A DNA stretch of 64,000 nt from Alphaproteobacteria bacterium (GTDB lineage: Bacteria; Pseudomonadota; Alphaproteobacteria; Rs-D84), in assembly GCA_015062495.1 (NCBI GenBank), contig SUUN01000002.1, positions 223,210 through 287,209 on the forward strand. Reading direction: 5' to 3'. Both the position numbers and the translations under genes were made by a program. The first letter of the stretch is position 1. Each line of letters opens with the position of its first letter. Shown piece after piece: positions 1 to 64,000 of the stretch. Below the pieces are notes generated by a model. That model was given only the letters and a program-made list of their open reading frames with translations, was not told where the DNA came from and ran no database searches.

Positions 1-815
1 CGCATACGCGCCAACAGACGCTGTTCATATGGGCCAAATTCTTGTTCTGTCTTGATACCTTCGGACGGATTGTCATACAGCAAACGCATAACCGCATATC
101 GCGTACCAAACGCAATCGGGTTAAACTGCATACGCACCCCCAACACCCCCGACGGCAGGTATAAATCCTTGGTCCCGCGCAGTGGTGTGCGTCCGTCTTT
201 CTGTGCTGACTGATATTCATTGACCGCATAGTTCGCATTTGAAATATCCGCCGATGCAAATGCCGCACGCAGGAACGATTCCCCCCACTGTGAATTATAT
301 TCCATAACCGGCTGCATACTGCCGTCTATTCTGAAATATATTGTTGTTTGGTCTGCAACCTCGACATGAACGTCTGATACTTTCTGTGCGGCGGCCTTGG
401 CGATAATATCAACAAAGTCCTTCTGCATTTGGTTATCAAAATCTGCACGACTGCGATGTGCCCCACCCAAATGACTTTCATACGATTTGTAAATATTAGA
501 AATTAATCCCAGGTCCGAATAAAACGGCGCGCGCATTTTGCGATTACGTTTTTTCAGTAATTCCAAAAACGCCAACACACGCCCATCATAACGATGTGTT
601 CGCGAAACAATAATTTCACCACCGGTGAAATACGCAATCAAACTCTGTGTATCACGGGGTAATTCAAACATTGCCCCAGTCGCTGTTAGCAAACGATTCC
701 CATTTGAAAACAAGTAATCGATAATATCCTTGGACTCGGCCGATTCCAACCCCACCGGAATCGACGGCGTGTTTTGAAATTCGATATCATCAAAATTATC
801 TGTTTTCTGCACCAT
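1..815 (-). CDS. GspE/PilB-superfamily pilus ATPase (PilQ-like), 3' end cut off
   Basis: Only the first ~271 codons lie in the window; reading from ATG at 815 the frame stays open to base 1. The N-terminal half shows the hallmark of type II/IV secretion ATPases, a segment reading SDVHVEVADQTTIYFRIDG (compare the SD(I/V)H(I/V)E...RIDG motif of GspE/PilB), followed by the FNPIAFGTRYAVMRLL segment. The Walker A box would lie beyond the window edge. It starts 5 bases after the PilP stop and is the third gene of a pilO-pilP-ATPase set, the order seen in the thin-pilus operon of IncI plasmids (pilO, pilP, pilQ). By analogy it is the cytoplasmic ATPase powering pilus assembly. The superfamily call is firm; the PilQ assignment rests on neighbours. 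Confidence 0.78.
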   Translation of the reverse strand, partial: MVQKTDNFDDIEFQNTPSIPVGLESAESKDIIDYLFSNGNRLLTATGAMFELPRDTQSLIAYFTGGEIIVSRTHRYDGRVLAFLELLKKRNRKMRAPFYSDLGLISNIYKSYESHLGGAHRSRADFDNQMQKDFVDIIAKAAAQKVSDVHVEVADQTTIYFRIDGSMQPVMEYNSQWGESFLRAAFASADISNANYAVNEYQSAQKDGRTPLRGTKDLYLPSGVLGVRMQFNPIAFGTRYAVMRLLYDNPSEGIKTEQEFGPYEQRLLARM

Positions 816-820
816 AAGAA

Positions 821-1492
821 TTATTTCCCATTACTAACATTCAGGTTTTGCGTATTACCATTTTTATCAACAAACACAACCCCGTCATACAACGATATAG
901 ACTTTACCGTCAACCCATCCAATGATTTACCCACACTAATGCGTTTTGATTGACCCGTATTTAAATCTTCGACGGTTGCCTGCAATTGCGCCCCTGCCCC
1001 CACAACATTAACCAGGCGATACTTCTTTGCGATATCGATTTCCGGTTCTTCATCTGCGGTTTTCAACACCGATGTCGCCTTGGCTGACTTTTGTTCTTCT
1101 AAATCCGCTAACCATGATTCTTTTTCACGTTCGATACGTGCAGCTTCGGCCTCTAACTTGGCCTTTTGTGTTTCGATTTCCTGTTGCTGTTGTTCTGCAC
1201 GCCCTGACAGTGTATCAATTTCCATATGCAATTTGATTTTCTCGGCCGCCAAACGGTCTAATTCTAAATCCAACTGCGCGCGTTCTTTTTCCAACTGCAT
1301 TAAAACTTTTTCCTGTTCCAGGTCTGTAATTTGTTGAAACAGCGACCCATCAACATCATATCCTGCAACCGCATCGGCCGATATTTCTTCCATATCCACA
1401 TCAATTTCTTCGACCACATCAACCGCGGCCAAGGCATTTGAAATCGCCCCACAAAAAATCAACCCAAACAAAAACATTTTCTTATTTTGCAT
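821..1492 (-). CDS. pilP: Type IV pilus biogenesis protein PilP-like
   Basis: A 223-residue exported protein: an N-terminal hydrophobic signal, a long acidic and then charged coiled-coil segment (about residues 50-135, many E/K/Q heptads), and a small C-terminal domain with QATVEDLNTGQSKRISVGK and LYDGVVFVD, typical of PilP C-terminal beta domains. In type IVb thin pili PilP is a periplasmic or inner-membrane assembly factor. I chose ATG at 1492 over an in-frame TTG two codons upstream because GAGGT lies 8 bases before it. It overlaps the end of the PilO-like gene by 11 bases, implying translational coupling. Family assignment rests on context plus the C-terminal pattern. Confidence 0.72.
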   Translation of the reverse strand: MQNKKMFLFGLIFCGAISNALAAVDVVEEIDVDMEEISADAVAGYDVDGSLFQQITDLEQEKVLMQLEKERAQLDLELDRLAAEKIKLHMEIDTLSGRAEQQQQEIETQKAKLEAEAARIEREKESWLADLEEQKSAKATSVLKTADEEPEIDIAKKYRLVNVVGAGAQLQATVEDLNTGQSKRISVGKSLDGLTVKSISLYDGVVFVDKNGNTQNLNVSNGK

Positions 1493-2744
1493 AGACAATC
1501 ACCTCATAGTTCCAGGAACGCGAACGCACATCCCACGATGCCTGCATTAAATAGACACCGCCAAATTCATCAAATATTTTCATAAACTGCATTGGCACCA
1601 GTTTTGATTCCGCACCAATTTCTACCACATTAACAGACGCCGTTTCCACACCATTTGTTAATGTATCAACAACAATCTGGGTATCAACATTTGTATCAAT
1701 CCCCTGGAAAGCCGTTGTAATATCCCGCACAACCGTATCCGGATCACGTTCATCTTGGGACGCAAACACATCCAACGCCGGCAGTGTTGCGCGCACACGA
1801 ATTGTATCTGCATCAACCTCGGTCACGAATGCGCCCGGCATTAATCCCGACGCCGCGGCATAAAATTCACCAACCGTACCAAAACTGCGAACAAATTCCG
1901 CCACCACATGTGTTTCACCACATGTTGCGTACACTTGATTCCAACCCGCAATCGGTTGCATAACAAAACCAATCGCCTGATAACACTGCGCTGCACGCGC
2001 CGCAACATCTGGCAATAATTCATACGGCATAACAATCGGTTCAGGCGGCAAAGTTTTTTCAATTTCAAATTGCTCGTCTAATTGCTTGCTACTTTCCTCT
2101 ATCTGACGCTTGTATTCTGCAACCAGTTCTGGGTTTAATTCTGCCACCTGAGGCCGTGGCGACATGGCCTGAATAATAGAATCATGAAAAACCAATCCCA
2201 ACCCCAACACAAACACACCAACCAGAATCAGCGACACCATTCCCGCACCAAATCGACTGATTGAATGTAATGTTGTATTATTATGGCCATCCAAAATATC
2301 CGCCAGATTACGTTCCGCCGCCCGTGGCATACCCCATGTTCCCGGCGCAAAGAACGCCCCCCAATCTGGAATCTCAGACAATTTTACATATTCACTGCGC
2401 GCCGCATCTTCGGAATCAAAAATCCGATCATCCAGAATAATTCCATTACGCGCCGCCACCAAATAGAATTTTTTATCAACTGCAAACACCGCCAAAAATG
2501 ATGTATATTCTGAAAAACTGTCCATCACTGCGGCGGCGGCCACACGCATACCCGGTCGCGCACCATTTTTACGCGCGGCCAAACCAATCATTGCACGATA
2601 TTCGGTATATAAATTTAATTTTTTATCAACATTACGCGACAAACTGCGCGCATAGTTACGCGCGTTAAACCCTGCGGAAACAGGTTGCCAAAACAACCCA
2701 ACCGCATACCTTTTACGATTAACATACACAGTTTGACTGGCCAA
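1482..2744 (-). CDS. pilO: PilO-like pilin accessory protein (type IVb thin pilus)
   Basis: 420 residues. The N-terminal ~150 residues form a soluble domain (start MASQTVYVNRKRYAVGLFWQ, then LAVFAVDKKFYLVAARNG) resembling the actin-like/PilM-type fold of IncI PilO (pilin accessory protein family). One membrane span follows around residues 167-188 (MVSLILVGVFVLGLGLVF), then a coiled segment and a periplasmic domain with one Cys pair. In R64-type systems PilO is an inner-membrane scaffold of the thin pilus. It is the first gene of the set visible here; the 100 bases upstream hold only a terminator for the next gene. No pilin, secretin or prepilin peptidase lies in the window; they may lie beyond base 1. 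Confidence 0.72.
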   Translation of the reverse strand: MASQTVYVNRKRYAVGLFWQPVSAGFNARNYARSLSRNVDKKLNLYTEYRAMIGLAARKNGARPGMRVAAAAVMDSFSEYTSFLAVFAVDKKFYLVAARNGIILDDRIFDSEDAARSEYVKLSEIPDWGAFFAPGTWGMPRAAERNLADILDGHNNTTLHSISRFGAGMVSLILVGVFVLGLGLVFHDSIIQAMSPRPQVAELNPELVAEYKRQIEESSKQLDEQFEIEKTLPPEPIVMPYELLPDVAARAAQCYQAIGFVMQPIAGWNQVYATCGETHVVAEFVRSFGTVGEFYAAASGLMPGAFVTEVDADTIRVRATLPALDVFASQDERDPDTVVRDITTAFQGIDTNVDTQIVVDTLTNGVETASVNVVEIGAESKLVPMQFMKIFDEFGGVYLMQASWDVRSRSWNYEVIVYAK

Positions 2745-2818
2745 TTAAATTCTCTCTCTGAATATTCTGATACAAATTATAACACAAAATCCCAAACAAT
2801 GGCAAACGAATATTCACA

Positions 2819-2846
2819 GCAAAAAACCGCCAATCGGCGGTTTTCA
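2819..2846 (-). terminator. Intrinsic terminator after outer-membrane protein gene
   Basis: ACCGCC/GGCGGT stem with A-rich and T-rich flanks, immediately after the stop codon of the minus-strand gene at 2847. Confidence 0.8.
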
Positions 2847-3812
2847 TTAAAATTCGAAACGCAAACCTAACATCGCATTAACATAAAACATATTTTCTGC
2901 GCTGAAAAATTCACGATGTTTACTGCCATCTTCATTTGACAGTTCCCATTTTACCTGTGGTATATACATCGCGCGCACACCAAAGTCCATAAATATAGCC
3001 TCGCTTATACCATATGAAAAACCGATGGCCCCCAGTCCCACAACATTCGACGTTTCATATTCAGATTTATAAAATCGGGTCAGCCCATATTTTTCATCAG
3101 GTTCACCATACTGATCAAATTCTTCTTGCGCAGAGATATCACCATACGGGTCAAACAGATTCAACACCGTTTTCGTATCCGCATACCCGATACCAAACCC
3201 AACATACGGAATCATTTTGCGCGTTGGTTTTTGCACACCATCAAAAAAATCATAGAACGCCATCACACTGATAACATCTGTCGAAATTTTTGAATTAACT
3301 GATGACATTTCTATATACGCCGACGACAAAACCCCATCCACCAACGGTATTTCACCCGCAAACATTGGCGAAGAATTATATTCACTTTCTGAAATATGAT
3401 CCCAACCGGCCTCAATACGCCATTGTGATTTATTTGGAATTGTCCAACCGATACTAGCACCGGCTGCAAACGAAAAACTTTCAAAATCTTTGGTTGCTGG
3501 CAATTCATTTAAATTTGCCCACCCTGCCAAGTCCAGTTCATCACATTCCCCTGTCACAAAACACTGTCCCCATGGGATAACTTGACCTGAATCTGGCAAC
3601 AGATAGTAATCAATCGTAACCGCGCCAACCTGGTTTTCTATCTTGCCCATACCGAATGCCGCACCACCACGCGCTGAAATAACAAATCGCGAACCATCAT
3701 CTTCGTACCAACCATCCCCAACGTACGTTCCTGGATACTGCCAATCGGCAACCGCCACCCCGGAAATCAGGCACGACAAAATCGGCAAAAATAATAAATT
3801 TCTTTTTCTCAT
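2847..3812 (-). CDS. Outer-membrane beta-barrel protein (surface antigen-like)
   Basis: 321 residues with a cleavable signal peptide (MRKRNLLFLPILSCLISGVAVA) and a C-terminus ending in aromatic RFEF, the beta-signal recognised by the BAM complex. The body alternates short beta strands (FVISARGGAAFGMG, SFAAGASIGWTI, MIPYVGFGIGYADT, AIFMDFGVRAMYI) with loops, as in 8-stranded surface antigens of the Msp4/OMP_b-brl type. Two loop cysteines (C103/C109) could form a disulfide. It is a single-gene unit between terminators. Its ligand and role are not visible in the sequence. Confidence 0.75.
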   Translation of the reverse strand: MRKRNLLFLPILSCLISGVAVADWQYPGTYVGDGWYEDDGSRFVISARGGAAFGMGKIENQVGAVTIDYYLLPDSGQVIPWGQCFVTGECDELDLAGWANLNELPATKDFESFSFAAGASIGWTIPNKSQWRIEAGWDHISESEYNSSPMFAGEIPLVDGVLSSAYIEMSSVNSKISTDVISVMAFYDFFDGVQKPTRKMIPYVGFGIGYADTKTVLNLFDPYGDISAQEEFDQYGEPDEKYGLTRFYKSEYETSNVVGLGAIGFSYGISEAIFMDFGVRAMYIPQVKWELSNEDGSKHREFFSAENMFYVNAMLGLRFEF

Positions 3813-3938
3813 ACCCCATATTATATCACAAACATAACCCTAATAAAAACGAAATATATTCCATTTATACATCAGTCTTTATTTGCTCTTTGCGCTTTTT
3901 ATCTCGGCTGTGCTGTGCACAGACGGATGATCATTATT

Positions 3939-3964
3939 AAAAAATCCCCAAACGGGGATTTTTT
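3939..3964 (-). terminator. Intrinsic terminator overlapping lipoprotein stop
   Basis: Perfect AAAAAATCCCC / GGGGATTTTTT hairpin; its last T residues form part of the stop codon at 3963-3965. Confidence 0.8.
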
Positions 3965-4379
3965 AATAACATGTTCCATATGTACATCCATTTGGCACAT
4001 CTGCTGGCGACACAGTTGCCGCCCCACCATCGCGCGCGGTACGCACATTATTTACATGTGGACAATCATAAACATTTGCAACCAATACGAATGCACGTTC
4101 CGGCCCAAATATCACCCATTCATTCGGTTTTGTACGCTGACTGGTAATCCAGTATGCATTACCTGGGCGTGCCTGGTCTGCGATACGGTTTTCCAGATAT
4201 CTGCGTGCATCTTCGGCGGCATAGACCGACACTTCGGATTCTAATTTATATAAAAATGTACAACCAATTGGTTCTGCATCCAGTTGGACTAAATACTGGC
4301 TGCCATTTTCATTTTTAATCATATTACTACACCCAGCAACCGACACCAGAACCGCAAAAATCGCAAAAATCTTTTTCAT
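3963..4379 (-). CDS. Small lipoprotein, unknown function
   Basis: 138 residues with a lipoprotein signal (lipobox VAGC, Cys17). The mature part contains EPIGCTFLYKLESEV, an AAEDARRYLENRIADQA helix and three further cysteines near the C-terminus (CPH, CTYGTCY). The pattern of an early GC-x-FL strand followed by an Ala-rich helix recalls DUF4156-type periplasmic lipoproteins, but I cannot confirm this. It lies just downstream of lpxC on the same strand (17 bases), so it may be co-transcribed with the lipid A genes. Probably anchored to the outer membrane. Confidence 0.6.
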   Translation of the reverse strand: MKKIFAIFAVLVSVAGCSNMIKNENGSQYLVQLDAEPIGCTFLYKLESEVSVYAAEDARRYLENRIADQARPGNAYWITSQRTKPNEWVIFGPERAFVLVANVYDCPHVNNVRTARDGGAATVSPADVPNGCTYGTCY

Positions 4380-4395
4380 CTATCTCTCCTTACTT

Positions 4396-5334
4396 TCATT
4401 CTTCGATTATATCATAGTTATCCGGACTACTGAACAATTTTTTCAGCACTAAATTATTCAATGCGTGACTGCCCTTGTATGATTCCAGCGCGCCACATAT
4501 AAACGCACCCGATGTAAACATATCCCCCACCGCATCAATAATTTTATGACGTACAAATTCATCTGGCCATATTGTTTTATTCAGTGTTCCATCCCCTGCA
4601 TCATTTAACGCAATAACATTTGATTCATTTGCCCCACGTCCCATACCACGTTTTTTCAGGTATTCCCATTCCGAATATTTACCAAATGTACGCGCGCGCG
4701 CAAAATTTTCAACAAAGTCTGCAACCGATTCTGCTGAATTATCATACGAATATGAACAAGACTGATTTCCTATAATTTTTTCTGGATAAATCAGCGTCGC
4801 CTTGATATCTAATGATTTACCATCATTTGGACTTAAACTAACAAATCCATTACTTTTGCGTCCTGCAATTGTATTAAACAACCAAATCTTGAACCGCACA
4901 AATAACGGCAACTCGCGCAGCATTTCCCGCGCGTGCGCCACAACCGGCCGCTTGACCACAACGCGTCGCATTGTGCCACGCACCACACCTGCATTTTCAA
5001 ACGCATCAATAAATTGCGCCGCACTGCCATCCAGAATTGGTGTTTCCGGCCCATCAATTTCAATAATCGCGCTGTCAATTCCTGCAATAAATAACGCCGC
5101 CATCAAATGTTCAACTGTCTGCACATGCGCAGAATCAACCTGGCCCACGGTTGTATTGCGCATTTTTGTTTCACCAACATTATCATATGTTGCCGCAATT
5201 AAACCAGTTCCCGGCATATCAACACGTTTAAAGAAAATTCCACGTTCAGTCCCCGGCTTTACCACGATATTAACAGGCGCACCCGAATGAATACCAACCC
5301 CTGAAATTTTAACTTGTTTTTTCAAAGTGCTCAT
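4396..5334 (-). CDS. lpxC: UDP-3-O-acyl-N-acetylglucosamine deacetylase LpxC
   Basis: 312 residues; committed step of lipid A synthesis, a zinc-dependent deacetylase in the cytosol. Visible motifs: GVGIHSG at the N-terminus, the zinc-binding HVQTVEHLMAAL stretch (about residue 70), the PILDGSA loop, RARTFG, and the later HKIIDAVGD with the second zinc ligands. I use ATG at 5334, not the longer frame, because AGGAG sits just upstream and the start overlaps the lpxK stop as ATGA. It ends an operon acyltransferase-lpxK-lpxC, so two lipid A genes are coupled here. Confidence 0.95.
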   Translation of the reverse strand: MSTLKKQVKISGVGIHSGAPVNIVVKPGTERGIFFKRVDMPGTGLIAATYDNVGETKMRNTTVGQVDSAHVQTVEHLMAALFIAGIDSAIIEIDGPETPILDGSAAQFIDAFENAGVVRGTMRRVVVKRPVVAHAREMLRELPLFVRFKIWLFNTIAGRKSNGFVSLSPNDGKSLDIKATLIYPEKIIGNQSCSYSYDNSAESVADFVENFARARTFGKYSEWEYLKKRGMGRGANESNVIALNDAGDGTLNKTIWPDEFVRHKIIDAVGDMFTSGAFICGALESYKGSHALNNLVLKKLFSSPDNYDIIEE

Positions 5335-6233
5335 CCTAATTTCTCCTTTAACCAAACCCAAAATGAATAATCGATAACTGTTTCCAGACGGGCATATTTG
5401 ATTTTATCTTGAACTTCGACCGGCAACCGCACCCAGTCTTTTTCAGTTGTAACTAACTTTGCTTTTTTCTTGTTCGCCAACGAAATCAGTTTTTCAAGAT
5501 CTTCACTTGTATATTGGTAATGGTCTGGAAAACTGCGTTTTGCCACAACATTTTTCAATGAATTAAAGAATTTTTTTGGATAACCAATCCCTGCAAACGC
5601 CACCAACTTTTCATTTTCATCATACGGTGATGTTGTCTGATTTTTCGCAAAGAACACCGGCACCCCAACCGGCAAAACAAAGTTCTTTTTCGCTCTTTTA
5701 TTTTTAATAACAACAATCGCATCTGCATTGCGTGCCATACGCTTTGGCACACGCAGCGGCCCGGCCGGCAACATTAATCCATTTCCATACCCCAGCCCTT
5801 CGTCAAATACCACGATTGATACATCTTTTTTAATTGTTGGGTTTTGCAAACCATCATCCATAATGATTGGTGTATCGTCATCTTGCTTGTTCAATAACAA
5901 AATATTACTTTTTCTGTCCCCAACATGCACCGCCAACCCCGTACGCGCCAGCATTGTTGCCTCGTCTCCGATATTACCGGTCTTGGCACTTTTTTTATAT
6001 CCACGCATAACAACCGGCGCACCATACCGATTTGCAATTGCGCGCACAACAGGCGTTTTACCAACACCACCCGCCAAAATATTTCCCACACATATAATTG
6101 GCCGACGCGATTTCAAAGGCCACAATTTTCGCACAAAATAAACAACGCGTCCAACGCCATAATATACCCACGACACCGGCACCAACATCAGCGATATGGG
6201 ATTTTTACTTAAAAACCACCAAGGCGTCTTCAT
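5331..6233 (-). CDS. lpxK: Tetraacyldisaccharide 4'-kinase LpxK
   Basis: 300 residues; phosphorylates the 4' position of the lipid A disaccharide precursor at the inner membrane. An N-terminal membrane-associated segment precedes a P-loop (VGNILAGGVGKTPVVRAIA, about residues 49-67), followed by MRGYKKS, the DDGLQNP motif and the late FPDHYQYT motif. The start overlaps the stop of the upstream acyltransferase as TAATG, and the stop overlaps the lpxC start as ATGA, so the three genes are translationally coupled. Confidence 0.95.
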   Translation of the reverse strand: MKTPWWFLSKNPISLMLVPVSWVYYGVGRVVYFVRKLWPLKSRRPIICVGNILAGGVGKTPVVRAIANRYGAPVVMRGYKKSAKTGNIGDEATMLARTGLAVHVGDRKSNILLLNKQDDDTPIIMDDGLQNPTIKKDVSIVVFDEGLGYGNGLMLPAGPLRVPKRMARNADAIVVIKNKRAKKNFVLPVGVPVFFAKNQTTSPYDENEKLVAFAGIGYPKKFFNSLKNVVAKRSFPDHYQYTSEDLEKLISLANKKKAKLVTTEKDWVRLPVEVQDKIKYARLETVIDYSFWVWLKEKLG

Positions 6234-7036
6234 TATTTTCTACCTTCTTTCTTTTGCATTTTTTTTGCGGCTTTTGCTTCGCGTTTTTGTCTTTTATACG
6301 CACTACTTTTTAAATCTTGTTCGATATATGGCAAACCAAATTCTGCGTCCAATTCACGCATTTGTGCAACCATAAAGTCCTCTAACCCCTTGCGGATTTT
6401 TTCAAATTCTTCGGCACTTGCACGCTTTGGCACAAAAATCGGATTACCAATATTGCATACAATTTTATTAAAAGGTAACGCCAACAGATATTTATCCCAT
6501 CTGTCCTGAATCCATGCTTTCTTTGCGGTATAGCACACCGGAATAATCGGCGCGCCGGACATTTTTGCGAAATACAGCGCACCCTCTTTCACGCGCAACG
6601 ACGGGCCACCCGGGCCATCTGGTGACATACATATACCATGATCCCCACGCGCCAATATACGCAACCCTTCGCGCAGAACCGACACCCCACCCTTGTGCGA
6701 AGAACCATAAATCGCCCGCAATCCAAACAGGTGCTGTAATTTTGCCATCATTCGTCCATCCTTGTGACGACTTGCAATTGCATATGCATGCATTCCGCCC
6801 AGACAAATAATCGGACTCAGCATTAAACTGCGCCCATGCCAGAACACAAAAATCGCCGGTTTTTTGCGATATTTATAAAACACTTCTATATTAGAAATAC
6901 GTTTTGTAGATGTAAAATATGTAAACCAAATTGGTATCGCCATAAACACCGCGACAATCCACTGAAAAATCCCCAGGCTTAAAATAGGCTGCCAAAACTT
7001 TTTCCAGATTTTTCTAAAAGTAATTTTTTCTGACAC
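6233..7036 (-). CDS. DUF374 lysophospholipid acyltransferase family protein
   Basis: 267 residues, one N-terminal membrane segment (IFQWIVAVFMAIPIWFTYF), then the acyltransferase core: FWHGRSLM (in place of HX4D), SRHKDGRMM, GLRAIYGSS, MSPDGPGGPSLRVKEGALYFA. This DUF374 pattern is common next to lpxK in alphaproteobacteria, where it is thought to act in lipid A or phospholipid acylation. I chose GTG at 7036: AAGGA lies 7 bases upstream, and a TATAAT box (7056-7061) sits inside the longer TTG-started frame, arguing against it. First gene of the lipid A operon. Confidence 0.82.
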   Translation of the reverse strand: MSEKITFRKIWKKFWQPILSLGIFQWIVAVFMAIPIWFTYFTSTKRISNIEVFYKYRKKPAIFVFWHGRSLMLSPIICLGGMHAYAIASRHKDGRMMAKLQHLFGLRAIYGSSHKGGVSVLREGLRILARGDHGICMSPDGPGGPSLRVKEGALYFAKMSGAPIIPVCYTAKKAWIQDRWDKYLLALPFNKIVCNIGNPIFVPKRASAEEFEKIRKGLEDFMVAQMRELDAEFGLPYIEQDLKSSAYKRQKREAKAAKKMQKKEGRK

Positions 7037-7055
7037 ACTTATGTCCTTAATATTT

Positions 7056-7061
7056 ATTATA
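7056..7061 (-). promoter_or_regulatory. -10 box of lipid A operon promoter
   Basis: TATAAT on the minus strand, 19 bases upstream of the chosen GTG start at 7036. The -35 is weak (TTGTTT about 18 bases further upstream). The implied 5' leader is only some 13 nt, including the Shine-Dalgarno. Confidence 0.5.
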
Positions 7062-7147
7062 CAATGTGCAAATCTTAGCAAACAAAAATATATAATTCAA
7101 GACAGACCAAGGAAAACAGTCAAAAAACCTAAAAGCACATTTTTTAT

Positions 7148-7175
7148 TTGACTATTATCACAAATAATATATAAT
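7148..7175 (+). promoter_or_regulatory. Promoter of initiator tRNA
   Basis: TTGACT at 7148-7153, 16-base spacer, TATAAT at 7170-7175, then 13 bases to the tRNA 5' end. A strong sigma-70 type match. Confidence 0.75.
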
Positions 7176-7188
7176 ACACACACCTTAT

Positions 7189-7265
<77 letters not shown>

Positions 7266-7270
7266 GTTTT

Positions 7271-7305
7271 AATAAAAAATACGCCCCTGTGGCGTATTTT
7301 TTATT
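7271..7305 (+). terminator. Terminator of initiator tRNA
   Basis: AATAAAAAATACGCC / GGCGTATTTTTTATT hairpin with a 5-base loop, starting 5 bases after the CCA. Confidence 0.85.
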
Positions 7306-7339
7306 AAACATTGTATTGTGTGGTTTATTGGTTTGAACC

Positions 7340-7650
7340 ATCGCAACGCAGTTGCCGGTTCAAAATTTGTATATAAGAACAAGCCCCGCGCAGTTCGAAT
7401 AACTACAAATTTGCGCACAGCCGGCACTTTGTGCCGAGCGAGCGAAATCCAACCCCCGCAACCACGAATTTTCTAAAAATACCGCAAATGCGGTATTTTT
7501 ATTTTAGAAAATTCAGTGTCTCGGCGTAGTTCGCAAAGCGAACGCAGACGGACATGTCCATATTGTTTTGACCCCCCGCAACGTCAGTTGCCAGTTCAAA
7601 ATGCCGAGCGAGCGAAATCCATTCCCCTGTTAATAAAAAATCACCACCCT
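7340..7650 (+). repeat. Decayed tRNA-fMet 3'-end units with palindromes
   Basis: This gap (7266-7721) holds no gene. It contains an exact 20-base copy of the tRNA 3' end (7246-7265 copied at 7445-7464, including CCA), followed like the real gene by a long hairpin (7466-7514). A third, poorer copy starts in the cgaaatcc run ending at 7620 and is followed by a degraded terminator. Both copies are preceded by the same gccgagcgagcgaaatcc run. Short hairpins such as GCAAC-GCA-GTTGC (around 7345) and GTTCGC-AAA-GCGAAC (around 7529-7543) lie between. Most likely remnants of tandem tRNA genes or of integration events at the tRNA 3' end. Confidence 0.65.
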
Positions 7651-7721
7651 GGATATTTTTTATCATTGCCATATAAAACATATTTAAATACAATAAAAAT
7701 ATACGAATAAACGGAATAAAA

Positions 7722-8309
7722 ATGAAAAGACTGCTTTTAATATCTACTTGCCTATTACCAATATGTGCGAACGCTGGTATTTATACACACAACAATAATT
7801 TCCGCCCATATATTGGTATTGATGCAGGTTTAAATATTGCTGATTACACATTACAAACAGACCTGGACGAAACATATTATTCCGCTAAAATTAATGCCGG
7901 CGCACGTATTGGACGCAACTTTGGCGTGGAATTATTTTTCACACATTCATCTACAAACAATGTTCAGTATTTACAATACCTTAATGCGATTGAACACGAA
8001 ATTTATTATATGGCATTTGGGTTTGATATCTATGGATATTATAACATAACAAACGAATTTGATTTTTTCACAACTTTTGGTGTTGCCAATTACAAAGTCT
8101 ATAACAAATTTGACTATATTGAATCTTTGAACGCCACCGAAATCAAAGAATCTGACAACAGTGTCAGCACCCGCATCGGTATTGGACTGATGTACACATT
8201 CCCAGTCGACAGTATTTCCGCCCTTATCCAGTACAATTATACACCGATAAACAACGAATTTATAAACACAATGTCTGAATTTTCGGTTGGTTTCAGATAT
8301 AACTTCTAG
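7722..8309 (+). CDS. Outer-membrane beta-barrel protein
   Basis: 195 residues: signal peptide MKRLLLISTCLLPICANA, then strand-like segments (RPYIGIDAGLNIADY, INAGARIGRNFGVELFF, YMAFGFDIYGYYN, FFTTFGVANYKVY, RIGIGLMYTF, ALIQYNYTPI) and a C-terminal barrel signal EFSVGFRYNF. The length suits an 8-strand barrel of the OmpA/Opa-like surface class. Single gene with its own terminator, convergent with the next gene. Substrate unknown. Confidence 0.75.
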   Translation: MKRLLLISTCLLPICANAGIYTHNNNFRPYIGIDAGLNIADYTLQTDLDETYYSAKINAGARIGRNFGVELFFTHSSTNNVQYLQYLNAIEHEIYYMAFGFDIYGYYNITNEFDFFTTFGVANYKVYNKFDYIESLNATEIKESDNSVSTRIGIGLMYTFPVDSISALIQYNYTPINNEFINTMSEFSVGFRYNF

Positions 8310-8311
8310 AT

Positions 8312-8336
8312 AAAAATCCCCTTATTTTGGGATTTT
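8312..8336. terminator. Bidirectional terminator between convergent genes
   Basis: AAAAATCCC / GGGATTTT hairpin serving the barrel gene (+) and the gene ending at 8335 (-). Confidence 0.75.
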
Positions 8337-8943
8337 ATTTACAACTTTTTAAATCTGCGCCTGATTCAATTTTATCAATTTCTTTATTTCTTATTTCCTG
8401 GGCGGCATTAATTTTTTGCTTAACCAATACTAAATCTGGATGTGATTGTAATTGATCATTCATTGCTTCTATAACACCATCTATATCATCGCGTGATTTT
8501 ACAAATCGCGGCATTATCGATTGCGCCGCACTGTAAATAGACCGCTGCAAATCCCCCTTAAAATCATCAACAACTGACAAATATGCATTGATATGTTTAT
8601 CTTCGTGTGCCACCACCGCATTATACTCACATGTTCCCAGCACATTTCTAATATCAATATTTACAACAAAGTCGTTATATCCAACAACGGCATTTACAGA
8701 TTTTAATCCAACACAGAACCCACCGTCCACCGTATTAACATCTGCATTTATTTGATAATTATCAACAAATGTCGCCACCACATTTCCATGCCACAAATCC
8801 ATCGGCGTGCGTGGTTGCACGACGGTTTTTATCCAATCTGGTGTATTAATATAAACGCCGGGAATTTTTTTAAATTGCAAACAATCCGCCGCCATACACG
8901 GGCCCCCCAACAAAAACAAACCGCCCCAGACTAATAACCGCAT
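8335..8943 (-). CDS. Exported HExxH protein of unknown function
   Basis: 202 residues with a signal peptide (cleavage near CMAA-D). Residues 113-117 read HEDKH in the context CEYNAVVAHEDKHINAYL, a zincin-type HExxH helix; further conserved-looking residues are C21, C77, C105 and C201. The C-terminal third is helical and charged. The motif context recalls DUF922-like secreted zinc proteins, but this is not proven. The start overlaps the virB4 stop by one base, so it is the last gene of a virB3-virB4-X operon. In that position it may be a periplasmic factor for the secretion apparatus, possibly cell-wall or protein processing. Confidence 0.6.
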   Translation of the reverse strand: MRLLVWGGLFLLGGPCMAADCLQFKKIPGVYINTPDWIKTVVQPRTPMDLWHGNVVATFVDNYQINADVNTVDGGFCVGLKSVNAVVGYNDFVVNIDIRNVLGTCEYNAVVAHEDKHINAYLSVVDDFKGDLQRSIYSAAQSIMPRFVKSRDDIDGVIEAMNDQLQSHPDLVLVKQKINAAQEIRNKEIDKIESGADLKSCK

Positions 8944-11375
8944 TAATCCGCCGCCCCTTGTTTTTTCAGGTATTCATTTACAAAATTATTGCCATACATT
9001 TTATACAATTCTTCGGCCAACAGAACCGACGACCGCCCAGATTCAAACAACCGCAACAAATTTCCCAATCCCCCCAATTCTGTATTTAAAATCACCGATT
9101 CCCCATTAACTGGGCGCGACAACAACACTGCACGTTTCAGATTTGGATATGCCTTGCCCTGGATAAACGCCATTTCCAACGGATTTAAATTCCAATGTGC
9201 ATAATCCGACGCATCTGCGGCCGGATTTCTGAAAAACATGACCGTCTGGGCCTGACCACGAACAACATCCCCCACCCCCAGTTTATCCAAAACATTTGCG
9301 CGTTGGAATGCGACCATATACGCCTGGCGATTTTTACGTCCTTCTTGTAATCCGGTGATAAAGTTATCACGGAACATCTTGTTTTCCAACATCGGCGCTG
9401 TTTCGTCAATCATAATCAGTGATGGATTTCCGCCCGACACTGTAATATTGTTAATTCTGTGCAGGATATAAGAAATCACCGCCGGCGACAAAACTTCATC
9501 CTGTAAAATATCGGTAAAATCAAACGTGGTCAGACGTGAATGCAAATCCAGTGTATCCGACGCTTCGTTAAACATATCCCCATACTGCAACGGATCAACC
9601 CATTTTTTAAGTGCTGACCGCATATTACCAGACGATGAAAAACAACTTTCCCACAGATTTTTTAACAACCTATCTTTATCGGACAAATAATCAAAATTCA
9701 CAGATACCGCACGCGCAATTTCATCAGCCGACGCCGCGTCACTTTGCCCTGAAATAATTGCAAACCACCGCCGCAAGAATGCACGATTTGCCGCCGTATC
9801 CGGCATTTTCAGCGGATTTAAATGTGTCAAGAAACTCTGTGCCATCGGGTCTGAATTTTTTTCTTTCCCTTGCATCGTGATATATTTACCACCAACCGAC
9901 AACGTAAATATTTCAGCACCTTTATTTCGGTCAAAGAAAAAGGCCTTTAACTTTGGATGACGCAAACTCTGCGCAATCAAAAACGAAAACAGTGTTGTTT
10001 TACCACCACCGGTCGGCCCAATTGTCAGTGTATGTCCAACAGCCGCTGGTTTATCCGACACATGGAATTGGAATTGATATGGTGTACCCTGGGCGGTTGG
10101 GAACACAACCAATGGCCCCGGCCCCCAATCTGAATTTTCCACCCCACGTGGTTGTGTTGACATTGGAATTGAAATCGCCGCCGCCCGTGACAGCAATTTA
10201 AAACTGCGCGGGAATACATCAAACCCTGGAATTTGTGCAAACCAAGAAACCTTGGACGCAAATGTTTCAACAACCGGCGAAATACCAAATTGCGCGGCAA
10301 TTTTTTTAAATTCATCAACATATTTTTGCAGTTCTTCACGCGACGCCCCAAACAATACGAACAGCGGATAATAATCAACCAAACTCTGATTACCGCTTAA
10401 ATTTTCATCCATTGCAACCTGTGCTTCGGAAATTTGTGTTTCTGTTGATTGTGCTTTTTCATCATCTGCGGTTGAACGTTTTTGTCGAATTGTACTTTCG
10501 ACATCTGCCGCCCCCATAATATGAAATCCATTCATACAGATCATTTCAGTCTGAATTGTCGACACAGTATCAAAAAATTCTTCATCTAAATAATCAGGTG
10601 ATATTTTAAACGACACACATGCCGCGAACGATTGATTGCCACCACTGACATATCGCACAATCCCATCGCGCAGAAATTCCACATCATCAACCGTTGTTAA
10701 TTTTGCAATATTGTTATCCGCACGTTTTGGGGCCGGCTTACTAATTGGCGACAAAATCCGCCCAAAGAACCGTGCCATATTGTCTGTGCTGTCATTTTTC
10801 AACACTTGTGGTTTATATGCCGCCAAAATAGATTCAATATAATTACCATATTGATTCAGTTTTGCCCGCGCATCTGTTCCACCAACGGACAAAACAATAT
10901 AATAATTATTCAGGAAAATTTTTAATCCCTGGCCACGCCACTTGTCATAGATACGTTGTAACGTCGGCTGGTCAAATTCATAGTTTGTATTTTCATCCGC
11001 CGCGTCCCGCACCATATAGAATCGCAACACAACATTCGGATCACGAATTTGATTAAACAATTGCGCCCGCAAATCTAAAAATTTTTCTTTGGTTGCGTCA
11101 TCTTGCATACTGGTCTGCAAACCTGCGACACGATAAACACGAATTAAACTGCCATCTGTCAGTTGCATTGAATTATCATTAAAAACCGTTCCAAACGGCA
11201 AATAGTTTGAATATTTCGCATATCCAAATTTTGGGAATATTTTCCTTGTTAACACTGGCACATACATCATCAGTACCAAGAACACTAAAACCGCCGCCAC
11301 CACCAACACGGTCAACGTAATTGGGAAACCACCACCTGCAAAATATTCAAAAAAATCATTTAAATTATTCATCAT
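8943..11375 (-). CDS. virB4: VirB4/TrbE-family type IV secretion ATPase
   Basis: 810 residues. C-terminal RecA-like ATPase: Walker A GPTGGGKTT near residues 453-461, the VirB4-specific FFFDRNKGAEIFTLSVGGKY, Walker B LIMIDET near 653-659 and GRKNRQAYMVAFQ. The N-terminal half is the CagE/VirB4 domain. Oddly, residues 18-40 form a strong membrane span (FPITLTVLVVAAVLVFLVLM), whereas most VirB4 proteins are peripheral. The start overlaps the virB3 stop (ATGATG...). It energises T4SS assembly or substrate transfer at the inner membrane. No other vir genes lie in the window, similar to the scattered vir genes of Rickettsiales. Confidence 0.93.
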   Translation of the reverse strand: MMNNLNDFFEYFAGGGFPITLTVLVVAAVLVFLVLMMYVPVLTRKIFPKFGYAKYSNYLPFGTVFNDNSMQLTDGSLIRVYRVAGLQTSMQDDATKEKFLDLRAQLFNQIRDPNVVLRFYMVRDAADENTNYEFDQPTLQRIYDKWRGQGLKIFLNNYYIVLSVGGTDARAKLNQYGNYIESILAAYKPQVLKNDSTDNMARFFGRILSPISKPAPKRADNNIAKLTTVDDVEFLRDGIVRYVSGGNQSFAACVSFKISPDYLDEEFFDTVSTIQTEMICMNGFHIMGAADVESTIRQKRSTADDEKAQSTETQISEAQVAMDENLSGNQSLVDYYPLFVLFGASREELQKYVDEFKKIAAQFGISPVVETFASKVSWFAQIPGFDVFPRSFKLLSRAAAISIPMSTQPRGVENSDWGPGPLVVFPTAQGTPYQFQFHVSDKPAAVGHTLTIGPTGGGKTTLFSFLIAQSLRHPKLKAFFFDRNKGAEIFTLSVGGKYITMQGKEKNSDPMAQSFLTHLNPLKMPDTAANRAFLRRWFAIISGQSDAASADEIARAVSVNFDYLSDKDRLLKNLWESCFSSSGNMRSALKKWVDPLQYGDMFNEASDTLDLHSRLTTFDFTDILQDEVLSPAVISYILHRINNITVSGGNPSLIMIDETAPMLENKMFRDNFITGLQEGRKNRQAYMVAFQRANVLDKLGVGDVVRGQAQTVMFFRNPAADASDYAHWNLNPLEMAFIQGKAYPNLKRAVLLSRPVNGESVILNTELGGLGNLLRLFESGRSSVLLAEELYKMYGNNFVNEYLKKQGAAD

Positions 11376-11668
11376 GCCGCCAATTTCCCTGGTATTTTAC
11401 GTTTTAACAATTGTAATTTTGCGTTAACAATCTGACCCAACTGCGGGTCGCGTTTTGAAAATATCGCAATTATCGAATGAACGATTATCACAGACACTAA
11501 AAAGAACATTGGATTAACCGGATTTGCCCCTTTTGTAATAATCAAGGACGCCACAAACAAAACAATCCAAATCAAGAATTGAATAACAAAATTCAGCACC
11601 GCCAACGAATAAGGCACATAAAAAATATGCGCCGGATTTGCCAATGCTTTTAATACCTGCTGTTTCAT
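11372..11668 (-). CDS. virB3: VirB3-like T4SS inner-membrane protein
   Basis: 98 residues. N-terminal ALANPAHIFYVPYSLAVLNF matches the VirB3 pattern (small residues, Pro, then VPY at the first span), followed by two membrane segments (about 22-42 and 51-70) and a basic tail. VirB3 partners VirB4 in the inner-membrane complex. The stop overlaps the virB4 start. The region upstream is an AT-rich gap with repeated TTTTCAACA motifs, so the operon promoter lies there. Confidence 0.85.
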   Translation of the reverse strand: MKQQVLKALANPAHIFYVPYSLAVLNFVIQFLIWIVLFVASLIITKGANPVNPMFFLVSVIIVHSIIAIFSKRDPQLGQIVNAKLQLLKRKIPGKLAA

Positions 11669-11698
11669 TCTCTTTCCGTCCTGTTGATAATTATAACA

Positions 11699-11894
11699 AT
11701 TTCAACAATTTTCAACAAGTACAAAAAGCCCCCGACCTTTTTTTGTTAAAACTGTTAAAAACGCCGACTTTTTCAACTGTTAATTATTTGTGGTACTTTT
11801 TCAACATTCTGACAAAAAAGCCGGAAAAACCCGGCAAATAATTGTTGAAAACTTGTTAATAAAAAACTAAAAACCATTTTTAACAATTTCAACA
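11699..11894. repeat. Cluster of TTTTCAACA-like 9-mers in AT-rich gap
   Basis: The gap 11669-11981 has no gene. It holds (A/T)TTTCAACA at 11699-11707, 11709-11717, 11798-11806 and 11886-11894, the inverted form TGTTGAAAA at 11843-11851, and ttttcaact at 11770-11778, plus several TGTTAAAA/TTTTAACA relatives. Each TTTTCAACA differs from the relaxed DnaA box TTWTNCACA at one position. This may be a protein-binding array (origin or operator). It sits between divergent virB3 (-) and rpmJ (+). Confidence 0.55.
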
Positions 11895-11981
11895 GCCCCT
11901 ACAACAACTACTAAATAAATAATATATTATTTGATTTTTCAAAAAATATGTTTATAATCGCCTTGTAAAAAGGATAACGAC

Positions 11982-12116
11982 ATGAAATTTTTAAGTTCAT
12001 TAAAGGCTTGGAAGAAACGCGGTAATGTTAAACAAATCCGTCGTGGTAAACAAGTTATCTTGATTGATCCTGATAATCCAAAGTTCAAAGCGAAACAGGG
12101 TTTCAAGAAGAAATAA
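11982..12116 (+). CDS. rpmJ: 50S ribosomal protein L36, zinc-free (C-minus) type
   Basis: 44 codons: starts MKFLSSLKAWKKR, centre QIRRGKQVILID, end NPKFKAKQGFKKK. This is the L36 layout (MK-xxSSLK, basic centre, NPRFKARQG-like end) but with no cysteine, so it is the zinc-independent paralogue type. AAGGA lies 8 bases before the ATG and an intrinsic terminator follows directly. L36 is a component of the large ribosomal subunit. It is monocistronic. Confidence 0.88.
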   Translation: MKFLSSLKAWKKRGNVKQIRRGKQVILIDPDNPKFKAKQGFKKK

Positions 12117-12117
12117 A

Positions 12118-12143
12118 AATTCCGCCAATCGGCGGTTTTTTTT
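12118..12143 (+). terminator. Terminator after rpmJ
   Basis: CCGCC-AATC-GGCGG stem followed by eight T residues. Confidence 0.85.
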
Positions 12144-12151
12144 ATAAAGTC

Positions 12152-12820
12152 TTACTCACTCAAAAATGCTTCTTTTAATGCAGTGTCAACTTCCGCCCCC
12201 GACAGGCCGGCCCCGCGCAAATAAAATACCTGGGCATCGGTTGGTTTATAAATTGCCGCGCTGTGGTCGGCGCGCGCCGGTTCTGATTTTATCCTTTGCC
12301 CCGGCATAAAATCAATTTTTGCACCATCTTCCGCCATGGCAACAAACGCAACATCGGATTCGCACCCTTCGCACTCCGCATCAATCGTTGCCAACCCTGA
12401 TAACTTAGAATTTGAATTTTTCCCGGCCAAAACCTTATTTTTTATCAAAATCGCCGTATTTTTATACAAATGCCGCGCATCACAGTTATATGTTAAATCA
12501 GATTCATTATCCAATAACACTGTTCCTGAAACTTTTGAATTTTTACCGGCATTTTTAATAAAAATGTTCAAATTTGCCGGCTTTTTTATTTTTACATTTG
12601 CGCTGATGATAACTTCCTGGTTTTCCACGCCAACCAAAACTTCTAATTTATTATCCCCGGCAATTTCCCCAACATAAATAATATGAACCGGCAAATCATA
12701 CTTTGTATTAATTGGCGCATTTTCCAGTGTTGACAGTTCGCCACAATAAACCCCATCGCGGAAAACGATAGTTTCCGCTGGTCTGGTTTTTATGTTGAAT
12801 TCGTTCCACATGTATGACAT
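12152..12820 (-). CDS. SufD-like protein, about half usual length
   Basis: 222 residues. The C-terminal part has the SufB/SufD core signature: ARADHSAAIYKPTDAQVFYLRGAGLSGAEV, matching the ...DH(S/G)A.I...(D/E)..Q.FYL.(A/S)RG(L/I)S..EA end of SufD, preceded by right-handed beta-helix-like repeats (VIISANVKIKKPANLNIFIKNAG, AILIKNKVLAGKNSNSKLSG). Canonical SufD is about 400 residues and forms a SufBC2D scaffold for Fe-S cluster assembly. This one lacks most of the N-terminal helical domain and has no suf neighbours here. Its promoter (TATAAT at 12830-12835, TTGAAT at 12853-12858) is so close that the mRNA should be leaderless or nearly so. It may be a minimal SufD in a reduced genome. Confidence 0.68.
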   Translation of the reverse strand: MSYMWNEFNIKTRPAETIVFRDGVYCGELSTLENAPINTKYDLPVHIIYVGEIAGDNKLEVLVGVENQEVIISANVKIKKPANLNIFIKNAGKNSKVSGTVLLDNESDLTYNCDARHLYKNTAILIKNKVLAGKNSNSKLSGLATIDAECEGCESDVAFVAMAEDGAKIDFMPGQRIKSEPARADHSAAIYKPTDAQVFYLRGAGLSGAEVDTALKEAFLSE

Positions 12821-12847
12821 ATTATGCGCATTATAAAGGATTTAATT

Positions 12848-13927
12848 ATGGGATTCAATTGTGGAATTGTAGGCTTGCCAAACGTTGGTAAATCTACATT
12901 GTTTAATGCGTTAACACAAAGTGCCACCGCCGATGCCCAGAACTATCCGTTCTGTACAATCGAACCGAACACCGGTCGTGTTGTTGTACCAGATGCAACA
13001 TTACATGAATTGGCGCGGGTTGCGGGGTCGCAAAAAATAATGCCGACCCAACTGGAAATTGTTGATATTGCGGGTCTGGTACGCGGTGCGTCAAACGGCG
13101 AAGGGCTTGGGAATAAATTCCTGGGGAACATCTTGTCCACAGACGCAATTATTCACGTTGTGCGTTGCTTTGAAAACGATGATATTGTGCACGTCCACGG
13201 CAAGATTGATCCATTGGGCGACATTGAAACAATTGAAACAGAATTGATGTTGGCCGACCTGGAAAGCATTGAAAAACAGATTAAAAACCTGGAAAAAAAG
13301 GCACGCGGTCTGGACAAAGATGCAATTAAATTACTGGCGGATGCAAATGTAATTAAAACAAATCTGGAAAAATCGATTCCAGCGCGTCTGGGCGATGTTG
13401 ATTCAACGCCGTTTAATTTGCTGACCACCAAACCGGTTATTTACGTCTGTAACGTGGACGAAGCGTCCGCCGCCACCGGCAATAAATATTCCGATATGGT
13501 TCGTGAAAAATTTAGTGCGACAAATGATGTTTTGGTTATTTCGTCCAAGATTGAAATGGAGATTTCCCAAATTGTTGACCCCGACGAACGCAAAATGTTT
13601 TTGGATGATTTGGGGCTGACCGAATCTGGCCTGGATCAGGTTATCAAGACAGGCTATAAAACACTTGGCCTGCAAACATATTATACTATTGGGCCTAAGG
13701 AAGCACATGCCTGGACCATAACCACTGGCATGACCGCGCCCCAGGCGGCGGGTAAAATCCACACAGACTTTGAACGCGGTTTTATCCGCGCCGAAGTAAT
13801 TTCCCCCGATGACTTTATCGAATTGGGTGGCGAAGTTGCGGTTAAAGAGGCCGGCAAAATGCGCCTTGTTGGTCGTGATTATGTTATGCAGCCCGGCGAC
13901 ATCTGCCACTTCTTATTCAATACTTAA
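12848..13927 (+). CDS. ychF: Redox-regulated/ribosome-associated ATPase YchF (Obg family)
   Basis: 359 residues. G1 GLPNVGKST (residues 8-16), DIAGLVRGASNGEGLGNKFL (G3 region), N-V-D-E in the G4 position (CNVDEA, as in YchF rather than NKxD, consistent with ATP preference), a coiled-coil insertion, and a C-terminal TGS domain ending GDICHFLFNT. YchF associates with ribosomes and stress responses; it is near-universal. Start set at 12848 because AAAGGA lies 7 bases before it; an upstream ATG at 12824 lacks a site. Confidence 0.96.
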   Translation: MGFNCGIVGLPNVGKSTLFNALTQSATADAQNYPFCTIEPNTGRVVVPDATLHELARVAGSQKIMPTQLEIVDIAGLVRGASNGEGLGNKFLGNILSTDAIIHVVRCFENDDIVHVHGKIDPLGDIETIETELMLADLESIEKQIKNLEKKARGLDKDAIKLLADANVIKTNLEKSIPARLGDVDSTPFNLLTTKPVIYVCNVDEASAATGNKYSDMVREKFSATNDVLVISSKIEMEISQIVDPDERKMFLDDLGLTESGLDQVIKTGYKTLGLQTYYTIGPKEAHAWTITTGMTAPQAAGKIHTDFERGFIRAEVISPDDFIELGGEVAVKEAGKMRLVGRDYVMQPGDICHFLFNT

Positions 13928-13941
13928 AAATAAACTTGTTA

Positions 13942-13991
13942 AAAAAATACCGGCTTTTTTGATAAAAATATTCAAAAAAGCCGGTATTTTT
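13942..13991. terminator. Long hairpin terminator between ychF and radical SAM gene
   Basis: About 19-bp stem (AAAATACCGGCTTTTTTGA against its complement) with a 9-base loop; serves both convergent genes. The 36-base core (13949-13984) recurs exactly at 15007-15042. Confidence 0.8.
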
Positions 13992-14937
13992 ATTTTGCCA
14001 TTTCTTCGGCAACATATTTATCGTACAGCAAATTAAACAATTCGCGTTTAATTTGTTCAATTGGTTTAATCTTGCCGCGCGCATTTCGGTACGGTGTTTT
14101 AACACGGTCACTGGCGCAGTCAAAATAAGAATTTCCAAAATTGTCAAATGTGATTGCGTGCACATCGCCCGGCTTGGCAAAAGATTTCATAATTGAATTT
14201 TGCTTGGTCGCAATACCGTTATCACGCGCACGCCCACGATTATCAATTCCGTGGTAAGGTTCGATAACAATGTACTTTTCTTTACCGCGAAACAAATTTG
14301 CACCGATTTTCGCAAATTCATTTGTCGGCTGTTTTTCCATATCCAGCAAAATTTCATACTTGTCCGCCAGTTGAACAAAAGTATCAGTTAAAAATTCTGG
14401 CGCATCATAGAATATGTGAACATTTGCGCGTCGCGACAATTTGTCGTTCTGATAAAACCAACGCAGAAATTCGATTGTTGTCTGTTTTGATTGTGGGTGA
14501 AACCGGTCCAGCGACAAATGATACGAAAAATACGCAGTTGGATTTTTTACAAAGAACTGTTCCAAATCACCAAATATAACCGGTGCTTTGTCTGTCATTG
14601 TCCAACCGGCATTTGTCTTTAATTCAATTGTGAACCCCGCACGCGTCAATGTTTTCATAATCTGGGACATATAGTGTGGCGCATGGTTATAAACCATCAT
14701 CGGTTCGCCCCCACTGACAATTGCGATTGGCATTTTGTTTTTAGTGTACTTAAAATCTTCGGTAATCGCGCGAACATCAGATATTGGAATAAATGTCGGT
14801 GCCTCGTTCGGGCCACTGCGTTCACAACAGTGTGCGCAACAATAGTTGCACAAATTTGTAATCTTGAAAAAAGGCGACCATACAAAATTATTATCCAACC
14901 AATAACAAAATTCCGTACGGGATAAAATATGTTTCAT
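13990..14937 (-). CDS. Radical SAM protein of unknown substrate
   Basis: 315 residues. Cx3Cx2C cluster motif at C30-C34-C37 (LCNYCCAHCC), SGGEP at 75-79 for SAM binding, then LKTNAG, SYHLSLDRFHP and HIFYDAPEF strands of the partial TIM barrel. The C-terminal part (DNFGNSYFDCASDRV) is not a clear SPASM domain. The substrate cannot be inferred. I chose ATG at 14937: TTGACA (14967-14972), 16-base spacer and TAATAT (14945-14950) leave only 7 bases before it, so the mRNA is probably leaderless. The gene stands alone between two identical 36-base hairpins, possibly a transferred cassette. Confidence 0.82.
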   Translation of the reverse strand: MKHILSRTEFCYWLDNNFVWSPFFKITNLCNYCCAHCCERSGPNEAPTFIPISDVRAITEDFKYTKNKMPIAIVSGGEPMMVYNHAPHYMSQIMKTLTRAGFTIELKTNAGWTMTDKAPVIFGDLEQFFVKNPTAYFSYHLSLDRFHPQSKQTTIEFLRWFYQNDKLSRRANVHIFYDAPEFLTDTFVQLADKYEILLDMEKQPTNEFAKIGANLFRGKEKYIVIEPYHGIDNRGRARDNGIATKQNSIMKSFAKPGDVHAITFDNFGNSYFDCASDRVKTPYRNARGKIKPIEQIKRELFNLLYDKYVAEEMAK

Positions 14938-14944
14938 AATTTTT

Positions 14945-14972
14945 ATATTAACACAAAAATAATTTATGTCAA
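14945..14972 (-). promoter_or_regulatory. Promoter of radical SAM gene, leaderless layout
   Basis: TTGACA at 14967-14972, 16-base spacer, TAATAT at 14945-14950; the ATG begins 8 bases downstream of the -10, where transcription itself should begin. Confidence 0.6.
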
Positions 14973-15006
14973 ACAATTAACAAAACGAATCAATTTGTTA
15001 AAAAAC

Positions 15007-15042
15007 ACCGGCTTTTTTGATAAAAATATTCAAAAAAGCCGG
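15007..15042 (-). terminator. Terminator after dnaG, identical to hairpin at 13949
   Basis: CCGGCTTTTTTGA stem with the same loop as 13949-13984 and a short T tract on the minus strand; begins 5 bases after the dnaG stop. Confidence 0.75.
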
Positions 15043-15046
15043 GAAT

Positions 15047-16666
15047 TTATATGGAAATCAAAACTTCTAATTTTTCGTTATATTTTTCAATTTCGTCGTT
15101 TATACGTTGAATTTCGTCGCGTGCACTGTCATCCCCCGCCAACAGTTGGTTTGTAAATTCGCGTTTTTGTGCGTTTAACTTTTCTAAATATCTTTGCAGT
15201 TTTAATGAAACCAGATATTTTTCTGCGGCACCAATATCCATATTCAAATCAGGCGCCGTCCCATCAAAATCCACCCCCAACGTGCCCAGGAAATCCAAAT
15301 ACCGTTCCACCAGTTCCGGATATTTATTCACAATATAAACCAAAGTGTTTTTTGTAATCGCATCAATATCGGGCAATTTTATATTGACTGTTTTTGGCAC
15401 GCGTTTCCAACTGTGCCAATTTTGGAATTTGCGCTTATCGTATTCTTGCTTGTACTGTTTACGCAATTCTGGGTCGGCAATTTTTTCAATTTGCCCATCT
15501 AAAAATTTTTCCGCCTGGGCGCGCCCCCCGGGTGTTGAAACAATGTAATTTTTATTTGCCAATTCCCACAGGAAATCAGTCAACCCAACCGCATCATCAA
15601 TAATTTTCCGCATGGCATCCGCGCCAGATGTTTTCAGAATTTCATCTGGGTCTTTGCCGCCCGACACAAACGCAAATCGCACATCGGACGTATCACGAAT
15701 GAACGGCAAAACAATATTACATGCGCGTGCGGCGGCCTTTTGCCCAGCCGCATCCCCGTCAAAGCAAAATGTTATATTTCGATTTGATTTACACAGCAAC
15801 GCAATATGATCTTCGGTCAATGCAGTCCCCAATGGTGCGACGGTCTCCGCAAATCCATTTACCTGCATTTTGATTGCGTCAATTTGCCCTTCGACAACAA
15901 TACTGCGATTTGCGCGGTGAATCGCATCGCGCGCAAAGTTCAAACCAAACACAGTCTGGCGTTTATGGAAAATATCGGTATCGGTTGTGTTAATGTATTT
16001 TGGTTCAGACCCATCCAGTGAACGCCCTGAAAACGCGACAATCTTGCCATGTGCGTTAAAAATTGGGAACATTAATTTATCACGGAAAAAATCATACATC
16101 CCATAATCGCCACGCCGACACAGGCCAGACGGAATTAAAAATTTAGATTCTGCAAATTTGTTTGCGATGATATTATTTTTTGGCGCATACCCAATACGAT
16201 ATTTTTTAATCATATCATCTGTAAATCCGCGTCTGCGCACATAATCCAACGCATGCGCCGCGTCCGGGGTAAATAATTTTTCAGCATATGTTTGCGCCGC
16301 GCGTTCACAAATATCAAACAGCGCATCTTCGCGCCGCACAACATTTGGGTCGCGTGGTTTATAGTCCGGCATTTTCAGCCCCGCCATATTGGCCAGTTCT
16401 GTTATCGCCGCCCTAAAATCCATATTATTATGCTTCATTGTGAACGAAATGATATCGCCATGTTCACCACAACCAAAGCAGTGATAAAATCCCTTTTCTT
16501 CGTTCACGGAAAAACTGGGGGTTTTTTCATTATGAAACGGACAGCAACCCCAGTAATTTTGCCCCTTGCGTGTCAATGGCACAACGCGCCCCACAACATC
16601 CACAACCGACAACCGCGCACGCAGTTCATCTGTAAAGTTGGAATAGTTGTGTCGTCCTAGCGCCAT
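15047..16666 (-). CDS. dnaG: DNA primase DnaG
   Basis: 539 residues, a little shorter than the usual ~600. N-terminal zinc-binding domain CPFH...FYHCFGCGEHGD (about residues 41-68), the basic TRKGQNYWG segment, TOPRIM domain with VVEGQIDAIKMQ and FCFDGDAAGQKAA (metal-binding acidic residues), and a helical C-terminus. Synthesises RNA primers at the replication fork and binds DnaB through its C-terminus. Starts 2 bases after the topA stop, so it is transcribed with topA. Confidence 0.96.
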   Translation of the reverse strand: MALGRHNYSNFTDELRARLSVVDVVGRVVPLTRKGQNYWGCCPFHNEKTPSFSVNEEKGFYHCFGCGEHGDIISFTMKHNNMDFRAAITELANMAGLKMPDYKPRDPNVVRREDALFDICERAAQTYAEKLFTPDAAHALDYVRRRGFTDDMIKKYRIGYAPKNNIIANKFAESKFLIPSGLCRRGDYGMYDFFRDKLMFPIFNAHGKIVAFSGRSLDGSEPKYINTTDTDIFHKRQTVFGLNFARDAIHRANRSIVVEGQIDAIKMQVNGFAETVAPLGTALTEDHIALLCKSNRNITFCFDGDAAGQKAAARACNIVLPFIRDTSDVRFAFVSGGKDPDEILKTSGADAMRKIIDDAVGLTDFLWELANKNYIVSTPGGRAQAEKFLDGQIEKIADPELRKQYKQEYDKRKFQNWHSWKRVPKTVNIKLPDIDAITKNTLVYIVNKYPELVERYLDFLGTLGVDFDGTAPDLNMDIGAAEKYLVSLKLQRYLEKLNAQKREFTNQLLAGDDSARDEIQRINDEIEKYNEKLEVLISI

Positions 16667-16668
16667 TA

Positions 16669-18909
16669 TTACTTCTTTGCCTTGTTGTTAATCAGTTTAA
16701 TTGCGGTTTCTAAATCTGGCTGTTCGCGTACCGAAACATTTACCCGATTCGAAGATATATACGCACCATACCGCCCCGTTGGGTAATAGTAAATAATTTT
16801 CTTGGTTTCTGGATTTTCGCCAATTTTAATTGGTTCGGCCTTTTTATTCGCGTTTGCCAACAATTCGCGCGCGATATCCAGCGTGATGGTGTCACTGTTA
16901 TATTGCTTGGCGGCAACATTTTTTGCGCCGTCTGTCACATATGGGCCAAATTTTCCGACACGAAATTCAATCCCGTCGCCCAGTTCTATCGTGTCGTTCT
17001 TAGACGTCTGTACGGCGGATTCTGTGGGCTGTGTTGAATTGTCGTTTTTATTTAGTTGCTTTGTATATTTACAGTCTGGATATTTTTCGCAACCTATAAA
17101 CGGCCCAAATTTTGATAATTTAATCCCCAGTTTTGCGCCACATTCGGGGCAAGTATCACCCGCATCCCCAAACAAATGATGGTGCATAAATTCATTTATT
17201 TCATCAATGATTTCAGATGTCTTAATACCGCGCGCGCCATCAATCATCGCGTCCGTCGGCCCCCAGAAGTTTTTCAGGGCTGTAATTTTATCCTGTTTTC
17301 CATTTGAAACATCGTCCAGGGTATCTTCTGTTTTTGCAGTAAAGTTCACATCAACCAAATCTGTAAAGTATTTGTTCAAATACGACGCGATTACCCACCC
17401 ACCTGATGTTGGATGAAAACGACGCTGTTTATCCTGTTCGACATATGCGCGATCAACGATTGTGGACATAATTGTCGCATATGTTGACGGACGTCCAATC
17501 CCCAGTTCTTCTAATTTTTTTACCAGTGACGCTTCTGTATATCTTGGTGGTGCTTGGGTAAAGTGCTGTTCTGGGATAATTTCAGAAATCGCAACACGGT
17601 CGCCAATTTCCATCGGCGGTAATTTTGCATCTTTTTTATCTTCGTCGTCATCTTTATCTTCGGTATATACTTTCATAAAACCGTCAAAAGTACGTGTTGT
17701 TCCAACCGCGTGGAAAACCGCCACATGATTATCAGTTTCGATATCTGCGGCAACTGAATCAAATTCAGCGTTACACATCTGGCACGCGATTGTACGCTTC
17801 CATATCAGGTCATACAATTTCGCTTCGTCCCCAGATAAATTCTTTGCCGGCCCTTCAAAGTGTGTTGGTCGAATTGCTTCGTGTGCTTCCTGGGCATTTT
17901 TAGATTTTGTCGCATAAATATTCGGCGCACTTGGTACAAATTTTTCACCATATTCGCGTGCAATAAAACCGCGAATTTCATTTACGGCATCCGCGTTCAG
18001 GTTTGTTGCATCCGTACGCATATATGTAATCAACCCTTGTTCATACAGGTGCTGGGCGGCACTCATCGTGCGTTTGGACGCAAAGTACAGTTTGCGCGAC
18101 GCTTCCTGTTGCAGTGTTGATGTTGTAAATGGTGCGGCCGGCTTGCGTTGAGTTTTTTTGCGTTCGATATTTATAACCGAAGCAGCAATTTCAGGCGTCC
18201 CAATTTTTGCCACAATATCATCAACCATCGATTTATTTTCAACGGTCATTTTTTCAATTTTCTGTCCATTGAATTTTATTAATCCAGCATTGAATAATTG
18301 CTCTTTGTTCTTTGCACATTGCGCATTGATACTCCAATATTCAACCGGTTTAAACGCTTCGATTTCTTTTTCACGGTCAACGACTAATTTAACCGCCACC
18401 GATTGCACGCGTCCGGCCGATTTCCCCAGGTTTCTGCGCCACAGCAATGGTGAAATACCAAACCCAATCAGGTAATCCAGCGCACGCCGTACCAAATATG
18501 CATCCACCAGATTTGTATCAATTTCACGTGGATTTTCAATTGCGGCCTGGACAGCTTTTTTTGTAATTTCGTGGAACGCAACGCGATAAACTTTTTTATC
18601 TTTTAATAATTTTTTTGCCTTTAAAATATCCAGCAAATGCCACGCAATTGCCTCGCCTTCGCGGTCCGGGTCGCTTGCCAGATATACTGCATCTGCTTTT
18701 TTCAGTTCATCTGTAATCAGTTTGATTTGTTTTTCTTTGCCTGGCATAATCTGCCATTTCATTTTGAAATTATGTTCTGTGTCCACACTGCCATTTTCAG
18801 GCACCAAATCGCGCACGTGCCCAACCGACGCGATAACACGCCAACCTGCCCCCAGATATTTTTCAATTGTCTTTGCCTTGGACGGTGATTCCACAATTAA
18901 TAAATTCAT
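16669..18909 (-). CDS. topA: DNA topoisomerase I
   Basis: 746 residues. N-terminal TOPRIM VESPSKAKTIEKYL and SDPDREGEAIAWHL, active-site region QGLITYMRTDATN (catalytic Tyr), and C-terminal zinc-ribbon repeats (CPECGAKLG...CEKYPDCKY). Relaxes negative supercoils. Start placed at 18909 (GGGGAG and AAAGG just upstream), rather than a frame extending back over rodA. It follows rodA by 4 bases. In alphaproteobacteria topA often follows dprA; here it sits between rodA and dnaG instead. Confidence 0.96.
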   Translation of the reverse strand: MNLLIVESPSKAKTIEKYLGAGWRVIASVGHVRDLVPENGSVDTEHNFKMKWQIMPGKEKQIKLITDELKKADAVYLASDPDREGEAIAWHLLDILKAKKLLKDKKVYRVAFHEITKKAVQAAIENPREIDTNLVDAYLVRRALDYLIGFGISPLLWRRNLGKSAGRVQSVAVKLVVDREKEIEAFKPVEYWSINAQCAKNKEQLFNAGLIKFNGQKIEKMTVENKSMVDDIVAKIGTPEIAASVINIERKKTQRKPAAPFTTSTLQQEASRKLYFASKRTMSAAQHLYEQGLITYMRTDATNLNADAVNEIRGFIAREYGEKFVPSAPNIYATKSKNAQEAHEAIRPTHFEGPAKNLSGDEAKLYDLIWKRTIACQMCNAEFDSVAADIETDNHVAVFHAVGTTRTFDGFMKVYTEDKDDDEDKKDAKLPPMEIGDRVAISEIIPEQHFTQAPPRYTEASLVKKLEELGIGRPSTYATIMSTIVDRAYVEQDKQRRFHPTSGGWVIASYLNKYFTDLVDVNFTAKTEDTLDDVSNGKQDKITALKNFWGPTDAMIDGARGIKTSEIIDEINEFMHHHLFGDAGDTCPECGAKLGIKLSKFGPFIGCEKYPDCKYTKQLNKNDNSTQPTESAVQTSKNDTIELGDGIEFRVGKFGPYVTDGAKNVAAKQYNSDTITLDIARELLANANKKAEPIKIGENPETKKIIYYYPTGRYGAYISSNRVNVSVREQPDLETAIKLINNKAKK

Positions 18910-18913
18910 ACCT

Positions 18914-20059
18914 TTAACTCCCCTTTGCAGATAATTGTTGGTCTTTGTGAATATGTGCATTTTGGCACAACCCAAACCCAAACATCAGTGATAACAGACT
19001 GCTGCCACCGAACGACATCAGCGGTAACGGCACGCCGACGGTTGGCAATAATCCCAAAACCATGGAAATATTTATAAAGTAATAAACAAAAAAGTTCAAC
19101 ATAAATCCAAAACAGATTAATTGCCCAAAACGATTTCGACACATTTTCGCCGTCCAGAACAACAGCACCACAATCCATGTATAAATCATCAGCAAACCGA
19201 ACGCGCCGATAAATCCGAACTCTTCCCCCAGCATTGTAAATATAAAGTCCGTCTGCTTTTCCGGCAGAAATGATTGCTGGGATTGTGTGCCGGCCATATA
19301 TCCTTTGCCGGTCATTCCCCCACTGCCAAACGCGATTTTTGCCTGGTTGATTTGATATCCTGCACCTTGGATATCGCTGTCTGGATTTAAAAAAGTAATA
19401 ATTCGACCACGCTGATAATCGTGCAGGCCGCCAAACCAAACAACCGGCGCCGCCATAAGTCCCAGAATCGCCGCAATAATAAACCATTTTTTATTTGCCC
19501 CAACGATATAGAACATTCCAACCGTAATCATCCCCAATGATAACGCAGTGCCTAAATCCGGCTGGGCAACAATCAGTCCAAACGGCACCATCAGCATCAA
19601 CATCGGCGCAATATAATTCTTAAATTGCCCCAGTTCCACTGAATTAAACCACGCAAAATATCGCGCCAATGCCAGCACCAGCGCAATTTTTATTAATTCA
19701 GACGGTTGAATGTGAATAAACCCCAGGTTCAGCCACCTTTGCGCCCCCATACCAGTATGTCCCACAAATGTGACCAAAATAATCATAATCAGTGCAACGG
19801 CATAAATCACATATGCAGACTTTACCCATGTTTTGATATTTGTAAATGCCGCGAAAAAGAACACCCCAAACCCCAACACGATTTTCATCAACTGTGATAA
19901 CGCAAACGGTTTCCAATTGCCGCCGCCCGCCGAATACAGCACCACAATTGAAATTGCCAACACCATACACATCGGCACAAACAACCCCCATGAAAAGCGG
20001 CTTAACTTTTCAGGAAAGGTCATCATATTTGCATTTGAAACGCGTGTCTGTCGTGCCAT
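18914..20059 (-). CDS. rodA: Peptidoglycan glycosyltransferase RodA
   Basis: 381 residues, SEDS family, ten predicted membrane spans. Characteristic segments: GHTGMGAQRWLNLGFIHIQPSELIKIAL, AQPDLGTAL, the catalytic-loop region around DYQRGRIITFLNP, and the final VPLPLMSFGGSSLLSLMFGFGL. RodA polymerises glycan strands for cell elongation with PBP2, whose gene (mrdA) ends 4 bases upstream. With mreC, mreD and mrdA this is the elongasome operon. Confidence 0.95.
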   Translation of the reverse strand: MARQTRVSNANMMTFPEKLSRFSWGLFVPMCMVLAISIVVLYSAGGGNWKPFALSQLMKIVLGFGVFFFAAFTNIKTWVKSAYVIYAVALIMIILVTFVGHTGMGAQRWLNLGFIHIQPSELIKIALVLALARYFAWFNSVELGQFKNYIAPMLMLMVPFGLIVAQPDLGTALSLGMITVGMFYIVGANKKWFIIAAILGLMAAPVVWFGGLHDYQRGRIITFLNPDSDIQGAGYQINQAKIAFGSGGMTGKGYMAGTQSQQSFLPEKQTDFIFTMLGEEFGFIGAFGLLMIYTWIVVLLFWTAKMCRNRFGQLICFGFMLNFFVYYFINISMVLGLLPTVGVPLPLMSFGGSSLLSLMFGFGLCQNAHIHKDQQLSAKGS

Positions 20060-20063
20060 TTTT

Positions 20064-21839
20064 TTACTTTAATCCCTTTAACAATTCCTTCATTACCGCG
20101 GCAACTGTTCGCGCGGCCGGCCCACTGCCACCGGCGTGTTCTGTTACCACGCAAACCGCAAAGCGTGGATTATCCGTTGGTGCGTATCCTACAAACAGTC
20201 CATGATTTCGCATTTGCCATTTTAACTGTTCATTGGTCAGAACCCCGCTTTGACGTTCTTTTTTTGAAATACTGCGCACCTGGGATGTACCGGTTTTACC
20301 ACCCATACGCATACCATTAACATTAATTGCACTGCCTGCGGCTGTTCCACCTTTTTTCAGAACTTGTTCCAACCCGTTTAACACATATTGAATATTCTTG
20401 GGCTGTAAATTCATACTTTCGAATTTTGGTTTTTTTGTATCCGCAATCAGTCGCGGTACAACACGCTTGTTTGATGCTGTGCGCGCCATCATCACTGCCA
20501 ACTGTAAACAGTTTGCCAGAATAAAACCCTGGCCGATACCAGATATAACCGTATCCCCATGCACCCAACGCGCACCAATTTGTTTTTCTTTCCAATATCT
20601 GTCTGGGATTACACCACCCATTTCACGTGACAAAATATCATCCATGTATTTTTCTGTGAACCCCAGTCGAATTGCCATATCTTTGATTGCATCAATTCCA
20701 ATACGCAATGCAATCTGATAGAAATATATATCGCACGAATGTTTCAACGCCCCCGCCAGGTCAACGTGCCCGTGCCCTTTGTCTTCCCAACAGTGATATC
20801 TGCGATCGCCATAGTCCCAATATCCTGGACAGAAAATCTTTTCCCGTGGATTAATTGCGCCCGATTCCAGTGCCGCCAATGCAACAACGATTTTAAATGT
20901 TGACCCCGGGGGATACAATCCTTCGATTGCTTTGTTCATAAATGGTTTTGCAATATCGCCCCGCAGATTTTGTATATATTCATCCCCATCATCTTCGCGA
21001 AACATATTTGGGTCAAAACTGGGGGTTGACACCATGGCCAGTATGTCGCCTGTTTCAATATCCAGTGCCACACCACATCCCGACCGATGCTGGGTTAATG
21101 CGTCATACAAAACACGTTGTGCGTTATCATTTATGGTTGTTTTGATATTTTCACCGACAATTGGCGCAATATATTGTGATTTATCTTCGCCGGTAATACG
21201 CCCGACTGCATTTGAAATCAAAACAGTTTGCCCGGCTGTACCCTTCATATTATCATCAAAACGTTTTTCCAGTCCTGTGATACCGGTTGTTAAAAACGGT
21301 GCATTTGGCACAGGTGTCTTAGGTTCGCCAACATATCCGAAAATCTGCGCACCCGCCGGCCCCATTTCATAGATTCGTGCATACCCACTTTCCACATGCA
21401 GGCCTGGTAAATTTTTCGCCTGTAATTTTGCCAATACGTTCCAGTTTGTATTTTCACTGACCAACACAGGTTGAAATTTTAATTGTTTTTTTATTTTTGC
21501 GCGTATCTTTTCAACGCGCTTTGCCCGCAGATTTAAATCCGCCGCAACTGTATCAACCAACGCGTCAACATCATGTGCTTCTTCGGGTACGATATAGATA
21601 CGATAAATCGGCGCGTCGCGTGAAATTGGCGCACCACTGCGTGATAAAATCTTGCCACGTTCTGGCATATCGATTTGAATACGATATGAATTACTTTCGC
21701 TTTTCTTTTTATAGTCACGATAACTAAACACCTGCATCTGCAACATTCGCAACACCAACGCAGACGTCAAAACCGCCCCTGCGGTTAAAAACAGTGCACT
21801 GCGTCTATCAAAGGTTCTTGCGACTTCTTTATCTATCAT
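20064..21839 (-). CDS. mrdA: Penicillin-binding protein 2 (elongation transpeptidase)
   Basis: 591 residues. One N-terminal membrane anchor (about 14-32), a PBP dimerisation domain (MPERGKILSRSGAPISRD), and a transpeptidase domain with PPGSTFK (active Ser about residue 313), SCD (about 368) and KTGT (about 515), plus the PBP2-typical HCWEDKGHGHVDL. Crosslinks peptidoglycan during elongation, partner of RodA. ATG at 21839 is preferred to an in-frame TTG two codons earlier since AGGG sits 7 bases upstream. Overlaps the mreD end by 11 bases. Confidence 0.96.
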   Translation of the reverse strand: MIDKEVARTFDRRSALFLTAGAVLTSALVLRMLQMQVFSYRDYKKKSESNSYRIQIDMPERGKILSRSGAPISRDAPIYRIYIVPEEAHDVDALVDTVAADLNLRAKRVEKIRAKIKKQLKFQPVLVSENTNWNVLAKLQAKNLPGLHVESGYARIYEMGPAGAQIFGYVGEPKTPVPNAPFLTTGITGLEKRFDDNMKGTAGQTVLISNAVGRITGEDKSQYIAPIVGENIKTTINDNAQRVLYDALTQHRSGCGVALDIETGDILAMVSTPSFDPNMFREDDGDEYIQNLRGDIAKPFMNKAIEGLYPPGSTFKIVVALAALESGAINPREKIFCPGYWDYGDRRYHCWEDKGHGHVDLAGALKHSCDIYFYQIALRIGIDAIKDMAIRLGFTEKYMDDILSREMGGVIPDRYWKEKQIGARWVHGDTVISGIGQGFILANCLQLAVMMARTASNKRVVPRLIADTKKPKFESMNLQPKNIQYVLNGLEQVLKKGGTAAGSAINVNGMRMGGKTGTSQVRSISKKERQSGVLTNEQLKWQMRNHGLFVGYAPTDNPRFAVCVVTEHAGGSGPAARTVAAVMKELLKGLK

Positions 21840-22287
21840 CGCCAACCCTTTTGATTAATTTTGCGATTGGGATATATAATGCACATCCCCACACGAACAT
21901 CCACGCCCCACGCAGGATATTTATAAATGAAAAATTAGAAACCGTTTGAATAAAAATGGCAACACCAAAAAACACCATAAACGCAAATAATCCATGGTTA
22001 TCCATTCGTGTAATATCGATATAGGTTTGAAAACTGTTGATTGCATAGAACAGGCAATACATCGCCAACCAAAAACATACTGTTTCAAAATTATAATCTA
22101 AACACACACACATTATCATAGAAAATAACAAAAACCAGTTTGTTGGCCGTACAAATGAACAAACAAAGATTGGAATAATCGCCAACACACCCGCCGGATT
22201 CCAAAACGGGCCACTTAACCGCCACAGTCCGACCGTTAACAAAAACGGAAATGCAACGCGTAAAAAATGAATTATATTTTCTTTCAT
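21829..22287 (-). CDS. mreD: Rod shape-determining protein MreD
   Basis: 152 residues, almost entirely hydrophobic with about five spans, basic C-terminus; size and place between mreC and mrdA define it. MreD is an inner-membrane part of the elongasome. Starts ATGA-overlapped with the mreC stop and ends 11 bases inside mrdA, so the operon is tightly coupled. Confidence 0.88.
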   Translation of the reverse strand: MKENIIHFLRVAFPFLLTVGLWRLSGPFWNPAGVLAIIPIFVCSFVRPTNWFLLFSMIMCVCLDYNFETVCFWLAMYCLFYAINSFQTYIDITRMDNHGLFAFMVFFGVAIFIQTVSNFSFINILRGAWMFVWGCALYIPIAKLIKRVGDDR

Positions 22288-23108
22288 CTGTATTCGTTTT
22301 TGGGCGTGTCAAATTTAAGTACCATAACACGCGATATTTCATTTGGGTTGGCGACATTGACATCTGTTTCGTCAATCATTTCCCCAACAATTAGTCCGGC
22401 CGGCAATACACCTGAAATATTACTGGACACCAGTTTTATACCCTTGGTTGGTTTAAATTCAGGATTGCTGAAAAATCCCATTGTTGGTTTGCTTGACCCG
22501 TTTCCGGTCATAAAGCCATATACTTCTGAACCAACAACACGTACTGCAATATTCGTATCCACGTCTGTCAGTGCACGCACCCGTGAAAAGTTATTTGCAC
22601 TGTCGATAATAATGCCGACCAATCTCATATCTGTGGTTGCGACAACCATACCTGTTTCAACGCCGTCGCGTCCACCGCGATTAATTATAAAAGTATTATG
22701 TCCCATTGCGCGATTGTCGTGAATTACATCGGCAATAACTGCATCGCGTGGCTGTGTTTTAACCAGGCCCAATTCATTGCTTAACTTCTGATTTTCTTTG
22801 ATTGCGACATCGCACATATTTTTATCAATCAACGCTGCGTCCAGGCGTGCCCGCAGTTCACGATTTTCTTCGCGCAGGGATGAAACCTGGGCAATACCAC
22901 TGATTGTATTTCCGACGACGCGAAATGGCCACGTAACAACATCCCCCACCACCTGGGCAACCGGTACAACAATATGTCCCAATGCATTCATAATTGCATA
23001 ATCCGGTTTGGCAATCATGATATAAATAAACAGCACCGGCAACACAGCGGCCGTTGCGACCGCACGAATAATCGGATATATTTTGGAAGATATATTATTT
23101 TGCTTCAT
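22284..23108 (-). CDS. mreC: Rod shape-determining protein MreC
   Basis: 274 residues: one N-terminal membrane span, a coiled coil (about 70-105, SSLREENRELRARLDAALI), then the MreC beta domain with NRGGRDGVETGMVVAT, VGIIIDSANNFSRVRALTD and GLIVGEM. Scaffolds PBP2 and RodA in the periplasm. First gene of mreC-mreD-mrdA-rodA-topA-dnaG. mreB is not upstream as usual but about 8.5 kb away at 31651. ATG at 23108 chosen over an upstream TTG. Confidence 0.93.
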   Translation of the reverse strand: MKQNNISSKIYPIIRAVATAAVLPVLFIYIMIAKPDYAIMNALGHIVVPVAQVVGDVVTWPFRVVGNTISGIAQVSSLREENRELRARLDAALIDKNMCDVAIKENQKLSNELGLVKTQPRDAVIADVIHDNRAMGHNTFIINRGGRDGVETGMVVATTDMRLVGIIIDSANNFSRVRALTDVDTNIAVRVVGSEVYGFMTGNGSSKPTMGFFSNPEFKPTKGIKLVSSNISGVLPAGLIVGEMIDETDVNVANPNEISRVMVLKFDTPKNEYR

Positions 23109-23248
23109 CGGGGCATACTTTAATCCCAAAAGTTCAGATATTCAATAAAAACTTGATTTTTGAAATAAATCTGCCAAAATATGGTCAGTCAAAGTGGCAG
23201 GCATTGCCACCAGACACCAAAGACTATCTAAAAATAAAAGGATATAAA

Positions 23249-23452
23249 ATGCCAAAATTAAAGACCAAGTCGTACTTGAAAAAACGTGCGTCTATGACCG
23301 CGACCGGCAAAATCCGTGTTGCACGCAACTCTCATAAAAAACTGTTGCGCAAGAAATCTGCCCGTGCAAACAAGGCAGGTGCAAAACCACAGTATTTGAA
23401 TGAAAACATGGTGGGTCAGGCAAAAATCTTGGCACCATACGGTTTGAAATAA
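23249..23452 (+). CDS. rpmI: 50S ribosomal protein L35
   Basis: 67 residues, MPKLKTKSYLKKRASMTATGKIR..., a complete L35. Start at 23249 with AAAAGGA 8 bases upstream; the longer reading frame from 23153 is not supported. First of rpmI-rplT-pheS-pheT; infC, often upstream, is absent here. Confidence 0.97.
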   Translation: MPKLKTKSYLKKRASMTATGKIRVARNSHKKLLRKKSARANKAGAKPQYLNENMVGQAKILAPYGLK

Positions 23453-23466
23453 GGGGGTAACAGGTC

Positions 23467-23835
23467 ATGGCAAGAGTAAAACGCGGTACAACCGTTAAAC
23501 AAAAGCACAATAAAATCTTAGCACGTGCCAAGGGTTACCTGGGCCGTCATCATTCAACATATCGCGCTGCGCGTGAAAAAACAGAAAAAGCGGGTCAGTA
23601 TGCATATCGCGACCGTCGCGTTAAAAAACGTGAATTTCGTGGTTTGTGGATTGTCCGTATCAACGCCGCAGTTCGCGCGAACGGTATGACTTACAGCCAG
23701 TTTATGAACGGCTTGAAAAAGGCCGGCATCGCCCTGGACCGCAAGGTTTTGGCCGAAATGGCATACGCAGGTGATGCAAACTTCGTCAAATTGGTTGACA
23801 CAGCGAAACGATTTATCAGCGCCGAAAGTAAATAA
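23467..23835 (+). CDS. rplT: 50S ribosomal protein L20
   Basis: 122 residues: [45 protein letters not shown] and the conserved C-terminal helix. 14 bases after rpmI with GGGGGTAACAGG as the ribosome site. In many bacteria L20 represses its own operon through the leader; I see no clear mimic here. Confidence 0.98.
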
Positions 23836-23870
23836 TACCTTGTCGGCGGGGTATCTGTTTTGTAATAATA

Positions 23871-23895
23871 AAGGCCGTCGTATGACGGCTTTTTA
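23871..23895 (+). terminator. Terminator/attenuator between rplT and pheS
   Basis: GCCGTC-GTAT-GACGGC stem and five T residues, 20 bases before the pheS ATG. It could end the ribosomal-protein transcript or partially attenuate pheST. Confidence 0.75.
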
Positions 23896-23914
23896 ATTTT
23901 CTGGGGTTAAAATT

Positions 23915-24862
23915 ATGCACGAACAAATAAAGAATATTAATACATTGGATGAATTACAGTCGCTGTACACTGCGACCTTTGGCAAAAATGGCACAATGAC
24001 GGCACGTCTGCGTGATATGAAGAATCTGGACAATGATGCGCGCGCGGCCCTAAATCGTGAAAATACGGAACTGCGCGAATTGTTTAAAACACGTCAAGCC
24101 GAAATTGAAAATGCGGTGTTAATGGCGGGAATGCAAAAACAGAAACTGGATATGTCATTAAATCCAGAACCTGAAAACCGTGGCACATTACATCCGTTGA
24201 CACAAAGTTTATCTGAAATATCGGCAATTTTAGAATCGTTTGGCTATACCATGCATACCGGTCCTGAAATCGAAGATGACTGGCATAATTTTACCGCATT
24301 GAATACGCCATTACATCACCCGGCCCGTGATATGCAGGATTCATTTTTCTTATTCAATGGCAATGTGTTGCGCACCCAGACATCTGCGATTCAAATTCGT
24401 GCAATGGAATCTGAATCTGTGCCAATTAAAATGTTCGGCATTGGTTCGACATATCGCAAAGAAATGGACGCAACACACAGCCCAATGTTCCATCAAATCG
24501 AAGGGTTGTATATCGATAAAAACATTACCATGTCGGATTTAATTGCGGATGTTCGTGCGTTTTTATCGCGCTTTTTCGGCATTGATAATGTTGAACTGCG
24601 TATTCGTCCGTCCTACTTTCCGTTTACCGATCCATCTATTGAAATTGACTTGAAATGGCGTGGTAATAAATGGCTGGAAATCATGGGCGCAGGTATGGTG
24701 CATCCAAACGTTTTGCGTAACTGTGGTGTAAACCCAGACGAATACCAGGGCTTTGCCTTTGGTTTTGGTTGGGATCGCTTGGCAATGTTAAAATACGGTC
24801 TGAACGATATTCGTCAGTTTTATGACAGTGATGTTCGTTGGTTAAAATCGGCTGGGTTCTAA
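23915..24862 (+). CDS. pheS: Phenylalanyl-tRNA synthetase alpha subunit
   Basis: 315 residues. N-terminal coiled-coil arm, then class II core: motif 2 (IGSTYRKEMDATHSPMFHQIEGL), RPSYFPFTDPSIEID, WLEIMGAGMVHPNVL and motif 3 (AFGFGWDRLAMLKYG). Somewhat shorter than the usual 330-360, mostly in the N-terminal arm. Forms an alpha2beta2 enzyme with pheT, 13 bases downstream. Confidence 0.97.
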   Translation: MHEQIKNINTLDELQSLYTATFGKNGTMTARLRDMKNLDNDARAALNRENTELRELFKTRQAEIENAVLMAGMQKQKLDMSLNPEPENRGTLHPLTQSLSEISAILESFGYTMHTGPEIEDDWHNFTALNTPLHHPARDMQDSFFLFNGNVLRTQTSAIQIRAMESESVPIKMFGIGSTYRKEMDATHSPMFHQIEGLYIDKNITMSDLIADVRAFLSRFFGIDNVELRIRPSYFPFTDPSIEIDLKWRGNKWLEIMGAGMVHPNVLRNCGVNPDEYQGFAFGFGWDRLAMLKYGLNDIRQFYDSDVRWLKSAGF

Positions 24863-24875
24863 TACGGGGGAAAAA

Positions 24876-27179
24876 ATGAAGTGGACATATGATTGGTTAA
24901 TTGAATATTTGAAAACAGATGCGTCTGCCGCGCAAATCGCAGATACCCTGACCCGTATCGGGCTTGAAGTCGAAGATTTACAATCCCCCATCCCACCGAT
25001 TGCGGCAAAAATCGTTGAATGCAAACCGCACGAAAACAGCGATCATCTGCATGTGTTGATGGTGGACGATGGTACGGGTACTTTGCGCCAGGTTGTATGT
25101 GGCGCACCCAACGCGCACGTGGGATTAATATCTGCGCTGGCTGTGCCGGGCTGTGTTATTGACGGACATGAAATCGCGTCCGGTAAATTGCGCGGTGTTG
25201 TATCAAATGGAATGATGTGCTCTGCCCGCGAATTGGGTATTGGTGATGACCACAGTGGTATTATCGAATTACCATCTGATACAAAAATTGGCACACCAGT
25301 TGTTGATGCAAAAACAGTTTTTGATGCCGGCATTACACCAAACCGTCCAGATTATTTGTCGGTTCGCGGTATTGCGCGTGACTTGTCTGCGGCGGGGCTG
25401 GGTGAATATATCGCACCAAATGACCCAGAATTTAAAAATATTGCGCCCGCGCGTTCTGTCAAACTTGAAACCGACAAATGTCGTGCGTATAAAATGATTG
25501 AAATTCACGGCATAACTGTGAACCCCAGTGACAAGAAAATCGCATCGCGCCTGGCGGCGATTGGTATAAATCCGAAAAACGCACCAATCGATGCGACGAA
25601 CTATATCTGTTATGATATGGCGCAACCTATGCACTGTTTTGACGCAGACGAAATCAATGGCGACATTATTGTGCGTATGGCACAAACTAATGAAAAATTC
25701 ACAGACCTGTTCGGCAACGAACACCAATTGTCCGAAACCGATATGGTTATTACCGACGCGTCTGGAATTCTGGCATTGGCGGGTGTTATTGGTGGCGCGC
25801 GCGGGTCTACAACGGATAAAACAAAAAATATTATTCTGGAATCGGCGTATTTTGACCCGGTATCTGTTCGTAAATCTGCAAAAAGATTAGGGATATCGAC
25901 CGATGCGTCATATCGTTATGAACGCGGCATTGACCCGACTATAACGGGCGTGGCCGCTATGCGTGCTGCCCAGATTATAATGGATGCGTGCGGTGGTAAA
26001 ATTGTTGGTGCATACGCCGCCGGCACAGACACAGCGCCAGACGTTAAAATCAAATACACGCCGTCATATTTCATGAAAAAGACCGGCTTTGATATCCCAT
26101 CTGATACCCAGCATGAAATCTTGACCCGTCTGGGGTATAAAATCAAGGCATCAGGGGACAATTGGATATTAACGCCACCACCGGCGCGTGTTGATGTTGA
26201 AATCCCAGAAACGGTTGTTGCAGATTTGATTCGTATTTATGGTTATGAAAAAATCGCAACATCGTCTGCGCACACAATTGGTGATGCACGCCCACATGAT
26301 ACGCATGAAATTGATATTAAAAAATTATTGGCATCACGCGGGTTAAACGAATGTCGTTCGTTCGGATTTGGGAATCTGACAATTGAACAGTTGTTGTCAG
26401 ACAAACCAAACATAAAAATTGCAAACCCAATCACATCGGACTATGACACAATGCGCAATGGCCTGATGTACGGATTGTTGATGGCTGTGTCTAATAATGA
26501 AAAGCGCGGATATTCCGATTTAAATCTGTTCGAATTGGGAACTGTTTTTGATGGCGATGCGCCGAATATGCAGCATACTTCACTGTGTATTGTTCGCACG
26601 GGCGCAACATCACCAAAGCACTGGGCATCACGCACCCGCAACGTTGATGTTTATGATGTCAAGGCTGACTTGATTGCATTAATGGCGGGTGGCCGTTTTA
26701 CAATTTCGACAGACGACGCGCCGCGTTGGGCACACCCATATCGCTATGCCGCATTGATGCAGGGTAAAAAGAAAATCGCTGAATTTGGTGAATTGCATCC
26801 ATCTGTTGCGAAAAAATTACGTATCAAAACAAACACAGTTATCGCGATTGTGGACGATGTTAAAAATCTGCCGTCGCGCAGGGGTGGCATTGAACCACAT
26901 TTGTCTGAATTTCAACCGATAACGCGTGACTTTGCGTTTATTGTAGATGCGGACACAATGGCGGAAAAATTAACATCCGCCGCACGTTCTGCGGATTCGC
27001 GAATAACAGACATTATTGTTTTTGATTCGTTTGAATTACCTGACGGCAAAAAGTCTGTTGCATTTACGATTACAATTCAACCAACTGACAATATGTCTGA
27101 CACGGATTTGATGACAATTCAAAACGCGGTAATATCTGCGGTTGAAAAAAAGTGCAACGCACAAATCCGCGACAAATAA
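24876..27179 (+). CDS. pheT: Phenylalanyl-tRNA synthetase beta subunit
   Basis: 767 residues. N-terminal EMAP/tRNA-binding domain (CKPHENSDHLHVLMVDDG, VCGAPNAHVG, NGMMCSARELGIGDD), B3/B4 editing domain, B5 domain (VDVEIPETVVADLIRIYGYEKI), the inactive class II-like core and a C-terminal anticodon-binding ferredoxin-like domain (LSEFQPITRDFAFIVD...). Strong ribosome site CGGGGGAAAAA. Confidence 0.97.
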   Translation: MKWTYDWLIEYLKTDASAAQIADTLTRIGLEVEDLQSPIPPIAAKIVECKPHENSDHLHVLMVDDGTGTLRQVVCGAPNAHVGLISALAVPGCVIDGHEIASGKLRGVVSNGMMCSARELGIGDDHSGIIELPSDTKIGTPVVDAKTVFDAGITPNRPDYLSVRGIARDLSAAGLGEYIAPNDPEFKNIAPARSVKLETDKCRAYKMIEIHGITVNPSDKKIASRLAAIGINPKNAPIDATNYICYDMAQPMHCFDADEINGDIIVRMAQTNEKFTDLFGNEHQLSETDMVITDASGILALAGVIGGARGSTTDKTKNIILESAYFDPVSVRKSAKRLGISTDASYRYERGIDPTITGVAAMRAAQIIMDACGGKIVGAYAAGTDTAPDVKIKYTPSYFMKKTGFDIPSDTQHEILTRLGYKIKASGDNWILTPPPARVDVEIPETVVADLIRIYGYEKIATSSAHTIGDARPHDTHEIDIKKLLASRGLNECRSFGFGNLTIEQLLSDKPNIKIANPITSDYDTMRNGLMYGLLMAVSNNEKRGYSDLNLFELGTVFDGDAPNMQHTSLCIVRTGATSPKHWASRTRNVDVYDVKADLIALMAGGRFTISTDDAPRWAHPYRYAALMQGKKKIAEFGELHPSVAKKLRIKTNTVIAIVDDVKNLPSRRGGIEPHLSEFQPITRDFAFIVDADTMAEKLTSAARSADSRITDIIVFDSFELPDGKKSVAFTITIQPTDNMSDTDLMTIQNAVISAVEKKCNAQIRDK

Positions 27180-27187
27180 AACGATTC

Positions 27188-27214
27188 AAAAAAGCCGGCA
27201 AATGCCGGTTTTTT
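27188..27214. terminator. Bidirectional terminator pheT/dnaQ
   Basis: AAAAAAGCCGGC-AAAT-GCCGGTTTTTT hairpin between convergent genes. Confidence 0.85.
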
Positions 27215-27890
27215 ATTTATTTATCTTTTCCATAAATGCCGTGTGGTTTTCCAAATCTGCCGCCGGCACTTCGAATTTCCGATATGGAAAATCACCACCA
27301 ACCTTGGGGTGGGCCAGCATGGCGGCATGCTGCTTGGCAATAATTTCTGACACATCTGGGGCTGGTGCGGTATTTTCCAGTTCCAGATAAACGCGTGCCA
27401 GAATTTCCGAGTCGATTAACGCCCCGTGTGCATCTGCACGCGCCGTCAATGAAATCCCATACCATTTTGCCAGCGCATCCAGCGTATAACTTTTCGGCCC
27501 AAACACACGATTACGCGCGATAACCAGTGTATCCATCATCTGTTCACGCGGAATTGTTTTTAACCCTAACTTATTCAATTCAAAGTTTACAAATGGAAAG
27601 TCAAAGTCCAATCCGTTATGTGCGACAATCGGGCTGTCGCCAATAAATTCCAAGAACCGCGGTGCAACCTCGCTCATTTTGGGTTTGTCTTCCAAAAACG
27701 CGTTCGATATTTTATGAACCATATATGTATCTGGCGGGATAATTTTCCCTTCGGGATTAATATATTCGTGGAAATTATTATCTGTAATATTTCCATCAAT
27801 TATTTCGACCGCGCCGATTTCAATAACGCGATCGCCACGCATATATTCAAATCCAGTCGTTTCAATGTCAAAGCAGATAACACGTTTCAT
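27213..27890 (-). CDS. dnaQ: DNA polymerase III epsilon subunit (3'-5' exonuclease)
   Basis: 225 residues. DEDDh exonuclease: Exo I CFDIETTGFEY, Exo II HNGLDFDFPFVNFEL, Exo III DAHGALIDSEILARVYLEL. Proofreading subunit of Pol III; a short C-terminal tail (HPKVGGDFPYRKFEVPAADLE) probably binds the alpha subunit. Start set to ATG at 27890 rather than an in-frame TTG. Divergent from the helicase gene at 27950. Confidence 0.93.
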   Translation of the reverse strand: MKRVICFDIETTGFEYMRGDRVIEIGAVEIIDGNITDNNFHEYINPEGKIIPPDTYMVHKISNAFLEDKPKMSEVAPRFLEFIGDSPIVAHNGLDFDFPFVNFELNKLGLKTIPREQMMDTLVIARNRVFGPKSYTLDALAKWYGISLTARADAHGALIDSEILARVYLELENTAPAPDVSEIIAKQHAAMLAHPKVGGDFPYRKFEVPAADLENHTAFMEKINK

Positions 27891-27949
27891 ATCCAATCCC
27901 AACCCTTGATAATAATTGTCGCGGGTATTATAATAGAACGGTGGAATTA

Positions 27950-30007
27950 ATGCTAGAAAATCTTAACAATGAACAACGTTTAGCGGTTGAAACAACTGCG
28001 GGGCCGCTGTTAGTTCTGTCGGGCGCAGGCACCGGTAAAACCCGTGTTTTAACAACGCGCATTGCATACATATTGAACAAAGGATTATGTAGCAAATATG
28101 AAATACTGGCAATGACATTTACGAACAAGGCTGCAAATGAAATGAAGTCGCGTTTAGCGAAGTTGTCAAATGGTCAATGGTATCCAGATGGCGTTTGGTG
28201 TGGGACATTTCATTCAATCTGTTTGCGTATATTGCGTGCCAACGCTGAACGTGCAGGCTTGCGCCGCGACTTTATTATCTATGGCGAAGACGACCAGAAA
28301 AACGTCATCAAATCATTACTGACGTCATCTACCAAGACGCCCGCCGACTATGTCGAAGAATTTTCCGCAATTAAGGACAAGGGGTTAATAGCACTAAAAA
28401 ACACAGATAAACTGTTTAACGCATATAATGCAGAATTGATGCGTCTGAACGCGGTTGATTTTGGTGATATTATTTTGCATGTCTTGGAATTATTTGATAA
28501 AAATCCCGACATTTTATCACGCTATCAAAACCAATTTAAATATATCCTGGTTGATGAATTCCAGGACACCAACAATGCCCAGATGGAATTTTTGCAAATG
28601 TTAACGCGTGGCATTGAATGTCCAAACATATGCTGTGTTGGCGATGACGATCAATCGATTTATTCATGGCGCGGGGCGGAAATCAAACACATATTGAACT
28701 TTGAAAAAACGTTCCCAGATGCCCAGATAATTCGCCTGGAAACAAATTATCGCAGTACATCAAACATCCTGAACGCGGCAAATTCCCTTATTCGCCATAA
28801 CCAGGGCCGCCTGGGCAAAGATTTGCGTGCTGAAAACAAAGATTCAGTTGGCGAACCGGTCTATGTTCTGACCCTGCCGACCGACCGGGACGAAGCGCGC
28901 ATAATCGCCGACGCAATAATCCGCGAAGACACCACCGATTTTACGAAATTCGCCCTGTTAATTCGCGCGGGCAGTCTGTCCCGCATATTCGAAGAAGAAT
29001 TTGCATCCCGTGGCATTCCATACAAATTGATTGGCGCGACAAAATTCTATGACCGCATGGAAATCCGCGATGTTATTGCATATTTGCGCCTGCTGGTGTA
29101 TCCATTTGACGATATGTCTTTTCTGCGTGTGATTGCAAAACCGCGTCGTGGATTTGGGGAACGCGCAATTGCGAACCTGCGCGCGGCGGGTGGCACGCTG
29201 ATGGACGGATTGCGTAACGCAAAACTTGCACCAAAATTGCGCGCGGCGGCGGACGAATTTTTATCTGCATTTGATTTTGAATGGGCGTCCATATCCCCAC
29301 GCGACGCGGCAAAAACATTATTGGAACGCACCGGATACATGAAAATGTGGTCTGAATCCAAAGACGCCGACGCACCCGACCGTATATCAAACATCCGCGA
29401 ATTGTTAACATCGGTTATTTCTAAGTATGACAGCCTGCCCGAATTTTTGGAACAGGCGGCGCTGATGATGACCGACGATAACGATGTAAATGACACGCCA
29501 CAAAACACCAACACGGTCAGCATAATGACAATTCATGCGGCCAAGGGGTTGGAATTTGACACTGTGTTTCTGCCCGCCTGGGAAGAAGGCATTTTCCCAA
29601 ATGACCGCGCGATAAACGAAGGCGCCGTCGAAGAAGAACGCCGCCTGGCCTATGTTGCGATAACACGTGCGCGCCGTCGCTGTGTAATATCAAATTCAAT
29701 GATGCGATTTGTATTTGGGTCGCGCCAATATAATTCACCCAGTCGTTTTATCACCGAAATGGATAATCGCTATCTGGATTTTCAGGGTGGCGCGCCCCGC
29801 ACATACGCGCCCACATACACTTATAATCCAACCCCCGCGATAAAACCCAAAATTTCACGCCCTGCGTCCCTGGTTGGTAAATTGGTATCGCACGATGAAT
29901 TGGGTGCGGGTGTTGTTATCGAAGACGCCGGCGCAATTCTGACAATTGCGTTCAAATTGCGTGGCATAAAAAAAGTCGCCCGTGATTTTGTAAAAATTTC
30001 CGAATAA
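27950..30007 (+). CDS. uvrD: UvrD/PcrA/Rep-type SF1A DNA helicase
   Basis: 685 residues. Q motif LNNEQRLAVE, Walker A LSGAGTGKTRVL, motif II LVDEFQDTN, motif III GDDDQSIYSWRGA, motif IV LETNYRS, motif V MTIHAAKGLEFDTVFLPAWEEG, motif VI RRLAYVAITRARR. A C-terminal tail ending ...LVGKLVSHDELGAGVVIEDAGAILTIAFK is the PcrA/UvrD Tudor-like domain that can bind RNA polymerase. Acts in nucleotide-excision and mismatch repair. ATG at 27950 has GGTGG 6 bases upstream. Confidence 0.94.
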   Translation: MLENLNNEQRLAVETTAGPLLVLSGAGTGKTRVLTTRIAYILNKGLCSKYEILAMTFTNKAANEMKSRLAKLSNGQWYPDGVWCGTFHSICLRILRANAERAGLRRDFIIYGEDDQKNVIKSLLTSSTKTPADYVEEFSAIKDKGLIALKNTDKLFNAYNAELMRLNAVDFGDIILHVLELFDKNPDILSRYQNQFKYILVDEFQDTNNAQMEFLQMLTRGIECPNICCVGDDDQSIYSWRGAEIKHILNFEKTFPDAQIIRLETNYRSTSNILNAANSLIRHNQGRLGKDLRAENKDSVGEPVYVLTLPTDRDEARIIADAIIREDTTDFTKFALLIRAGSLSRIFEEEFASRGIPYKLIGATKFYDRMEIRDVIAYLRLLVYPFDDMSFLRVIAKPRRGFGERAIANLRAAGGTLMDGLRNAKLAPKLRAAADEFLSAFDFEWASISPRDAAKTLLERTGYMKMWSESKDADAPDRISNIRELLTSVISKYDSLPEFLEQAALMMTDDNDVNDTPQNTNTVSIMTIHAAKGLEFDTVFLPAWEEGIFPNDRAINEGAVEEERRLAYVAITRARRRCVISNSMMRFVFGSRQYNSPSRFITEMDNRYLDFQGGAPRTYAPTYTYNPTPAIKPKISRPASLVGKLVSHDELGAGVVIEDAGAILTIAFKLRGIKKVARDFVKISE

Positions 30008-30034
30008 AAATACCGGCATTTGCCGGCCTTTTTG
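30006..30034. terminator. Bidirectional terminator uvrD/sspB
   Basis: CCGGC-ATTT-GCCGG stem with T tracts on both sides. Confidence 0.8.
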
Positions 30035-30499
30035 TTATTTTTTATTCTTTCTAAATTCATCCAACGACACAACGCGTCCTGGGTCTGGAACAGTCCCTGG
30101 TTTTTCATCCAGTGGCAATTCCATATCGTTGTCCGCGGCGGCTGGCTGAATTTTCGTCTGAAAAGACAACATAAAATCAACCGAAGGGTCTTTGAATTCA
30201 ACCAGTGCTGAAAACGGCACACGAATAAAGAACGGTCGTCCATCAAATGTTAATTGTACCCCAAATTCTTTATCTGAAACATGCAGGTTATTATACGAAT
30301 ACTGCAACACAATTGTCATAATATCTGGATATCGTATACGCAGGAAATCCGGCAACACAACACCACTGTCGCGCGTACGAAACGTGATAAAGAAATGTGT
30401 CCCGTCCCCCAGTCCATTAAACTGTGCATGAACCAGTGCATCCTTGACCACTGATTTTAAAGCATTGTCTAACAAAGTTTGATAATCAATACGTGCCAT
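30035..30499 (-). CDS. sspB: SspB-family ClpXP adaptor
   Basis: 154 residues. Alphaproteobacterial SspB form: core with GDGTHFFITFRTRDSGVVLPDFLRIRYPDIMTIVLQ and NNLHVSDKEFGVQLTFDGRPFFIRVPFSAL, then a flexible linker and a short basic tail (GRVVSLDEFRKNKK) that would be the ClpX-binding peptide. Delivers ssrA-tagged proteins to ClpXP. 6 bases after recF on the same strand. Confidence 0.9.
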   Translation of the reverse strand: MARIDYQTLLDNALKSVVKDALVHAQFNGLGDGTHFFITFRTRDSGVVLPDFLRIRYPDIMTIVLQYSYNNLHVSDKEFGVQLTFDGRPFFIRVPFSALVEFKDPSVDFMLSFQTKIQPAAADNDMELPLDEKPGTVPDPGRVVSLDEFRKNKK

Positions 30500-30505
30500 A
30501 TCTTT

Positions 30506-31585
30506 TTACCCCGCGCATACTATATTACTTATTTCCCCATTTTCGCAAGCAACAAATACAGCATCTTCGATATTACTGAAAATATCCGGGTCCAGTCCCG
30601 TTGCCCACACTTGGGCATTTGATTGTGCCAGTTCGCGAAACATATTTTCCCGTGCGTTTTTATCCAGGTGTGCCGCCGCTTCGTCTAATAAAATAATTGG
30701 GCTGCGTCCTGTTTTTGTGTGAACCAGTTTTGCATGTGCCAAAATCAAATCAATAATCACGGTCTTTTGCTGACCTGTACTGGTCAAGTGCGCCGGCAGC
30801 CCCAGTTCATTATTAAACACCCCAAAATCAGATTTATGCGGTCCATCCAGAACCATTTTATCGCCAATCAATGTACGGTTTTGTTTTAAATAATCCAGGT
30901 ATGCGCGTTCTGTGTCGCCGGCCGTCATACCATCAATCAGCATTTTTTCAACAATTCCCATCACAGATACCGCGCACCGCGCCAAAAAATAATTCAGTTC
31001 CCCCGCATATTGAATACGTGCCACCGCGACGGCCACGGCCACGCCTGCGATTTGCACATCCAGCGCATCAACCCAGCGCGCATCCGTCCCGGTTTTCAGC
31101 GCATACGCGCGTTCGCTTAGTAATTTAGACAACCTGGCTGTCCGTCCTGGATGCGTGGCGTCAAAACTGGCGCACAGTCGGTCAAAAAACGCACGTCGGT
31201 CTGCGGCACTGTCTACAAACAGTCTGTCTTCGCGTGGTGTAATCCAAACCACCCGTACATGTCGTGCCAGTTCAGATAATGCCGCATTATCGCCATCAAT
31301 TTTTGCGCGTCGATTTGCGTCACCCCCAGTGTATTGAACGGAAATTTCTGTATCATCGGCCAGGTTTGCAAAAACACTAAATCCCCCCGAACCATCAAAT
31401 CGCGCAACATCACCCATACCTGCCCCACGCATGCCACGTTCCCCACCCAGCATGGATACGGCCTCTAACACGGCGGTCTTGCCTGCGCCATTTGGGCCGG
31501 TAATAATCACATTGCGCCGTCCATATGTTTCGATACGACACATTGTATGGTTACGAAAATCTGTTAAACTGATACGATTAATCAT
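30506..31585 (-). CDS. recF: DNA replication and repair protein RecF
   Basis: 359 residues. Walker A TGPNGAGKTAVLEAVSML, the RecF-specific WITPREDRLFVDSAADRRAFFDRL, DGPHKSDFGV, the ABC signature-like STGQQKTVIIDLILAHA, and Walker B PIILLDEAAAHLD. Loads RecA at gaps with RecO and RecR. ATG at 31585 lies 6 bases after a TATTAT box (31592-31597), so a leaderless mRNA is possible. It is not next to dnaA-dnaN here. Confidence 0.93.
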   Translation of the reverse strand: MINRISLTDFRNHTMCRIETYGRRNVIITGPNGAGKTAVLEAVSMLGGERGMRGAGMGDVARFDGSGGFSVFANLADDTEISVQYTGGDANRRAKIDGDNAALSELARHVRVVWITPREDRLFVDSAADRRAFFDRLCASFDATHPGRTARLSKLLSERAYALKTGTDARWVDALDVQIAGVAVAVAVARIQYAGELNYFLARCAVSVMGIVEKMLIDGMTAGDTERAYLDYLKQNRTLIGDKMVLDGPHKSDFGVFNNELGLPAHLTSTGQQKTVIIDLILAHAKLVHTKTGRSPIILLDEAAAHLDKNARENMFRELAQSNAQVWATGLDPDIFSNIEDAVFVACENGEISNIVCAG

Positions 31586-31621
31586 GCGCCAATAATACAA
31601 GAAAAATAACCCACCGTCCAA

Positions 31622-31650
31622 GAAAAAACGCCCCATATGGGACGTTCTTT

Positions 31651-31652
<2 letters not shown>
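31622..31652 (-). terminator. Terminator after mreB
   Basis: AACG(T/C)CCCATATGGG hairpin with flanking A and T runs; it overlaps the mreB stop codon. Confidence 0.75.
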
Positions 31653-32715
<1,063 letters not shown>

Positions 32716-32814
32716 TTACGATTTTTTTGAACTATAAATCACGATATTCAAAAAATCAAGACGCCCCCATAAATTTATTTGATTTACAGGATATTATGGT
32801 ATTATACGCACATT

Positions 32815-33162
32815 ATGAAACGTGATACGATTAAAAATCATTCTGACTTTGCGATGGGTGAAAACGACCCCGTGGCAAAAAGTGCATATTTCCTGGTGCG
32901 TGCAAAAAATGCAAAATTCCCAGGTGATGCGCGCTATGGCATGATTGTGACTAAAAAAACATTTAAACACGCGGTTGACCGCAACCGTGCAAAACGCATG
33001 TTGCGTGATTGGCTGGCATTTAATGAACATATGCTGCGTCCTGAATGGGATTATGTGTTTATAATTCGTCGTGCGATAATTGATGCCGACCGAACATCTG
33101 GCCGCGTTGCAATGAAAAAGGCCCTAAATTATCTGCGTAAACAGGAAATAAATGCCCAATAA
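32815..33162 (+). CDS. rnpA: Ribonuclease P protein component
   Basis: 115 residues, with the RNR motif as DRNRAKRMLRDW and preceding GMIVTKKTFKHAV. Binds RNase P RNA to process tRNA 5' ends. A TATTAT box at 32800-32805 lies only 9 bases before the ATG at 32815 and no Shine-Dalgarno is visible, so leaderless translation is likely. rpmH, its usual upstream neighbour, is missing. Confidence 0.92.
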   Translation: MKRDTIKNHSDFAMGENDPVAKSAYFLVRAKNAKFPGDARYGMIVTKKTFKHAVDRNRAKRMLRDWLAFNEHMLRPEWDYVFIIRRAIIDADRTSGRVAMKKALNYLRKQEINAQ

Positions 33163-33388
33163 CCTGTCACTAATTCAACGCGTGGCGATTTGTATGGTGC
33201 GTTTTTATCAGTGCGCCTTGTCGCCGATATTTGGCGGTCGTGCGGCGTGTCGTTTTACCCCCAGTTGCAGTGAATATACCCGTCAATCGATTGAAAAATA
33301 TGGCGCGATACGTGGGTGTTGGATGGGGTTAAAACGTATATGTCGTTGTCGTCCGGGTGGTGGCTGTGGCTACGACCCTGTTCCTTGA
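33152..33388 (+). CDS. yidD: Membrane protein insertion efficiency factor YidD
   Basis: 78 residues. RFYQCALSPIFGGRAACRFTPSCSEYTRQSIEKYG is diagnostic, ending GGGCGYDPVP. A peripheral inner-membrane protein helping YidC. Overlaps rnpA by 11 bases; yidC, usually next, is absent and an accB promoter follows instead. Confidence 0.95.
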   Translation: MPNNLSLIQRVAICMVRFYQCALSPIFGGRAACRFTPSCSEYTRQSIEKYGAIRGCWMGLKRICRCRPGGGCGYDPVP

Positions 33389-33412
33389 CAAAGGGCATCA
33401 ATGTGGTACAAT
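33385..33412 (+). promoter_or_regulatory. Promoter of accB-accC
   Basis: TTGACA at 33385-33390, 16-base spacer, TACAAT at 33407-33412. The -35 overlaps the last codons of yidD. Confidence 0.7.
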
Positions 33413-33454
33413 TTAAACTATGCATGACTGCAATTTATACATAAAGGATTAACT

Positions 33455-33895
33455 ATGTCATTTCGTGCAACCGTTGAATCTATGTCAAAAATCATGGACG
33501 ATATGGGCATAACTGAACTTGATTTGGAACGTCAGTTTTTATTCGGCGTATATCGTAAACACATCCATTTGTCCAAGCAACAGGCACTGGCCATTGCGCC
33601 GACAACCACATCATCGGATGCACCGGTTGCAAAGTCTGAAACCGCTGCGCCATCAATTAATGGCTATGCGTTAAAGTCCCCAATGGTTGGGGTTGTTTAC
33701 TTGGCACCTGAACCCGGCGCAGATGCATTTGTCACAGTCGGACAACAGATACACGCCGGCGACACAGTTGCCCTGGTCGAAGCGATGAAGACCTTTAACC
33801 CAATCAAATCGGACCGTGATGGTGTTGTCAAAGAAATCTTGGTTTCTGACGGCGCGGCGGTCGAATTTGACCAGGCCTTGGTTGTAATTGAATAA
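33455..33895 (+). CDS. accB: Biotin carboxyl carrier protein of acetyl-CoA carboxylase
   Basis: 146 residues: N-terminal helical part, a Thr/Ala/Pro linker (about 50-70), then the biotinyl domain with thumb and EAMKTFNPI, whose Lys carries biotin. Carries CO2 from AccC to AccAD for malonyl-CoA synthesis. AAAGGA ribosome site; 11 bases before accC. Confidence 0.96.
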   Translation: MSFRATVESMSKIMDDMGITELDLERQFLFGVYRKHIHLSKQQALAIAPTTTSSDAPVAKSETAAPSINGYALKSPMVGVVYLAPEPGADAFVTVGQQIHAGDTVALVEAMKTFNPIKSDRDGVVKEILVSDGAAVEFDQALVVIE

Positions 33896-33906
33896 AAGCA
33901 TACACA

Positions 33907-35256
33907 ATGCCACAAATAAAAAAAGTTTTAATTGCAAATCGTGGGGAAATTGCCCTGCGTATTATTCGCGCGTGTCGCGATATGGGAATCCGCACGGTTG
34001 CGGTTTATTCGACGGTTGATCGTGATGCAATGCATGTGCAACTTGCGGATGAATCTGTATGTATTGGACCGGGGCCGGCCCGTGATTCTTATTTGAATGA
34101 ATCTGCGATATTGACGGCGGCATTATTAACAAATTCTGATGCGATTCACCCTGGATACGGATTTTTATCTGAACGTGCTGACTTTGCGCACAAGGTTGAA
34201 CAGCATGGCATGATTTGGATTGGCCCGTCGCCCGATATGATAACCAAAATGGGGGACAAGGTTAACGCCAAGAAAACCGCCATTGAATGTGGCCTGCCGG
34301 TTGTGCCGGGGTCTGATGGCGCGGTTGATTCATTGGAACATGCGCTGGAAATTGCTGAAAAAATTGGATATCCAGTAATGTTAAAGGCATCTGCCGGCGG
34401 CGGTGGTCGCGGAATGCGCCCTGTACACAACGTTGACGAAATGGCGGACGCATACCAACTTACCAAGAACGAGGCTGCATCCGCATTCGGCGACGACACA
34501 TTATATATGGAAAAGCTGTTGACCCACCCGCGTCATATTGAATTTCAGGTTCTGGGCGACAAACACGGTAACGTTGTAATCTTTGGCGAACGCGATTGTT
34601 CCCTGCAACGCCGCAATCAAAAGGTTATGGAAGAATGTCCCGCCGCCATTTTAACCCAGAAACAGCGCGACGATATGATTGAAATCTGTAAGTCTGCCGC
34701 CAAAAAAATGGGCTATACGAATGCCGGCACATTTGAATTTATGTTCGAAGATGGCAAATTCTATTTCTTGGAAATGAACACGCGATTACAGGTTGAACAT
34801 CCTGTGACCGAAATGGTATATGGTGTTGACCTGGTTCGTGAACAGATTCGCATTGCCGCCGGGGAAAAACTGGGATACACACAATCGAACGTAATTCCAA
34901 ACGGTCATGCAATTGAATTTCGTATCAATGCCGAAGATTCTGAAACATTTATCCCAAATCCAGGCAAAATAACATTGTATGCACCGTCGGGCGGTTTGGG
35001 TGTCCGTGTGGACAGTGCGGTCTACACCGGATATACAATTCCGCCGACATATGATTCAATGATTGCGAAATTAATTGTTCACGCGCAAAGTCGCCCTGCG
35101 TGCATTATGCGTGCGACGCGTGCGCTGGATGAATTTGTTATCGAAGGGGTAAAAACCACAATCCCCTTGCAACAACGCCTGTTAAAGAACAAGGATGTCA
35201 AGCAACTAAACTTTGACAACAAATGGCTGGAAAAGTTTTTAAGCAAAGACGAATAA
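33907..35256 (+). CDS. accC: Biotin carboxylase subunit of acetyl-CoA carboxylase
   Basis: 449 residues, ATP-grasp. KVLIANRGEIALRIIRACRDMGI start, MLKASAGGGGRGMR glycine-rich loop, HIEFQVLGDKHGN, ERDCSLQRRNQKVMEECP, EMNTRLQVEHPVTEMVYGVDLV catalytic segment. Carboxylates biotin on AccB. Followed by an intrinsic terminator. Confidence 0.97.
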   Translation: MPQIKKVLIANRGEIALRIIRACRDMGIRTVAVYSTVDRDAMHVQLADESVCIGPGPARDSYLNESAILTAALLTNSDAIHPGYGFLSERADFAHKVEQHGMIWIGPSPDMITKMGDKVNAKKTAIECGLPVVPGSDGAVDSLEHALEIAEKIGYPVMLKASAGGGGRGMRPVHNVDEMADAYQLTKNEAASAFGDDTLYMEKLLTHPRHIEFQVLGDKHGNVVIFGERDCSLQRRNQKVMEECPAAILTQKQRDDMIEICKSAAKKMGYTNAGTFEFMFEDGKFYFLEMNTRLQVEHPVTEMVYGVDLVREQIRIAAGEKLGYTQSNVIPNGHAIEFRINAEDSETFIPNPGKITLYAPSGGLGVRVDSAVYTGYTIPPTYDSMIAKLIVHAQSRPACIMRATRALDEFVIEGVKTTIPLQQRLLKNKDVKQLNFDNKWLEKFLSKDE

Positions 35257-35280
35257 AATCCCCCGTTCGGGGGATTTTTT
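35255..35280 (+). terminator. Terminator after accC
   Basis: AATCCCCC-GTTC-GGGGGATTTTTT hairpin. Confidence 0.85.
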
Positions 35281-35324
35281 ACTTCGCTAAACTTTTATTT
35301 ATCTAAGCCCAGTCAAGATTGATT

Positions 35325-37553
35325 CTAATTTTTCTGGCATGTTCCATACTGATTGCGGGTATAACCAGTATCGCACTTTAACATACATGCTGTACCCCAT
35401 GCCTCGTACCCCTTGGCACTGCCAAAATCATTACACTTACAATGTGAATTAACGTATTGTTTGCCGTTACCAATATCGGTGTCCGCTGCCGCCGTTGCGA
35501 CATATGTTGAATTGTCCGGACATAATAATGACTGATAGAACATAGAAGAAATACCTTCTATGTATTGATTTTCTGTTGCGGGGGTTGTTGTACTTGAACA
35601 TTCGCTGTTATTGTCAACTTTACCATCCTGATTTGCGTCATAACACAACTTTACATCACTGTTATAAAACACCGCATACGCACACGTCAATGCGACATTC
35701 CGGCACGCGCCACGCATAACGTTATAAATACTGCTGACACTGGCACTGGAAGACCATGCGTTTACCTGGGTCACCTGTTGGTTATAGCATTGTGCAATAT
35801 CAACCATACAACTGGACGCATAATCTGAAATTGCCTGGTTTTGCGCGGCGCGAATATTTGTCATGGCGCGCTGAACATAGTTTACAACAACATCATTGTA
35901 TGGTTCGTACGTACCATCGGCGTTGTATGTGTATCGCTGGCATTTATCCAAAACAGCGCGACACAGACCTTCGTCTGTTACATTTTGTTTTGTACCAATT
36001 TTTTGTAATAAATATTTTGCAACGCATGAACCGTCATTGCCACCGTCGGCACTATCCGATGATGTTTTTGCACAGCCGTCTGATGTGCTGTCACTAATGG
36101 TTTGGTTTTCATACGCGTTTTTTAAAAAATCATCATCAATCTTTGCGTTATTGTACCCCGCCATAAATGTGGTAATATCTGAAATATTTTGCCCCAGAAC
36201 AACTTCGCCATTTTCGTCGATATATTTTTTTGTTGGGTCAACACATTTGAAATAGTTTTCGCCACAAACCATATCGTCTTTCATGCACGCTTCCAGTGCG
36301 CCGATACATCCCTTGGCATCATATGTATTTTTATTTTGCAACACGGCCAATCGCGCCTTTTGCAACATACGGTTTGCACTGCGCACATTAGACACCAGTG
36401 TTTCATTCATTTTTTTCAAACCGTTTTCATATGCCACGCAATCCTTGTCAATCGCCAGGTCATAATTCCCTGTAATTTGGCCGGGCGTTGCGCCTGCACT
36501 TTTGCATTGGGTCAATATAGTATTACAGCGTCTTTTTGCTGCATTATATAACTCGCGCCCGCGCAGGTTTGAAAAACTGCTGGTCGAATCTGTGTTCAGA
36601 AAATCCAGACTGAACATATCGGCCGTATCCGACGTAAAATCTAAATCCATATCCAGACCAATCGACGTATCAGAATAATAAGATGAATTCGATACCGGAT
36701 CGCGGATTAAATCTTCAATTTCTTCCAGCATATTGCGTGTTTCAGACGTGTCAACCGCCCCCGATAGGGCTTCTTCGGCCTCAGTCTCGGTCATAATTGC
36801 GCGAATTTCATCCGCAGATAATCCGACGTATCTGATACGTTGTGCAACCTCGTTCAATTGTGCATTTGCGTCTTTGACGGCGGTTTCCACCTTGGTATAT
36901 TGGCTCAGGTTTGCCGAACATGAACAGCGTCCCTGATTTGCGTCAACAACCGCGCAGAACTGATCCATACATTCGTTATACTGTTCCTGGCATGATTTAT
37001 TCAGTGTTGCTGTTTGTTCCAGGCGACTGGTTGCCTCTGCAATACTTTCGGCGGTGGCTTTGGCTGCTGCGCGCGATTTAACATTGCGTACCGCTTCGTC
37101 TATGTTCGAACCGGTCTGGACGCCTGTGTCATCAATTACGGCGCGTCCGCCAACCTCGGCCGTGCTGGGCCGCAGAACCAGTCCAGCCCGTCGCACTGTG
37201 GGATTGTTGTTGATACTGGCATCCGACACGCGTTTATTGCGCCCGACTGTGTTCACGGTCGCTTCTAAATTCGAGCGCGCGGAATTAACATCTGTCTTGC
37301 CTGTGCTAACTGCGCGTGAAATTACCCCGGTGCGTGATTGAGCGACGTTATTGTTGTTGTCGCCCGAAAAAACACGTGATACCGCCCCGCGCGTCTGAAC
37401 AGTTGTGCGTGACGATGTTGTACGCGCCGTTGATTCTGTGGGTTTTGCGGTGTCTTTACCTGTTGGAATTGCACGTGACACAGTCGCCCCATCTGCAAAT
37501 GCAGCGGGCGCAACAATCATCAACGCCAAAAAACACGTCAGCAGTTTTTTCAT
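35325..37553 (-). CDS. Large Cys-rich secreted protein, unknown
   Basis: 742 residues with signal peptide MKKLLTCFLALMIVAPAAFA. Residues 21-90 are Ser/Thr/Arg-rich and hold three diverged copies of a motif, (T/A/V)(V/I)SR(A/V)(I/F/V)xTGK-like, at 24-34, 57-67 and 77-87. From residue 188 on, cysteines come in spaced pairs (CQEQYNECMDQFC, RCSCS, CNTILTQC, CIGALEAC, CGENYFKC, CRAVLDKC, CMVDIAQC), suggesting a disulfide-linked helical periplasmic or surface protein, ending in an EGF-like HCKCNDFG...CMLKCDTGY...GTC module. No family recognised. Single-gene unit upstream of nothing obvious; porin gene follows on the same strand. Confidence 0.72.
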   Translation of the reverse strand: MKKLLTCFLALMIVAPAAFADGATVSRAIPTGKDTAKPTESTARTTSSRTTVQTRGAVSRVFSGDNNNNVAQSRTGVISRAVSTGKTDVNSARSNLEATVNTVGRNKRVSDASINNNPTVRRAGLVLRPSTAEVGGRAVIDDTGVQTGSNIDEAVRNVKSRAAAKATAESIAEATSRLEQTATLNKSCQEQYNECMDQFCAVVDANQGRCSCSANLSQYTKVETAVKDANAQLNEVAQRIRYVGLSADEIRAIMTETEAEEALSGAVDTSETRNMLEEIEDLIRDPVSNSSYYSDTSIGLDMDLDFTSDTADMFSLDFLNTDSTSSFSNLRGRELYNAAKRRCNTILTQCKSAGATPGQITGNYDLAIDKDCVAYENGLKKMNETLVSNVRSANRMLQKARLAVLQNKNTYDAKGCIGALEACMKDDMVCGENYFKCVDPTKKYIDENGEVVLGQNISDITTFMAGYNNAKIDDDFLKNAYENQTISDSTSDGCAKTSSDSADGGNDGSCVAKYLLQKIGTKQNVTDEGLCRAVLDKCQRYTYNADGTYEPYNDVVVNYVQRAMTNIRAAQNQAISDYASSCMVDIAQCYNQQVTQVNAWSSSASVSSIYNVMRGACRNVALTCAYAVFYNSDVKLCYDANQDGKVDNNSECSSTTTPATENQYIEGISSMFYQSLLCPDNSTYVATAAADTDIGNGKQYVNSHCKCNDFGSAKGYEAWGTACMLKCDTGYTRNQYGTCQKN

Positions 37554-37594
37554 TCTCTTGCGCGAATTATATCATAAAAAAACAATTAAGTCAG

Positions 37595-38620
37595 TTAAAA
37601 AGTCAATCGTAACCCGGCTGAAATAAAAGGTGTTTTTGATGTTAATCCACCTGATATCCACCCGTCTACATTTTCGCTGTATTTATACCGGAACGAAGCA
37701 ATCCCCATATGGTCGATAAAGTCATCCACATCTGATTGCCACACGCCTGTGTCTGACATCATATACGTCACAGAAACACTGTACCGCAGTAAATCATAAC
37801 TGACCCCTGTTCCAACGACGAATCCGTCTGAAATATCGCCGACTGGGTTGTTATCATAAATCACACGTCCCGACAATCCCCAAACCCAACTGTTGTATTG
37901 CAGGTTCATTCCCATTGACATCTGTGCACGCCAATCGGCGGTGACGCCTGGGGTGTACACTTCGTTATCAAAATCGCGTGGATTATCCATAAACGACATC
38001 CCCAGCGCATATGCGGTCTTGACCTTGCCTGATGGGCGACGTATTTTTAACCCTGCGTCCACTGCCCAGTCATAGTTATTTGCAAACCCAGATGCGGAAA
38101 TACCATACTGTGCGCCATTTGTTGGCGTTGATACAATATTAACACGCGGGTCAGACCGCCCAGATGTCAGTGTTGTATCTGCGATAATTGGGCCATCTGG
38201 GATAATTTTTTCATTATACAACGGTCGGTCATTTATGCGCAGTCCCCCAACGTCCGGCAATCCAACCCCCAGTTTTCGTGCAATTGAATCCGTTAAACCA
38301 AATTCGACGCGCCCCAATTCACGCGATTCAATATATCCAAACACTTCACGCGACAGGTTACCTTTGTCCAACGCCGCTTTGTCCAGTGCGTAAACCGCCC
38401 CAATTTTATAGTCATCATTTGCCGCGTACGTTAATTGTGCGCGCCCGCGCCAATCCCCAATCCCCAGTGGTGTTTCAAAGTCTGGATTAATCACCCCGCC
38501 CGTTGCATATCCGGTAAGTTTTGCGGAAAATTTTCCCATATCATATTGCAACGCATGTGCCACATTTGGCATCAAAACACACATTGCCAAAGCGGCATAT
38601 ATTTTCATTAATTTGAACAT
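37595..38620 (-). CDS. Gram-negative-type porin
   Basis: 341 residues, signal peptide ending HALQYD, barrel strands throughout, and terminal FISAGLRLTF beta-signal. Segments LTGYATGGVIN, GDWRGRAQLTYAANDDYKIGAVYALDKAALD, EVFGYIESRELGRVEFGLTDS resemble trimeric general porins (Porin_4 type), with VEFGLTDS in the place of the usual G-x-V-x-x-G-R loop-3 region. Forms a diffusion channel in the outer membrane. Starts immediately after the rpoH stop, so it may be co-transcribed with this sigma factor; GGGG lies 11 bases before ATG 38620. Confidence 0.8.
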   Translation of the reverse strand: MFKLMKIYAALAMCVLMPNVAHALQYDMGKFSAKLTGYATGGVINPDFETPLGIGDWRGRAQLTYAANDDYKIGAVYALDKAALDKGNLSREVFGYIESRELGRVEFGLTDSIARKLGVGLPDVGGLRINDRPLYNEKIIPDGPIIADTTLTSGRSDPRVNIVSTPTNGAQYGISASGFANNYDWAVDAGLKIRRPSGKVKTAYALGMSFMDNPRDFDNEVYTPGVTADWRAQMSMGMNLQYNSWVWGLSGRVIYDNNPVGDISDGFVVGTGVSYDLLRYSVSVTYMMSDTGVWQSDVDDFIDHMGIASFRYKYSENVDGWISGGLTSKTPFISAGLRLTF

Positions 38621-39535
38621 TTAATTTTGTTCCCCTGTTTCCTTTAAAATCGCATCACGCAGTTTGTTATATGCGCGTTCTTCGATTTGGCGTACGCGTT
38701 CACGCGAAATGCCATATTTCTGGGACAGCGATTCCAACGTCGCCACTGGTTGTTGTAATCGGCGTGCGGTTAAAATTGCGCGGTCGCGTTCTGACATTTT
38801 TTCCAAATGTTTTTTCAATAAATCATATCCGCGTCGGCGAAATTCGATTTGTTCCAGTGTTTCTTCAATTGTCTCGCGCCCGTCCGTCATATTCGACAGG
38901 ATATCCGTCGCCCCATCTTCGGAATTCAGTGGCGCATTCAGCGAAACATCGCGTGCCCCAACACGTGTTGCCATGCGTTCCACGTCGCGTTCCGGCACGT
39001 CCAGGTATTCGGCAATTTGTTTTGTCTGCTCGTCTGACAGATTGTTATCCATAATCCCCAACGCCCGTTTTGCCCGTGCCAGATTAAAGAACACACGCTT
39101 TTGATTTGCACTTGTTCCAATTCGCACAATAGACCAGTTGTTTAAAATTGTTTCATAAATCTCGGCCTTGATCCAGAACATCGCATATGTAGAAAACCGA
39201 AACCCTTTGTCTGGGTCAAATTTTTGTAATGCCTGCATCAGCCCCATATTACCACTGGCGATTAATTCGCCGACGGGAATTCCATAGTTCTTATAGTCAT
39301 ACGCCACCGACACCACCAGGCGCAGATGACTGGCCACCAATTTTTCCGCTGCAAACTTGTCCTGGTTTTGCACCCATTTTGTGGCGTATTCATATTCTTG
39401 TTCTGCGGTCAGGACAGGAATTTTTTGCACATTTTGAATATACTGTGCCAGCGACGTATCATCGCTGACGCCACGTGCGGCAACGATATTGGTATTATTT
39501 TTTGCTGGTAATGTGGTCTTGATTTCCTTGCTCAT
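38621..39535 (-). CDS. rpoH: RNA polymerase sigma-32 factor RpoH
   Basis: 304 residues. Region 2 (KLVASHLRLVVSVAYDYKNYG, GELIASGNMGLMQALQKFDPDKGFRFSTYAMFWIKAEIYE), the RpoH box-like NQKRVFFNLARAKRALG, region 3, and region 4 helix-turn-helix (LESLSQKYGISRERVRQIEERA). The RpoH box separates it from RpoD. Controls the heat-shock response. Upstream 5' region carries no clear Shine-Dalgarno. Confidence 0.93.
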   Translation of the reverse strand: MSKEIKTTLPAKNNTNIVAARGVSDDTSLAQYIQNVQKIPVLTAEQEYEYATKWVQNQDKFAAEKLVASHLRLVVSVAYDYKNYGIPVGELIASGNMGLMQALQKFDPDKGFRFSTYAMFWIKAEIYETILNNWSIVRIGTSANQKRVFFNLARAKRALGIMDNNLSDEQTKQIAEYLDVPERDVERMATRVGARDVSLNAPLNSEDGATDILSNMTDGRETIEETLEQIEFRRRGYDLLKKHLEKMSERDRAILTARRLQQPVATLESLSQKYGISRERVRQIEERAYNKLRDAILKETGEQN

Positions 39536-39589
39536 AACTTTTATAGTATATCATAAATTAATAATTATCAAGCACAGGAGAATAGTATC

Positions 39590-40240
39590 ATGGCAACCAT
39601 GCTGGAAAGAAATAAAAAAGTCAAAGCCCCACAAAAAACCCGCGCCGAACATATGGAAGACGCCCTTTATCGCGAGGTTTGGGAAGATGTCAACAACGAA
39701 AAAACGATGCAGTTTATCAAAAAATATTCCAAGCATATGATGGTTGCTGCCCTGATGATTTTGATTGTTGCAACGGGTATCCAGATTGGTATTCGTACAC
39801 ATCGTGCAAACAAAATTGCGACTGCAAACGCCTATGAAATGGCGATTGAAAACCGGGATGCAAATGCATTGGCGGCGTTGGCGGATAATGCGTCGGGCGC
39901 AACGGCGGATCTGGCCTTGTTCCAGGCATATTTGTTGGACAACGATGTAAACAAATTGGAAAAATTGGCAAACGACGGCAATACACGTGATTTTCGTGAT
40001 TTAGCACGCCTGCATATTGTGGGTATCCGTGGCGATGATATGACGGCCCAGGATATGAAAAAATACCTGTCTGATATGGATTCAAAATCATCACCATTTT
40101 ATTACAGTGCGCGTATAACACTGGCCCAGAAATATTTATCAGAAAACAACACATCTGCTGCGAATGAAATTCTGGACGAAATAATTGCCGATAAAAATGC
40201 GCCATCAACAATTGCGGCAACCGCGGCGACACTGCGTTAA
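39590..40240 (+). CDS. YfgM-like tetratricopeptide membrane protein
   Basis: 216 residues: cytoplasmic basic N-terminus, one span (about 49-66, MMVAALMILIVATGIQIGI), then periplasmic helical repeats (YEMAIENRDANALAALADNA; LAQKYLSENNTSAANEILDEII). Same architecture and neighbour as YfgM, which lies before bamB and acts as a periplasmic chaperone near the Sec translocon. The stop overlaps the next start as TAATG. Confidence 0.8.
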   Translation: MATMLERNKKVKAPQKTRAEHMEDALYREVWEDVNNEKTMQFIKKYSKHMMVAALMILIVATGIQIGIRTHRANKIATANAYEMAIENRDANALAALADNASGATADLALFQAYLLDNDVNKLEKLANDGNTRDFRDLARLHIVGIRGDDMTAQDMKKYLSDMDSKSSPFYYSARITLAQKYLSENNTSAANEILDEIIADKNAPSTIAATAATLR

Positions 40241-40251
40241 TGGTGATTATT

Positions 40252-40986
40252 ATGCGTCGGATTATTGCGATTTTGTGCTGTTTATTTGCGGTTGCGTCCT
40301 GTGACAAGCATGACCCAATTTTGCCAGGCACGCGTACACCAATTTTTGACACAGACCGTGTAAGCGTTCAAAACAAAGTCATTGAACAGATACCAGAATC
40401 TGCGCATATTGTCGATAATTCCGATTGTCCCTATACGCGCGATTCAGACAATGTTGTATGGGATGGTACGCGCAAAATTTTCAGTGGTTTTCCAACAAAC
40501 AATACTGTATCGGCCCCCGTTCATCCTGTTTGCAGTGGCAAATATGTCTATGTGGGCCTGTCGACCGGTGAACTTGTAAAAATAAACCCAAAAAATCGCC
40601 AGATTATGTGGATTGCAGACATTTATCGTGCCAGCAATATGACCGGTGGCGCATCGATGGTTGATATTATTGCACCCGTTGTCCCCTATGGCGATTCCGT
40701 CTATGTGGGTGGTTTGGCGGATGCGTTTTGTCGTGTAAATGCGTCCACAGGTGCAAAAAAATGGTGTGTAAATATCGGTGTTGCATCACCATTTGTGATT
40801 GCGGGTGATTACGCGTTTGTTGTTGGTACAGATTCGAACCTGTACGCGGTATCTTTGCGTGACGGGACGGTTTTTTGGCGTACAGATGTAGAATCACAAA
40901 CGGGCGCAACCTATGCAAATGGGCGCATAACGGTTGGCCGCGAAGTGTTTAATGCATCAGACGGCAAAAAAATACTGGACAAATAA
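40252..40986 (+). CDS. bamB: BamB-like beta-propeller lipoprotein
   Basis: 244 residues. Lipobox FAVASC, then PQQ-type repeats (YVYVGLSTGELVKINPKNRQIMWIADI, SVYVGGLADAFCRVNASTGAKKWCVNIG, YAFVVGTDSNLYAVSLRDGTVFWRTDV). BamB is an accessory of the outer-membrane barrel assembly complex, normally ~380 residues with eight blades; here only four or five repeats fit. An alternative ATG at 40240 overlaps the previous stop; GGTG sits 8 bases before ATG 40252 and the lipoprotein signal begins there. Confidence 0.78.
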   Translation: MRRIIAILCCLFAVASCDKHDPILPGTRTPIFDTDRVSVQNKVIEQIPESAHIVDNSDCPYTRDSDNVVWDGTRKIFSGFPTNNTVSAPVHPVCSGKYVYVGLSTGELVKINPKNRQIMWIADIYRASNMTGGASMVDIIAPVVPYGDSVYVGGLADAFCRVNASTGAKKWCVNIGVASPFVIAGDYAFVVGTDSNLYAVSLRDGTVFWRTDVESQTGATYANGRITVGREVFNASDGKKILDK

Positions 40987-41024
40987 AAAAATATATTATA
41001 TCATTCGTCCGCTATTAAGGCTTC

Positions 41025-41101
41025 GGGTGTTTAGCTCAGTTGATTAGAGCATCTCGTTTACACCGAGAGGGTCGGGGGTTTGAGTCCCTCAACACCCACC
41101 A
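41025..41101 (+). tRNA. tRNA-Val (TAC)
   Basis: 77-nt cloverleaf, acceptor GGGTGTT/AACACCC, anticodon loop TTTACAC on stem TCTCG/CGAGA, T loop TTTGAGT, encoded CCA. No 3'-end duplicate follows. Confidence 0.96.
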
Positions 41102-41107
41102 AAAATT

Positions 41108-41131
41108 AAACCGCCACACGGCGGATTTTTT
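41108..41131 (+). terminator. Terminator of tRNA-Val (TAC)
   Basis: CCGCC-ACAC-GGCGG stem followed by ATTTTTT. Confidence 0.85.
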
Positions 41132-41174
41132 ATCCAAAAATTCACGGTTATTTATAAATCAAAGGGATTATTAT

Positions 41175-42122
41175 ATGATTTTTGAAAGGGGATGGTTTTT
41201 GCATAAAATGAACAAACATGCACCGCGTGGCTATAAATTTGTTGCAATTGGCGACGAAGGGCGCATTGCGATGTATGCGCCGGAATTTATGGGAAATCAG
41301 TCGCCGATTGGTCCTTTTTTATCGTGTTTTTCATTTGATTTATTGGACAATGTTTATGGTGGTTTGATGACGCGTCGTTCGTCCCATATGTCCCAGGGTG
41401 CATTGCCGATTGATTACATTTATTCATATGAATTGACGCGCCCACAAAACGTATCGCCGGATGCCAAGTATGAAATATATCGTTCTGTCGCCGCCCAGCA
41501 TATGCGTACATACTGTCGTCCACATCCAATAATGATACGAAAAAATGCGATTTTGGTTCAGGGTATGTTGGATAAAAATGCATATTTACCAGATTTTTTG
41601 CATTCACGTGTTAAAGACTATGTTAACAAGTGCGTGTGGTATGCCATTGAACGCGTATTTTCATCCATGATGATTTGTGATATGAAATACTATCAATCCG
41701 AATACAGAAAAAAGATGGATGAGCTGGGTATTGAATATGGTCGCAAATTTGGTGTTTTGGATATTGAGAAAAAGACCTTTGAAAAACGTTATGCAGAATT
41801 GACCGCCAAAATCGAAGAATTGCAATATGATATCTTGCCGCGCCAGGAAAAATCACTGGAACGCGCGATTTCGCGCGAAGCGACGCCTGAAAAACAGCAA
41901 ACCCTGCAAAAGCAATTAGATGCATCAAAAACAAAATTGTCTGAATTTACGCGGGAAAAGCAAAGCCTTGAACCCAACATGTACGATTCCCCGGCCCAGC
42001 ATATGTTACCGGGTGTATTCTTTGACCGTGGTACGCCGGTTATACCAAAATTGCCACGTAATAAAGTAATGCAAATGTTACAGTTGTTGTGCATGCGTGA
42101 AACAAAATTAAAAAATAAATAG
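41175..42122 (+). CDS. Unknown protein with C-terminal coiled coil
   Basis: 315 residues, no signal peptide or membrane span. The N-terminal ~190 residues contain aromatic-rich segments (FVAIGDEGRIAMYAPEFM, FLSCFSFDLLDNVYGGLM, DYIYSYELTRPQN). Residues ~195-270 form a coiled coil (KTFEKRYAELTAKIEELQYDIL ... KQLDASKTKLSEFTREKQSL). The tail is basic. I recognise no family. ATG at 41175 follows AAAGGG by 8 bases; an internal ATG at 41208 is an alternative. Single gene with its own terminator. Confidence 0.65.
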   Translation: MIFERGWFLHKMNKHAPRGYKFVAIGDEGRIAMYAPEFMGNQSPIGPFLSCFSFDLLDNVYGGLMTRRSSHMSQGALPIDYIYSYELTRPQNVSPDAKYEIYRSVAAQHMRTYCRPHPIMIRKNAILVQGMLDKNAYLPDFLHSRVKDYVNKCVWYAIERVFSSMMICDMKYYQSEYRKKMDELGIEYGRKFGVLDIEKKTFEKRYAELTAKIEELQYDILPRQEKSLERAISREATPEKQQTLQKQLDASKTKLSEFTREKQSLEPNMYDSPAQHMLPGVFFDRGTPVIPKLPRNKVMQMLQLLCMRETKLKNK

Positions 42123-42126
42123 TTTA

Positions 42127-42157
42127 AAAGCCCGGAAATCCGGGCGTTAATTTTTTT
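42127..42157 (+). terminator. Terminator after unknown gene
   Basis: GCCCGG-AAAT-CCGGGC stem; T tract starts five bases after the stem. Confidence 0.65.
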
Positions 42158-42213
42158 GTGTTTTTTAATAATATGGTCTAGAATAAACACGGTAATAAAA
42201 CAAAGGGGAAAAT

Positions 42214-42852
42214 ATGAAAAGAACGATTTCAATTTTTGCGGTTTTGGCATTGGTTTCGGCCTGCACGACCGTTAATCCATATACAGGCCAGACACAAACG
42301 GCAAAATCCACATGGGGCACTGCAATTGGCGCGGCGACCGGCGCCCTGATTGGCAGCACGCAAAGCAGCGAAGGTGCATTAATCGGTGGCCTGGCGGGTG
42401 CGGCCGTTGGTGGCGGTGTTGGTTATTATCTGGATGTCCAGGCGGCGGAACTGCGCGCGGAACTGGTGTCAACCGGGGTTCAGGTTGTCGAAGATTCTGA
42501 CAGTATTCGTTTAATTATGCCGGGCAATATCACATTTAAAACGGATTCTGCGGATATAAATTCATCGTTCTATCCGGTTTTAAATTCGGTTGCGCGCGTT
42601 TTGAACAAGTATTCAAATTCAACAGTTATGGTATCCGGCCATACCGACAGCACCGGCAGTGCCGATTACAATCTGAAACTGTCGCGTGAACGTGCAGGGT
42701 CTGTGGCTGCATACCTCCAGGGCCAGGGTGTAAAACAATCCCGGTTCGAGGTTATGGGGCTGGGGTCATCTAATCCAATCGCGTCGAATTCAACTGTCGA
42801 TGGTCGCGCGTTGAACCGTCGTGTTGAAATCAAGATTATTCCAAATAAATAA
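42214..42852 (+). CDS. OmpA-family lipoprotein with glycine zipper
   Basis: 212 residues. Lipobox VSAC (Cys17), a glycine-zipper membrane-interacting part (GTAIGAATGALIGS ... GALIGGLAGAAVGGGVGYYLD, about 36-72), and a C-terminal OmpA peptidoglycan-binding domain: ITFKTDSADINSSFYPVL, VSGHTDSTGSADYNLKLSRERAGSVAAYL, ALNRRVEIKI with the Asp and Arg that bind diaminopimelate. Similar to YiaD-type lipoproteins; ties the outer membrane to the cell wall. Confidence 0.9.
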   Translation: MKRTISIFAVLALVSACTTVNPYTGQTQTAKSTWGTAIGAATGALIGSTQSSEGALIGGLAGAAVGGGVGYYLDVQAAELRAELVSTGVQVVEDSDSIRLIMPGNITFKTDSADINSSFYPVLNSVARVLNKYSNSTVMVSGHTDSTGSADYNLKLSRERAGSVAAYLQGQGVKQSRFEVMGLGSSNPIASNSTVDGRALNRRVEIKIIPNK

Positions 42853-42853
42853 G

Positions 42854-42880
42854 AAAAAACCGGCAATCGCCGGTTTTTTT
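42854..42880. terminator. Bidirectional terminator
   Basis: AAAAAACCGGC-AATC-GCCGGTTTTTTT hairpin between convergent genes. Confidence 0.85.
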
Positions 42881-43418
42881 AGTTTGTATAATAACAATCG
42901 CCCGAATATTCACCACTGCCACTGTCATCAGAAAACGTGTTGCCCGATGGGATAAAGCATTCGGTAACACTGGTTGCGCCCGGTCCAGTGGTTGTGCCAT
43001 ATACCCCGCCTGACGATGGGCAACGATAACACCCGGCAAAGTAATCCCCGTATTGTTCTGTATATGTGTATGTTGGTGTGCCGTAATATCCTGTGTCGCA
43101 TAGCAGTGTCCCAGTTGCAATTAGATTATCCCCGCCATAAACACCACAGTTACACGAATATGTACTTTCGCCACAATCCAGACTGATTTGTCGTGTAAAT
43201 GATGTTTGGTATGTACCGGCTGATAACGCAGGTTGATATACGTATCCATCGGGTGTTGTTGCTGTACCACTACAAAAACTGCATATGTTATCACAGGTGC
43301 TGTCGGGTGTTTGTTGGTTCTTGCATGTGCTCAGGTAACAGGCCGCCGGATTTAGTGTAATCGCAAACGCATTTCCGGTCACCATTATCGCCGTTGTTAA
43401 AAATAAAATTTTTTTCAT
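42879..43418 (-). CDS. Small Cys-rich secreted protein, unknown
   Basis: 179 residues, signal peptide MKKILFLTTAIMVTGNAFA. Mature part has about 14 cysteines, with Tyr/Gly-rich repeats ending GCYRCPSSGGVYGTTTGPGATSVTECFIPSG and GEYSGDCYYTN, suggesting small disulfide-knotted EGF-like modules. The short modules recall the C-terminal part of the 742-residue protein at 35325. Family unknown. GGGAGATAG precedes the start; a candidate structured RNA and its terminator lie directly upstream on the same strand. Confidence 0.68.
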   Translation of the reverse strand: MKKILFLTTAIMVTGNAFAITLNPAACYLSTCKNQQTPDSTCDNICSFCSGTATTPDGYVYQPALSAGTYQTSFTRQISLDCGESTYSCNCGVYGGDNLIATGTLLCDTGYYGTPTYTYTEQYGDYFAGCYRCPSSGGVYGTTTGPGATSVTECFIPSGNTFSDDSGSGEYSGDCYYTN

Positions 43419-43438
43419 TTTCTATCTCCCTTTGTTTT

Positions 43439-43680
43439 GAAAAAACAAAACCGTCAAATTTGACGGTCGGGAAGTTAGAAAAATCATAATTTGGAATGAC
43501 CTTGTGGATTTCGTGCGTATGCACTGTTTTATAGCCACAACTTCCCGACCAATTCGGTCGGGATACAGAAAAAGTTGGCGTAATAAACGCCTTCTAATAT
43601 TCTGATCGGATAACAGCGCACTTCTGCACCGCCAAATTATGGGATTTTCTAAGTCCCGAACCCAACTTCCACTTGGATTC
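43439..43680 (-). ncRNA. Candidate structured RNA, ~240 nt
   Basis: Bounded by a promoter (43687-43715) and an intrinsic terminator (CCGTCAAATTTGACGG then TTTTGTTTTTT, ending 43439). Ends pair in a ~25-bp interrupted helix: minus-strand segments around 43667-43632 and 43495-43468 match over GTxCGGGA, TTAGAAAA and CATAATTTGG. Inside lie hairpins CAGAA...GGCGT-TTATT-ACGCC...TTCTG, CCCGACC-GAATT-GGTCGGG and GTGG...GTGC-ATAC-GCAC...CCAC. An open frame from 43682 exists, but its ATG is 4 bases from the -10 and lacks a ribosome site. It does not look like RNase P RNA, SRP RNA or tmRNA; 6S RNA cannot be excluded. Confidence 0.6.
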
Positions 43681-43686
43681 ATATGT

Positions 43687-43715
43687 ATTATATGCCACCG
43701 CAATCAAAAACACAA
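43687..43715 (-). promoter_or_regulatory. Promoter of candidate RNA
   Basis: TTGTGT at 43710-43715, 17-base spacer, perfect TATAAT at 43687-43692. Confidence 0.65.
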
Positions 43716-43740
43716 TTGCTTATATAAATAAAATTTAGTG

Positions 43741-43766
43741 GCGGCGTGCGACAAATGTCGCACACC
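43741..43766. other. Perfect hairpin upstream of RNA promoter
   Basis: GTGCGACA-AA-TGTCGCAC within 43741-43766, 8-bp perfect stem, no T tract; between the gpsA terminator and the candidate RNA promoter. Could be an operator. Confidence 0.4.
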
Positions 43767-43800
43767 ATAGTGCCATTACTTACCACTTACACTAACCACT

Positions 43801-43828
43801 AAAAAATCCCGCATGTGCGGGATTTTTT
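43801..43828 (-). terminator. Terminator after gpsA
   Basis: AAAAAATCCCGC-ATGT-GCGGGATTTTTT, overlapping the gpsA stop. Confidence 0.85.
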
Positions 43829-44687
43829 ATATATTTAATTTCTTTTGCATTTCGGTTAACACAGGAACGTCTATTCCTAAATCTTTGGCACGGGCAATCA
43901 GTCCGCCCAACGCGAATATCCCTTCAACTGTGCCTTGTGGTGGGTTGCCGTTGGCAATTGCCATGCCGCCCGCGAAATTCCGGCTGGTTGCGCTGGTCGC
44001 CGACAGGAACAAATCCCCAATCCCGCACAATCCCAAAAATGATCGCATCTGGCCACCCATTGCAATGCCTATTGCCATAACTTCGTTCCATGTGCGTGTG
44101 AATATCAGTGCACGTTCGTTTTCTGCGCACTTGACACTGTTATATCCACAAATCAATGCCACTGCATTTTTGCCAACGCCGCACACCTGTGTGCCGATAA
44201 TGTCGGAACTTGTTTCCAGATACAGTTTGTTTAGTGCGCCCTGCCCTGCGATAATTGCTTTGTCCGTTCCGGCCAGTGTTGACCCGGTTGGAACCCCTTG
44301 TGCAACTTCGGCGGCGAACTGCGGGCCCGACAAAACGCCAAAATCAACACATTCTGGAATTTCAGTTGCCAAAATTTCAGACATAAACTGGCCTGTGGTG
44401 TTTTCTGCCCCTTTGGTACAAATAATTATCGGTTGGCCGTTATATTCATTACGCGCTTTACGCATTGTTTCCCGGAAAAAAGCCCCCGGCGTCACCACCA
44501 ACCACGTGTCCATATCATGCATATCGGCCATATTCGCGGTCATACGAATGTTTTTTGGCATTACTACGCCATCAAAATCCTTGTGCAGGCCGTCATAAGA
44601 CCACAACACAACATCTGCCCCGCCCTGTGCGGACACGATTGCCAACGCAGTGCCCCATGCGCCCGCGCCAATTACACCAACTTTCAT
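43827..44687 (-). CDS. gpsA: Glycerol-3-phosphate dehydrogenase [NAD(P)+]
   Basis: 286 residues, short against ~320-340. N-terminal Rossmann VGVIGAGAWGTALA, VTPGAFFRETMR, CTKGAENTTGQ, SGPQFAAEVAQGVPTGSTLA, the C-terminal GVGKNAVALICG (catalytic Lys), GGQMRSFLGLCGIGDLFLSATSATSRNFAGG, and TVEGIFALGG. The missing residues are at the C-terminal end. Makes sn-glycerol-3-phosphate for phospholipids; plsY in this window uses acyl phosphate to acylate it. The start overlaps the TPR gene stop as ATGA. Confidence 0.92.
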   Translation of the reverse strand: MKVGVIGAGAWGTALAIVSAQGGADVVLWSYDGLHKDFDGVVMPKNIRMTANMADMHDMDTWLVVTPGAFFRETMRKARNEYNGQPIIICTKGAENTTGQFMSEILATEIPECVDFGVLSGPQFAAEVAQGVPTGSTLAGTDKAIIAGQGALNKLYLETSSDIIGTQVCGVGKNAVALICGYNSVKCAENERALIFTRTWNEVMAIGIAMGGQMRSFLGLCGIGDLFLSATSATSRNFAGGMAIANGNPPQGTVEGIFALGGLIARAKDLGIDVPVLTEMQKKLNI

Positions 44688-46300
44688 TTTATTTTCCTTA
44701 TTTTTCTTTCAATTACAGGGATAACTGTTAATCCATCATCTGATAAATCAATTGCACGCATATATGACTCAACGGCTTTGTCAACATCGCCCGTGATTGC
44801 ATATATGTCCCCCAAGTGCTCGAACAACGAAGAACACGTTTCAGATACTTCGCCAACGCGTTCCAATACTTCCAGTGCGGCATCCACCCCTTCGCGTTGT
44901 GCAACCACAACCCCCAGTGTATCCCACGCCAGAATATCTGTTGGATTTTGCTGTACCAGCATCATTGCATAATCGTACGCATTATCCAATTCTCGGTTTT
45001 GTGCGGCCCAAATTTTTGCCTGCAAAGATATGATTTCTGCATCCATAACCAGTATTTCGGACGCGTCGCGCAAATCTTGCTGGGCTGCGTCCATATCGCC
45101 AAATGCAAAATGTATTTGTGCGCGTCCCTTGGTAAAGAATGCCCTGCCCGCGTCGTTCAGGTTTTTGTCCTTTATCGCGCGATTTATCACACGCAGTGCG
45201 GCCCGTTTATTACCATGCTGAATATGATACCCCACCAGTTTATTTACCGCCGGTACAAACAACGGGTGTTCACGCAGCGCATCCTGCAATTCGTCGATAT
45301 TTCCATTCTTTTCTACGTTGCGCAATACGCCAAACAGATAAAAAGGACTGTCCGGACTGATACGGGCAAAGTGCGCCCCGTAATCACCGCGATTATTCCA
45401 AAAATAATTCCCCAGATAATAATCAACAACACCATTTGTTTCTGCAAATTCTGGCGCGGTAATCTGGGCAAATCGCAACAACAGCATCGCCAAATCAGAA
45501 TACATCATAATCTGGGTATGCGATACATTTTGCACCAAACTGAACGCCAGTTGGTTTTTATACCCCGCATACACAGACCAATCTGGAATATTGTCGTATC
45601 CGCGCATGAACATACCGCCTGGTCGCGCGGTAAAATCATCGCGCAGTTGTGCCGCCGCGTCCGTCATATTGTGATGCGTATAGAACGACATAATGTACAA
45701 ATAATCGTTTATATTCATAAAATCTGGACTGACCGCGGCAAAGTTTTCGGCCGCCGTATCTGTGTCACCCAGTTCGGCATAAATCTGTCCCCGTACAAAC
45801 GATTTCCACGACGCATTTGTCGGCAGGCGGTCTATAAATTTAAACGTATTTGTGCGCCAATCATTTGCAATTGCCGACCAAATACGCAGCGGTGCGGCCA
45901 ATGCAGATTCGTCCGTTTTGTGCCGGTTGTGTAATTCTTTCCACATGTCATTCTGAATCAGATATGCATCATAGACCAACTGTGCCGGCATTCCCTTTTC
46001 GTTTTTTAATAAATGCGCATCAAACGGCATGCGACCGCTTAAAAAATCAGAAATATAAATTGTGTTTTGCACAATTGGATATTGTATATCGCGCAAATTC
46101 TGGGTTAAATTGTTCGCAGTATCGAAATCATTAACGTATATTGCGTGTTGTGCAGCCAAAAATGCCCCGTATTTTGTGGTGGGGAATTCATATTTTTCGC
46201 CCTGCCCCGTTGTGTGTGTTGCGTTCCAAATCGCACCACTTGTTATGGCGATGGCGGCAAATAAACTAATTGTGACAAATAAACTTTCTATTTTCTTCAT
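44684..46300 (-). CDS. TPR-repeat exported protein
   Basis: 538 residues, N-terminal signal anchor (ESLFVTISLFAAIAITSGAIW), then helical repeats: clear TPR units near the C-terminus (ALRVINRAIKDKNLNDAGRAFFTKGRAQIHFAFGDMDAAQQDL; ILAWDTLGVVVAQREGVDAALEVLERV; SSLFEHLGDIYAITGDVDKAVESYMRAI). Probably a periplasmic or membrane-anchored scaffold. It is coupled to gpsA by an ATGA junction, and divergent from rsmG (46322). Partner unknown. Confidence 0.8.
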   Translation of the reverse strand: MKKIESLFVTISLFAAIAITSGAIWNATHTTGQGEKYEFPTTKYGAFLAAQHAIYVNDFDTANNLTQNLRDIQYPIVQNTIYISDFLSGRMPFDAHLLKNEKGMPAQLVYDAYLIQNDMWKELHNRHKTDESALAAPLRIWSAIANDWRTNTFKFIDRLPTNASWKSFVRGQIYAELGDTDTAAENFAAVSPDFMNINDYLYIMSFYTHHNMTDAAAQLRDDFTARPGGMFMRGYDNIPDWSVYAGYKNQLAFSLVQNVSHTQIMMYSDLAMLLLRFAQITAPEFAETNGVVDYYLGNYFWNNRGDYGAHFARISPDSPFYLFGVLRNVEKNGNIDELQDALREHPLFVPAVNKLVGYHIQHGNKRAALRVINRAIKDKNLNDAGRAFFTKGRAQIHFAFGDMDAAQQDLRDASEILVMDAEIISLQAKIWAAQNRELDNAYDYAMMLVQQNPTDILAWDTLGVVVAQREGVDAALEVLERVGEVSETCSSLFEHLGDIYAITGDVDKAVESYMRAIDLSDDGLTVIPVIERKIRKIK

Positions 46301-46321
46301 GATTATGCTAGAATAGTACTT

Positions 46322-46882
46322 ATGAGTAATAAAGTCAAATTTGAACGATATGCAGATTTATTGCGCCAATGGTCGTCGCGCATGAATCTTGTCGCGCCCA
46401 GCACGCTAAACGACATAGAAACGCGCCACATTGCGGATTCTGCCCAATTGGCAGACGTTTTGCCACGCGATGTAAATATAATCGATTTAGGCAGTGGTGC
46501 GGGATTCCCCGGGGTTGTTTTGGCGATTCTGGGTTGGCGCGTGACGTGTATTGAATCAATTGGTAAAAAGGTTGCGTTTCTGAACGCGGTCAAGGATGAA
46601 TTAAAACTGGATAACCTGACAATTTATCATGGCCGTGTCGAAGATTATGTCCGGCATTTACCGGCAAATTCGAATGATTTTGTCTTCACTGCACGTGCGT
46701 TTGCATCCTTGACCAAGATTATGGACTATGTCGCACATACAAAATACCGGCTTTTTCTGTTAAAAGGTCGCGAAATTGCCGGGGAAATCGATGCTGCAAA
46801 AACCAAGTATGATTTTGAATATGATTTAACACCGTCCAAAACAGGTGATGGTTTTATAATTTCTGTGCGTTTTTGCCGGTAA
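46322..46882 (+). CDS. rsmG: 16S rRNA (guanine527-N7)-methyltransferase RsmG
   Basis: 186 residues. Class I SAM fold: NIIDLGSGAGFPGVVLAI (motif I), VTCIESIGKKVAFLNAV, VEDYVRHLPANSNDFVFTARAFASL, and a C-terminal FLLKGREI. Often next to mnmG and parA near the origin; here parA follows after a 225-base gap while mnmG is 15.7 kb away. Confidence 0.95.
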   Translation: MSNKVKFERYADLLRQWSSRMNLVAPSTLNDIETRHIADSAQLADVLPRDVNIIDLGSGAGFPGVVLAILGWRVTCIESIGKKVAFLNAVKDELKLDNLTIYHGRVEDYVRHLPANSNDFVFTARAFASLTKIMDYVAHTKYRLFLLKGREIAGEIDAAKTKYDFEYDLTPSKTGDGFIISVRFCR

Positions 46883-46940
46883 TTTCATATGAAATACGTG
46901 TTAAATTGTTGAAAAAACATTGTTAATTTAAAAATATTAC

Positions 46941-46968
46941 AAAAAAGCCGGCAAAAGCCGGTATTTTT
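46941..46968 (+). terminator. Terminator after rsmG
   Basis: AAAAAAGCCGGC-AAAA-GCCGGTATTTTT hairpin. Confidence 0.8.
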
Positions 46969-46988
46969 AATTGTTGAAAAGTATGCCT

Positions 46989-47004
46989 TGTTTCATGTGA
47001 AATT
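46989..47004 (+). promoter_or_regulatory. Candidate parS site
   Basis: TGTTTCATGTGAAATT matches the bacterial parS consensus TGTTTCACGTGAAACA at 13 of 16 bases, and lies 104 bases upstream of parA. A second palindrome ATTTCATATGAAAT lies at 46882-46895. ParB should bind here to nucleate the partition complex. Two TGTTGAAAA boxes (46907-46915, 46972-46980) flank it. Confidence 0.6.
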
Positions 47005-47055
47005 GTTAATAAATATTTGTTTTTATTTTGTTTTTGCGTTGTGAAATATAAACTC

Positions 47056-47082
47056 TTGACCGAATCGACCGGTTTTTATAAT
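47056..47082 (+). promoter_or_regulatory. Probable parAB promoter
   Basis: TTGACC at 47056-47061, TATAAT at 47077-47082, spacer 15 bases (short). Confidence 0.5.
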
Positions 47083-47107
47083 CTTTACATGAAACGGAAG
47101 GGGTTTT

Positions 47108-47890
47108 ATGACACATATTATTGCATTTGCGAATCAAAAGGGCGGGGTGGGTAAAACCACAACCGCTATTAATATCGGTGCATCCCTGGCGGCGATAAAA
47201 AAGCGTGTTTTACTGGTCGATTTGGATCAACAGGGTAATGCCGGAACGGGATTGGGGTTTGAACGTGCGTCACATCGCCAAAGTGTTTATGGTGTGATTA
47301 TGGGGACTGCAAACGCGGCGGATAATATTTTATCCACAGCAGTACCCGGATTACATTTGTTGCCGTCGTCCCAGGCGTTGGCCGGTGCGGATGTTGATTT
47401 GCTGGATATGCCAAACCGTGAATTTCGCCTGCGTGATGCGTTGCGGCCGATTATGGACTATTATGATTATATTCTGCTGGATTGTCCGCCGGCATTGGGG
47501 TATTTAACAATTAACGCATTAACGACGGCTGATTCTGTGATAATCCCGTTGCAGTGTGAATTTTTCGCACTCGAAGGGGTTCAGCAATTAACCGACACAA
47601 TCGATATTGTGCAAAGCAAATGGAACTCAGACTTAAAAATATTGGGCGTGTTGCTGACCATGTACGATCGTCGTTATGGCTTGACGCGTGCAGTGGACGA
47701 AGATGTGCGCAAAACGTTTGGCGATACTGTGTTTAAAACGGTTGTTCCGCGCAACGTCCGTGTGTCCGAAGCGCCGTCCCACGGCAAACCAGCGTTATTC
47801 TATGATTTTAATTCAACCGGCGCCCAGGCGTATTTACGTGTCGCGACCGAGGTTGTCGAACGAACCACAGGGGGAACAGATGGCGAATAA
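47108..47890 (+). CDS. parA: Chromosome partitioning ATPase ParA
   Basis: 260 residues, deviant Walker A FANQKGGVGKTTTAINIGASLA, YDYILLDCPPALGYLTINAL, and PLQCEFFALEGVQQL. Forms dynamic filaments or gradients that move ParB-parS. GGAAGGGG ribosome site. parB begins 11 bases before the parA stop. Confidence 0.97.
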   Translation: MTHIIAFANQKGGVGKTTTAINIGASLAAIKKRVLLVDLDQQGNAGTGLGFERASHRQSVYGVIMGTANAADNILSTAVPGLHLLPSSQALAGADVDLLDMPNREFRLRDALRPIMDYYDYILLDCPPALGYLTINALTTADSVIIPLQCEFFALEGVQQLTDTIDIVQSKWNSDLKILGVLLTMYDRRYGLTRAVDEDVRKTFGDTVFKTVVPRNVRVSEAPSHGKPALFYDFNSTGAQAYLRVATEVVERTTGGTDGE

Positions 47891-48758
47891 ATTTGGATTG
47901 GGACGTGGCTTGGCGGATATCAGTGCGTCGCGTGGCGCGATACCTGATATATCATTATTAACCCAAAATGACCGGGTTGTTGTCAAACAGATTCCATTGG
48001 CACAAATTGGTGCAAACCCAGACCAACCGCGCAAGACATTTTCTGATGCGGAATTGAATGAATTGGCGGCGTCCATTCGTGAACGGGGGGTTTTGCAACC
48101 GATTTTGTTGCGCTGTGTATCGGGGCGTCCACATATGTACGAAATTGTTGCAGGCGAACGGCGTTTTCGTGCGTCCAAGATGGCGGGGCTGACCGAAATT
48201 CCAGCGTTGGTAAAATCATTGGATGATAATAATGCGCGTGAAATTGCGTTGATTGAAAATGTTCAGCGTGAAAACCTGAACCCAATCGAAGAAGCGAACG
48301 CCTATAAAAATCTGATGGAATGTTGTGATTATGAATTGGATGATGTGTCGCGTTTAATTGGCAAATCGGCCAGTTATATTCGCAATATGTTACGCCTGAC
48401 GTCACTGCCGGAATCTGTCCAGGGGTTAGTAGAGCAGGGCGAACTGACCGCGTCCCACGCGCGTACAATTGCGGTTGCGGAAAATCCAGCCGAATTGGCG
48501 CACAAAATTATTGCGGAAAAATTATCGGTTGCTGCAACAGACCGATTGGTGAAAAACGCGCCACGCGCAAAAAATACGCGTGCGCACGCGCAAAAAACAA
48601 TTGATGCTGCGTCCGTCCGCGAAATCGAAGGCCGCATAAAAACCGCCCTGGGTGTGCCTGTGAAACTGACCGAACGTCGTGGTGGTGCGGGCACGATAAC
48701 ATTATCATTTGCCACCCGTACGCAACTGTATGAATTGGTGGACAGTTTAACCAAATAA
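47880..48758 (+). CDS. parB: Chromosome partitioning protein ParB
   Basis: 292 residues. N-terminal GLGRGLADI, ParB/Srx CTPase core with PNPDQPRKTF-like NPDQPRKTFSDAELNELAASI, GERRFRASKMAGL (motif of the CTP site), ENVQRENLNPIEEA, HTH LDDVSRLIGKSASYIRNMLRL, C-terminal dimerisation part. Binds parS and spreads. Starts after AGGGGGAACAG; a longer frame into parA is not the gene. Confidence 0.97.
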   Translation: MANKFGLGRGLADISASRGAIPDISLLTQNDRVVVKQIPLAQIGANPDQPRKTFSDAELNELAASIRERGVLQPILLRCVSGRPHMYEIVAGERRFRASKMAGLTEIPALVKSLDDNNAREIALIENVQRENLNPIEEANAYKNLMECCDYELDDVSRLIGKSASYIRNMLRLTSLPESVQGLVEQGELTASHARTIAVAENPAELAHKIIAEKLSVAATDRLVKNAPRAKNTRAHAQKTIDAASVREIEGRIKTALGVPVKLTERRGGAGTITLSFATRTQLYELVDSLTK

Positions 48759-48766
48759 AAATGTTC

Positions 48767-48796
48767 AAAAAAGCCGGCAAAAGCCGGCAATTTTTG
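48767..48796 (+). terminator. Terminator after parB
   Basis: GCCGGC-AAAA-GCCGGC stem, flanked by AAAAAA and TTTTT. Confidence 0.8.
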
Positions 48797-48833
48797 TATA
48801 TGCGACCAAATAAATAAAAATGTTGATTAATTC

Positions 48834-48854
48834 CCGGCTTTTGCCGGCTTTTTT
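48834..48854 (+). terminator. Second terminator after parB
   Basis: CCGGC-TTTT-GCCGG then CTTTTTT; a second member of the same hairpin family 45 bases on. Confidence 0.7.
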
Positions 48855-48947
48855 GATGTGTTTTTGCCTTTAATGGGATTTTAATTGAAAAACTGCAATT
48901 TTTTTTGTAGTCTGAACATACAATAAAAATCACAGGGGAAATACACA

Positions 48948-49142
48948 ATGGACGACAAAAAATTATCATTCGAAGATGCCTATAAACAACTGATGGAATT
49001 GGTAAAAAAAATGGAATCGGGCGAATTACCGTTGGCTGATTCTGTTGCCGCATACGAACAGGGTATAAAATTAAAGGCGTACTGTGAACAATTGTTAAAA
49101 GAAGCAGAATTAAAAATCGAAACCCTGAAAGTGGGCGCATAA
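48948..49142 (+). CDS. xseB: Exonuclease VII small subunit
   Basis: 64 residues: LSFEDAYKQLMELVKKMESGELPLADSVAAYEQGIKL, diagnostic of XseB. Binds XseA (not in window) to degrade single-stranded DNA. GGGGAA ribosome site. Confidence 0.95.
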   Translation: MDDKKLSFEDAYKQLMELVKKMESGELPLADSVAAYEQGIKLKAYCEQLLKEAELKIETLKVGA

Positions 49143-49167
49143 AACACAAAAATAAACGGATATTATC

Positions 49168-51678
49168 GTGGCAGACCAAGGTAAACTGACCCCCGTAATG
49201 CAACAATATGTCGACATGAAGTCTGAAAATCCAGACGCGTTGTTGATGTTTCGTTTGGGGGATTTTTATGAATCTTTTTTTGAAGACGCCCGCACAATCA
49301 GTGCGACACTGGGGCTGGTTTTAACTGCGCGTGGCACCGATGGTAACGGAAACGACATTCCGATGTGTGGTATTCCGTGGCACGCGGCGGACAACTATTT
49401 TGGTCGCCTGGTGCGTGCCGGGTACAAGGTTGCACTGGTCGAACAAATGGAAACCCCCGCCCAGGCCAAGGCCCGCGGGCACAAGTTTATTGAACGTCGT
49501 GTTGTGCGTGTTTTAACGCCTGGTACATTGACGGATGAAAATTTACTGACACCAAAAAACTCTAATTTCTTGGTTGCGATTTCGCCGATTGGTGGCGGTG
49601 CGTATGATATTGCGGGCTGTGACATTTCGACGGGTGAATTTTTTGTTGGTCAAACATCGGATGCGATTGATGACCTGGTACGAATCAACCCAGCCGAGGT
49701 TATATTCCCATTCCACACCGCCGAAGAAAAAACAATTTCCAAACTGCGCGAATTATTCAAGGCCGCACCGGTCTATGAAAAACTGTATCATCGCGCCGAC
49801 ATAGACATGGTTGTGTCGCGTGTATTTGGTGGTGCGGTTGATGCCGGTGTGGCGGCAAAAAATACAGACGGTGCGATATGCTTGCTTGCGGGATATTTAT
49901 TTAATACCCAGCGTGATGCATCAATCACATTTCGTGCGCCATATACATTCAAGTCTGGTCGGCAATTATTGATTGATTCTGCCACCTGGCGCAGTCTGGA
50001 AATCGACGCCCCGATAAACGACGGTGGCGCGTGTCTGGTTGATGTGCTGGATGAAACGCGCACGGCGGCGGGCGCGCGCAAATTGCGTGCATATCTGCGT
50101 AATTTATCGGCGGATATTGATGAAATTAACATGCGTCAATCGCACATTTCACACTTTATGTTAAACCCAGACGTCTGCGCAATGGTCCAAGATATTTTGG
50201 CAAATGTACCCGATGTTGGGCGTTGCCTGTCGCGATTACTGTCGGGGCGGGGCACACCACGCGATATGCGCAATATCACAAATTTTATAACGGTTCTGCC
50301 CCGGGCCCAGTTATTGGCATCGCGCCTGGATTCGGGATTTGCCGCACGTTTTGCCGAATTGAATACACATGGTGAACTGTGTGCCACGTTAACGCGTGCA
50401 CTGTCTGATGAACTGCCGACATTTTTCCGTGATGGTGGCGTGATTCGTGCTGGCTTTGATATAGCGTTGGATAATATGCGTGAATTGTCGAATGGCGCGC
50501 GCGAAACGATTGCTGGTCTGCAAACACAGTACATAACCCAGACAGGTATAAACACGCTGAAAATAAAATACAACAATATCCTGGGGTATTTTATAGAGGT
50601 TCCCAGTTCCCGCGCCGATATTATGATGTCGCCAGATTCGGGCTTTATCCATCGCCAGACGATGGCGGGCAACATGCGATTTACCACATCGCGCCTGATT
50701 GATTTGGATAACGATGTGCGCAGTGCCGCTGAAAAGGCTGCCGCCATCGAAGATGAAATCGTAAAACAATTCATAGAACGTATTCGCGATATTGCAGACG
50801 ACCTGTTGTCGGCGGCGGATTTATTGGCGGATGCGGATGTGTGGACGGCATTAACGCACGTTGCAGACAAATATTCCTGGACACGTCCCGTCATGACGGA
50901 CGATTGTGCGTTTGATATTGTCGGTGGTCGCCACCCTGTGATTGAATCCGTGCTGCGTGCGCGTGGTGATAACTTTGTAAAAAATGATTGTAATTTAAAT
51001 GTGCACGCAATTGCATTGCTAACAGGGCCGAATATGGCGGGTAAATCAACGTATCTGCGCCAAAATGCATTGATTGTGGTGTTGGCGCACCTGGGGTCAT
51101 ATGTGCCGGCAACCCGCGCGACCATTGGTATTTGTGACCAGTTATTCAGTCGCGTTGGCGCATCAGACAACCTGGCGGCGGGCCAGTCTACATTTATGGT
51201 GGAAATGAGCGAGACTGCCAACATCCTGAACCGTGCGACAAACCGTTCGTTTATCATATTTGACGAAATAGGGCGGGGCACTGCGACATACGACGGTATG
51301 GCAATTGCCCAGGCGGTTCTGGAATACCTGGACGCGATGTGTCCGCGCACATTATTTGCGACGCACTATCATGAATTAACCGCACTAAGTATGGATAACG
51401 TTTCGTGTTTGACGATTGATGTGCGCGAACATAACGATGAAATTATATTTATGCATAAAATTGTTGCGGGTGTTGCGAACCGGTCGTATGGTATTCATGT
51501 GGCGCGCATGGCGGGCATGCCAAAATCTGTGATTGCGCGCGCCGAATGTGTGTTGTCTGCATTGGAATCGCACGAACCTGTGCAAGCCTCTCAGACGTGT
51601 GCGCCAAAACCCGCGCCCAGCACAAAAAAACAAAGTGTGTCGGATAATGTGTCCCCGCAATTAAGTTTATTTGGATAG
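49168..51678 (+). CDS. mutS: DNA mismatch repair protein MutS
   Basis: 836 residues. GTG start. Mismatch-binding domain with LLMFRLGDFYESFFEDA (the Phe-x-Glu region), connector, lever and clamp, then ATPase: Walker A LLTGPNMAGKSTYLRQNALI, MVEMSETANIL, FIIFDEIGRGTATYDGMAIA (Walker B), ATHYHEL. The C-terminus ends PQLSLFG, the beta-clamp-binding-like QLSLF motif. Scans for mismatches. Confidence 0.97.
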   Translation: MADQGKLTPVMQQYVDMKSENPDALLMFRLGDFYESFFEDARTISATLGLVLTARGTDGNGNDIPMCGIPWHAADNYFGRLVRAGYKVALVEQMETPAQAKARGHKFIERRVVRVLTPGTLTDENLLTPKNSNFLVAISPIGGGAYDIAGCDISTGEFFVGQTSDAIDDLVRINPAEVIFPFHTAEEKTISKLRELFKAAPVYEKLYHRADIDMVVSRVFGGAVDAGVAAKNTDGAICLLAGYLFNTQRDASITFRAPYTFKSGRQLLIDSATWRSLEIDAPINDGGACLVDVLDETRTAAGARKLRAYLRNLSADIDEINMRQSHISHFMLNPDVCAMVQDILANVPDVGRCLSRLLSGRGTPRDMRNITNFITVLPRAQLLASRLDSGFAARFAELNTHGELCATLTRALSDELPTFFRDGGVIRAGFDIALDNMRELSNGARETIAGLQTQYITQTGINTLKIKYNNILGYFIEVPSSRADIMMSPDSGFIHRQTMAGNMRFTTSRLIDLDNDVRSAAEKAAAIEDEIVKQFIERIRDIADDLLSAADLLADADVWTALTHVADKYSWTRPVMTDDCAFDIVGGRHPVIESVLRARGDNFVKNDCNLNVHAIALLTGPNMAGKSTYLRQNALIVVLAHLGSYVPATRATIGICDQLFSRVGASDNLAAGQSTFMVEMSETANILNRATNRSFIIFDEIGRGTATYDGMAIAQAVLEYLDAMCPRTLFATHYHELTALSMDNVSCLTIDVREHNDEIIFMHKIVAGVANRSYGIHVARMAGMPKSVIARAECVLSALESHEPVQASQTCAPKPAPSTKKQSVSDNVSPQLSLFG

Positions 51679-51681
51679 GTC

Positions 51682-52557
51682 ATGTCGCAATCTGGCTGGA
51701 TAATCTTAGACAAAGATTCAGGGCTGTTTTCACGAACGGCGGGCGGTCGCATTGCGCGCATGTTGGGAACGAAAAAGTTTGGACATATTGGCACACTAGA
51801 TCCCATGGCCACGGGTGTATTGCCGATTGCGATTGGCGACGCAACTAAAATGATACCCTTTGTCGAAGAAATGGGCAATCATACCAAGGAATACCTGTTT
51901 TCATGTGTGTTTGGCTTTGAAACAGACACGTTGGACATTACCGGCACAGAAATCGCACGCAATGATATTGTCCCAAGCGAAACCGCCATTCGCGCTGTTT
52001 TGCCAAATTTCATTGGGCATATTTCGCAGATTCCACCAATTTATTCGGCGGTGCATGTGGACGGCGCGCGTGCATACGAATTGGCACGTCGGGGACGGGC
52101 GGTTAAAATCCCTGCGCGTGATGTTGAAATATTTGCGCTGGAATTGACTGGTATTTGCAATGGTTCGTGGCATTTTCGCATGCGTTGTTCGCCCGGCACA
52201 TACGTGCGGTCTGTTGCACGTGACATTGCGAAAATGTGCGGATGCCTGGCGACGGTCGATATGATACGTCGTACCCAGACCAACGGATTTGATATAAAAG
52301 ATGCCGTAAAACTTGATTTTTTGGAAAAAGTATTTAATAATAGTGGAAATTTAGGCGAAAACCTAAAACCGACGGACTTTGGACTGGGGGACATTCCGGT
52401 TTTAAGTCTTGTCTGTAAAGACGCTGATTTTTATCGAAGCGGCGGCTTTATCGAAACGGGCGCAGATAACGGTCTGTATCGTATTTATTCTGATAAGAAC
52501 TTTATTGGAATTGGTGTGGTATCAGATGGCGTTTTGCGACCAAAACGAACAATATAA
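51682..52557 (+). CDS. truB: tRNA pseudouridine55 synthase TruB
   Basis: 291 residues. GWIILDKDSGLFS, FGHIGTLDPMATGVLPIAIG (catalytic Asp), YSFD-like GFETDTLDITG, RCSPGTYVRSVARDI. Modifies U55 in the T loop. 3 bases after mutS, 19 before rpsO; the truB-rpsO order is conserved in bacteria. Confidence 0.96.
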   Translation: MSQSGWIILDKDSGLFSRTAGGRIARMLGTKKFGHIGTLDPMATGVLPIAIGDATKMIPFVEEMGNHTKEYLFSCVFGFETDTLDITGTEIARNDIVPSETAIRAVLPNFIGHISQIPPIYSAVHVDGARAYELARRGRAVKIPARDVEIFALELTGICNGSWHFRMRCSPGTYVRSVARDIAKMCGCLATVDMIRRTQTNGFDIKDAVKLDFLEKVFNNSGNLGENLKPTDFGLGDIPVLSLVCKDADFYRSGGFIETGADNGLYRIYSDKNFIGIGVVSDGVLRPKRTI

Positions 52558-52576
52558 AAAATAAAAGGAAAACATA

Positions 52577-52849
52577 ATGTCCGTAACAAAAGCAAAAAAA
52601 TCTGAATTGATTCAGGAATACAAAGTGTCTGACGTTGACAACGGCGGTTCTGTTGAATCCCAGGTTGCAGTTTTGACAGAACGCATTCGCAACTTGACCG
52701 AACATATGAAGGCTAATCACAAAGACAATCATTCAAAACGTGGTTTGTTGTTGATGGTTAACCGCCGCAAGAAATTGTTGGCATATATCAAGAAGCGTAA
52801 TGCATCTGACTACGAAGCCCTGATTAAGAAATTAGGTCTGCGTAAATAA
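52577..52849 (+). CDS. rpsO: 30S ribosomal protein S15
   Basis: 90 residues, [52 protein letters not shown], full-length S15. AAAGGA ribosome site. Followed by a strong terminator. Confidence 0.98.
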
Positions 52850-52851
52850 TA

Positions 52852-52879
52852 AAATCCCGCAATCGCGGGATTTTTTTTT
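52852..52879 (+). terminator. Terminator after rpsO
   Basis: AAATCCCGC-AATC-GCGGGATTTTTTTTT. Confidence 0.9.
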
Positions 52880-52913
52880 GAGATATGAGCCAGAAACGCT
52901 TTGCTAAATAAAG

Positions 52914-52939
52914 AAATCCCCCAATCGGGGGATTTTTTA
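52914..52939 (-). terminator. Terminator after rpsT
   Basis: AATCCCCC-AATC-GGGGGATT hairpin, 2 bases from the rpsT stop. Confidence 0.85.
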
Positions 52940-52940
52940 T

Positions 52941-53201
52941 TTATGCCATTTTGGAAACTTTCTTAGCCAATCTTGAAATCTTGCGCGCTGCGCGTTTCTT
53001 TGGCATGATTTTGCCGGCTGATTTCATGATTTTGCTTTCTGCATTGCGGGCCGCTGTTGTTGCCGCCGCTTTGTCGCCCGATTCAATTGCAACCAATGCT
53101 TTCTTAGTCGCGGTCTTAACAACGCTGCGACGTGATGTGTTAATTGCATTTTTCTTGGCAGTTACCAAAATTCTTTTTTCTGATGACTTATGATTTGCCA
53201 C
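52941..53201 (-). CDS. rpsT: 30S ribosomal protein S20
   Basis: 86 residues, GTG start (MANHKSSEKRILVTAKKNAINTSRRS...), Ala/Lys-rich helices ending ARKISRLAKKVSKMA. AAGGA 8 bases upstream. Single gene, convergent with rpsO. Confidence 0.95.
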   Translation of the reverse strand: MANHKSSEKRILVTAKKNAINTSRRSVVKTATKKALVAIESGDKAAATTAARNAESKIMKSAGKIMPKKRAARKISRLAKKVSKMA

Positions 53202-53274
53202 GTTATTTTCCTTTTATTTTTGTTTTGATTTTGGTATTTTATAACAAACAAACACAAAATCAAGGAAAAATAAC

Positions 53275-53862
53275 ATGATGTATTTAATTGGTATTATTGT
53301 TTCATATTTATTGGGGTCAATTCCCATGGGGTTGTTGTTGACGCGCCTGGCGGGCAAGGGCGACCTGCGCCGCGTCGGCAGTGGTAATATCGGCGCAACA
53401 AATGTAATGCGTGTTGGTGGTCTGCGTATGGCGGGTCTGGTTTGGATTCTTGACATGGCCAAGGCGGCCGCCGCCGTATTCATCGGTAAATATATCGCAG
53501 GCGATGCATTTGGTGCGTGGTGTGGTTTTGCGGCGATTGTCGGACATTGTTATCCGGTTTGGCTAAAATTCAAAGGGGGCAAGGGGATATCATCCCTGTT
53601 CGGCACGCTGTTGGCGGTCAGTCCTGTGTCCTTTGTGGTGTGTGGTATTGAATGGTTGTTGGTCGCACTAACGTCCGGGATATCATCTTTGGGTGCGGTA
53701 ATTGTATTTTGTTTGATTCCGATTTTAGGATTTGCGATTAACACACATGTTGGTTTTGCATTTCTGGCCATTGGTCTGTTGTGCATGTGGCGACATCGTG
53801 AAAATATCAAGCGTTTGCTGTCAGGTACAGAATCCAAGATTGAATGGAAATGGAAAAAATAA
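53275..53862 (+). CDS. plsY: Glycerol-3-phosphate acyltransferase PlsY
   Basis: 195 residues, five or so spans. GSIPMGLLLTRLAGKGDLRRVGSGNIGATNVMRVGG (motif 1), GHCYPVWLKFKGGKGISSLFGTLLA (motif 2), and a last motif near HRENIKRLLSGTE (motif 3). Uses acyl phosphate to make lysophosphatidate. Confidence 0.96.
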   Translation: MMYLIGIIVSYLLGSIPMGLLLTRLAGKGDLRRVGSGNIGATNVMRVGGLRMAGLVWILDMAKAAAAVFIGKYIAGDAFGAWCGFAAIVGHCYPVWLKFKGGKGISSLFGTLLAVSPVSFVVCGIEWLLVALTSGISSLGAVIVFCLIPILGFAINTHVGFAFLAIGLLCMWRHRENIKRLLSGTESKIEWKWKK

Positions 53863-53863
53863 G

Positions 53864-53889
53864 AAAAACGGGGCGCGTCCCCGTTTTTT
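53864..53889 (+). terminator. Terminator after plsY
   Basis: AAAAACGGGG-CGCG-TCCCCGTTTTTT hairpin. Confidence 0.85.
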
Positions 53890-53953
53890 GTTGTTTTTTG
53901 ACGCATTTTGTGATATAATACATTCCAAAGATTATATACAGGGGAAAGGGAAT

Positions 53954-54850
53954 ATGAAATCTGTCCTATCATTAATTGCAATGTGCATGGTTGCTACGTC
54001 CGCAATTGCGGCTGCGCCCAATATGACACCCGCCACGGGTCGTGGACGCGCGTCTATGTCGAATCAAATGATGGCGGCACCACGTGCGGTTGCGTCCAAG
54101 AATCAATTGTCTGGTATTGCGTATCAGTCTGGCACAGTTGCCACGCCAACTGTTCCCGCCGCGCCTGTTGCGACACCTGACGATAAACTGGCGGTCACGC
54201 CCGATGAAATGAAGCCTGCTGAAAAAGATATGCGCGAACGCGAAAAACGTGCATGCCTGCAAAATAACATCGGCATTGGCAATACATTTGTTTGGGCATC
54301 GCGTTACAGTAATTTAGGCAGTTATTCTACAATGATAGAAGACGTCGAAGAACCTGAAAACAACACCTGTTTTGTTAAGGTTGAATTAAAATCCGATGAC
54401 CCAAAAATCAGTGTTGCCGACGTCCCGTCTAAATATTTTGAAATGGGGCGCGACATTACATGCGGCGAATGGGCAAATTATGACACCTTGAAATCACGGA
54501 TTCTGGATGCCAAGAAATCTGCCCGCACATGGGCAACCGTTGGTGGTGCGGTCGGTGGTGCGGCCATTGGTGTTGGCGCAATGGAATTATTTGGAAACAA
54601 ATTAATCGGTGGCAAGGTTATGGGACAAAAGGATCTAGAAGGGCTTGAACTGCTGGAATCCCAATTGGCGGTATTGAAAAAGGATAGCGAGGCTGAATAC
54701 AACCGCTTTATCAAATACCTGGGCGACTTAAAATGTGCCTGTGATGACAGTGTTTGGCCCGATGCATCAAAAAAACCGGCCGCATGCACCGAATATGAAT
54801 ATGCGTTTGTATTGCCCGGCGTTAATAACAAGATGTGTGCCAAGAATTAG
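53954..54850 (+). CDS. Exported protein with glycine-zipper segment, unknown
   Basis: 298 residues with signal peptide MKSVLSLIAMCMVATSAIAA. Pro/Ala/Thr-rich first part, then a Cys-bearing domain (ACLQNNIGIGNTFVWASRYSN, NNTCFVKVELKSDD, MGRDITCGEWANY), a glycine-rich hydrophobic stretch at about 197-225 (TWATVGGAVGGAAIGVGAMELFG), a short coiled coil, and a C-terminal CACDDSVWPD...CTEYEYAF. No family recognised. It interrupts the plsY-dprA order frequent in alphaproteobacteria. GGGGAAAGGG ribosome site, own terminator. Confidence 0.7.
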   Translation: MKSVLSLIAMCMVATSAIAAAPNMTPATGRGRASMSNQMMAAPRAVASKNQLSGIAYQSGTVATPTVPAAPVATPDDKLAVTPDEMKPAEKDMREREKRACLQNNIGIGNTFVWASRYSNLGSYSTMIEDVEEPENNTCFVKVELKSDDPKISVADVPSKYFEMGRDITCGEWANYDTLKSRILDAKKSARTWATVGGAVGGAAIGVGAMELFGNKLIGGKVMGQKDLEGLELLESQLAVLKKDSEAEYNRFIKYLGDLKCACDDSVWPDASKKPAACTEYEYAFVLPGVNNKMCAKN

Positions 54851-54852
54851 TT

Positions 54853-54877
54853 TAAATCCCGCGTTTGCGGGATTTTT
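54853..54877 (+). terminator. Terminator after exported protein
   Basis: AAATCCCGC-GTTT-GCGGGATTTTT. Confidence 0.8.
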
Positions 54878-54923
54878 AAATGGCTTGCAAATAATATACT
54901 TTATTTAATATGGTATTTTTCCT

Positions 54924-55958
54924 ATGGTATCAAACATGTCAGATATATTTAACAGATTATTGATTTTGCGCACCCCAGGCATTGGTCCGGCGAAATTTAA
55001 CGCACTGATTCAGAAATTTGGTTCGCTTGATGATGTGGTTGCCGCGCTGTGCCCAACCGATAAATTGCGTGACGCAGTGTCTGATGAAATGGCGCGCGCC
55101 ACCGAACAGCATATATATTATATAAGTGACACCGATGATTTATATCCAGACCATTTGCGTGCGACAAAAAATCATCCGCCCGTCATAACGGTGCGTGGCA
55201 ATCTGGATATATTGACGCGTGATATGGTATCAATTGTTGGCACACGTCACGCGACGGCGGCCGGTATGGAATTGGTTGCCGATATTGCGCAAAAGTTTGC
55301 AGAAAATAACACCGTTGTCGTATCTGGTATGGCGATTGGCACAGATACCGCCGCCCACCGCGGTGCGTTGCGCGCAACGCCTGGCGCAGGAACGATTGCG
55401 GTTTTGGCGGGTGGGGTGGATTATATATGGCCACTGGAAAACGAATCGTTGTATTGGGATATTGTTGCGCACGGCGCAGTCATCAGTGAAATGCCCGTTG
55501 GATTTACACCCATTGCAACAAACTTTGTTCAGCGTAATCGAATCGTGGCGGGTTTGTCGCGTCGCCTGATTCTGGGCGAAGCGGATATAAAATCAGGTTC
55601 AATGACAACGGCCCGATTCGCACATGAATTAAATCGTGAAATTTGGGCAATTCCATCACACCCATCGGATTTAAGGGCTTTTGGTCCAAATTCCCTTATC
55701 CAGTCTGGCGTTGCGCGTTTATGTATGGGTGCGAATGATTTTTTTGACGCATCCCACCCAGAAACAAATCAGAAAAAAAATTCAAAAAAAATTGATGCCG
55801 AAAATAATTTAATTGATGCGATTGGAACAATTCCTGTCTCGGAATCTGTATTGGCAGAAATTGTCAAAAAATCGATTTCGGAAATCAAAAGTGAATTGGT
55901 AATTTTGGAATTAGGCGGACTTGTGCGAAAAATTGATGGCGGCTATGTTCGTGCCTAG
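54924..55958 (+). CDS. dprA: DNA-protecting protein DprA
   Basis: 344 residues. N-terminal helix-hairpin-helix-like LRTPGIGPAKFNALIQKFGS, Rossmann DNA-binding core with VGTRHATAAGMELV, VVSGMAIGTDTAAHRGAL, LAGGVDYIWPLENESLY, FVQRNRIVAGLSRRLILGEADIKSGSMTTARFAHELNREIWAIP, and a C-terminal winged helix. Protects incoming DNA and loads RecA in transformation. ATG 54936 is an alternative start. Confidence 0.94.
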   Translation: MVSNMSDIFNRLLILRTPGIGPAKFNALIQKFGSLDDVVAALCPTDKLRDAVSDEMARATEQHIYYISDTDDLYPDHLRATKNHPPVITVRGNLDILTRDMVSIVGTRHATAAGMELVADIAQKFAENNTVVVSGMAIGTDTAAHRGALRATPGAGTIAVLAGGVDYIWPLENESLYWDIVAHGAVISEMPVGFTPIATNFVQRNRIVAGLSRRLILGEADIKSGSMTTARFAHELNREIWAIPSHPSDLRAFGPNSLIQSGVARLCMGANDFFDASHPETNQKKNSKKIDAENNLIDAIGTIPVSESVLAEIVKKSISEIKSELVILELGGLVRKIDGGYVRA

Positions 55959-56278
55959 TTTGTGTGTTGTCTATACAGTGTATATACAATGTGCGAAAAT
56001 CTGGCAAAAAAACGAATCGTTGTCAAACAATCATTCATCAAAAATCAATCAACCTTTTGTTGCAAATTGATTTTTATCTTATAACTTATTGGACGTATCC
56101 AAAACGAAAGAAGGTAATCAAAAAACGGGATGAATTTTTATTAACAAATAAAGATACATCTTGAAACAAATTTTACTGGGGCAGGGGAATGTAGATGCAA
56201 CAGAAAATGTCATGAAAATGGCGTTTTATGTGGGTGGTTTGTACAATCTCTTGTGTGGGAAGCAAAGGAGAAAAAGGT
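55959..56278 (+). other. AT-rich gap upstream of dnaA
   Basis: No gene seen. A possible dnaA promoter is TTGTTG (56057-56062), 17-base spacer, TATAAC (56080-56085), giving a ~190-nt leader. No TTATNCACA box matches; the best is TTATTAACA (one mismatch) within ttttattaacaaat near 56140. So this does not look like a classical oriC. Confidence 0.5.
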
Positions 56279-57559
56279 ATGCAGACAGTGGCAATGGCAA
56301 TGAACGCAGATTTGGAAACAATCAAGGGGGCGATTGCGGCAAAATTTGACACTGCGACATATACATCTTGGATTGCACCACTGACATTTGATATTGAAAA
56401 CGACACATTGGTTTTGGGTGCACAGAATCAGTTTTCTGCAAACTTTATTAACGGTGTACACTTTGGTGCGTTGTCATCTGTTGCATCGACATTTGGCCTG
56501 GCATTAAAGATTGTTGTACGCAACACATCTGTATCGTCGGCGCCGGTTGCAAATGATAACACGACACAAACATATACGCCTGCGGCGACTGTTTCACCTG
56601 CGGCAACGGTTGCGTTTGATTCATTTGTTACATGTGATGAAAATTTATTTGTTGTATCCGCCTGTAAAAAGGTTGCAACCGCATCTGTTCCATTTTCACC
56701 TTTGTTCATTTACGGTGCGGCGGGTTGTGGTAAAACACTGTTGACCGAATGTATTTCGGGTGCGGCGACTGGTCGCGTTGTAAAGATGTCTGGGGCGCAA
56801 TTTGTATCTGAATTCACCCGCAGCCTAAAAGAACACAATGTTTTTGCATTCAAAGACTTCTGCCGCAAATGTGATACATTTATCTTGGACGATGTCCAGG
56901 CCTTATCTGGCAAACGTGCATCGACCGACGAATTTATGCAATTGATTGTTGATTTGCGCAACGCGGGCAAAAACGTTGTTCTGACTGCGAACGCGGCACC
57001 AAACAACCTGACGGGTTTTGATCGTCACGCACAATCTTTGTTGGCGTCTGGCCTGGTTGCAGATGTTGCATCGCCAAACGCGTATGTAAAATCTGTTATG
57101 TTGCGTCGTGCGGGTGTTGCGACGGATGTTGCCGATGCATTGTGTGCGCGCATTGCGAACGATGGTCACATGATTGCAGGCGTTGCGAAAAAGATTCGTG
57201 CCTATGTTGACTTGATGGGTGCGTCTGTGGATATGGCGGTTGCGACGCGTTTGTTGGCGGACACATTGCAGACTGTAAAAACACCGGTTGCAATGGTGCG
57301 TTCAATGTGTGAAAAACTGGGGGTATCATACGACGCGGTATGTGGTTCGGGCCGTTCCCGTGCATTGGTATTGGCACGCCAGACAATGATGGTTGTATTG
57401 AAACAGGCGACCCAGTTATCATTGTCTGAAATTGGCAATTTTGTTGGTGGTCGCGATCATGCAACTGTATTATATGCAATCAAACAGATTGAAAAGCAAT
57501 TGGCATCTGACCTGGTATTATCTGCCCAGATTCAACAGTTGGTATCAGAATGCCGTTAA
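56279..57559 (+). CDS. dnaA: Chromosomal replication initiator DnaA, divergent
   Basis: 426 residues. Domain I (AIAAKFDTATYTSWIAPLTF...LVLGAQNQFSANFI), a Thr/Ala/Val-rich domain II linker, AAA+ domain with Walker A GAAGCGKT (canonical GGTGLGKTH) and Walker B FILDDVQALSGK, then domain IV SRALVLARQTMM...LSLSEIGNFVGGRDHATVLYAI. GGRDHATV replaces GGRDHTTV: the Thr matching E. coli T435, a base contact, is Ala, and the ARPRQ turn is LARQ. Domains I and IV exclude Hda. GGAG precedes ATG 56279. It stands alone, with no dnaN beside it. Confidence 0.92.
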   Translation: MQTVAMAMNADLETIKGAIAAKFDTATYTSWIAPLTFDIENDTLVLGAQNQFSANFINGVHFGALSSVASTFGLALKIVVRNTSVSSAPVANDNTTQTYTPAATVSPAATVAFDSFVTCDENLFVVSACKKVATASVPFSPLFIYGAAGCGKTLLTECISGAATGRVVKMSGAQFVSEFTRSLKEHNVFAFKDFCRKCDTFILDDVQALSGKRASTDEFMQLIVDLRNAGKNVVLTANAAPNNLTGFDRHAQSLLASGLVADVASPNAYVKSVMLRRAGVATDVADALCARIANDGHMIAGVAKKIRAYVDLMGASVDMAVATRLLADTLQTVKTPVAMVRSMCEKLGVSYDAVCGSGRSRALVLARQTMMVVLKQATQLSLSEIGNFVGGRDHATVLYAIKQIEKQLASDLVLSAQIQQLVSECR

Positions 57560-57578
57560 AAGTAATTATATAAATAAT

Positions 57579-57606
57579 TTGCAATTGAAAAAAACTTTGT
57601 TATAAT
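57579..57606 (+). promoter_or_regulatory. Promoter of tRNA-Val (GAC)
   Basis: TTGCAA at 57579-57584, 16-base spacer, TATAAT at 57601-57606, 14 bases before the tRNA. Confidence 0.65.
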
Positions 57607-57620
57607 CGACTGGCTTTATC

Positions 57621-57697
57621 GGATGTGTAGCTCAGATGGTTAGAGTATCTCCTTGACATGGAGGGGGTCGTTGGTTCGAGTCCAATCACATCCACCA
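57621..57697 (+). tRNA. tRNA-Val (GAC)
   Basis: 77-nt cloverleaf. Acceptor GGATGTG/CACATCC, anticodon loop TTGACAT, T loop TTCGAGT, encoded CCA. Its last 17 bases plus 7 flanking bases recur with one mismatch at 57744-57767. Confidence 0.96.
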
Positions 57698-57704
57698 CAA
57701 ACAC

Positions 57705-57727
57705 AAACACCCCATTCGGGGTGTTTT
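57705..57727 (+). terminator. Terminator of tRNA-Val (GAC)
   Basis: AACACCCC-ATTC-GGGGTGTT then T tract. Confidence 0.85.
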
Positions 57728-57743
57728 TGATTTTAGCATGTAA

Positions 57744-57767
57744 TCCAATCACATCCCCCACAAACAC
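57744..57767 (+). repeat. Second copy of tRNA-Val(GAC) 3' end
   Basis: 23 of 24 bases match 57681-57704 (tRNA 3' end plus flank); located 17 bases after the terminator. Confidence 0.7.
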
Positions 57768-57799
57768 CTGATCCGATAAAATCGGCGATATTATAAATA

Positions 57800-57827
57800 T
57801 TGATTTGTCAAAAATATGTTTTATAAT
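57800..57827 (+). promoter_or_regulatory. Promoter of metG leader
   Basis: TTGATT at 57800-57805, 16-base spacer, TATAAT at 57822-57827; transcription would begin near 57834. Confidence 0.6.
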
Positions 57828-57833
57828 ACCGTG

Positions 57834-57910
57834 CATGCGAATGCAAATCTAATCTTAGGCAACAAATCAACGGGAATCGAATGACGCCCCCCGTTGGCGT
57901 CTGTTTTTTT
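57834..57910 (+). promoter_or_regulatory. Candidate attenuator/riboswitch leader of metG
   Basis: About 75 nt from the presumed start to a terminator (GACGCC at 57883-57888, GGCGTC at 57896-57901, seven T to 57910) that lies before the metG ATG. A 5' hairpin TGCAT-GCGA-ATGCA comes first. CAACGGG at 57868-57874 is complementary to CCCGTTG in the terminator loop (57890-57896), so an H-type pseudoknot or an antiterminator could form. Ligand unknown. Alternatively a short independent RNA. Confidence 0.5.
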
Positions 57911-57928
57911 AATAAAAGGCACATAAAC

Positions 57929-59917
57929 ATGGCAAAGAAATACTTAATTACATCGGCATTACCATACGTAAATGGGGAATTGCACCTGGGGCATTTGATT
58001 GGGTGTTGGTTGCCATCTGATGTATATGCGCGTTTTTGTCGCGCGTGCGGCCGCGATGTTTTATATGTATGTGGTGCGGACGAACATGGCACACCTGCGG
58101 TTGTTGGTGCGGCGGCGGAAAATATGCCAGTTATTGAATATAATAATAAATATTATGAAAAACATTTGCGTGCCGTGCGCGACTTTAATTTGTCATTTGA
58201 CCTGTACGGTCGCACCCACACTGAAAAACAAGAAAAATTAATCCATGAATTATTTTCCCGATTGGACCAATTGGGCCTAATCGAAGAACGCGAAACAATT
58301 CAGCCTTTTTCAATTGATGACAATATGTTCTTGGCCGATCGTCAATTGGTTGGAACATGTCCAAAATGTGGTTTTGACGGCGCGCGTGGCGACCAGTGTG
58401 ATAAATGCAGTGCAACCTACGAAGCGACCGAACTGATAAACCCGCGCAGCACCATTTCAGGCAGCGATAAAATCGAAATGCGCCCGACCAAGAATTTATT
58501 CTTTCTGGCGTCGCGTGTCGAAGATACCTGGAAAGATTGGCTGGCCACACACGCGCCAAAATGGTCGCGTTCTGCGGCGGCGATTGCGCGCGGCTGGGCG
58601 AACGAAGGGTTGCGTGATACATCCATTACGCGCGACCTGCCGTGGGGAATACCTGTGAACAAACCCGGGTACGAGAACAAGGTTTTCTATGTATGGTTTG
58701 ACGCGCCGTGGGGTTATGTCTCTATTTCCCAGGCCGCAAATGAAAATTGGGCCGATTGGTGGAAAAATCCAGACACGCACTATGCCCAGTTTATGGGCAA
58801 AGACAACGTGAAATTCCACGCAGTCTTTTTCCCAGAACAGCAACTTGCCATGAATGATAACTGGAAAACAGTTGATATGTTAAAGGGCATGAATTTCTTG
58901 AATTTCGAAGGGGGCAAATTCTCGAAATCGCAAAAGCGTGGCATATTCTTGGATTCTGCGATTGCGGTTGCGCCGGCGGATTATTGGCGTTATGCGTTGT
59001 TGGCAAATGCGCCTGAAACAGACGATAACGATTTTACAATTGCGCGTTTTGCAGACGTTGTGAACAAAGACCTGAACGGTATGTTGGGTAACTTTGTGTC
59101 GCGTGTATGTAAACTGACTGCGAAAAATTTTGGGAACAATGTTCCATCTAACGGCACGGCTGACCCAGAACTGGAATCCCAGATTAACGAAAAACTGGCT
59201 GAATTAACATCTGCGCTGGACGCGTGTGAATTTCGTGCGGCAATTGCGGCACTGCGTGGCCTGTACGCGATTGGTAACGAATACATGACAAAATGTGAAC
59301 CATGGGCATTGGTAAAAAATGGTGACATGGCGGGTGCGGCGGCGTGTCTGAACGAATGCATGCAGATGATTGACCTGTTTGCACGCGTGTCTGCACCATT
59401 TATCCCAAATGCCGCGGAAAAAATGCAGGCTATCTTTGCGGATAAACATGATTTATCGTGGCCAACCAAATACGAACATCGCGTCAAAGACGGTACGGAA
59501 TTTACTGTGCCTGAAAACCTGTTTAACCGTATTGATGATGAAACGGTTGCGATGTTGACCGAAAAATATGCCCCGAAACAGGATGAAAACATCCCAACCC
59601 CAATTGTTGCAGAAATCACGGATGTAAAAAATCACCCAACCCGCGATGATTTACATATCTTGACGGTAAATACTGGGGCGGACACGGTTCAGATTGTCTG
59701 TGGTGCGCCAAATGTGCGCGTGGGCCTGCGTGGGGTATTGGCGCCGGTGGGGGCGAAACTGCCCGGCATGAAAAAACCATTGGCCCAAAGAACGGTTGCA
59801 GGCGTCGAATCATATGGTATGATGTGCAGCCCGTCGGAACTGGGGATTGGTGATGATGGTGATAAAATAATCGAATTGGATGAAAATACAGAAATTGGTG
59901 GTAAATATAAATGCTAG
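57929..59917 (+). CDS. metG: Methionyl-tRNA synthetase
   Basis: 662 residues. SALPYVNGELHLGHLIG (HIGH region), zinc knuckle CPKCGFDGARGDQCDKC (about 146-162), GMNFLNFEGGKFSKSQKRGIF (KMSKS as KFSKS), anticodon-binding helices, and a C-terminal tRNA-binding domain (IVAEITDVKNHPTRDDLHILTV...VCGAPNVRVG...SYGMMCSPSELGIGDD) much like the pheT N-terminus. AAAAGG precedes ATG 57929. Start of an operon with the next two genes. Confidence 0.96.
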   Translation: MAKKYLITSALPYVNGELHLGHLIGCWLPSDVYARFCRACGRDVLYVCGADEHGTPAVVGAAAENMPVIEYNNKYYEKHLRAVRDFNLSFDLYGRTHTEKQEKLIHELFSRLDQLGLIEERETIQPFSIDDNMFLADRQLVGTCPKCGFDGARGDQCDKCSATYEATELINPRSTISGSDKIEMRPTKNLFFLASRVEDTWKDWLATHAPKWSRSAAAIARGWANEGLRDTSITRDLPWGIPVNKPGYENKVFYVWFDAPWGYVSISQAANENWADWWKNPDTHYAQFMGKDNVKFHAVFFPEQQLAMNDNWKTVDMLKGMNFLNFEGGKFSKSQKRGIFLDSAIAVAPADYWRYALLANAPETDDNDFTIARFADVVNKDLNGMLGNFVSRVCKLTAKNFGNNVPSNGTADPELESQINEKLAELTSALDACEFRAAIAALRGLYAIGNEYMTKCEPWALVKNGDMAGAAACLNECMQMIDLFARVSAPFIPNAAEKMQAIFADKHDLSWPTKYEHRVKDGTEFTVPENLFNRIDDETVAMLTEKYAPKQDENIPTPIVAEITDVKNHPTRDDLHILTVNTGADTVQIVCGAPNVRVGLRGVLAPVGAKLPGMKKPLAQRTVAGVESYGMMCSPSELGIGDDGDKIIELDENTEIGGKYKC

Positions 59918-60216
59918 AAAGATTAAACAGAAATATCAAAGTAATTGTAACCCAGGATGACAATCCTGTATACATTGCGCACTATCACTGTGCCAAATGC
60001 AAGAGTGTACACGAATGCCCAAATCCTGCGAATTGTCATTTTGTAGACTATATTCGCGAACGCATTCCACAGACTACGTACAAACTTAACGGTGTTGCGC
60101 CATTGTTAACGGTATTTGTGCCGGATGAAGCGGCGCGCACACGTGCGTTAAATGTAATTAATCGTGCCCAGCGTCTGCGTTCGAACCGTGCGACATTATA
60201 TCAAAAAACTTTATAA
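59911..60216 (+). CDS. Small Cys-motif protein between metG and queH, unknown
   Basis: 101 residues, no signal. Four cysteines at 27, 30, 36 and 42 (HCAKCKSVHECPNPANCHF) could bind zinc or an Fe-S cluster; C-terminal helix with Arg-rich NRAQRLRSNRATLYQ. Overlaps metG by 7 bases and its stop abuts the queH start (TAAATG), so it is translated with both. No family recognised; may be a tRNA-related or metal-binding factor. Confidence 0.65.
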   Translation: MLERLNRNIKVIVTQDDNPVYIAHYHCAKCKSVHECPNPANCHFVDYIRERIPQTTYKLNGVAPLLTVFVPDEAARTRALNVINRAQRLRSNRATLYQKTL

Positions 60217-60756
60217 ATGAACGCGACGAAACTGGTTTTGTTATCTTGCTGTGCGCCGTGTTCGGCCGGCGCGATTAAACAGTTGGCGGACGGTGCTGTG
60301 CCATGCGTATCAGAATTTATCGTTTTGTTCTATAATCCGAATATATTCCCAGAATCAGAATACACTAAACGCATGCATGAACAGATTAAATATTGCGAAA
60401 AACTGGGTGTAAAATACGCAGTTCTGGAATACGACCATGACGCATGGCGCGAATGTGTTCGCGGGTTTGAAACCGCGCCCGAACGCGGGGCGCGTTGCGC
60501 ACTGTGCTTTGAATACCGTTTTCGCCGTGCAGTGCGTTTTGCGCGTGAAAACGGATATAACGCAATTGCAAGTGTTCTGGGCGTATCCCGTCACAAGGAC
60601 CAGTCCCAGGTGGATCACGCCGCCACATTAGCCTGTGACGATATTGAATATTTGCCAATTAATTGGGATGAAAATTTACGCATCCAAATCAACCGCGCAT
60701 CTGATTTTTATCGACAAAATTATTGCGGTTGCGAATTTAGTATTCGCAAAGTATAA
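60217..60756 (+). CDS. queH: Epoxyqueuosine reductase QueH
   Basis: 179 residues. LLSCCAPCSAGAI (Cys ligands near the N-terminus), YNPNIFPESEYTKRMHE, GARCALCFEYRFRRAVRFARENGY, SVLGVSRHKDQSQVD, and YCGCEFS near the end: the DUF208 QueH pattern with an Fe-S cluster and a second metal site. Final step of queuosine synthesis in tRNA. No other queuosine genes in the window. Confidence 0.93.
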   Translation: MNATKLVLLSCCAPCSAGAIKQLADGAVPCVSEFIVLFYNPNIFPESEYTKRMHEQIKYCEKLGVKYAVLEYDHDAWRECVRGFETAPERGARCALCFEYRFRRAVRFARENGYNAIASVLGVSRHKDQSQVDHAATLACDDIEYLPINWDENLRIQINRASDFYRQNYCGCEFSIRKV

Positions 60757-60785
60757 TCCATACATAATTTAACAAAAGGTTGTAT

Positions 60786-61661
60786 ATGTCATCAATATTT
60801 GTATTCCCCGGCCAGGGCGCACAAAGCGTTGGCATGGGGCGCGATTTGTATGAAACCAATGTCGCCGCGCGCGCTGTGTTTGACGCGGTGGATACGGCAC
60901 TGGGCGAAAAATTGTCTGATACTATTTTTAATGGCCCAGCCGAAGAATTAACCCTGACCGCGAATGTTCAGCCGGCAATTATGGCGACCTCTATTGCTAT
61001 GATGCGTGCGGCGGGTGCGACCATCCCAGAATATGTGGCGGGGCATTCCCTGGGGGAATATACCGCGTTGTGTGCGGCGGGTGCGTTATCGGTGGGTGAC
61101 GCGGCAAAATTGTTGCGTGTGCGTGGTAACGCGATGCAGTCTGCTGTGCCGGTGGGCGACGGCCTGACGGCGGTGATATTGGGATTGAATATTGATGCGG
61201 TGCGTGAAATCTGCGCACAAACCGATTGCGATGTTGCCAACGACAATTCCCCAGGCCAGGTTGTAATTTCAGGCCTGCGTGAAACGGTCGAAAAAACAAT
61301 GGAATTGGCAAAATCCTGCGGGGCCAAGCGTGCAATGCCATTGGCATTGTCTGTGCCGGTTCATTGTCGTGTACAATCACCTGCGGCGGACGCGATACGC
61401 GCGGCATTGGAATCGGTTGAATTTAAAAAGCCCATTGTTCCGATTATATTGAATAAAACATGCCAACCCACAACGGATATTGATGAAATCAAAGAAGCAT
61501 TGGTCTATCAAATGACACATGGTGTTCGTTGGCGCGAAAGTGTTTTGAACATGGCCGACCTTGGCATCACAGAAATGATAGAGATTGGGCCCGGTTCTGT
61601 TTTAACCGGTCTGTGTTCCCGTATTACAGATAAAATAACCGCACAGAAATTGGAGATATAA
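60786..61661 (+). CDS. fabD: Malonyl-CoA:ACP transacylase FabD
   Basis: 291 residues. FVFPGQGAQSVGMGRDLY, GHSLGEYTALCAAG (nucleophile Ser), Arg region AKLLRVRGNAMQ, SVPVHC (catalytic His), and GPGSVLTGL. Loads malonyl onto ACP. AAAGG ahead of ATG 60786; an in-frame TTG at 60780 is less likely. fabG follows by 2 bases. Confidence 0.97.
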   Translation: MSSIFVFPGQGAQSVGMGRDLYETNVAARAVFDAVDTALGEKLSDTIFNGPAEELTLTANVQPAIMATSIAMMRAAGATIPEYVAGHSLGEYTALCAAGALSVGDAAKLLRVRGNAMQSAVPVGDGLTAVILGLNIDAVREICAQTDCDVANDNSPGQVVISGLRETVEKTMELAKSCGAKRAMPLALSVPVHCRVQSPAADAIRAALESVEFKKPIVPIILNKTCQPTTDIDEIKEALVYQMTHGVRWRESVLNMADLGITEMIEIGPGSVLTGLCSRITDKITAQKLEI

Positions 61662-61663
61662 CT

Positions 61664-62392
61664 ATGTTTGATTTAGCTGGCAAAGTTGCTTTAATCACAG
61701 GCGCAACCGGTGGTATCGGTGGCGCAATTGCGCGCAAAATGCGTGCCGCGGGTGCGACCGTTGTTGTGTCGGGCCGCAATGTCGCCAAAATGGACGCAGA
61801 ATTTGGCGATGAATATATTAAAATACCATGCGACCTGGCGGCGGACGGCGGCGCGGTTGAATTGGTTATGAACACAATCGAAGCAGCGGGCAAAATCGAT
61901 ATTTTAATTAACAACGCGGGCATCACACGCGATACATTGTTAATGCGTATGACGGATGATCAGTTTGACGAAGTCATCAACACCAACCTGCGTTCTTGTT
62001 TCAAGATGTGCCGTGCGGCAATTATGCCAATGATGAAGAACCGCTTTGGTCGTATCATCAACATGGCGTCAATCATCGGCACAATCGGTGGCCCGGGCCA
62101 GGCAAACTATGCGGCATCCAAGGGTGGTATGATTGCCATGACAAAATCCATCGCTGCCGAGGTTGCGTCCCGTGGAATCACCGCCAACGCGATTGCACCG
62201 GGCTTTATCAAAACCCCAATGACGGATGTTCTGCCCGACGAACTGAAAAAAACATATCTGGCGCAAATTCCGGCGGGTCGTTTTGGCGAACCAGACGATA
62301 TTGCGAACGCGTGTGTGTTCTTGGCATCCGACGAAGCGTCATACATCAACGGCCAAACATTACACGTAAATGGTGGAATGGGACGATTCTAA
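61664..62392 (+). CDS. fabG: 3-oxoacyl-ACP reductase FabG
   Basis: 242 residues, SDR fold: LITGATGGIGGAIARKMRAAG, NNAGITRDTLLMRM, MASIIGTIGGPGQANYAASKGGM (Ser, Tyr, Lys), IAPGFIKTPMTD, NGQTLHVNGG. Reduces beta-ketoacyl-ACP with NADPH. GGAG ribosome site. Its stop codon overlaps the first copy of a 28-base repeat, and acpP, commonly next, is absent. Confidence 0.97.
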   Translation: MFDLAGKVALITGATGGIGGAIARKMRAAGATVVVSGRNVAKMDAEFGDEYIKIPCDLAADGGAVELVMNTIEAAGKIDILINNAGITRDTLLMRMTDDQFDEVINTNLRSCFKMCRAAIMPMMKNRFGRIINMASIIGTIGGPGQANYAASKGGMIAMTKSIAAEVASRGITANAIAPGFIKTPMTDVLPDELKKTYLAQIPAGRFGEPDDIANACVFLASDEASYINGQTLHVNGGMGRF

Positions 62393-62572
62393 AACGCAAC
62401 GCGTTTTAGAATCAAAATTGCCCTGGCAATTTTAAAGCCACGGATGAGCGGAACGCGAACGCAGTGGCGTGTCATTCCGACGCAGGTCGGAATCCAGGTA
62501 AATAGGTTGCGACGCAGTCGCCCAAAATGATATGTACCATAAGATAAAACGCAACGCGTTTTAGAATCAAAA
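62390..62572. repeat. Palindrome block bounded by 28-base direct repeats
   Basis: An identical 28-base sequence (TAAAACGCAACGCGTTTTAG...) stands at 62390-62417 and 62545-62572; each contains the palindrome AAAACGC-AAC-GCGTTTT. Between them lie AAAATTGCC-CT-GGCAATTTT, GCCAC...GTGGC, ATTCCGAC-GCAG-GTCGGAAT and GCGAC-GCA-GTCGC hairpins. Resembles a composite intergenic palindromic element; GCGAACGCAG is shared with 7538-7547. Confidence 0.65.
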
Positions 62573-62582
62573 CGAATAAAAA

Positions 62583-64000
62583 ATGCAAGACTATGATGTA
62601 ATCATTATCGGTGGTGGACATGCGGGCACGGAATCGGCCGCCGCGGCCGCCCGTCGTGGTGCGAAAACATTGTTGTTAACCATGGCACAATCTGACCTGG
62701 GGGCGTTGTCGTGTAACCCCAGTATTGGTGGCCCCGGCAAATCCCAGATGGTGGCGGAAATGGATGCGTTTGGTGGTGTTATGCCACGTGCCGCCGACCG
62801 CGCGGGGATTCATTGGCGCACATTGAACGCAACCCATGGCGCGGCGACGCGTGCCTTGCGTGCGCAAATCGACCGTGATTTATATCATAATGCGATTGTT
62901 GATATTTTGTCGGAATATAAAAATCTGGATGTTGTATTTGAACCGGTTGAATCTGTGGATTTAGAAAACGCAATCGTTAACAACAAATATCATGCGCGCG
63001 CAGTTGTTCTGACAACGGGAACATTTTTAAATGGCACGGTTACCCGTGGTGCGGAAAAAATTCCATCGGGCCGATTGATGGACGACGGCACATACCAAGA
63101 CGCCGACAAAAGCATATCAAATATTTTACAGAACGCGGGCTTTCATATGTTGCGCCTGAAAACGGGCACACCCGCGCGCATAAAACGCGATTCGATTGAT
63201 TTTTCCGTCTGTGAAATTCAACCCGGCGACACGCCCCACGATTGGTTTTCCGACGGCGACGAAAACAATAATTATGATGCGGTCTGCTATATCACACACA
63301 CGACCCAGGCCACGCACCAGATTATTCGTGACAACATCAAAAACGCGCCAATGTACAACGGCGACATTCGTGGCACTGGCCCGCGCTATTGCCCGAGTTT
63401 AGAAGACAAGGTTATGCGTTTCCCCGAACACACATCCCACCATGTGTTCCTTGAACCCGAAGGGTACAACAGCGACCTTATCTATCCCAATGGCATTTCC
63501 ACCAGTTTTGGCGCCGACATCCAGGACATCTGGATTCGTTCAATTCCGGGTCTGGAAAACTGCGAAATTGCGCGCTATGGCTATGCGATTGAATACGATG
63601 CGATTGACGCGCGCGCCCTGAATGATAAATTGCAGTCCAAAGATCACCCACACCTGTTTTTTGCGGGGCAAATCAACGGCACATCCGGATACGAAGAAGC
63701 GGCGGCCCAGGGCCTGGTCGCGGGGGCAAATGCTGCGGCGTTTGCGCTGAACCTGGCGTACCTGGAAATTGACCGCACAAATTCAATGATTGGGGTACTG
63801 ATTGACGACATAACAACATTGGGGGTTGATGAACCATATCGTATGTTCACATCGCGCGCGGAATATCGATTGTCGTTGCGGGCGGACAATGCGATTGCGC
63901 GCCTGGGCAAAATCGGTGTGGATTTGGGGTTAATTGACGCAGCGGCATACGAACGCAAATTGGCAGCGCGCGCCGACCAAATTGCCGAAAACGATAAATT
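62583..64000 (+). CDS. mnmG: tRNA uridine-5-carboxymethylaminomethyl synthesis protein MnmG, 3' end cut off
   Basis: 472 codons in the window, open to the end. FAD site DYDVIIIGGGHAGTESA, CNPSIGGPGKSQMVAEMDA, NATHGAATRALRAQIDR, TGTFLNGTV, KTGTPARI, GPRYCPSLEDKV and AGQINGTSGYEEAAAQGLVAG. With MnmE it modifies U34 of tRNAs. It follows the palindrome block with no strong ribosome site (AATAAAAA). Confidence 0.96.
   Translation, partial: MQDYDVIIIGGGHAGTESAAAAARRGAKTLLLTMAQSDLGALSCNPSIGGPGKSQMVAEMDAFGGVMPRAADRAGIHWRTLNATHGAATRALRAQIDRDLYHNAIVDILSEYKNLDVVFEPVESVDLENAIVNNKYHARAVVLTTGTFLNGTVTRGAEKIPSGRLMDDGTYQDADKSISNILQNAGFHMLRLKTGTPARIKRDSIDFSVCEIQPGDTPHDWFSDGDENNNYDAVCYITHTTQATHQIIRDNIKNAPMYNGDIRGTGPRYCPSLEDKVMRFPEHTSHHVFLEPEGYNSDLIYPNGISTSFGADIQDIWIRSIPGLENCEIARYGYAIEYDAIDARALNDKLQSKDHPHLFFAGQINGTSGYEEAAAQGLVAGANAAAFALNLAYLEIDRTNSMIGVLIDDITTLGVDEPYRMFTSRAEYRLSLRADNAIARLGKIGVDLGLIDAAAYERKLAARADQIAENDK

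Follow-up and report, generated by a model that had tools for sequence, protein, structure and literature searches.

A multi-copy leader RNA with an sRNA-Xcc1-like core precedes secreted-protein genes in Rs-D84 gut bacteria and may act as a copy-specific transcription attenuator

The window analysed here, a stretch of 64,000 nucleotides from a Candidatus Enterousia-type genome of 0.9 Mb, carries on its minus strand a structured RNA of about 241 nt (43440..43680, start at about 43680 and end at about 43440). A preliminary description made from the sequence had proposed a structured RNA of about 240 nt with its own promoter and terminator at this place, and the length and both signals held up. 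The promoter (43687..43715, minus strand) consists of the −35 element TTGTGT (43715..43710), a 17-nt spacer and the −10 element TATAAT (43692..43687). The −10 is perfect, as had been described, but the −35, which had been called good, is only moderate on its own (three of six matches), and for this reason a simple consensus scan did not list the promoter. The true evidence for the −35 is its conservation in the other copies of the RNA: TTG is present at this position in 59 of 85 homologous copies versus 2.4% at random positions. Similarly, 82 of 85 homologous copies have a −10 ahead of the RNA start (6–7 nt upstream in 72), compared to 34.5% at random positions. The RNA ends with the intrinsic terminator ACCGTCAAATTTGACGGT and a T-run (43440..43467, minus strand). 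Its minimum free energy (MFE) fold has −89.2 kcal/mol versus −57.0 ± 4.9 for shuffled sequences (z = −6.5), and contains the interrupted closing helix and the inner hairpins that had been noted previously. The plus strand folds almost as well because the helices are symmetric; a plus-strand reading was nevertheless rejected since promoter and terminator are in place only on the minus strand. Promoter, terminator and signal-peptide calls in this study were rule-based.

The downstream gene (42879..43418, minus strand; RBS GGGAG) starts 22 nt past the terminator T-run and encodes a 179-amino acid Cys-rich protein with a signal peptide, for which a Pfam search returned no match. On the other side, a hairpin (GTGCGACAAATGTCGCAC) and a bidirectional terminator (43800..43829) are located between gpsA and the RNA promoter and give rise to weak look-alikes of Trp and Thr leaders. 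Weak matches to Trp, Thr and Leu leaders at 43724..43860 were discarded as terminator look-alikes outside the RNA.

The RNA was thought to fit no standard class, and no Rfam family matched at its own threshold or meaningfully at permissive thresholds. 6S RNA, tmRNA, RNase P and other standard RNAs were rejected as neither Rfam nor ARAGORN produced a match. For 6S RNA, which had also been argued against before, RF00013 had no match in the window or the genome, and a control search with this model did find 6S in E. coli, Caulobacter and others. A protein-coding reading was likewise rejected, since any sense frame is open in only 24 of 85 copies and the lengths are spread over all three residues modulo 3. 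Hence, neither a strong match to a known family nor a conserved protein frame was found for the window copy. Its earlier portrayal as an undescribed element is correct in that no Rfam model matches it, but the RNA is not an isolated element: it is a multi-copy 5′ leader with a core homologous to sRNA-Xcc1. The multi-copy nature, the leader position and the nature of the closing helix all go beyond the preliminary description.

A blastn search with a 252-nt stretch against related genomes located nine places in the window's genome and up to fourteen in others, and 29 full-length copies could be aligned from the promoter to the terminator and on to an RBS. A covariance model (R1), of which the window copy is by construction a part, scored the whole leader at 206.8 bits. 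In the window's genome, R1 found 23 places at E ≤ 0.001, a count that leaves out weak antisense echoes and includes uncertain marginal places. Within the genus, 147 of 156 genomes had matches to R1, as did 182 of 201 sampled across the order; weaker matches were present in 28 of 385 genomes of a class sample, three of which belong to the same genus. Among named records, the motif occurs in Candidatus Enterousia and other gut alphaproteobacterial MAGs. Candidatus Enterousia falls in GTDB order Rs-D84, and it and its relatives are abundant gut bacteria with reduced genomes of less than 1 Mb and a presumed dependence on partner cells (PMC12306168). At an identity of only 60–70%, copies still retain the promoter, the fold, the copy-specific pairing and the position close to a gene. 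In one genome (G032), two copies (L031 and L048) are nearly identical in their 3′ half and different in their 5′ half, which suggests recombination between copies. Many matches in another family of the order (f4; L184, L191, L194, L196, L203 and L207 in genomes G048 and G047) consist of an approximately 80-nt core only; a single genome can hold as many as 28 places, and the terminator is mostly missing. A viral origin of the window copies was considered and dropped: a search of viral contigs produced no exact match to the motif.

The individual parts of the RNA are given here from its 5′ end, with all coordinates referring to the minus strand. Hairpin P1 (GAATCC..GGA..GGGTTC, 43658..43680) is base-paired in the MFE fold and shows double changes in all 8 pairs over 94 copies, with 70% of cells paired in a region where the alignment is imprecise. 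Hairpin P2 (GGGA-CTTAGAAAA-TCCC, 43641..43657) has 98.4% of cells paired and double changes in all 4 pairs. The loop of P2 contains segment a1 (TTAGAAAA, 43645..43652), which is complementary to a segment a′ near the 3′ end as judged by permutation z and pair covariation (helix 3), such that a1:a′ forms a pseudoknot with the core. Segment b1 (CATAATTTGG, 43632..43641) is complementary to b′ by permutation z. It is followed by hairpin P3 (CGGTGCA..TGCGCTG, 43614..43631; 96.9% of cells paired, double changes in all 6 pairs) and by a hairpin, GGCG TTTATTA CGCC (43577..43591), that differs in sequence and length between copies. Strand 1 (CCCGACC, 43556..43562) is present in 81 of 94 family copies and 30 of 33 distant copies and pairs with strand 2 (92.1% of cells paired). 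Strand 2 (GGTCGGGAAG, 43541..43550), for which covariation indicates either strand 1 or strand 3 as partner, is the start of the sRNA-Xcc1-like core of about 85 nt that runs to strand 3 (43465..43550). Within the core, the stem TGTGG..CCACA (43503..43539) with its asymmetric loop TATAAAACA/AAAT has 96% of cells paired and double changes in all pairs. The loop and 3′ arm of a second hairpin provide b′ (CCAAATTATG, 43485..43494), the partner of b1, and a′ (TTTTTCTAA, 43475..43483), the partner of a1, is single-stranded in the core. The last nucleotides (ACC) of strand 3 (CTTCCCGACC, 43465..43474) double as the base of the terminator stem, and both helices are conserved. Numerous loop bases are invariant, for instance TATACAACA and AAA.

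Covariation over the 94 copies (587 double-change cells versus 147 in shuffles) supports each helix, first tested on 29 copies, with the reservation that counts from alignment A3 lean towards the model structure because A3 was made with that model; alignment A1 was made without structure. The pairings of strand 1 with strand 2 and of strand 2 with strand 3 are mutually exclusive, yet both are conserved. The closing helix described previously as about 25 bp long and interrupted is present in the MFE fold, but it is made up of two duplexes, a1:a′ and b1:b′, and is not a fixed stem. The four segments were taken at fixed columns of the alignment and their pairing was compared with that of permuted partners; these pairs are absent from the covariance model. 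The covariation that had been proposed as a check for this helix was observed copy by copy over 85 family copies with z = 18.5 for a1:a′ and z = 36 for b1:b′, values that overstate independence because the copies are related (grouping was applied only for a2, below). The own partner of b1 was in the top 5% for 96% of the copies. In distant Alphaproteobacteria the values were 10.9 and 15.1, and in another family of the order 10.3 and 12.3, for a1:a′ and b1:b′, respectively. The copy-specific pairing also holds within the window's genome alone, except for two weak copies and one pair that shares b1. Since the pairing is kept while the sequence changes, each copy is largely self-addressed. The a1b1:a′b′ duplex represents one of two states that exclude each other.

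The Rfam family that comes closest to the core is sRNA-Xcc1 (RF02221, gathering score 53 bits). The window copy itself had no match and no copy in its genome reached 53 bits, but seven places in that genome matched below the gathering score (E = 2.9e-8 to 0.015, best 49.5 bits). A distant R1 match (L160) passed it with 56.2 bits, and also shows P1, P2 and the a1:a′ match. On account of L160 and the seven sub-threshold matches, the core of the window RNA, as judged by sequence comparison, is a divergent relative of sRNA-Xcc1. The order of helices is identical in the R1 and cmscan alignments, and the two RNAs have in common the closing helix, a stem with an AAUACAA-type asymmetric loop, a second hairpin with b′ in its loop, the single-stranded a′ and the closing strand. 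Unlike sRNA-Xcc1, the window RNA has an extra strand (strand 1) and a terminator that overlaps the core. The Rfam model covers only the 87-nt core without the upstream part that contains a1 and b1. In Xanthomonas, sRNA-Xcc1 is located upstream of symE (PMC12444791) and was mapped as an 88-nt RNA (PMC2996969).

Across the phylum, 39 of 398 genomes contained sRNA-Xcc1 above the gathering score. At 30 such loci, upstream sequences matched a′ (z = 9.2) and b′ (z = 4.6), and the RBS region downstream matched a′ (z = 2.5) and b′ (z = 8.6); the upstream partners are a hairpin and the segment following it. Several loci precede BRO-, Rha- or KilA-N-like genes of the phage antirepressor type, as read from N-termini only. 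The Pseudomonadota loci L220–L249 look like c4-type antisense systems, often before genes of the phage-antirepressor type. Unannotated sRNA-Xcc1-like cores were also seen in temperate phages (Haemophilus phage Aaphi23, 16605..16686; Acinetobacter phage 4316, 11719..11783), and one locus (L229, 2890..2958) has a sub-threshold match to c4-2 (RF02944, 34.8 bits) about 1.3 kb from an sRNA-Xcc1 copy. A blastn search of plasmids with the RF02221 consensus found nothing. The literature searched, which lacked Chen 2011, the main sRNA-Xcc1 paper, contained no link of this RNA to the c4 mechanism.

Most genes behind the leader are for secreted or surface proteins. At all 24 places examined in the window's genome, the next ORF is on the same strand, mostly 23–35 nt past the RNA, and has an RBS. 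By a crude home-made rule, 20 of these 24 genes encode a signal peptide versus 15 of 52 background genes (long ORFs of the window; p = 1e-5). The remaining genes include glycosyltransferases and an HTH protein. Autotransporter-like and outer-membrane proteins are among those encoded behind related loci, and distant genomes add DNA methyltransferases, glycosyltransferases and lipoproteins. Two copies (L017 and L146) are positioned before adenine DNA methyltransferases that look EcoRI-type, an exception to the secreted-protein pattern. The leader RNA probably turns each gene behind it on or off.

A terminator is present in 86 of 94 family copies and 26 of 33 distant copies versus 1 of 30 bona fide sRNA-Xcc1 loci. 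Its stem begins inside strand 3 in 82 of 89 family copies and 23 of 25 distant copies, and without the shared nucleotides it weakens from −9.9 to −3.1 kcal/mol. The full terminator stem and a conserved core helix thus exclude each other. In MFE predictions, strand 2 was paired with strand 1 in 68 of 75 copies, and the pairings 1:2 and a1b1:a′b′ leave the terminator whole. These observations lead us to lean towards a model in which the RNA is a 5′ leader of the c4/sRNA-Xcc1 type and works in cis by attenuating transcription of the downstream secreted-protein gene. In the default state predicted from folding, a1, b1 and strand 1 would pair with a′, b′ and strand 2, leaving strand 3 free such that the full terminator forms and the gene, presumably transcribed from the leader promoter, is off. 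If processing, a bound molecule or another copy of the RNA pairing with a1b1 were to hold the 5′ domain off, the core could close through strands 2 and 3 and capture the base of the terminator stem; transcription would then pass and the gene would be on. Pseudoknot-free folding of the full-length RNA makes the 2:3 state less stable by an average of 14 kcal/mol, and hence a trigger or a processing step must be assumed. Because b1 and b′ differ between most copies, each gene would have a largely private switch. Attenuation is not the function of every member, since only 5 of 29 copies of the related family f4 have a terminator.

The principal competitor is a true c4-type antisense RNA, in which a1b1 would hold the core inactive until it is cut out, after which a′ (and b′) would pair with the start region of the RNA's own gene and block its translation. 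In phage P1 the c4 core is processed out of the transcript by RNase P. The order annotated in the P1 record (AF234172) is a1, b1, C4 RNA, a2, b2, icd, and the layout of a1, b1, core with b′ and a′, and gene is the same here, with a′ and b′ complementary to upstream a1 and b1 on the same transcript in both the window's family and the distant sets. The matches of a′ and b′ at the 30 sRNA-Xcc1 loci and the mapping of sRNA-Xcc1 as an 88-nt RNA agree with such a mechanism. Start regions of the window's family also match a′ above permuted controls (z = 4.9), for example at L005, L009 and L088, but the signal drops to z = 2.3 once copies with equal a′ are grouped, and that for b2 is z = 2.9 family-wide and −0.3 in the window's genome. 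The weak a2 candidate in the window, TAGAAAA over the start codon (43418..43424, minus strand), forms 7 bp with a′; this duplex of −5.4 kcal/mol is no better than those of a′ with start regions of other copies and compares with −15.6 kcal/mol for a1b1. Moreover, the conserved overlap with the terminator would be unnecessary for an antisense RNA. Weak RBS pairing together with strong terminator overlap favours the attenuator, and we regard the antisense mechanism as rather unlikely, although the faint a2 signal at the start codon might leave some room for translational action.

The leader position, the terminator overlap and the many invariant loop bases would also suit a riboswitch in which the core and the P1–P3 domain bind a metabolite or ion and thereby shift the terminator switch. 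However, b1 and b′ lie at the heart of the switch and their sequences are free to change provided that they still pair, a behaviour that fits RNA–RNA addressing better than an aptamer, and the downstream genes for surface proteins and glycosyltransferases point to no single pathway; a ligand-binding RNA therefore seems improbable. The promoter, the strong terminator and the MFE fold that leaves it intact could equally belong to independent small RNA genes that act in trans on other targets and precede surface-protein genes by chance. This seems about as improbable, because in most of the 24 copies an RBS and a start codon follow on the same strand at a constant, short distance, and the approximately 20–28 nt between terminator and start codon cannot accommodate another promoter. 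A dispersed mobile or MITE-like repeat with no regulatory function would also be expected to leave many diverged copies in a genome, but the covariation and the features retained at such low identity make this explanation highly implausible compared with the attenuator.

The leaders are candidates for a system by which Candidatus Enterousia and its relatives regulate their surface proteins, and if the attenuator set is real, a cell could switch its surface proteins separately. For sRNA-Xcc1, whose mechanism was unexplained in the literature searched, a testable one emerges: pairing of the c4 type, both to an upstream partner and to the RBS of the following gene. As a more tentative proposal that we consider possible, sRNA-Xcc1 would be a c4-type class, and Rs-D84 gut symbionts would have turned a phage-type antisense RNA into approximately two dozen largely self-addressed attenuators of surface genes. 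If the switch model is true, many self-addressed gene switches have arisen by multiplication and remodelling of a phage immunity device.

Compared with known systems, the window RNA shares with c4 of phages P1 and P7 (RF01695) the succession of promoter, a1, b1, core (b′ loop, then a′) and gene on one transcript; the c4-a1b1 motif was described by Weinberg 2010 (PMC2864571). A TGCGGTATTTTTGTG hairpin upstream of the core is common to P1 and sRNA-Xcc1 loci. The c4 models RF01695 and RF02944 had no match in the window, and an R1 search of P1 c4 returned nothing meaningful. Unlike P1 c4, the relatives of the window RNA have weak or absent a2 and b2, overlap with a terminator and precede chromosomal surface-protein genes. 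The Group 1 C4-like sRNAs of Acinetobacter baumannii likewise represent many phage-type antisense copies with variable specificity loops on one chromosome; the parts of that report available to us give no account of upstream partners specific to each copy, of a switch by terminator overlap or of any connection with secreted-protein genes (PMC5320573). With transcription attenuators the window RNA has in common the overlap of antiterminator and terminator and a third competing strand; it differs from the known ones in that no leader peptide, known aptamer or Rfam leader was found and in that its competing strand is addressed copy by copy.
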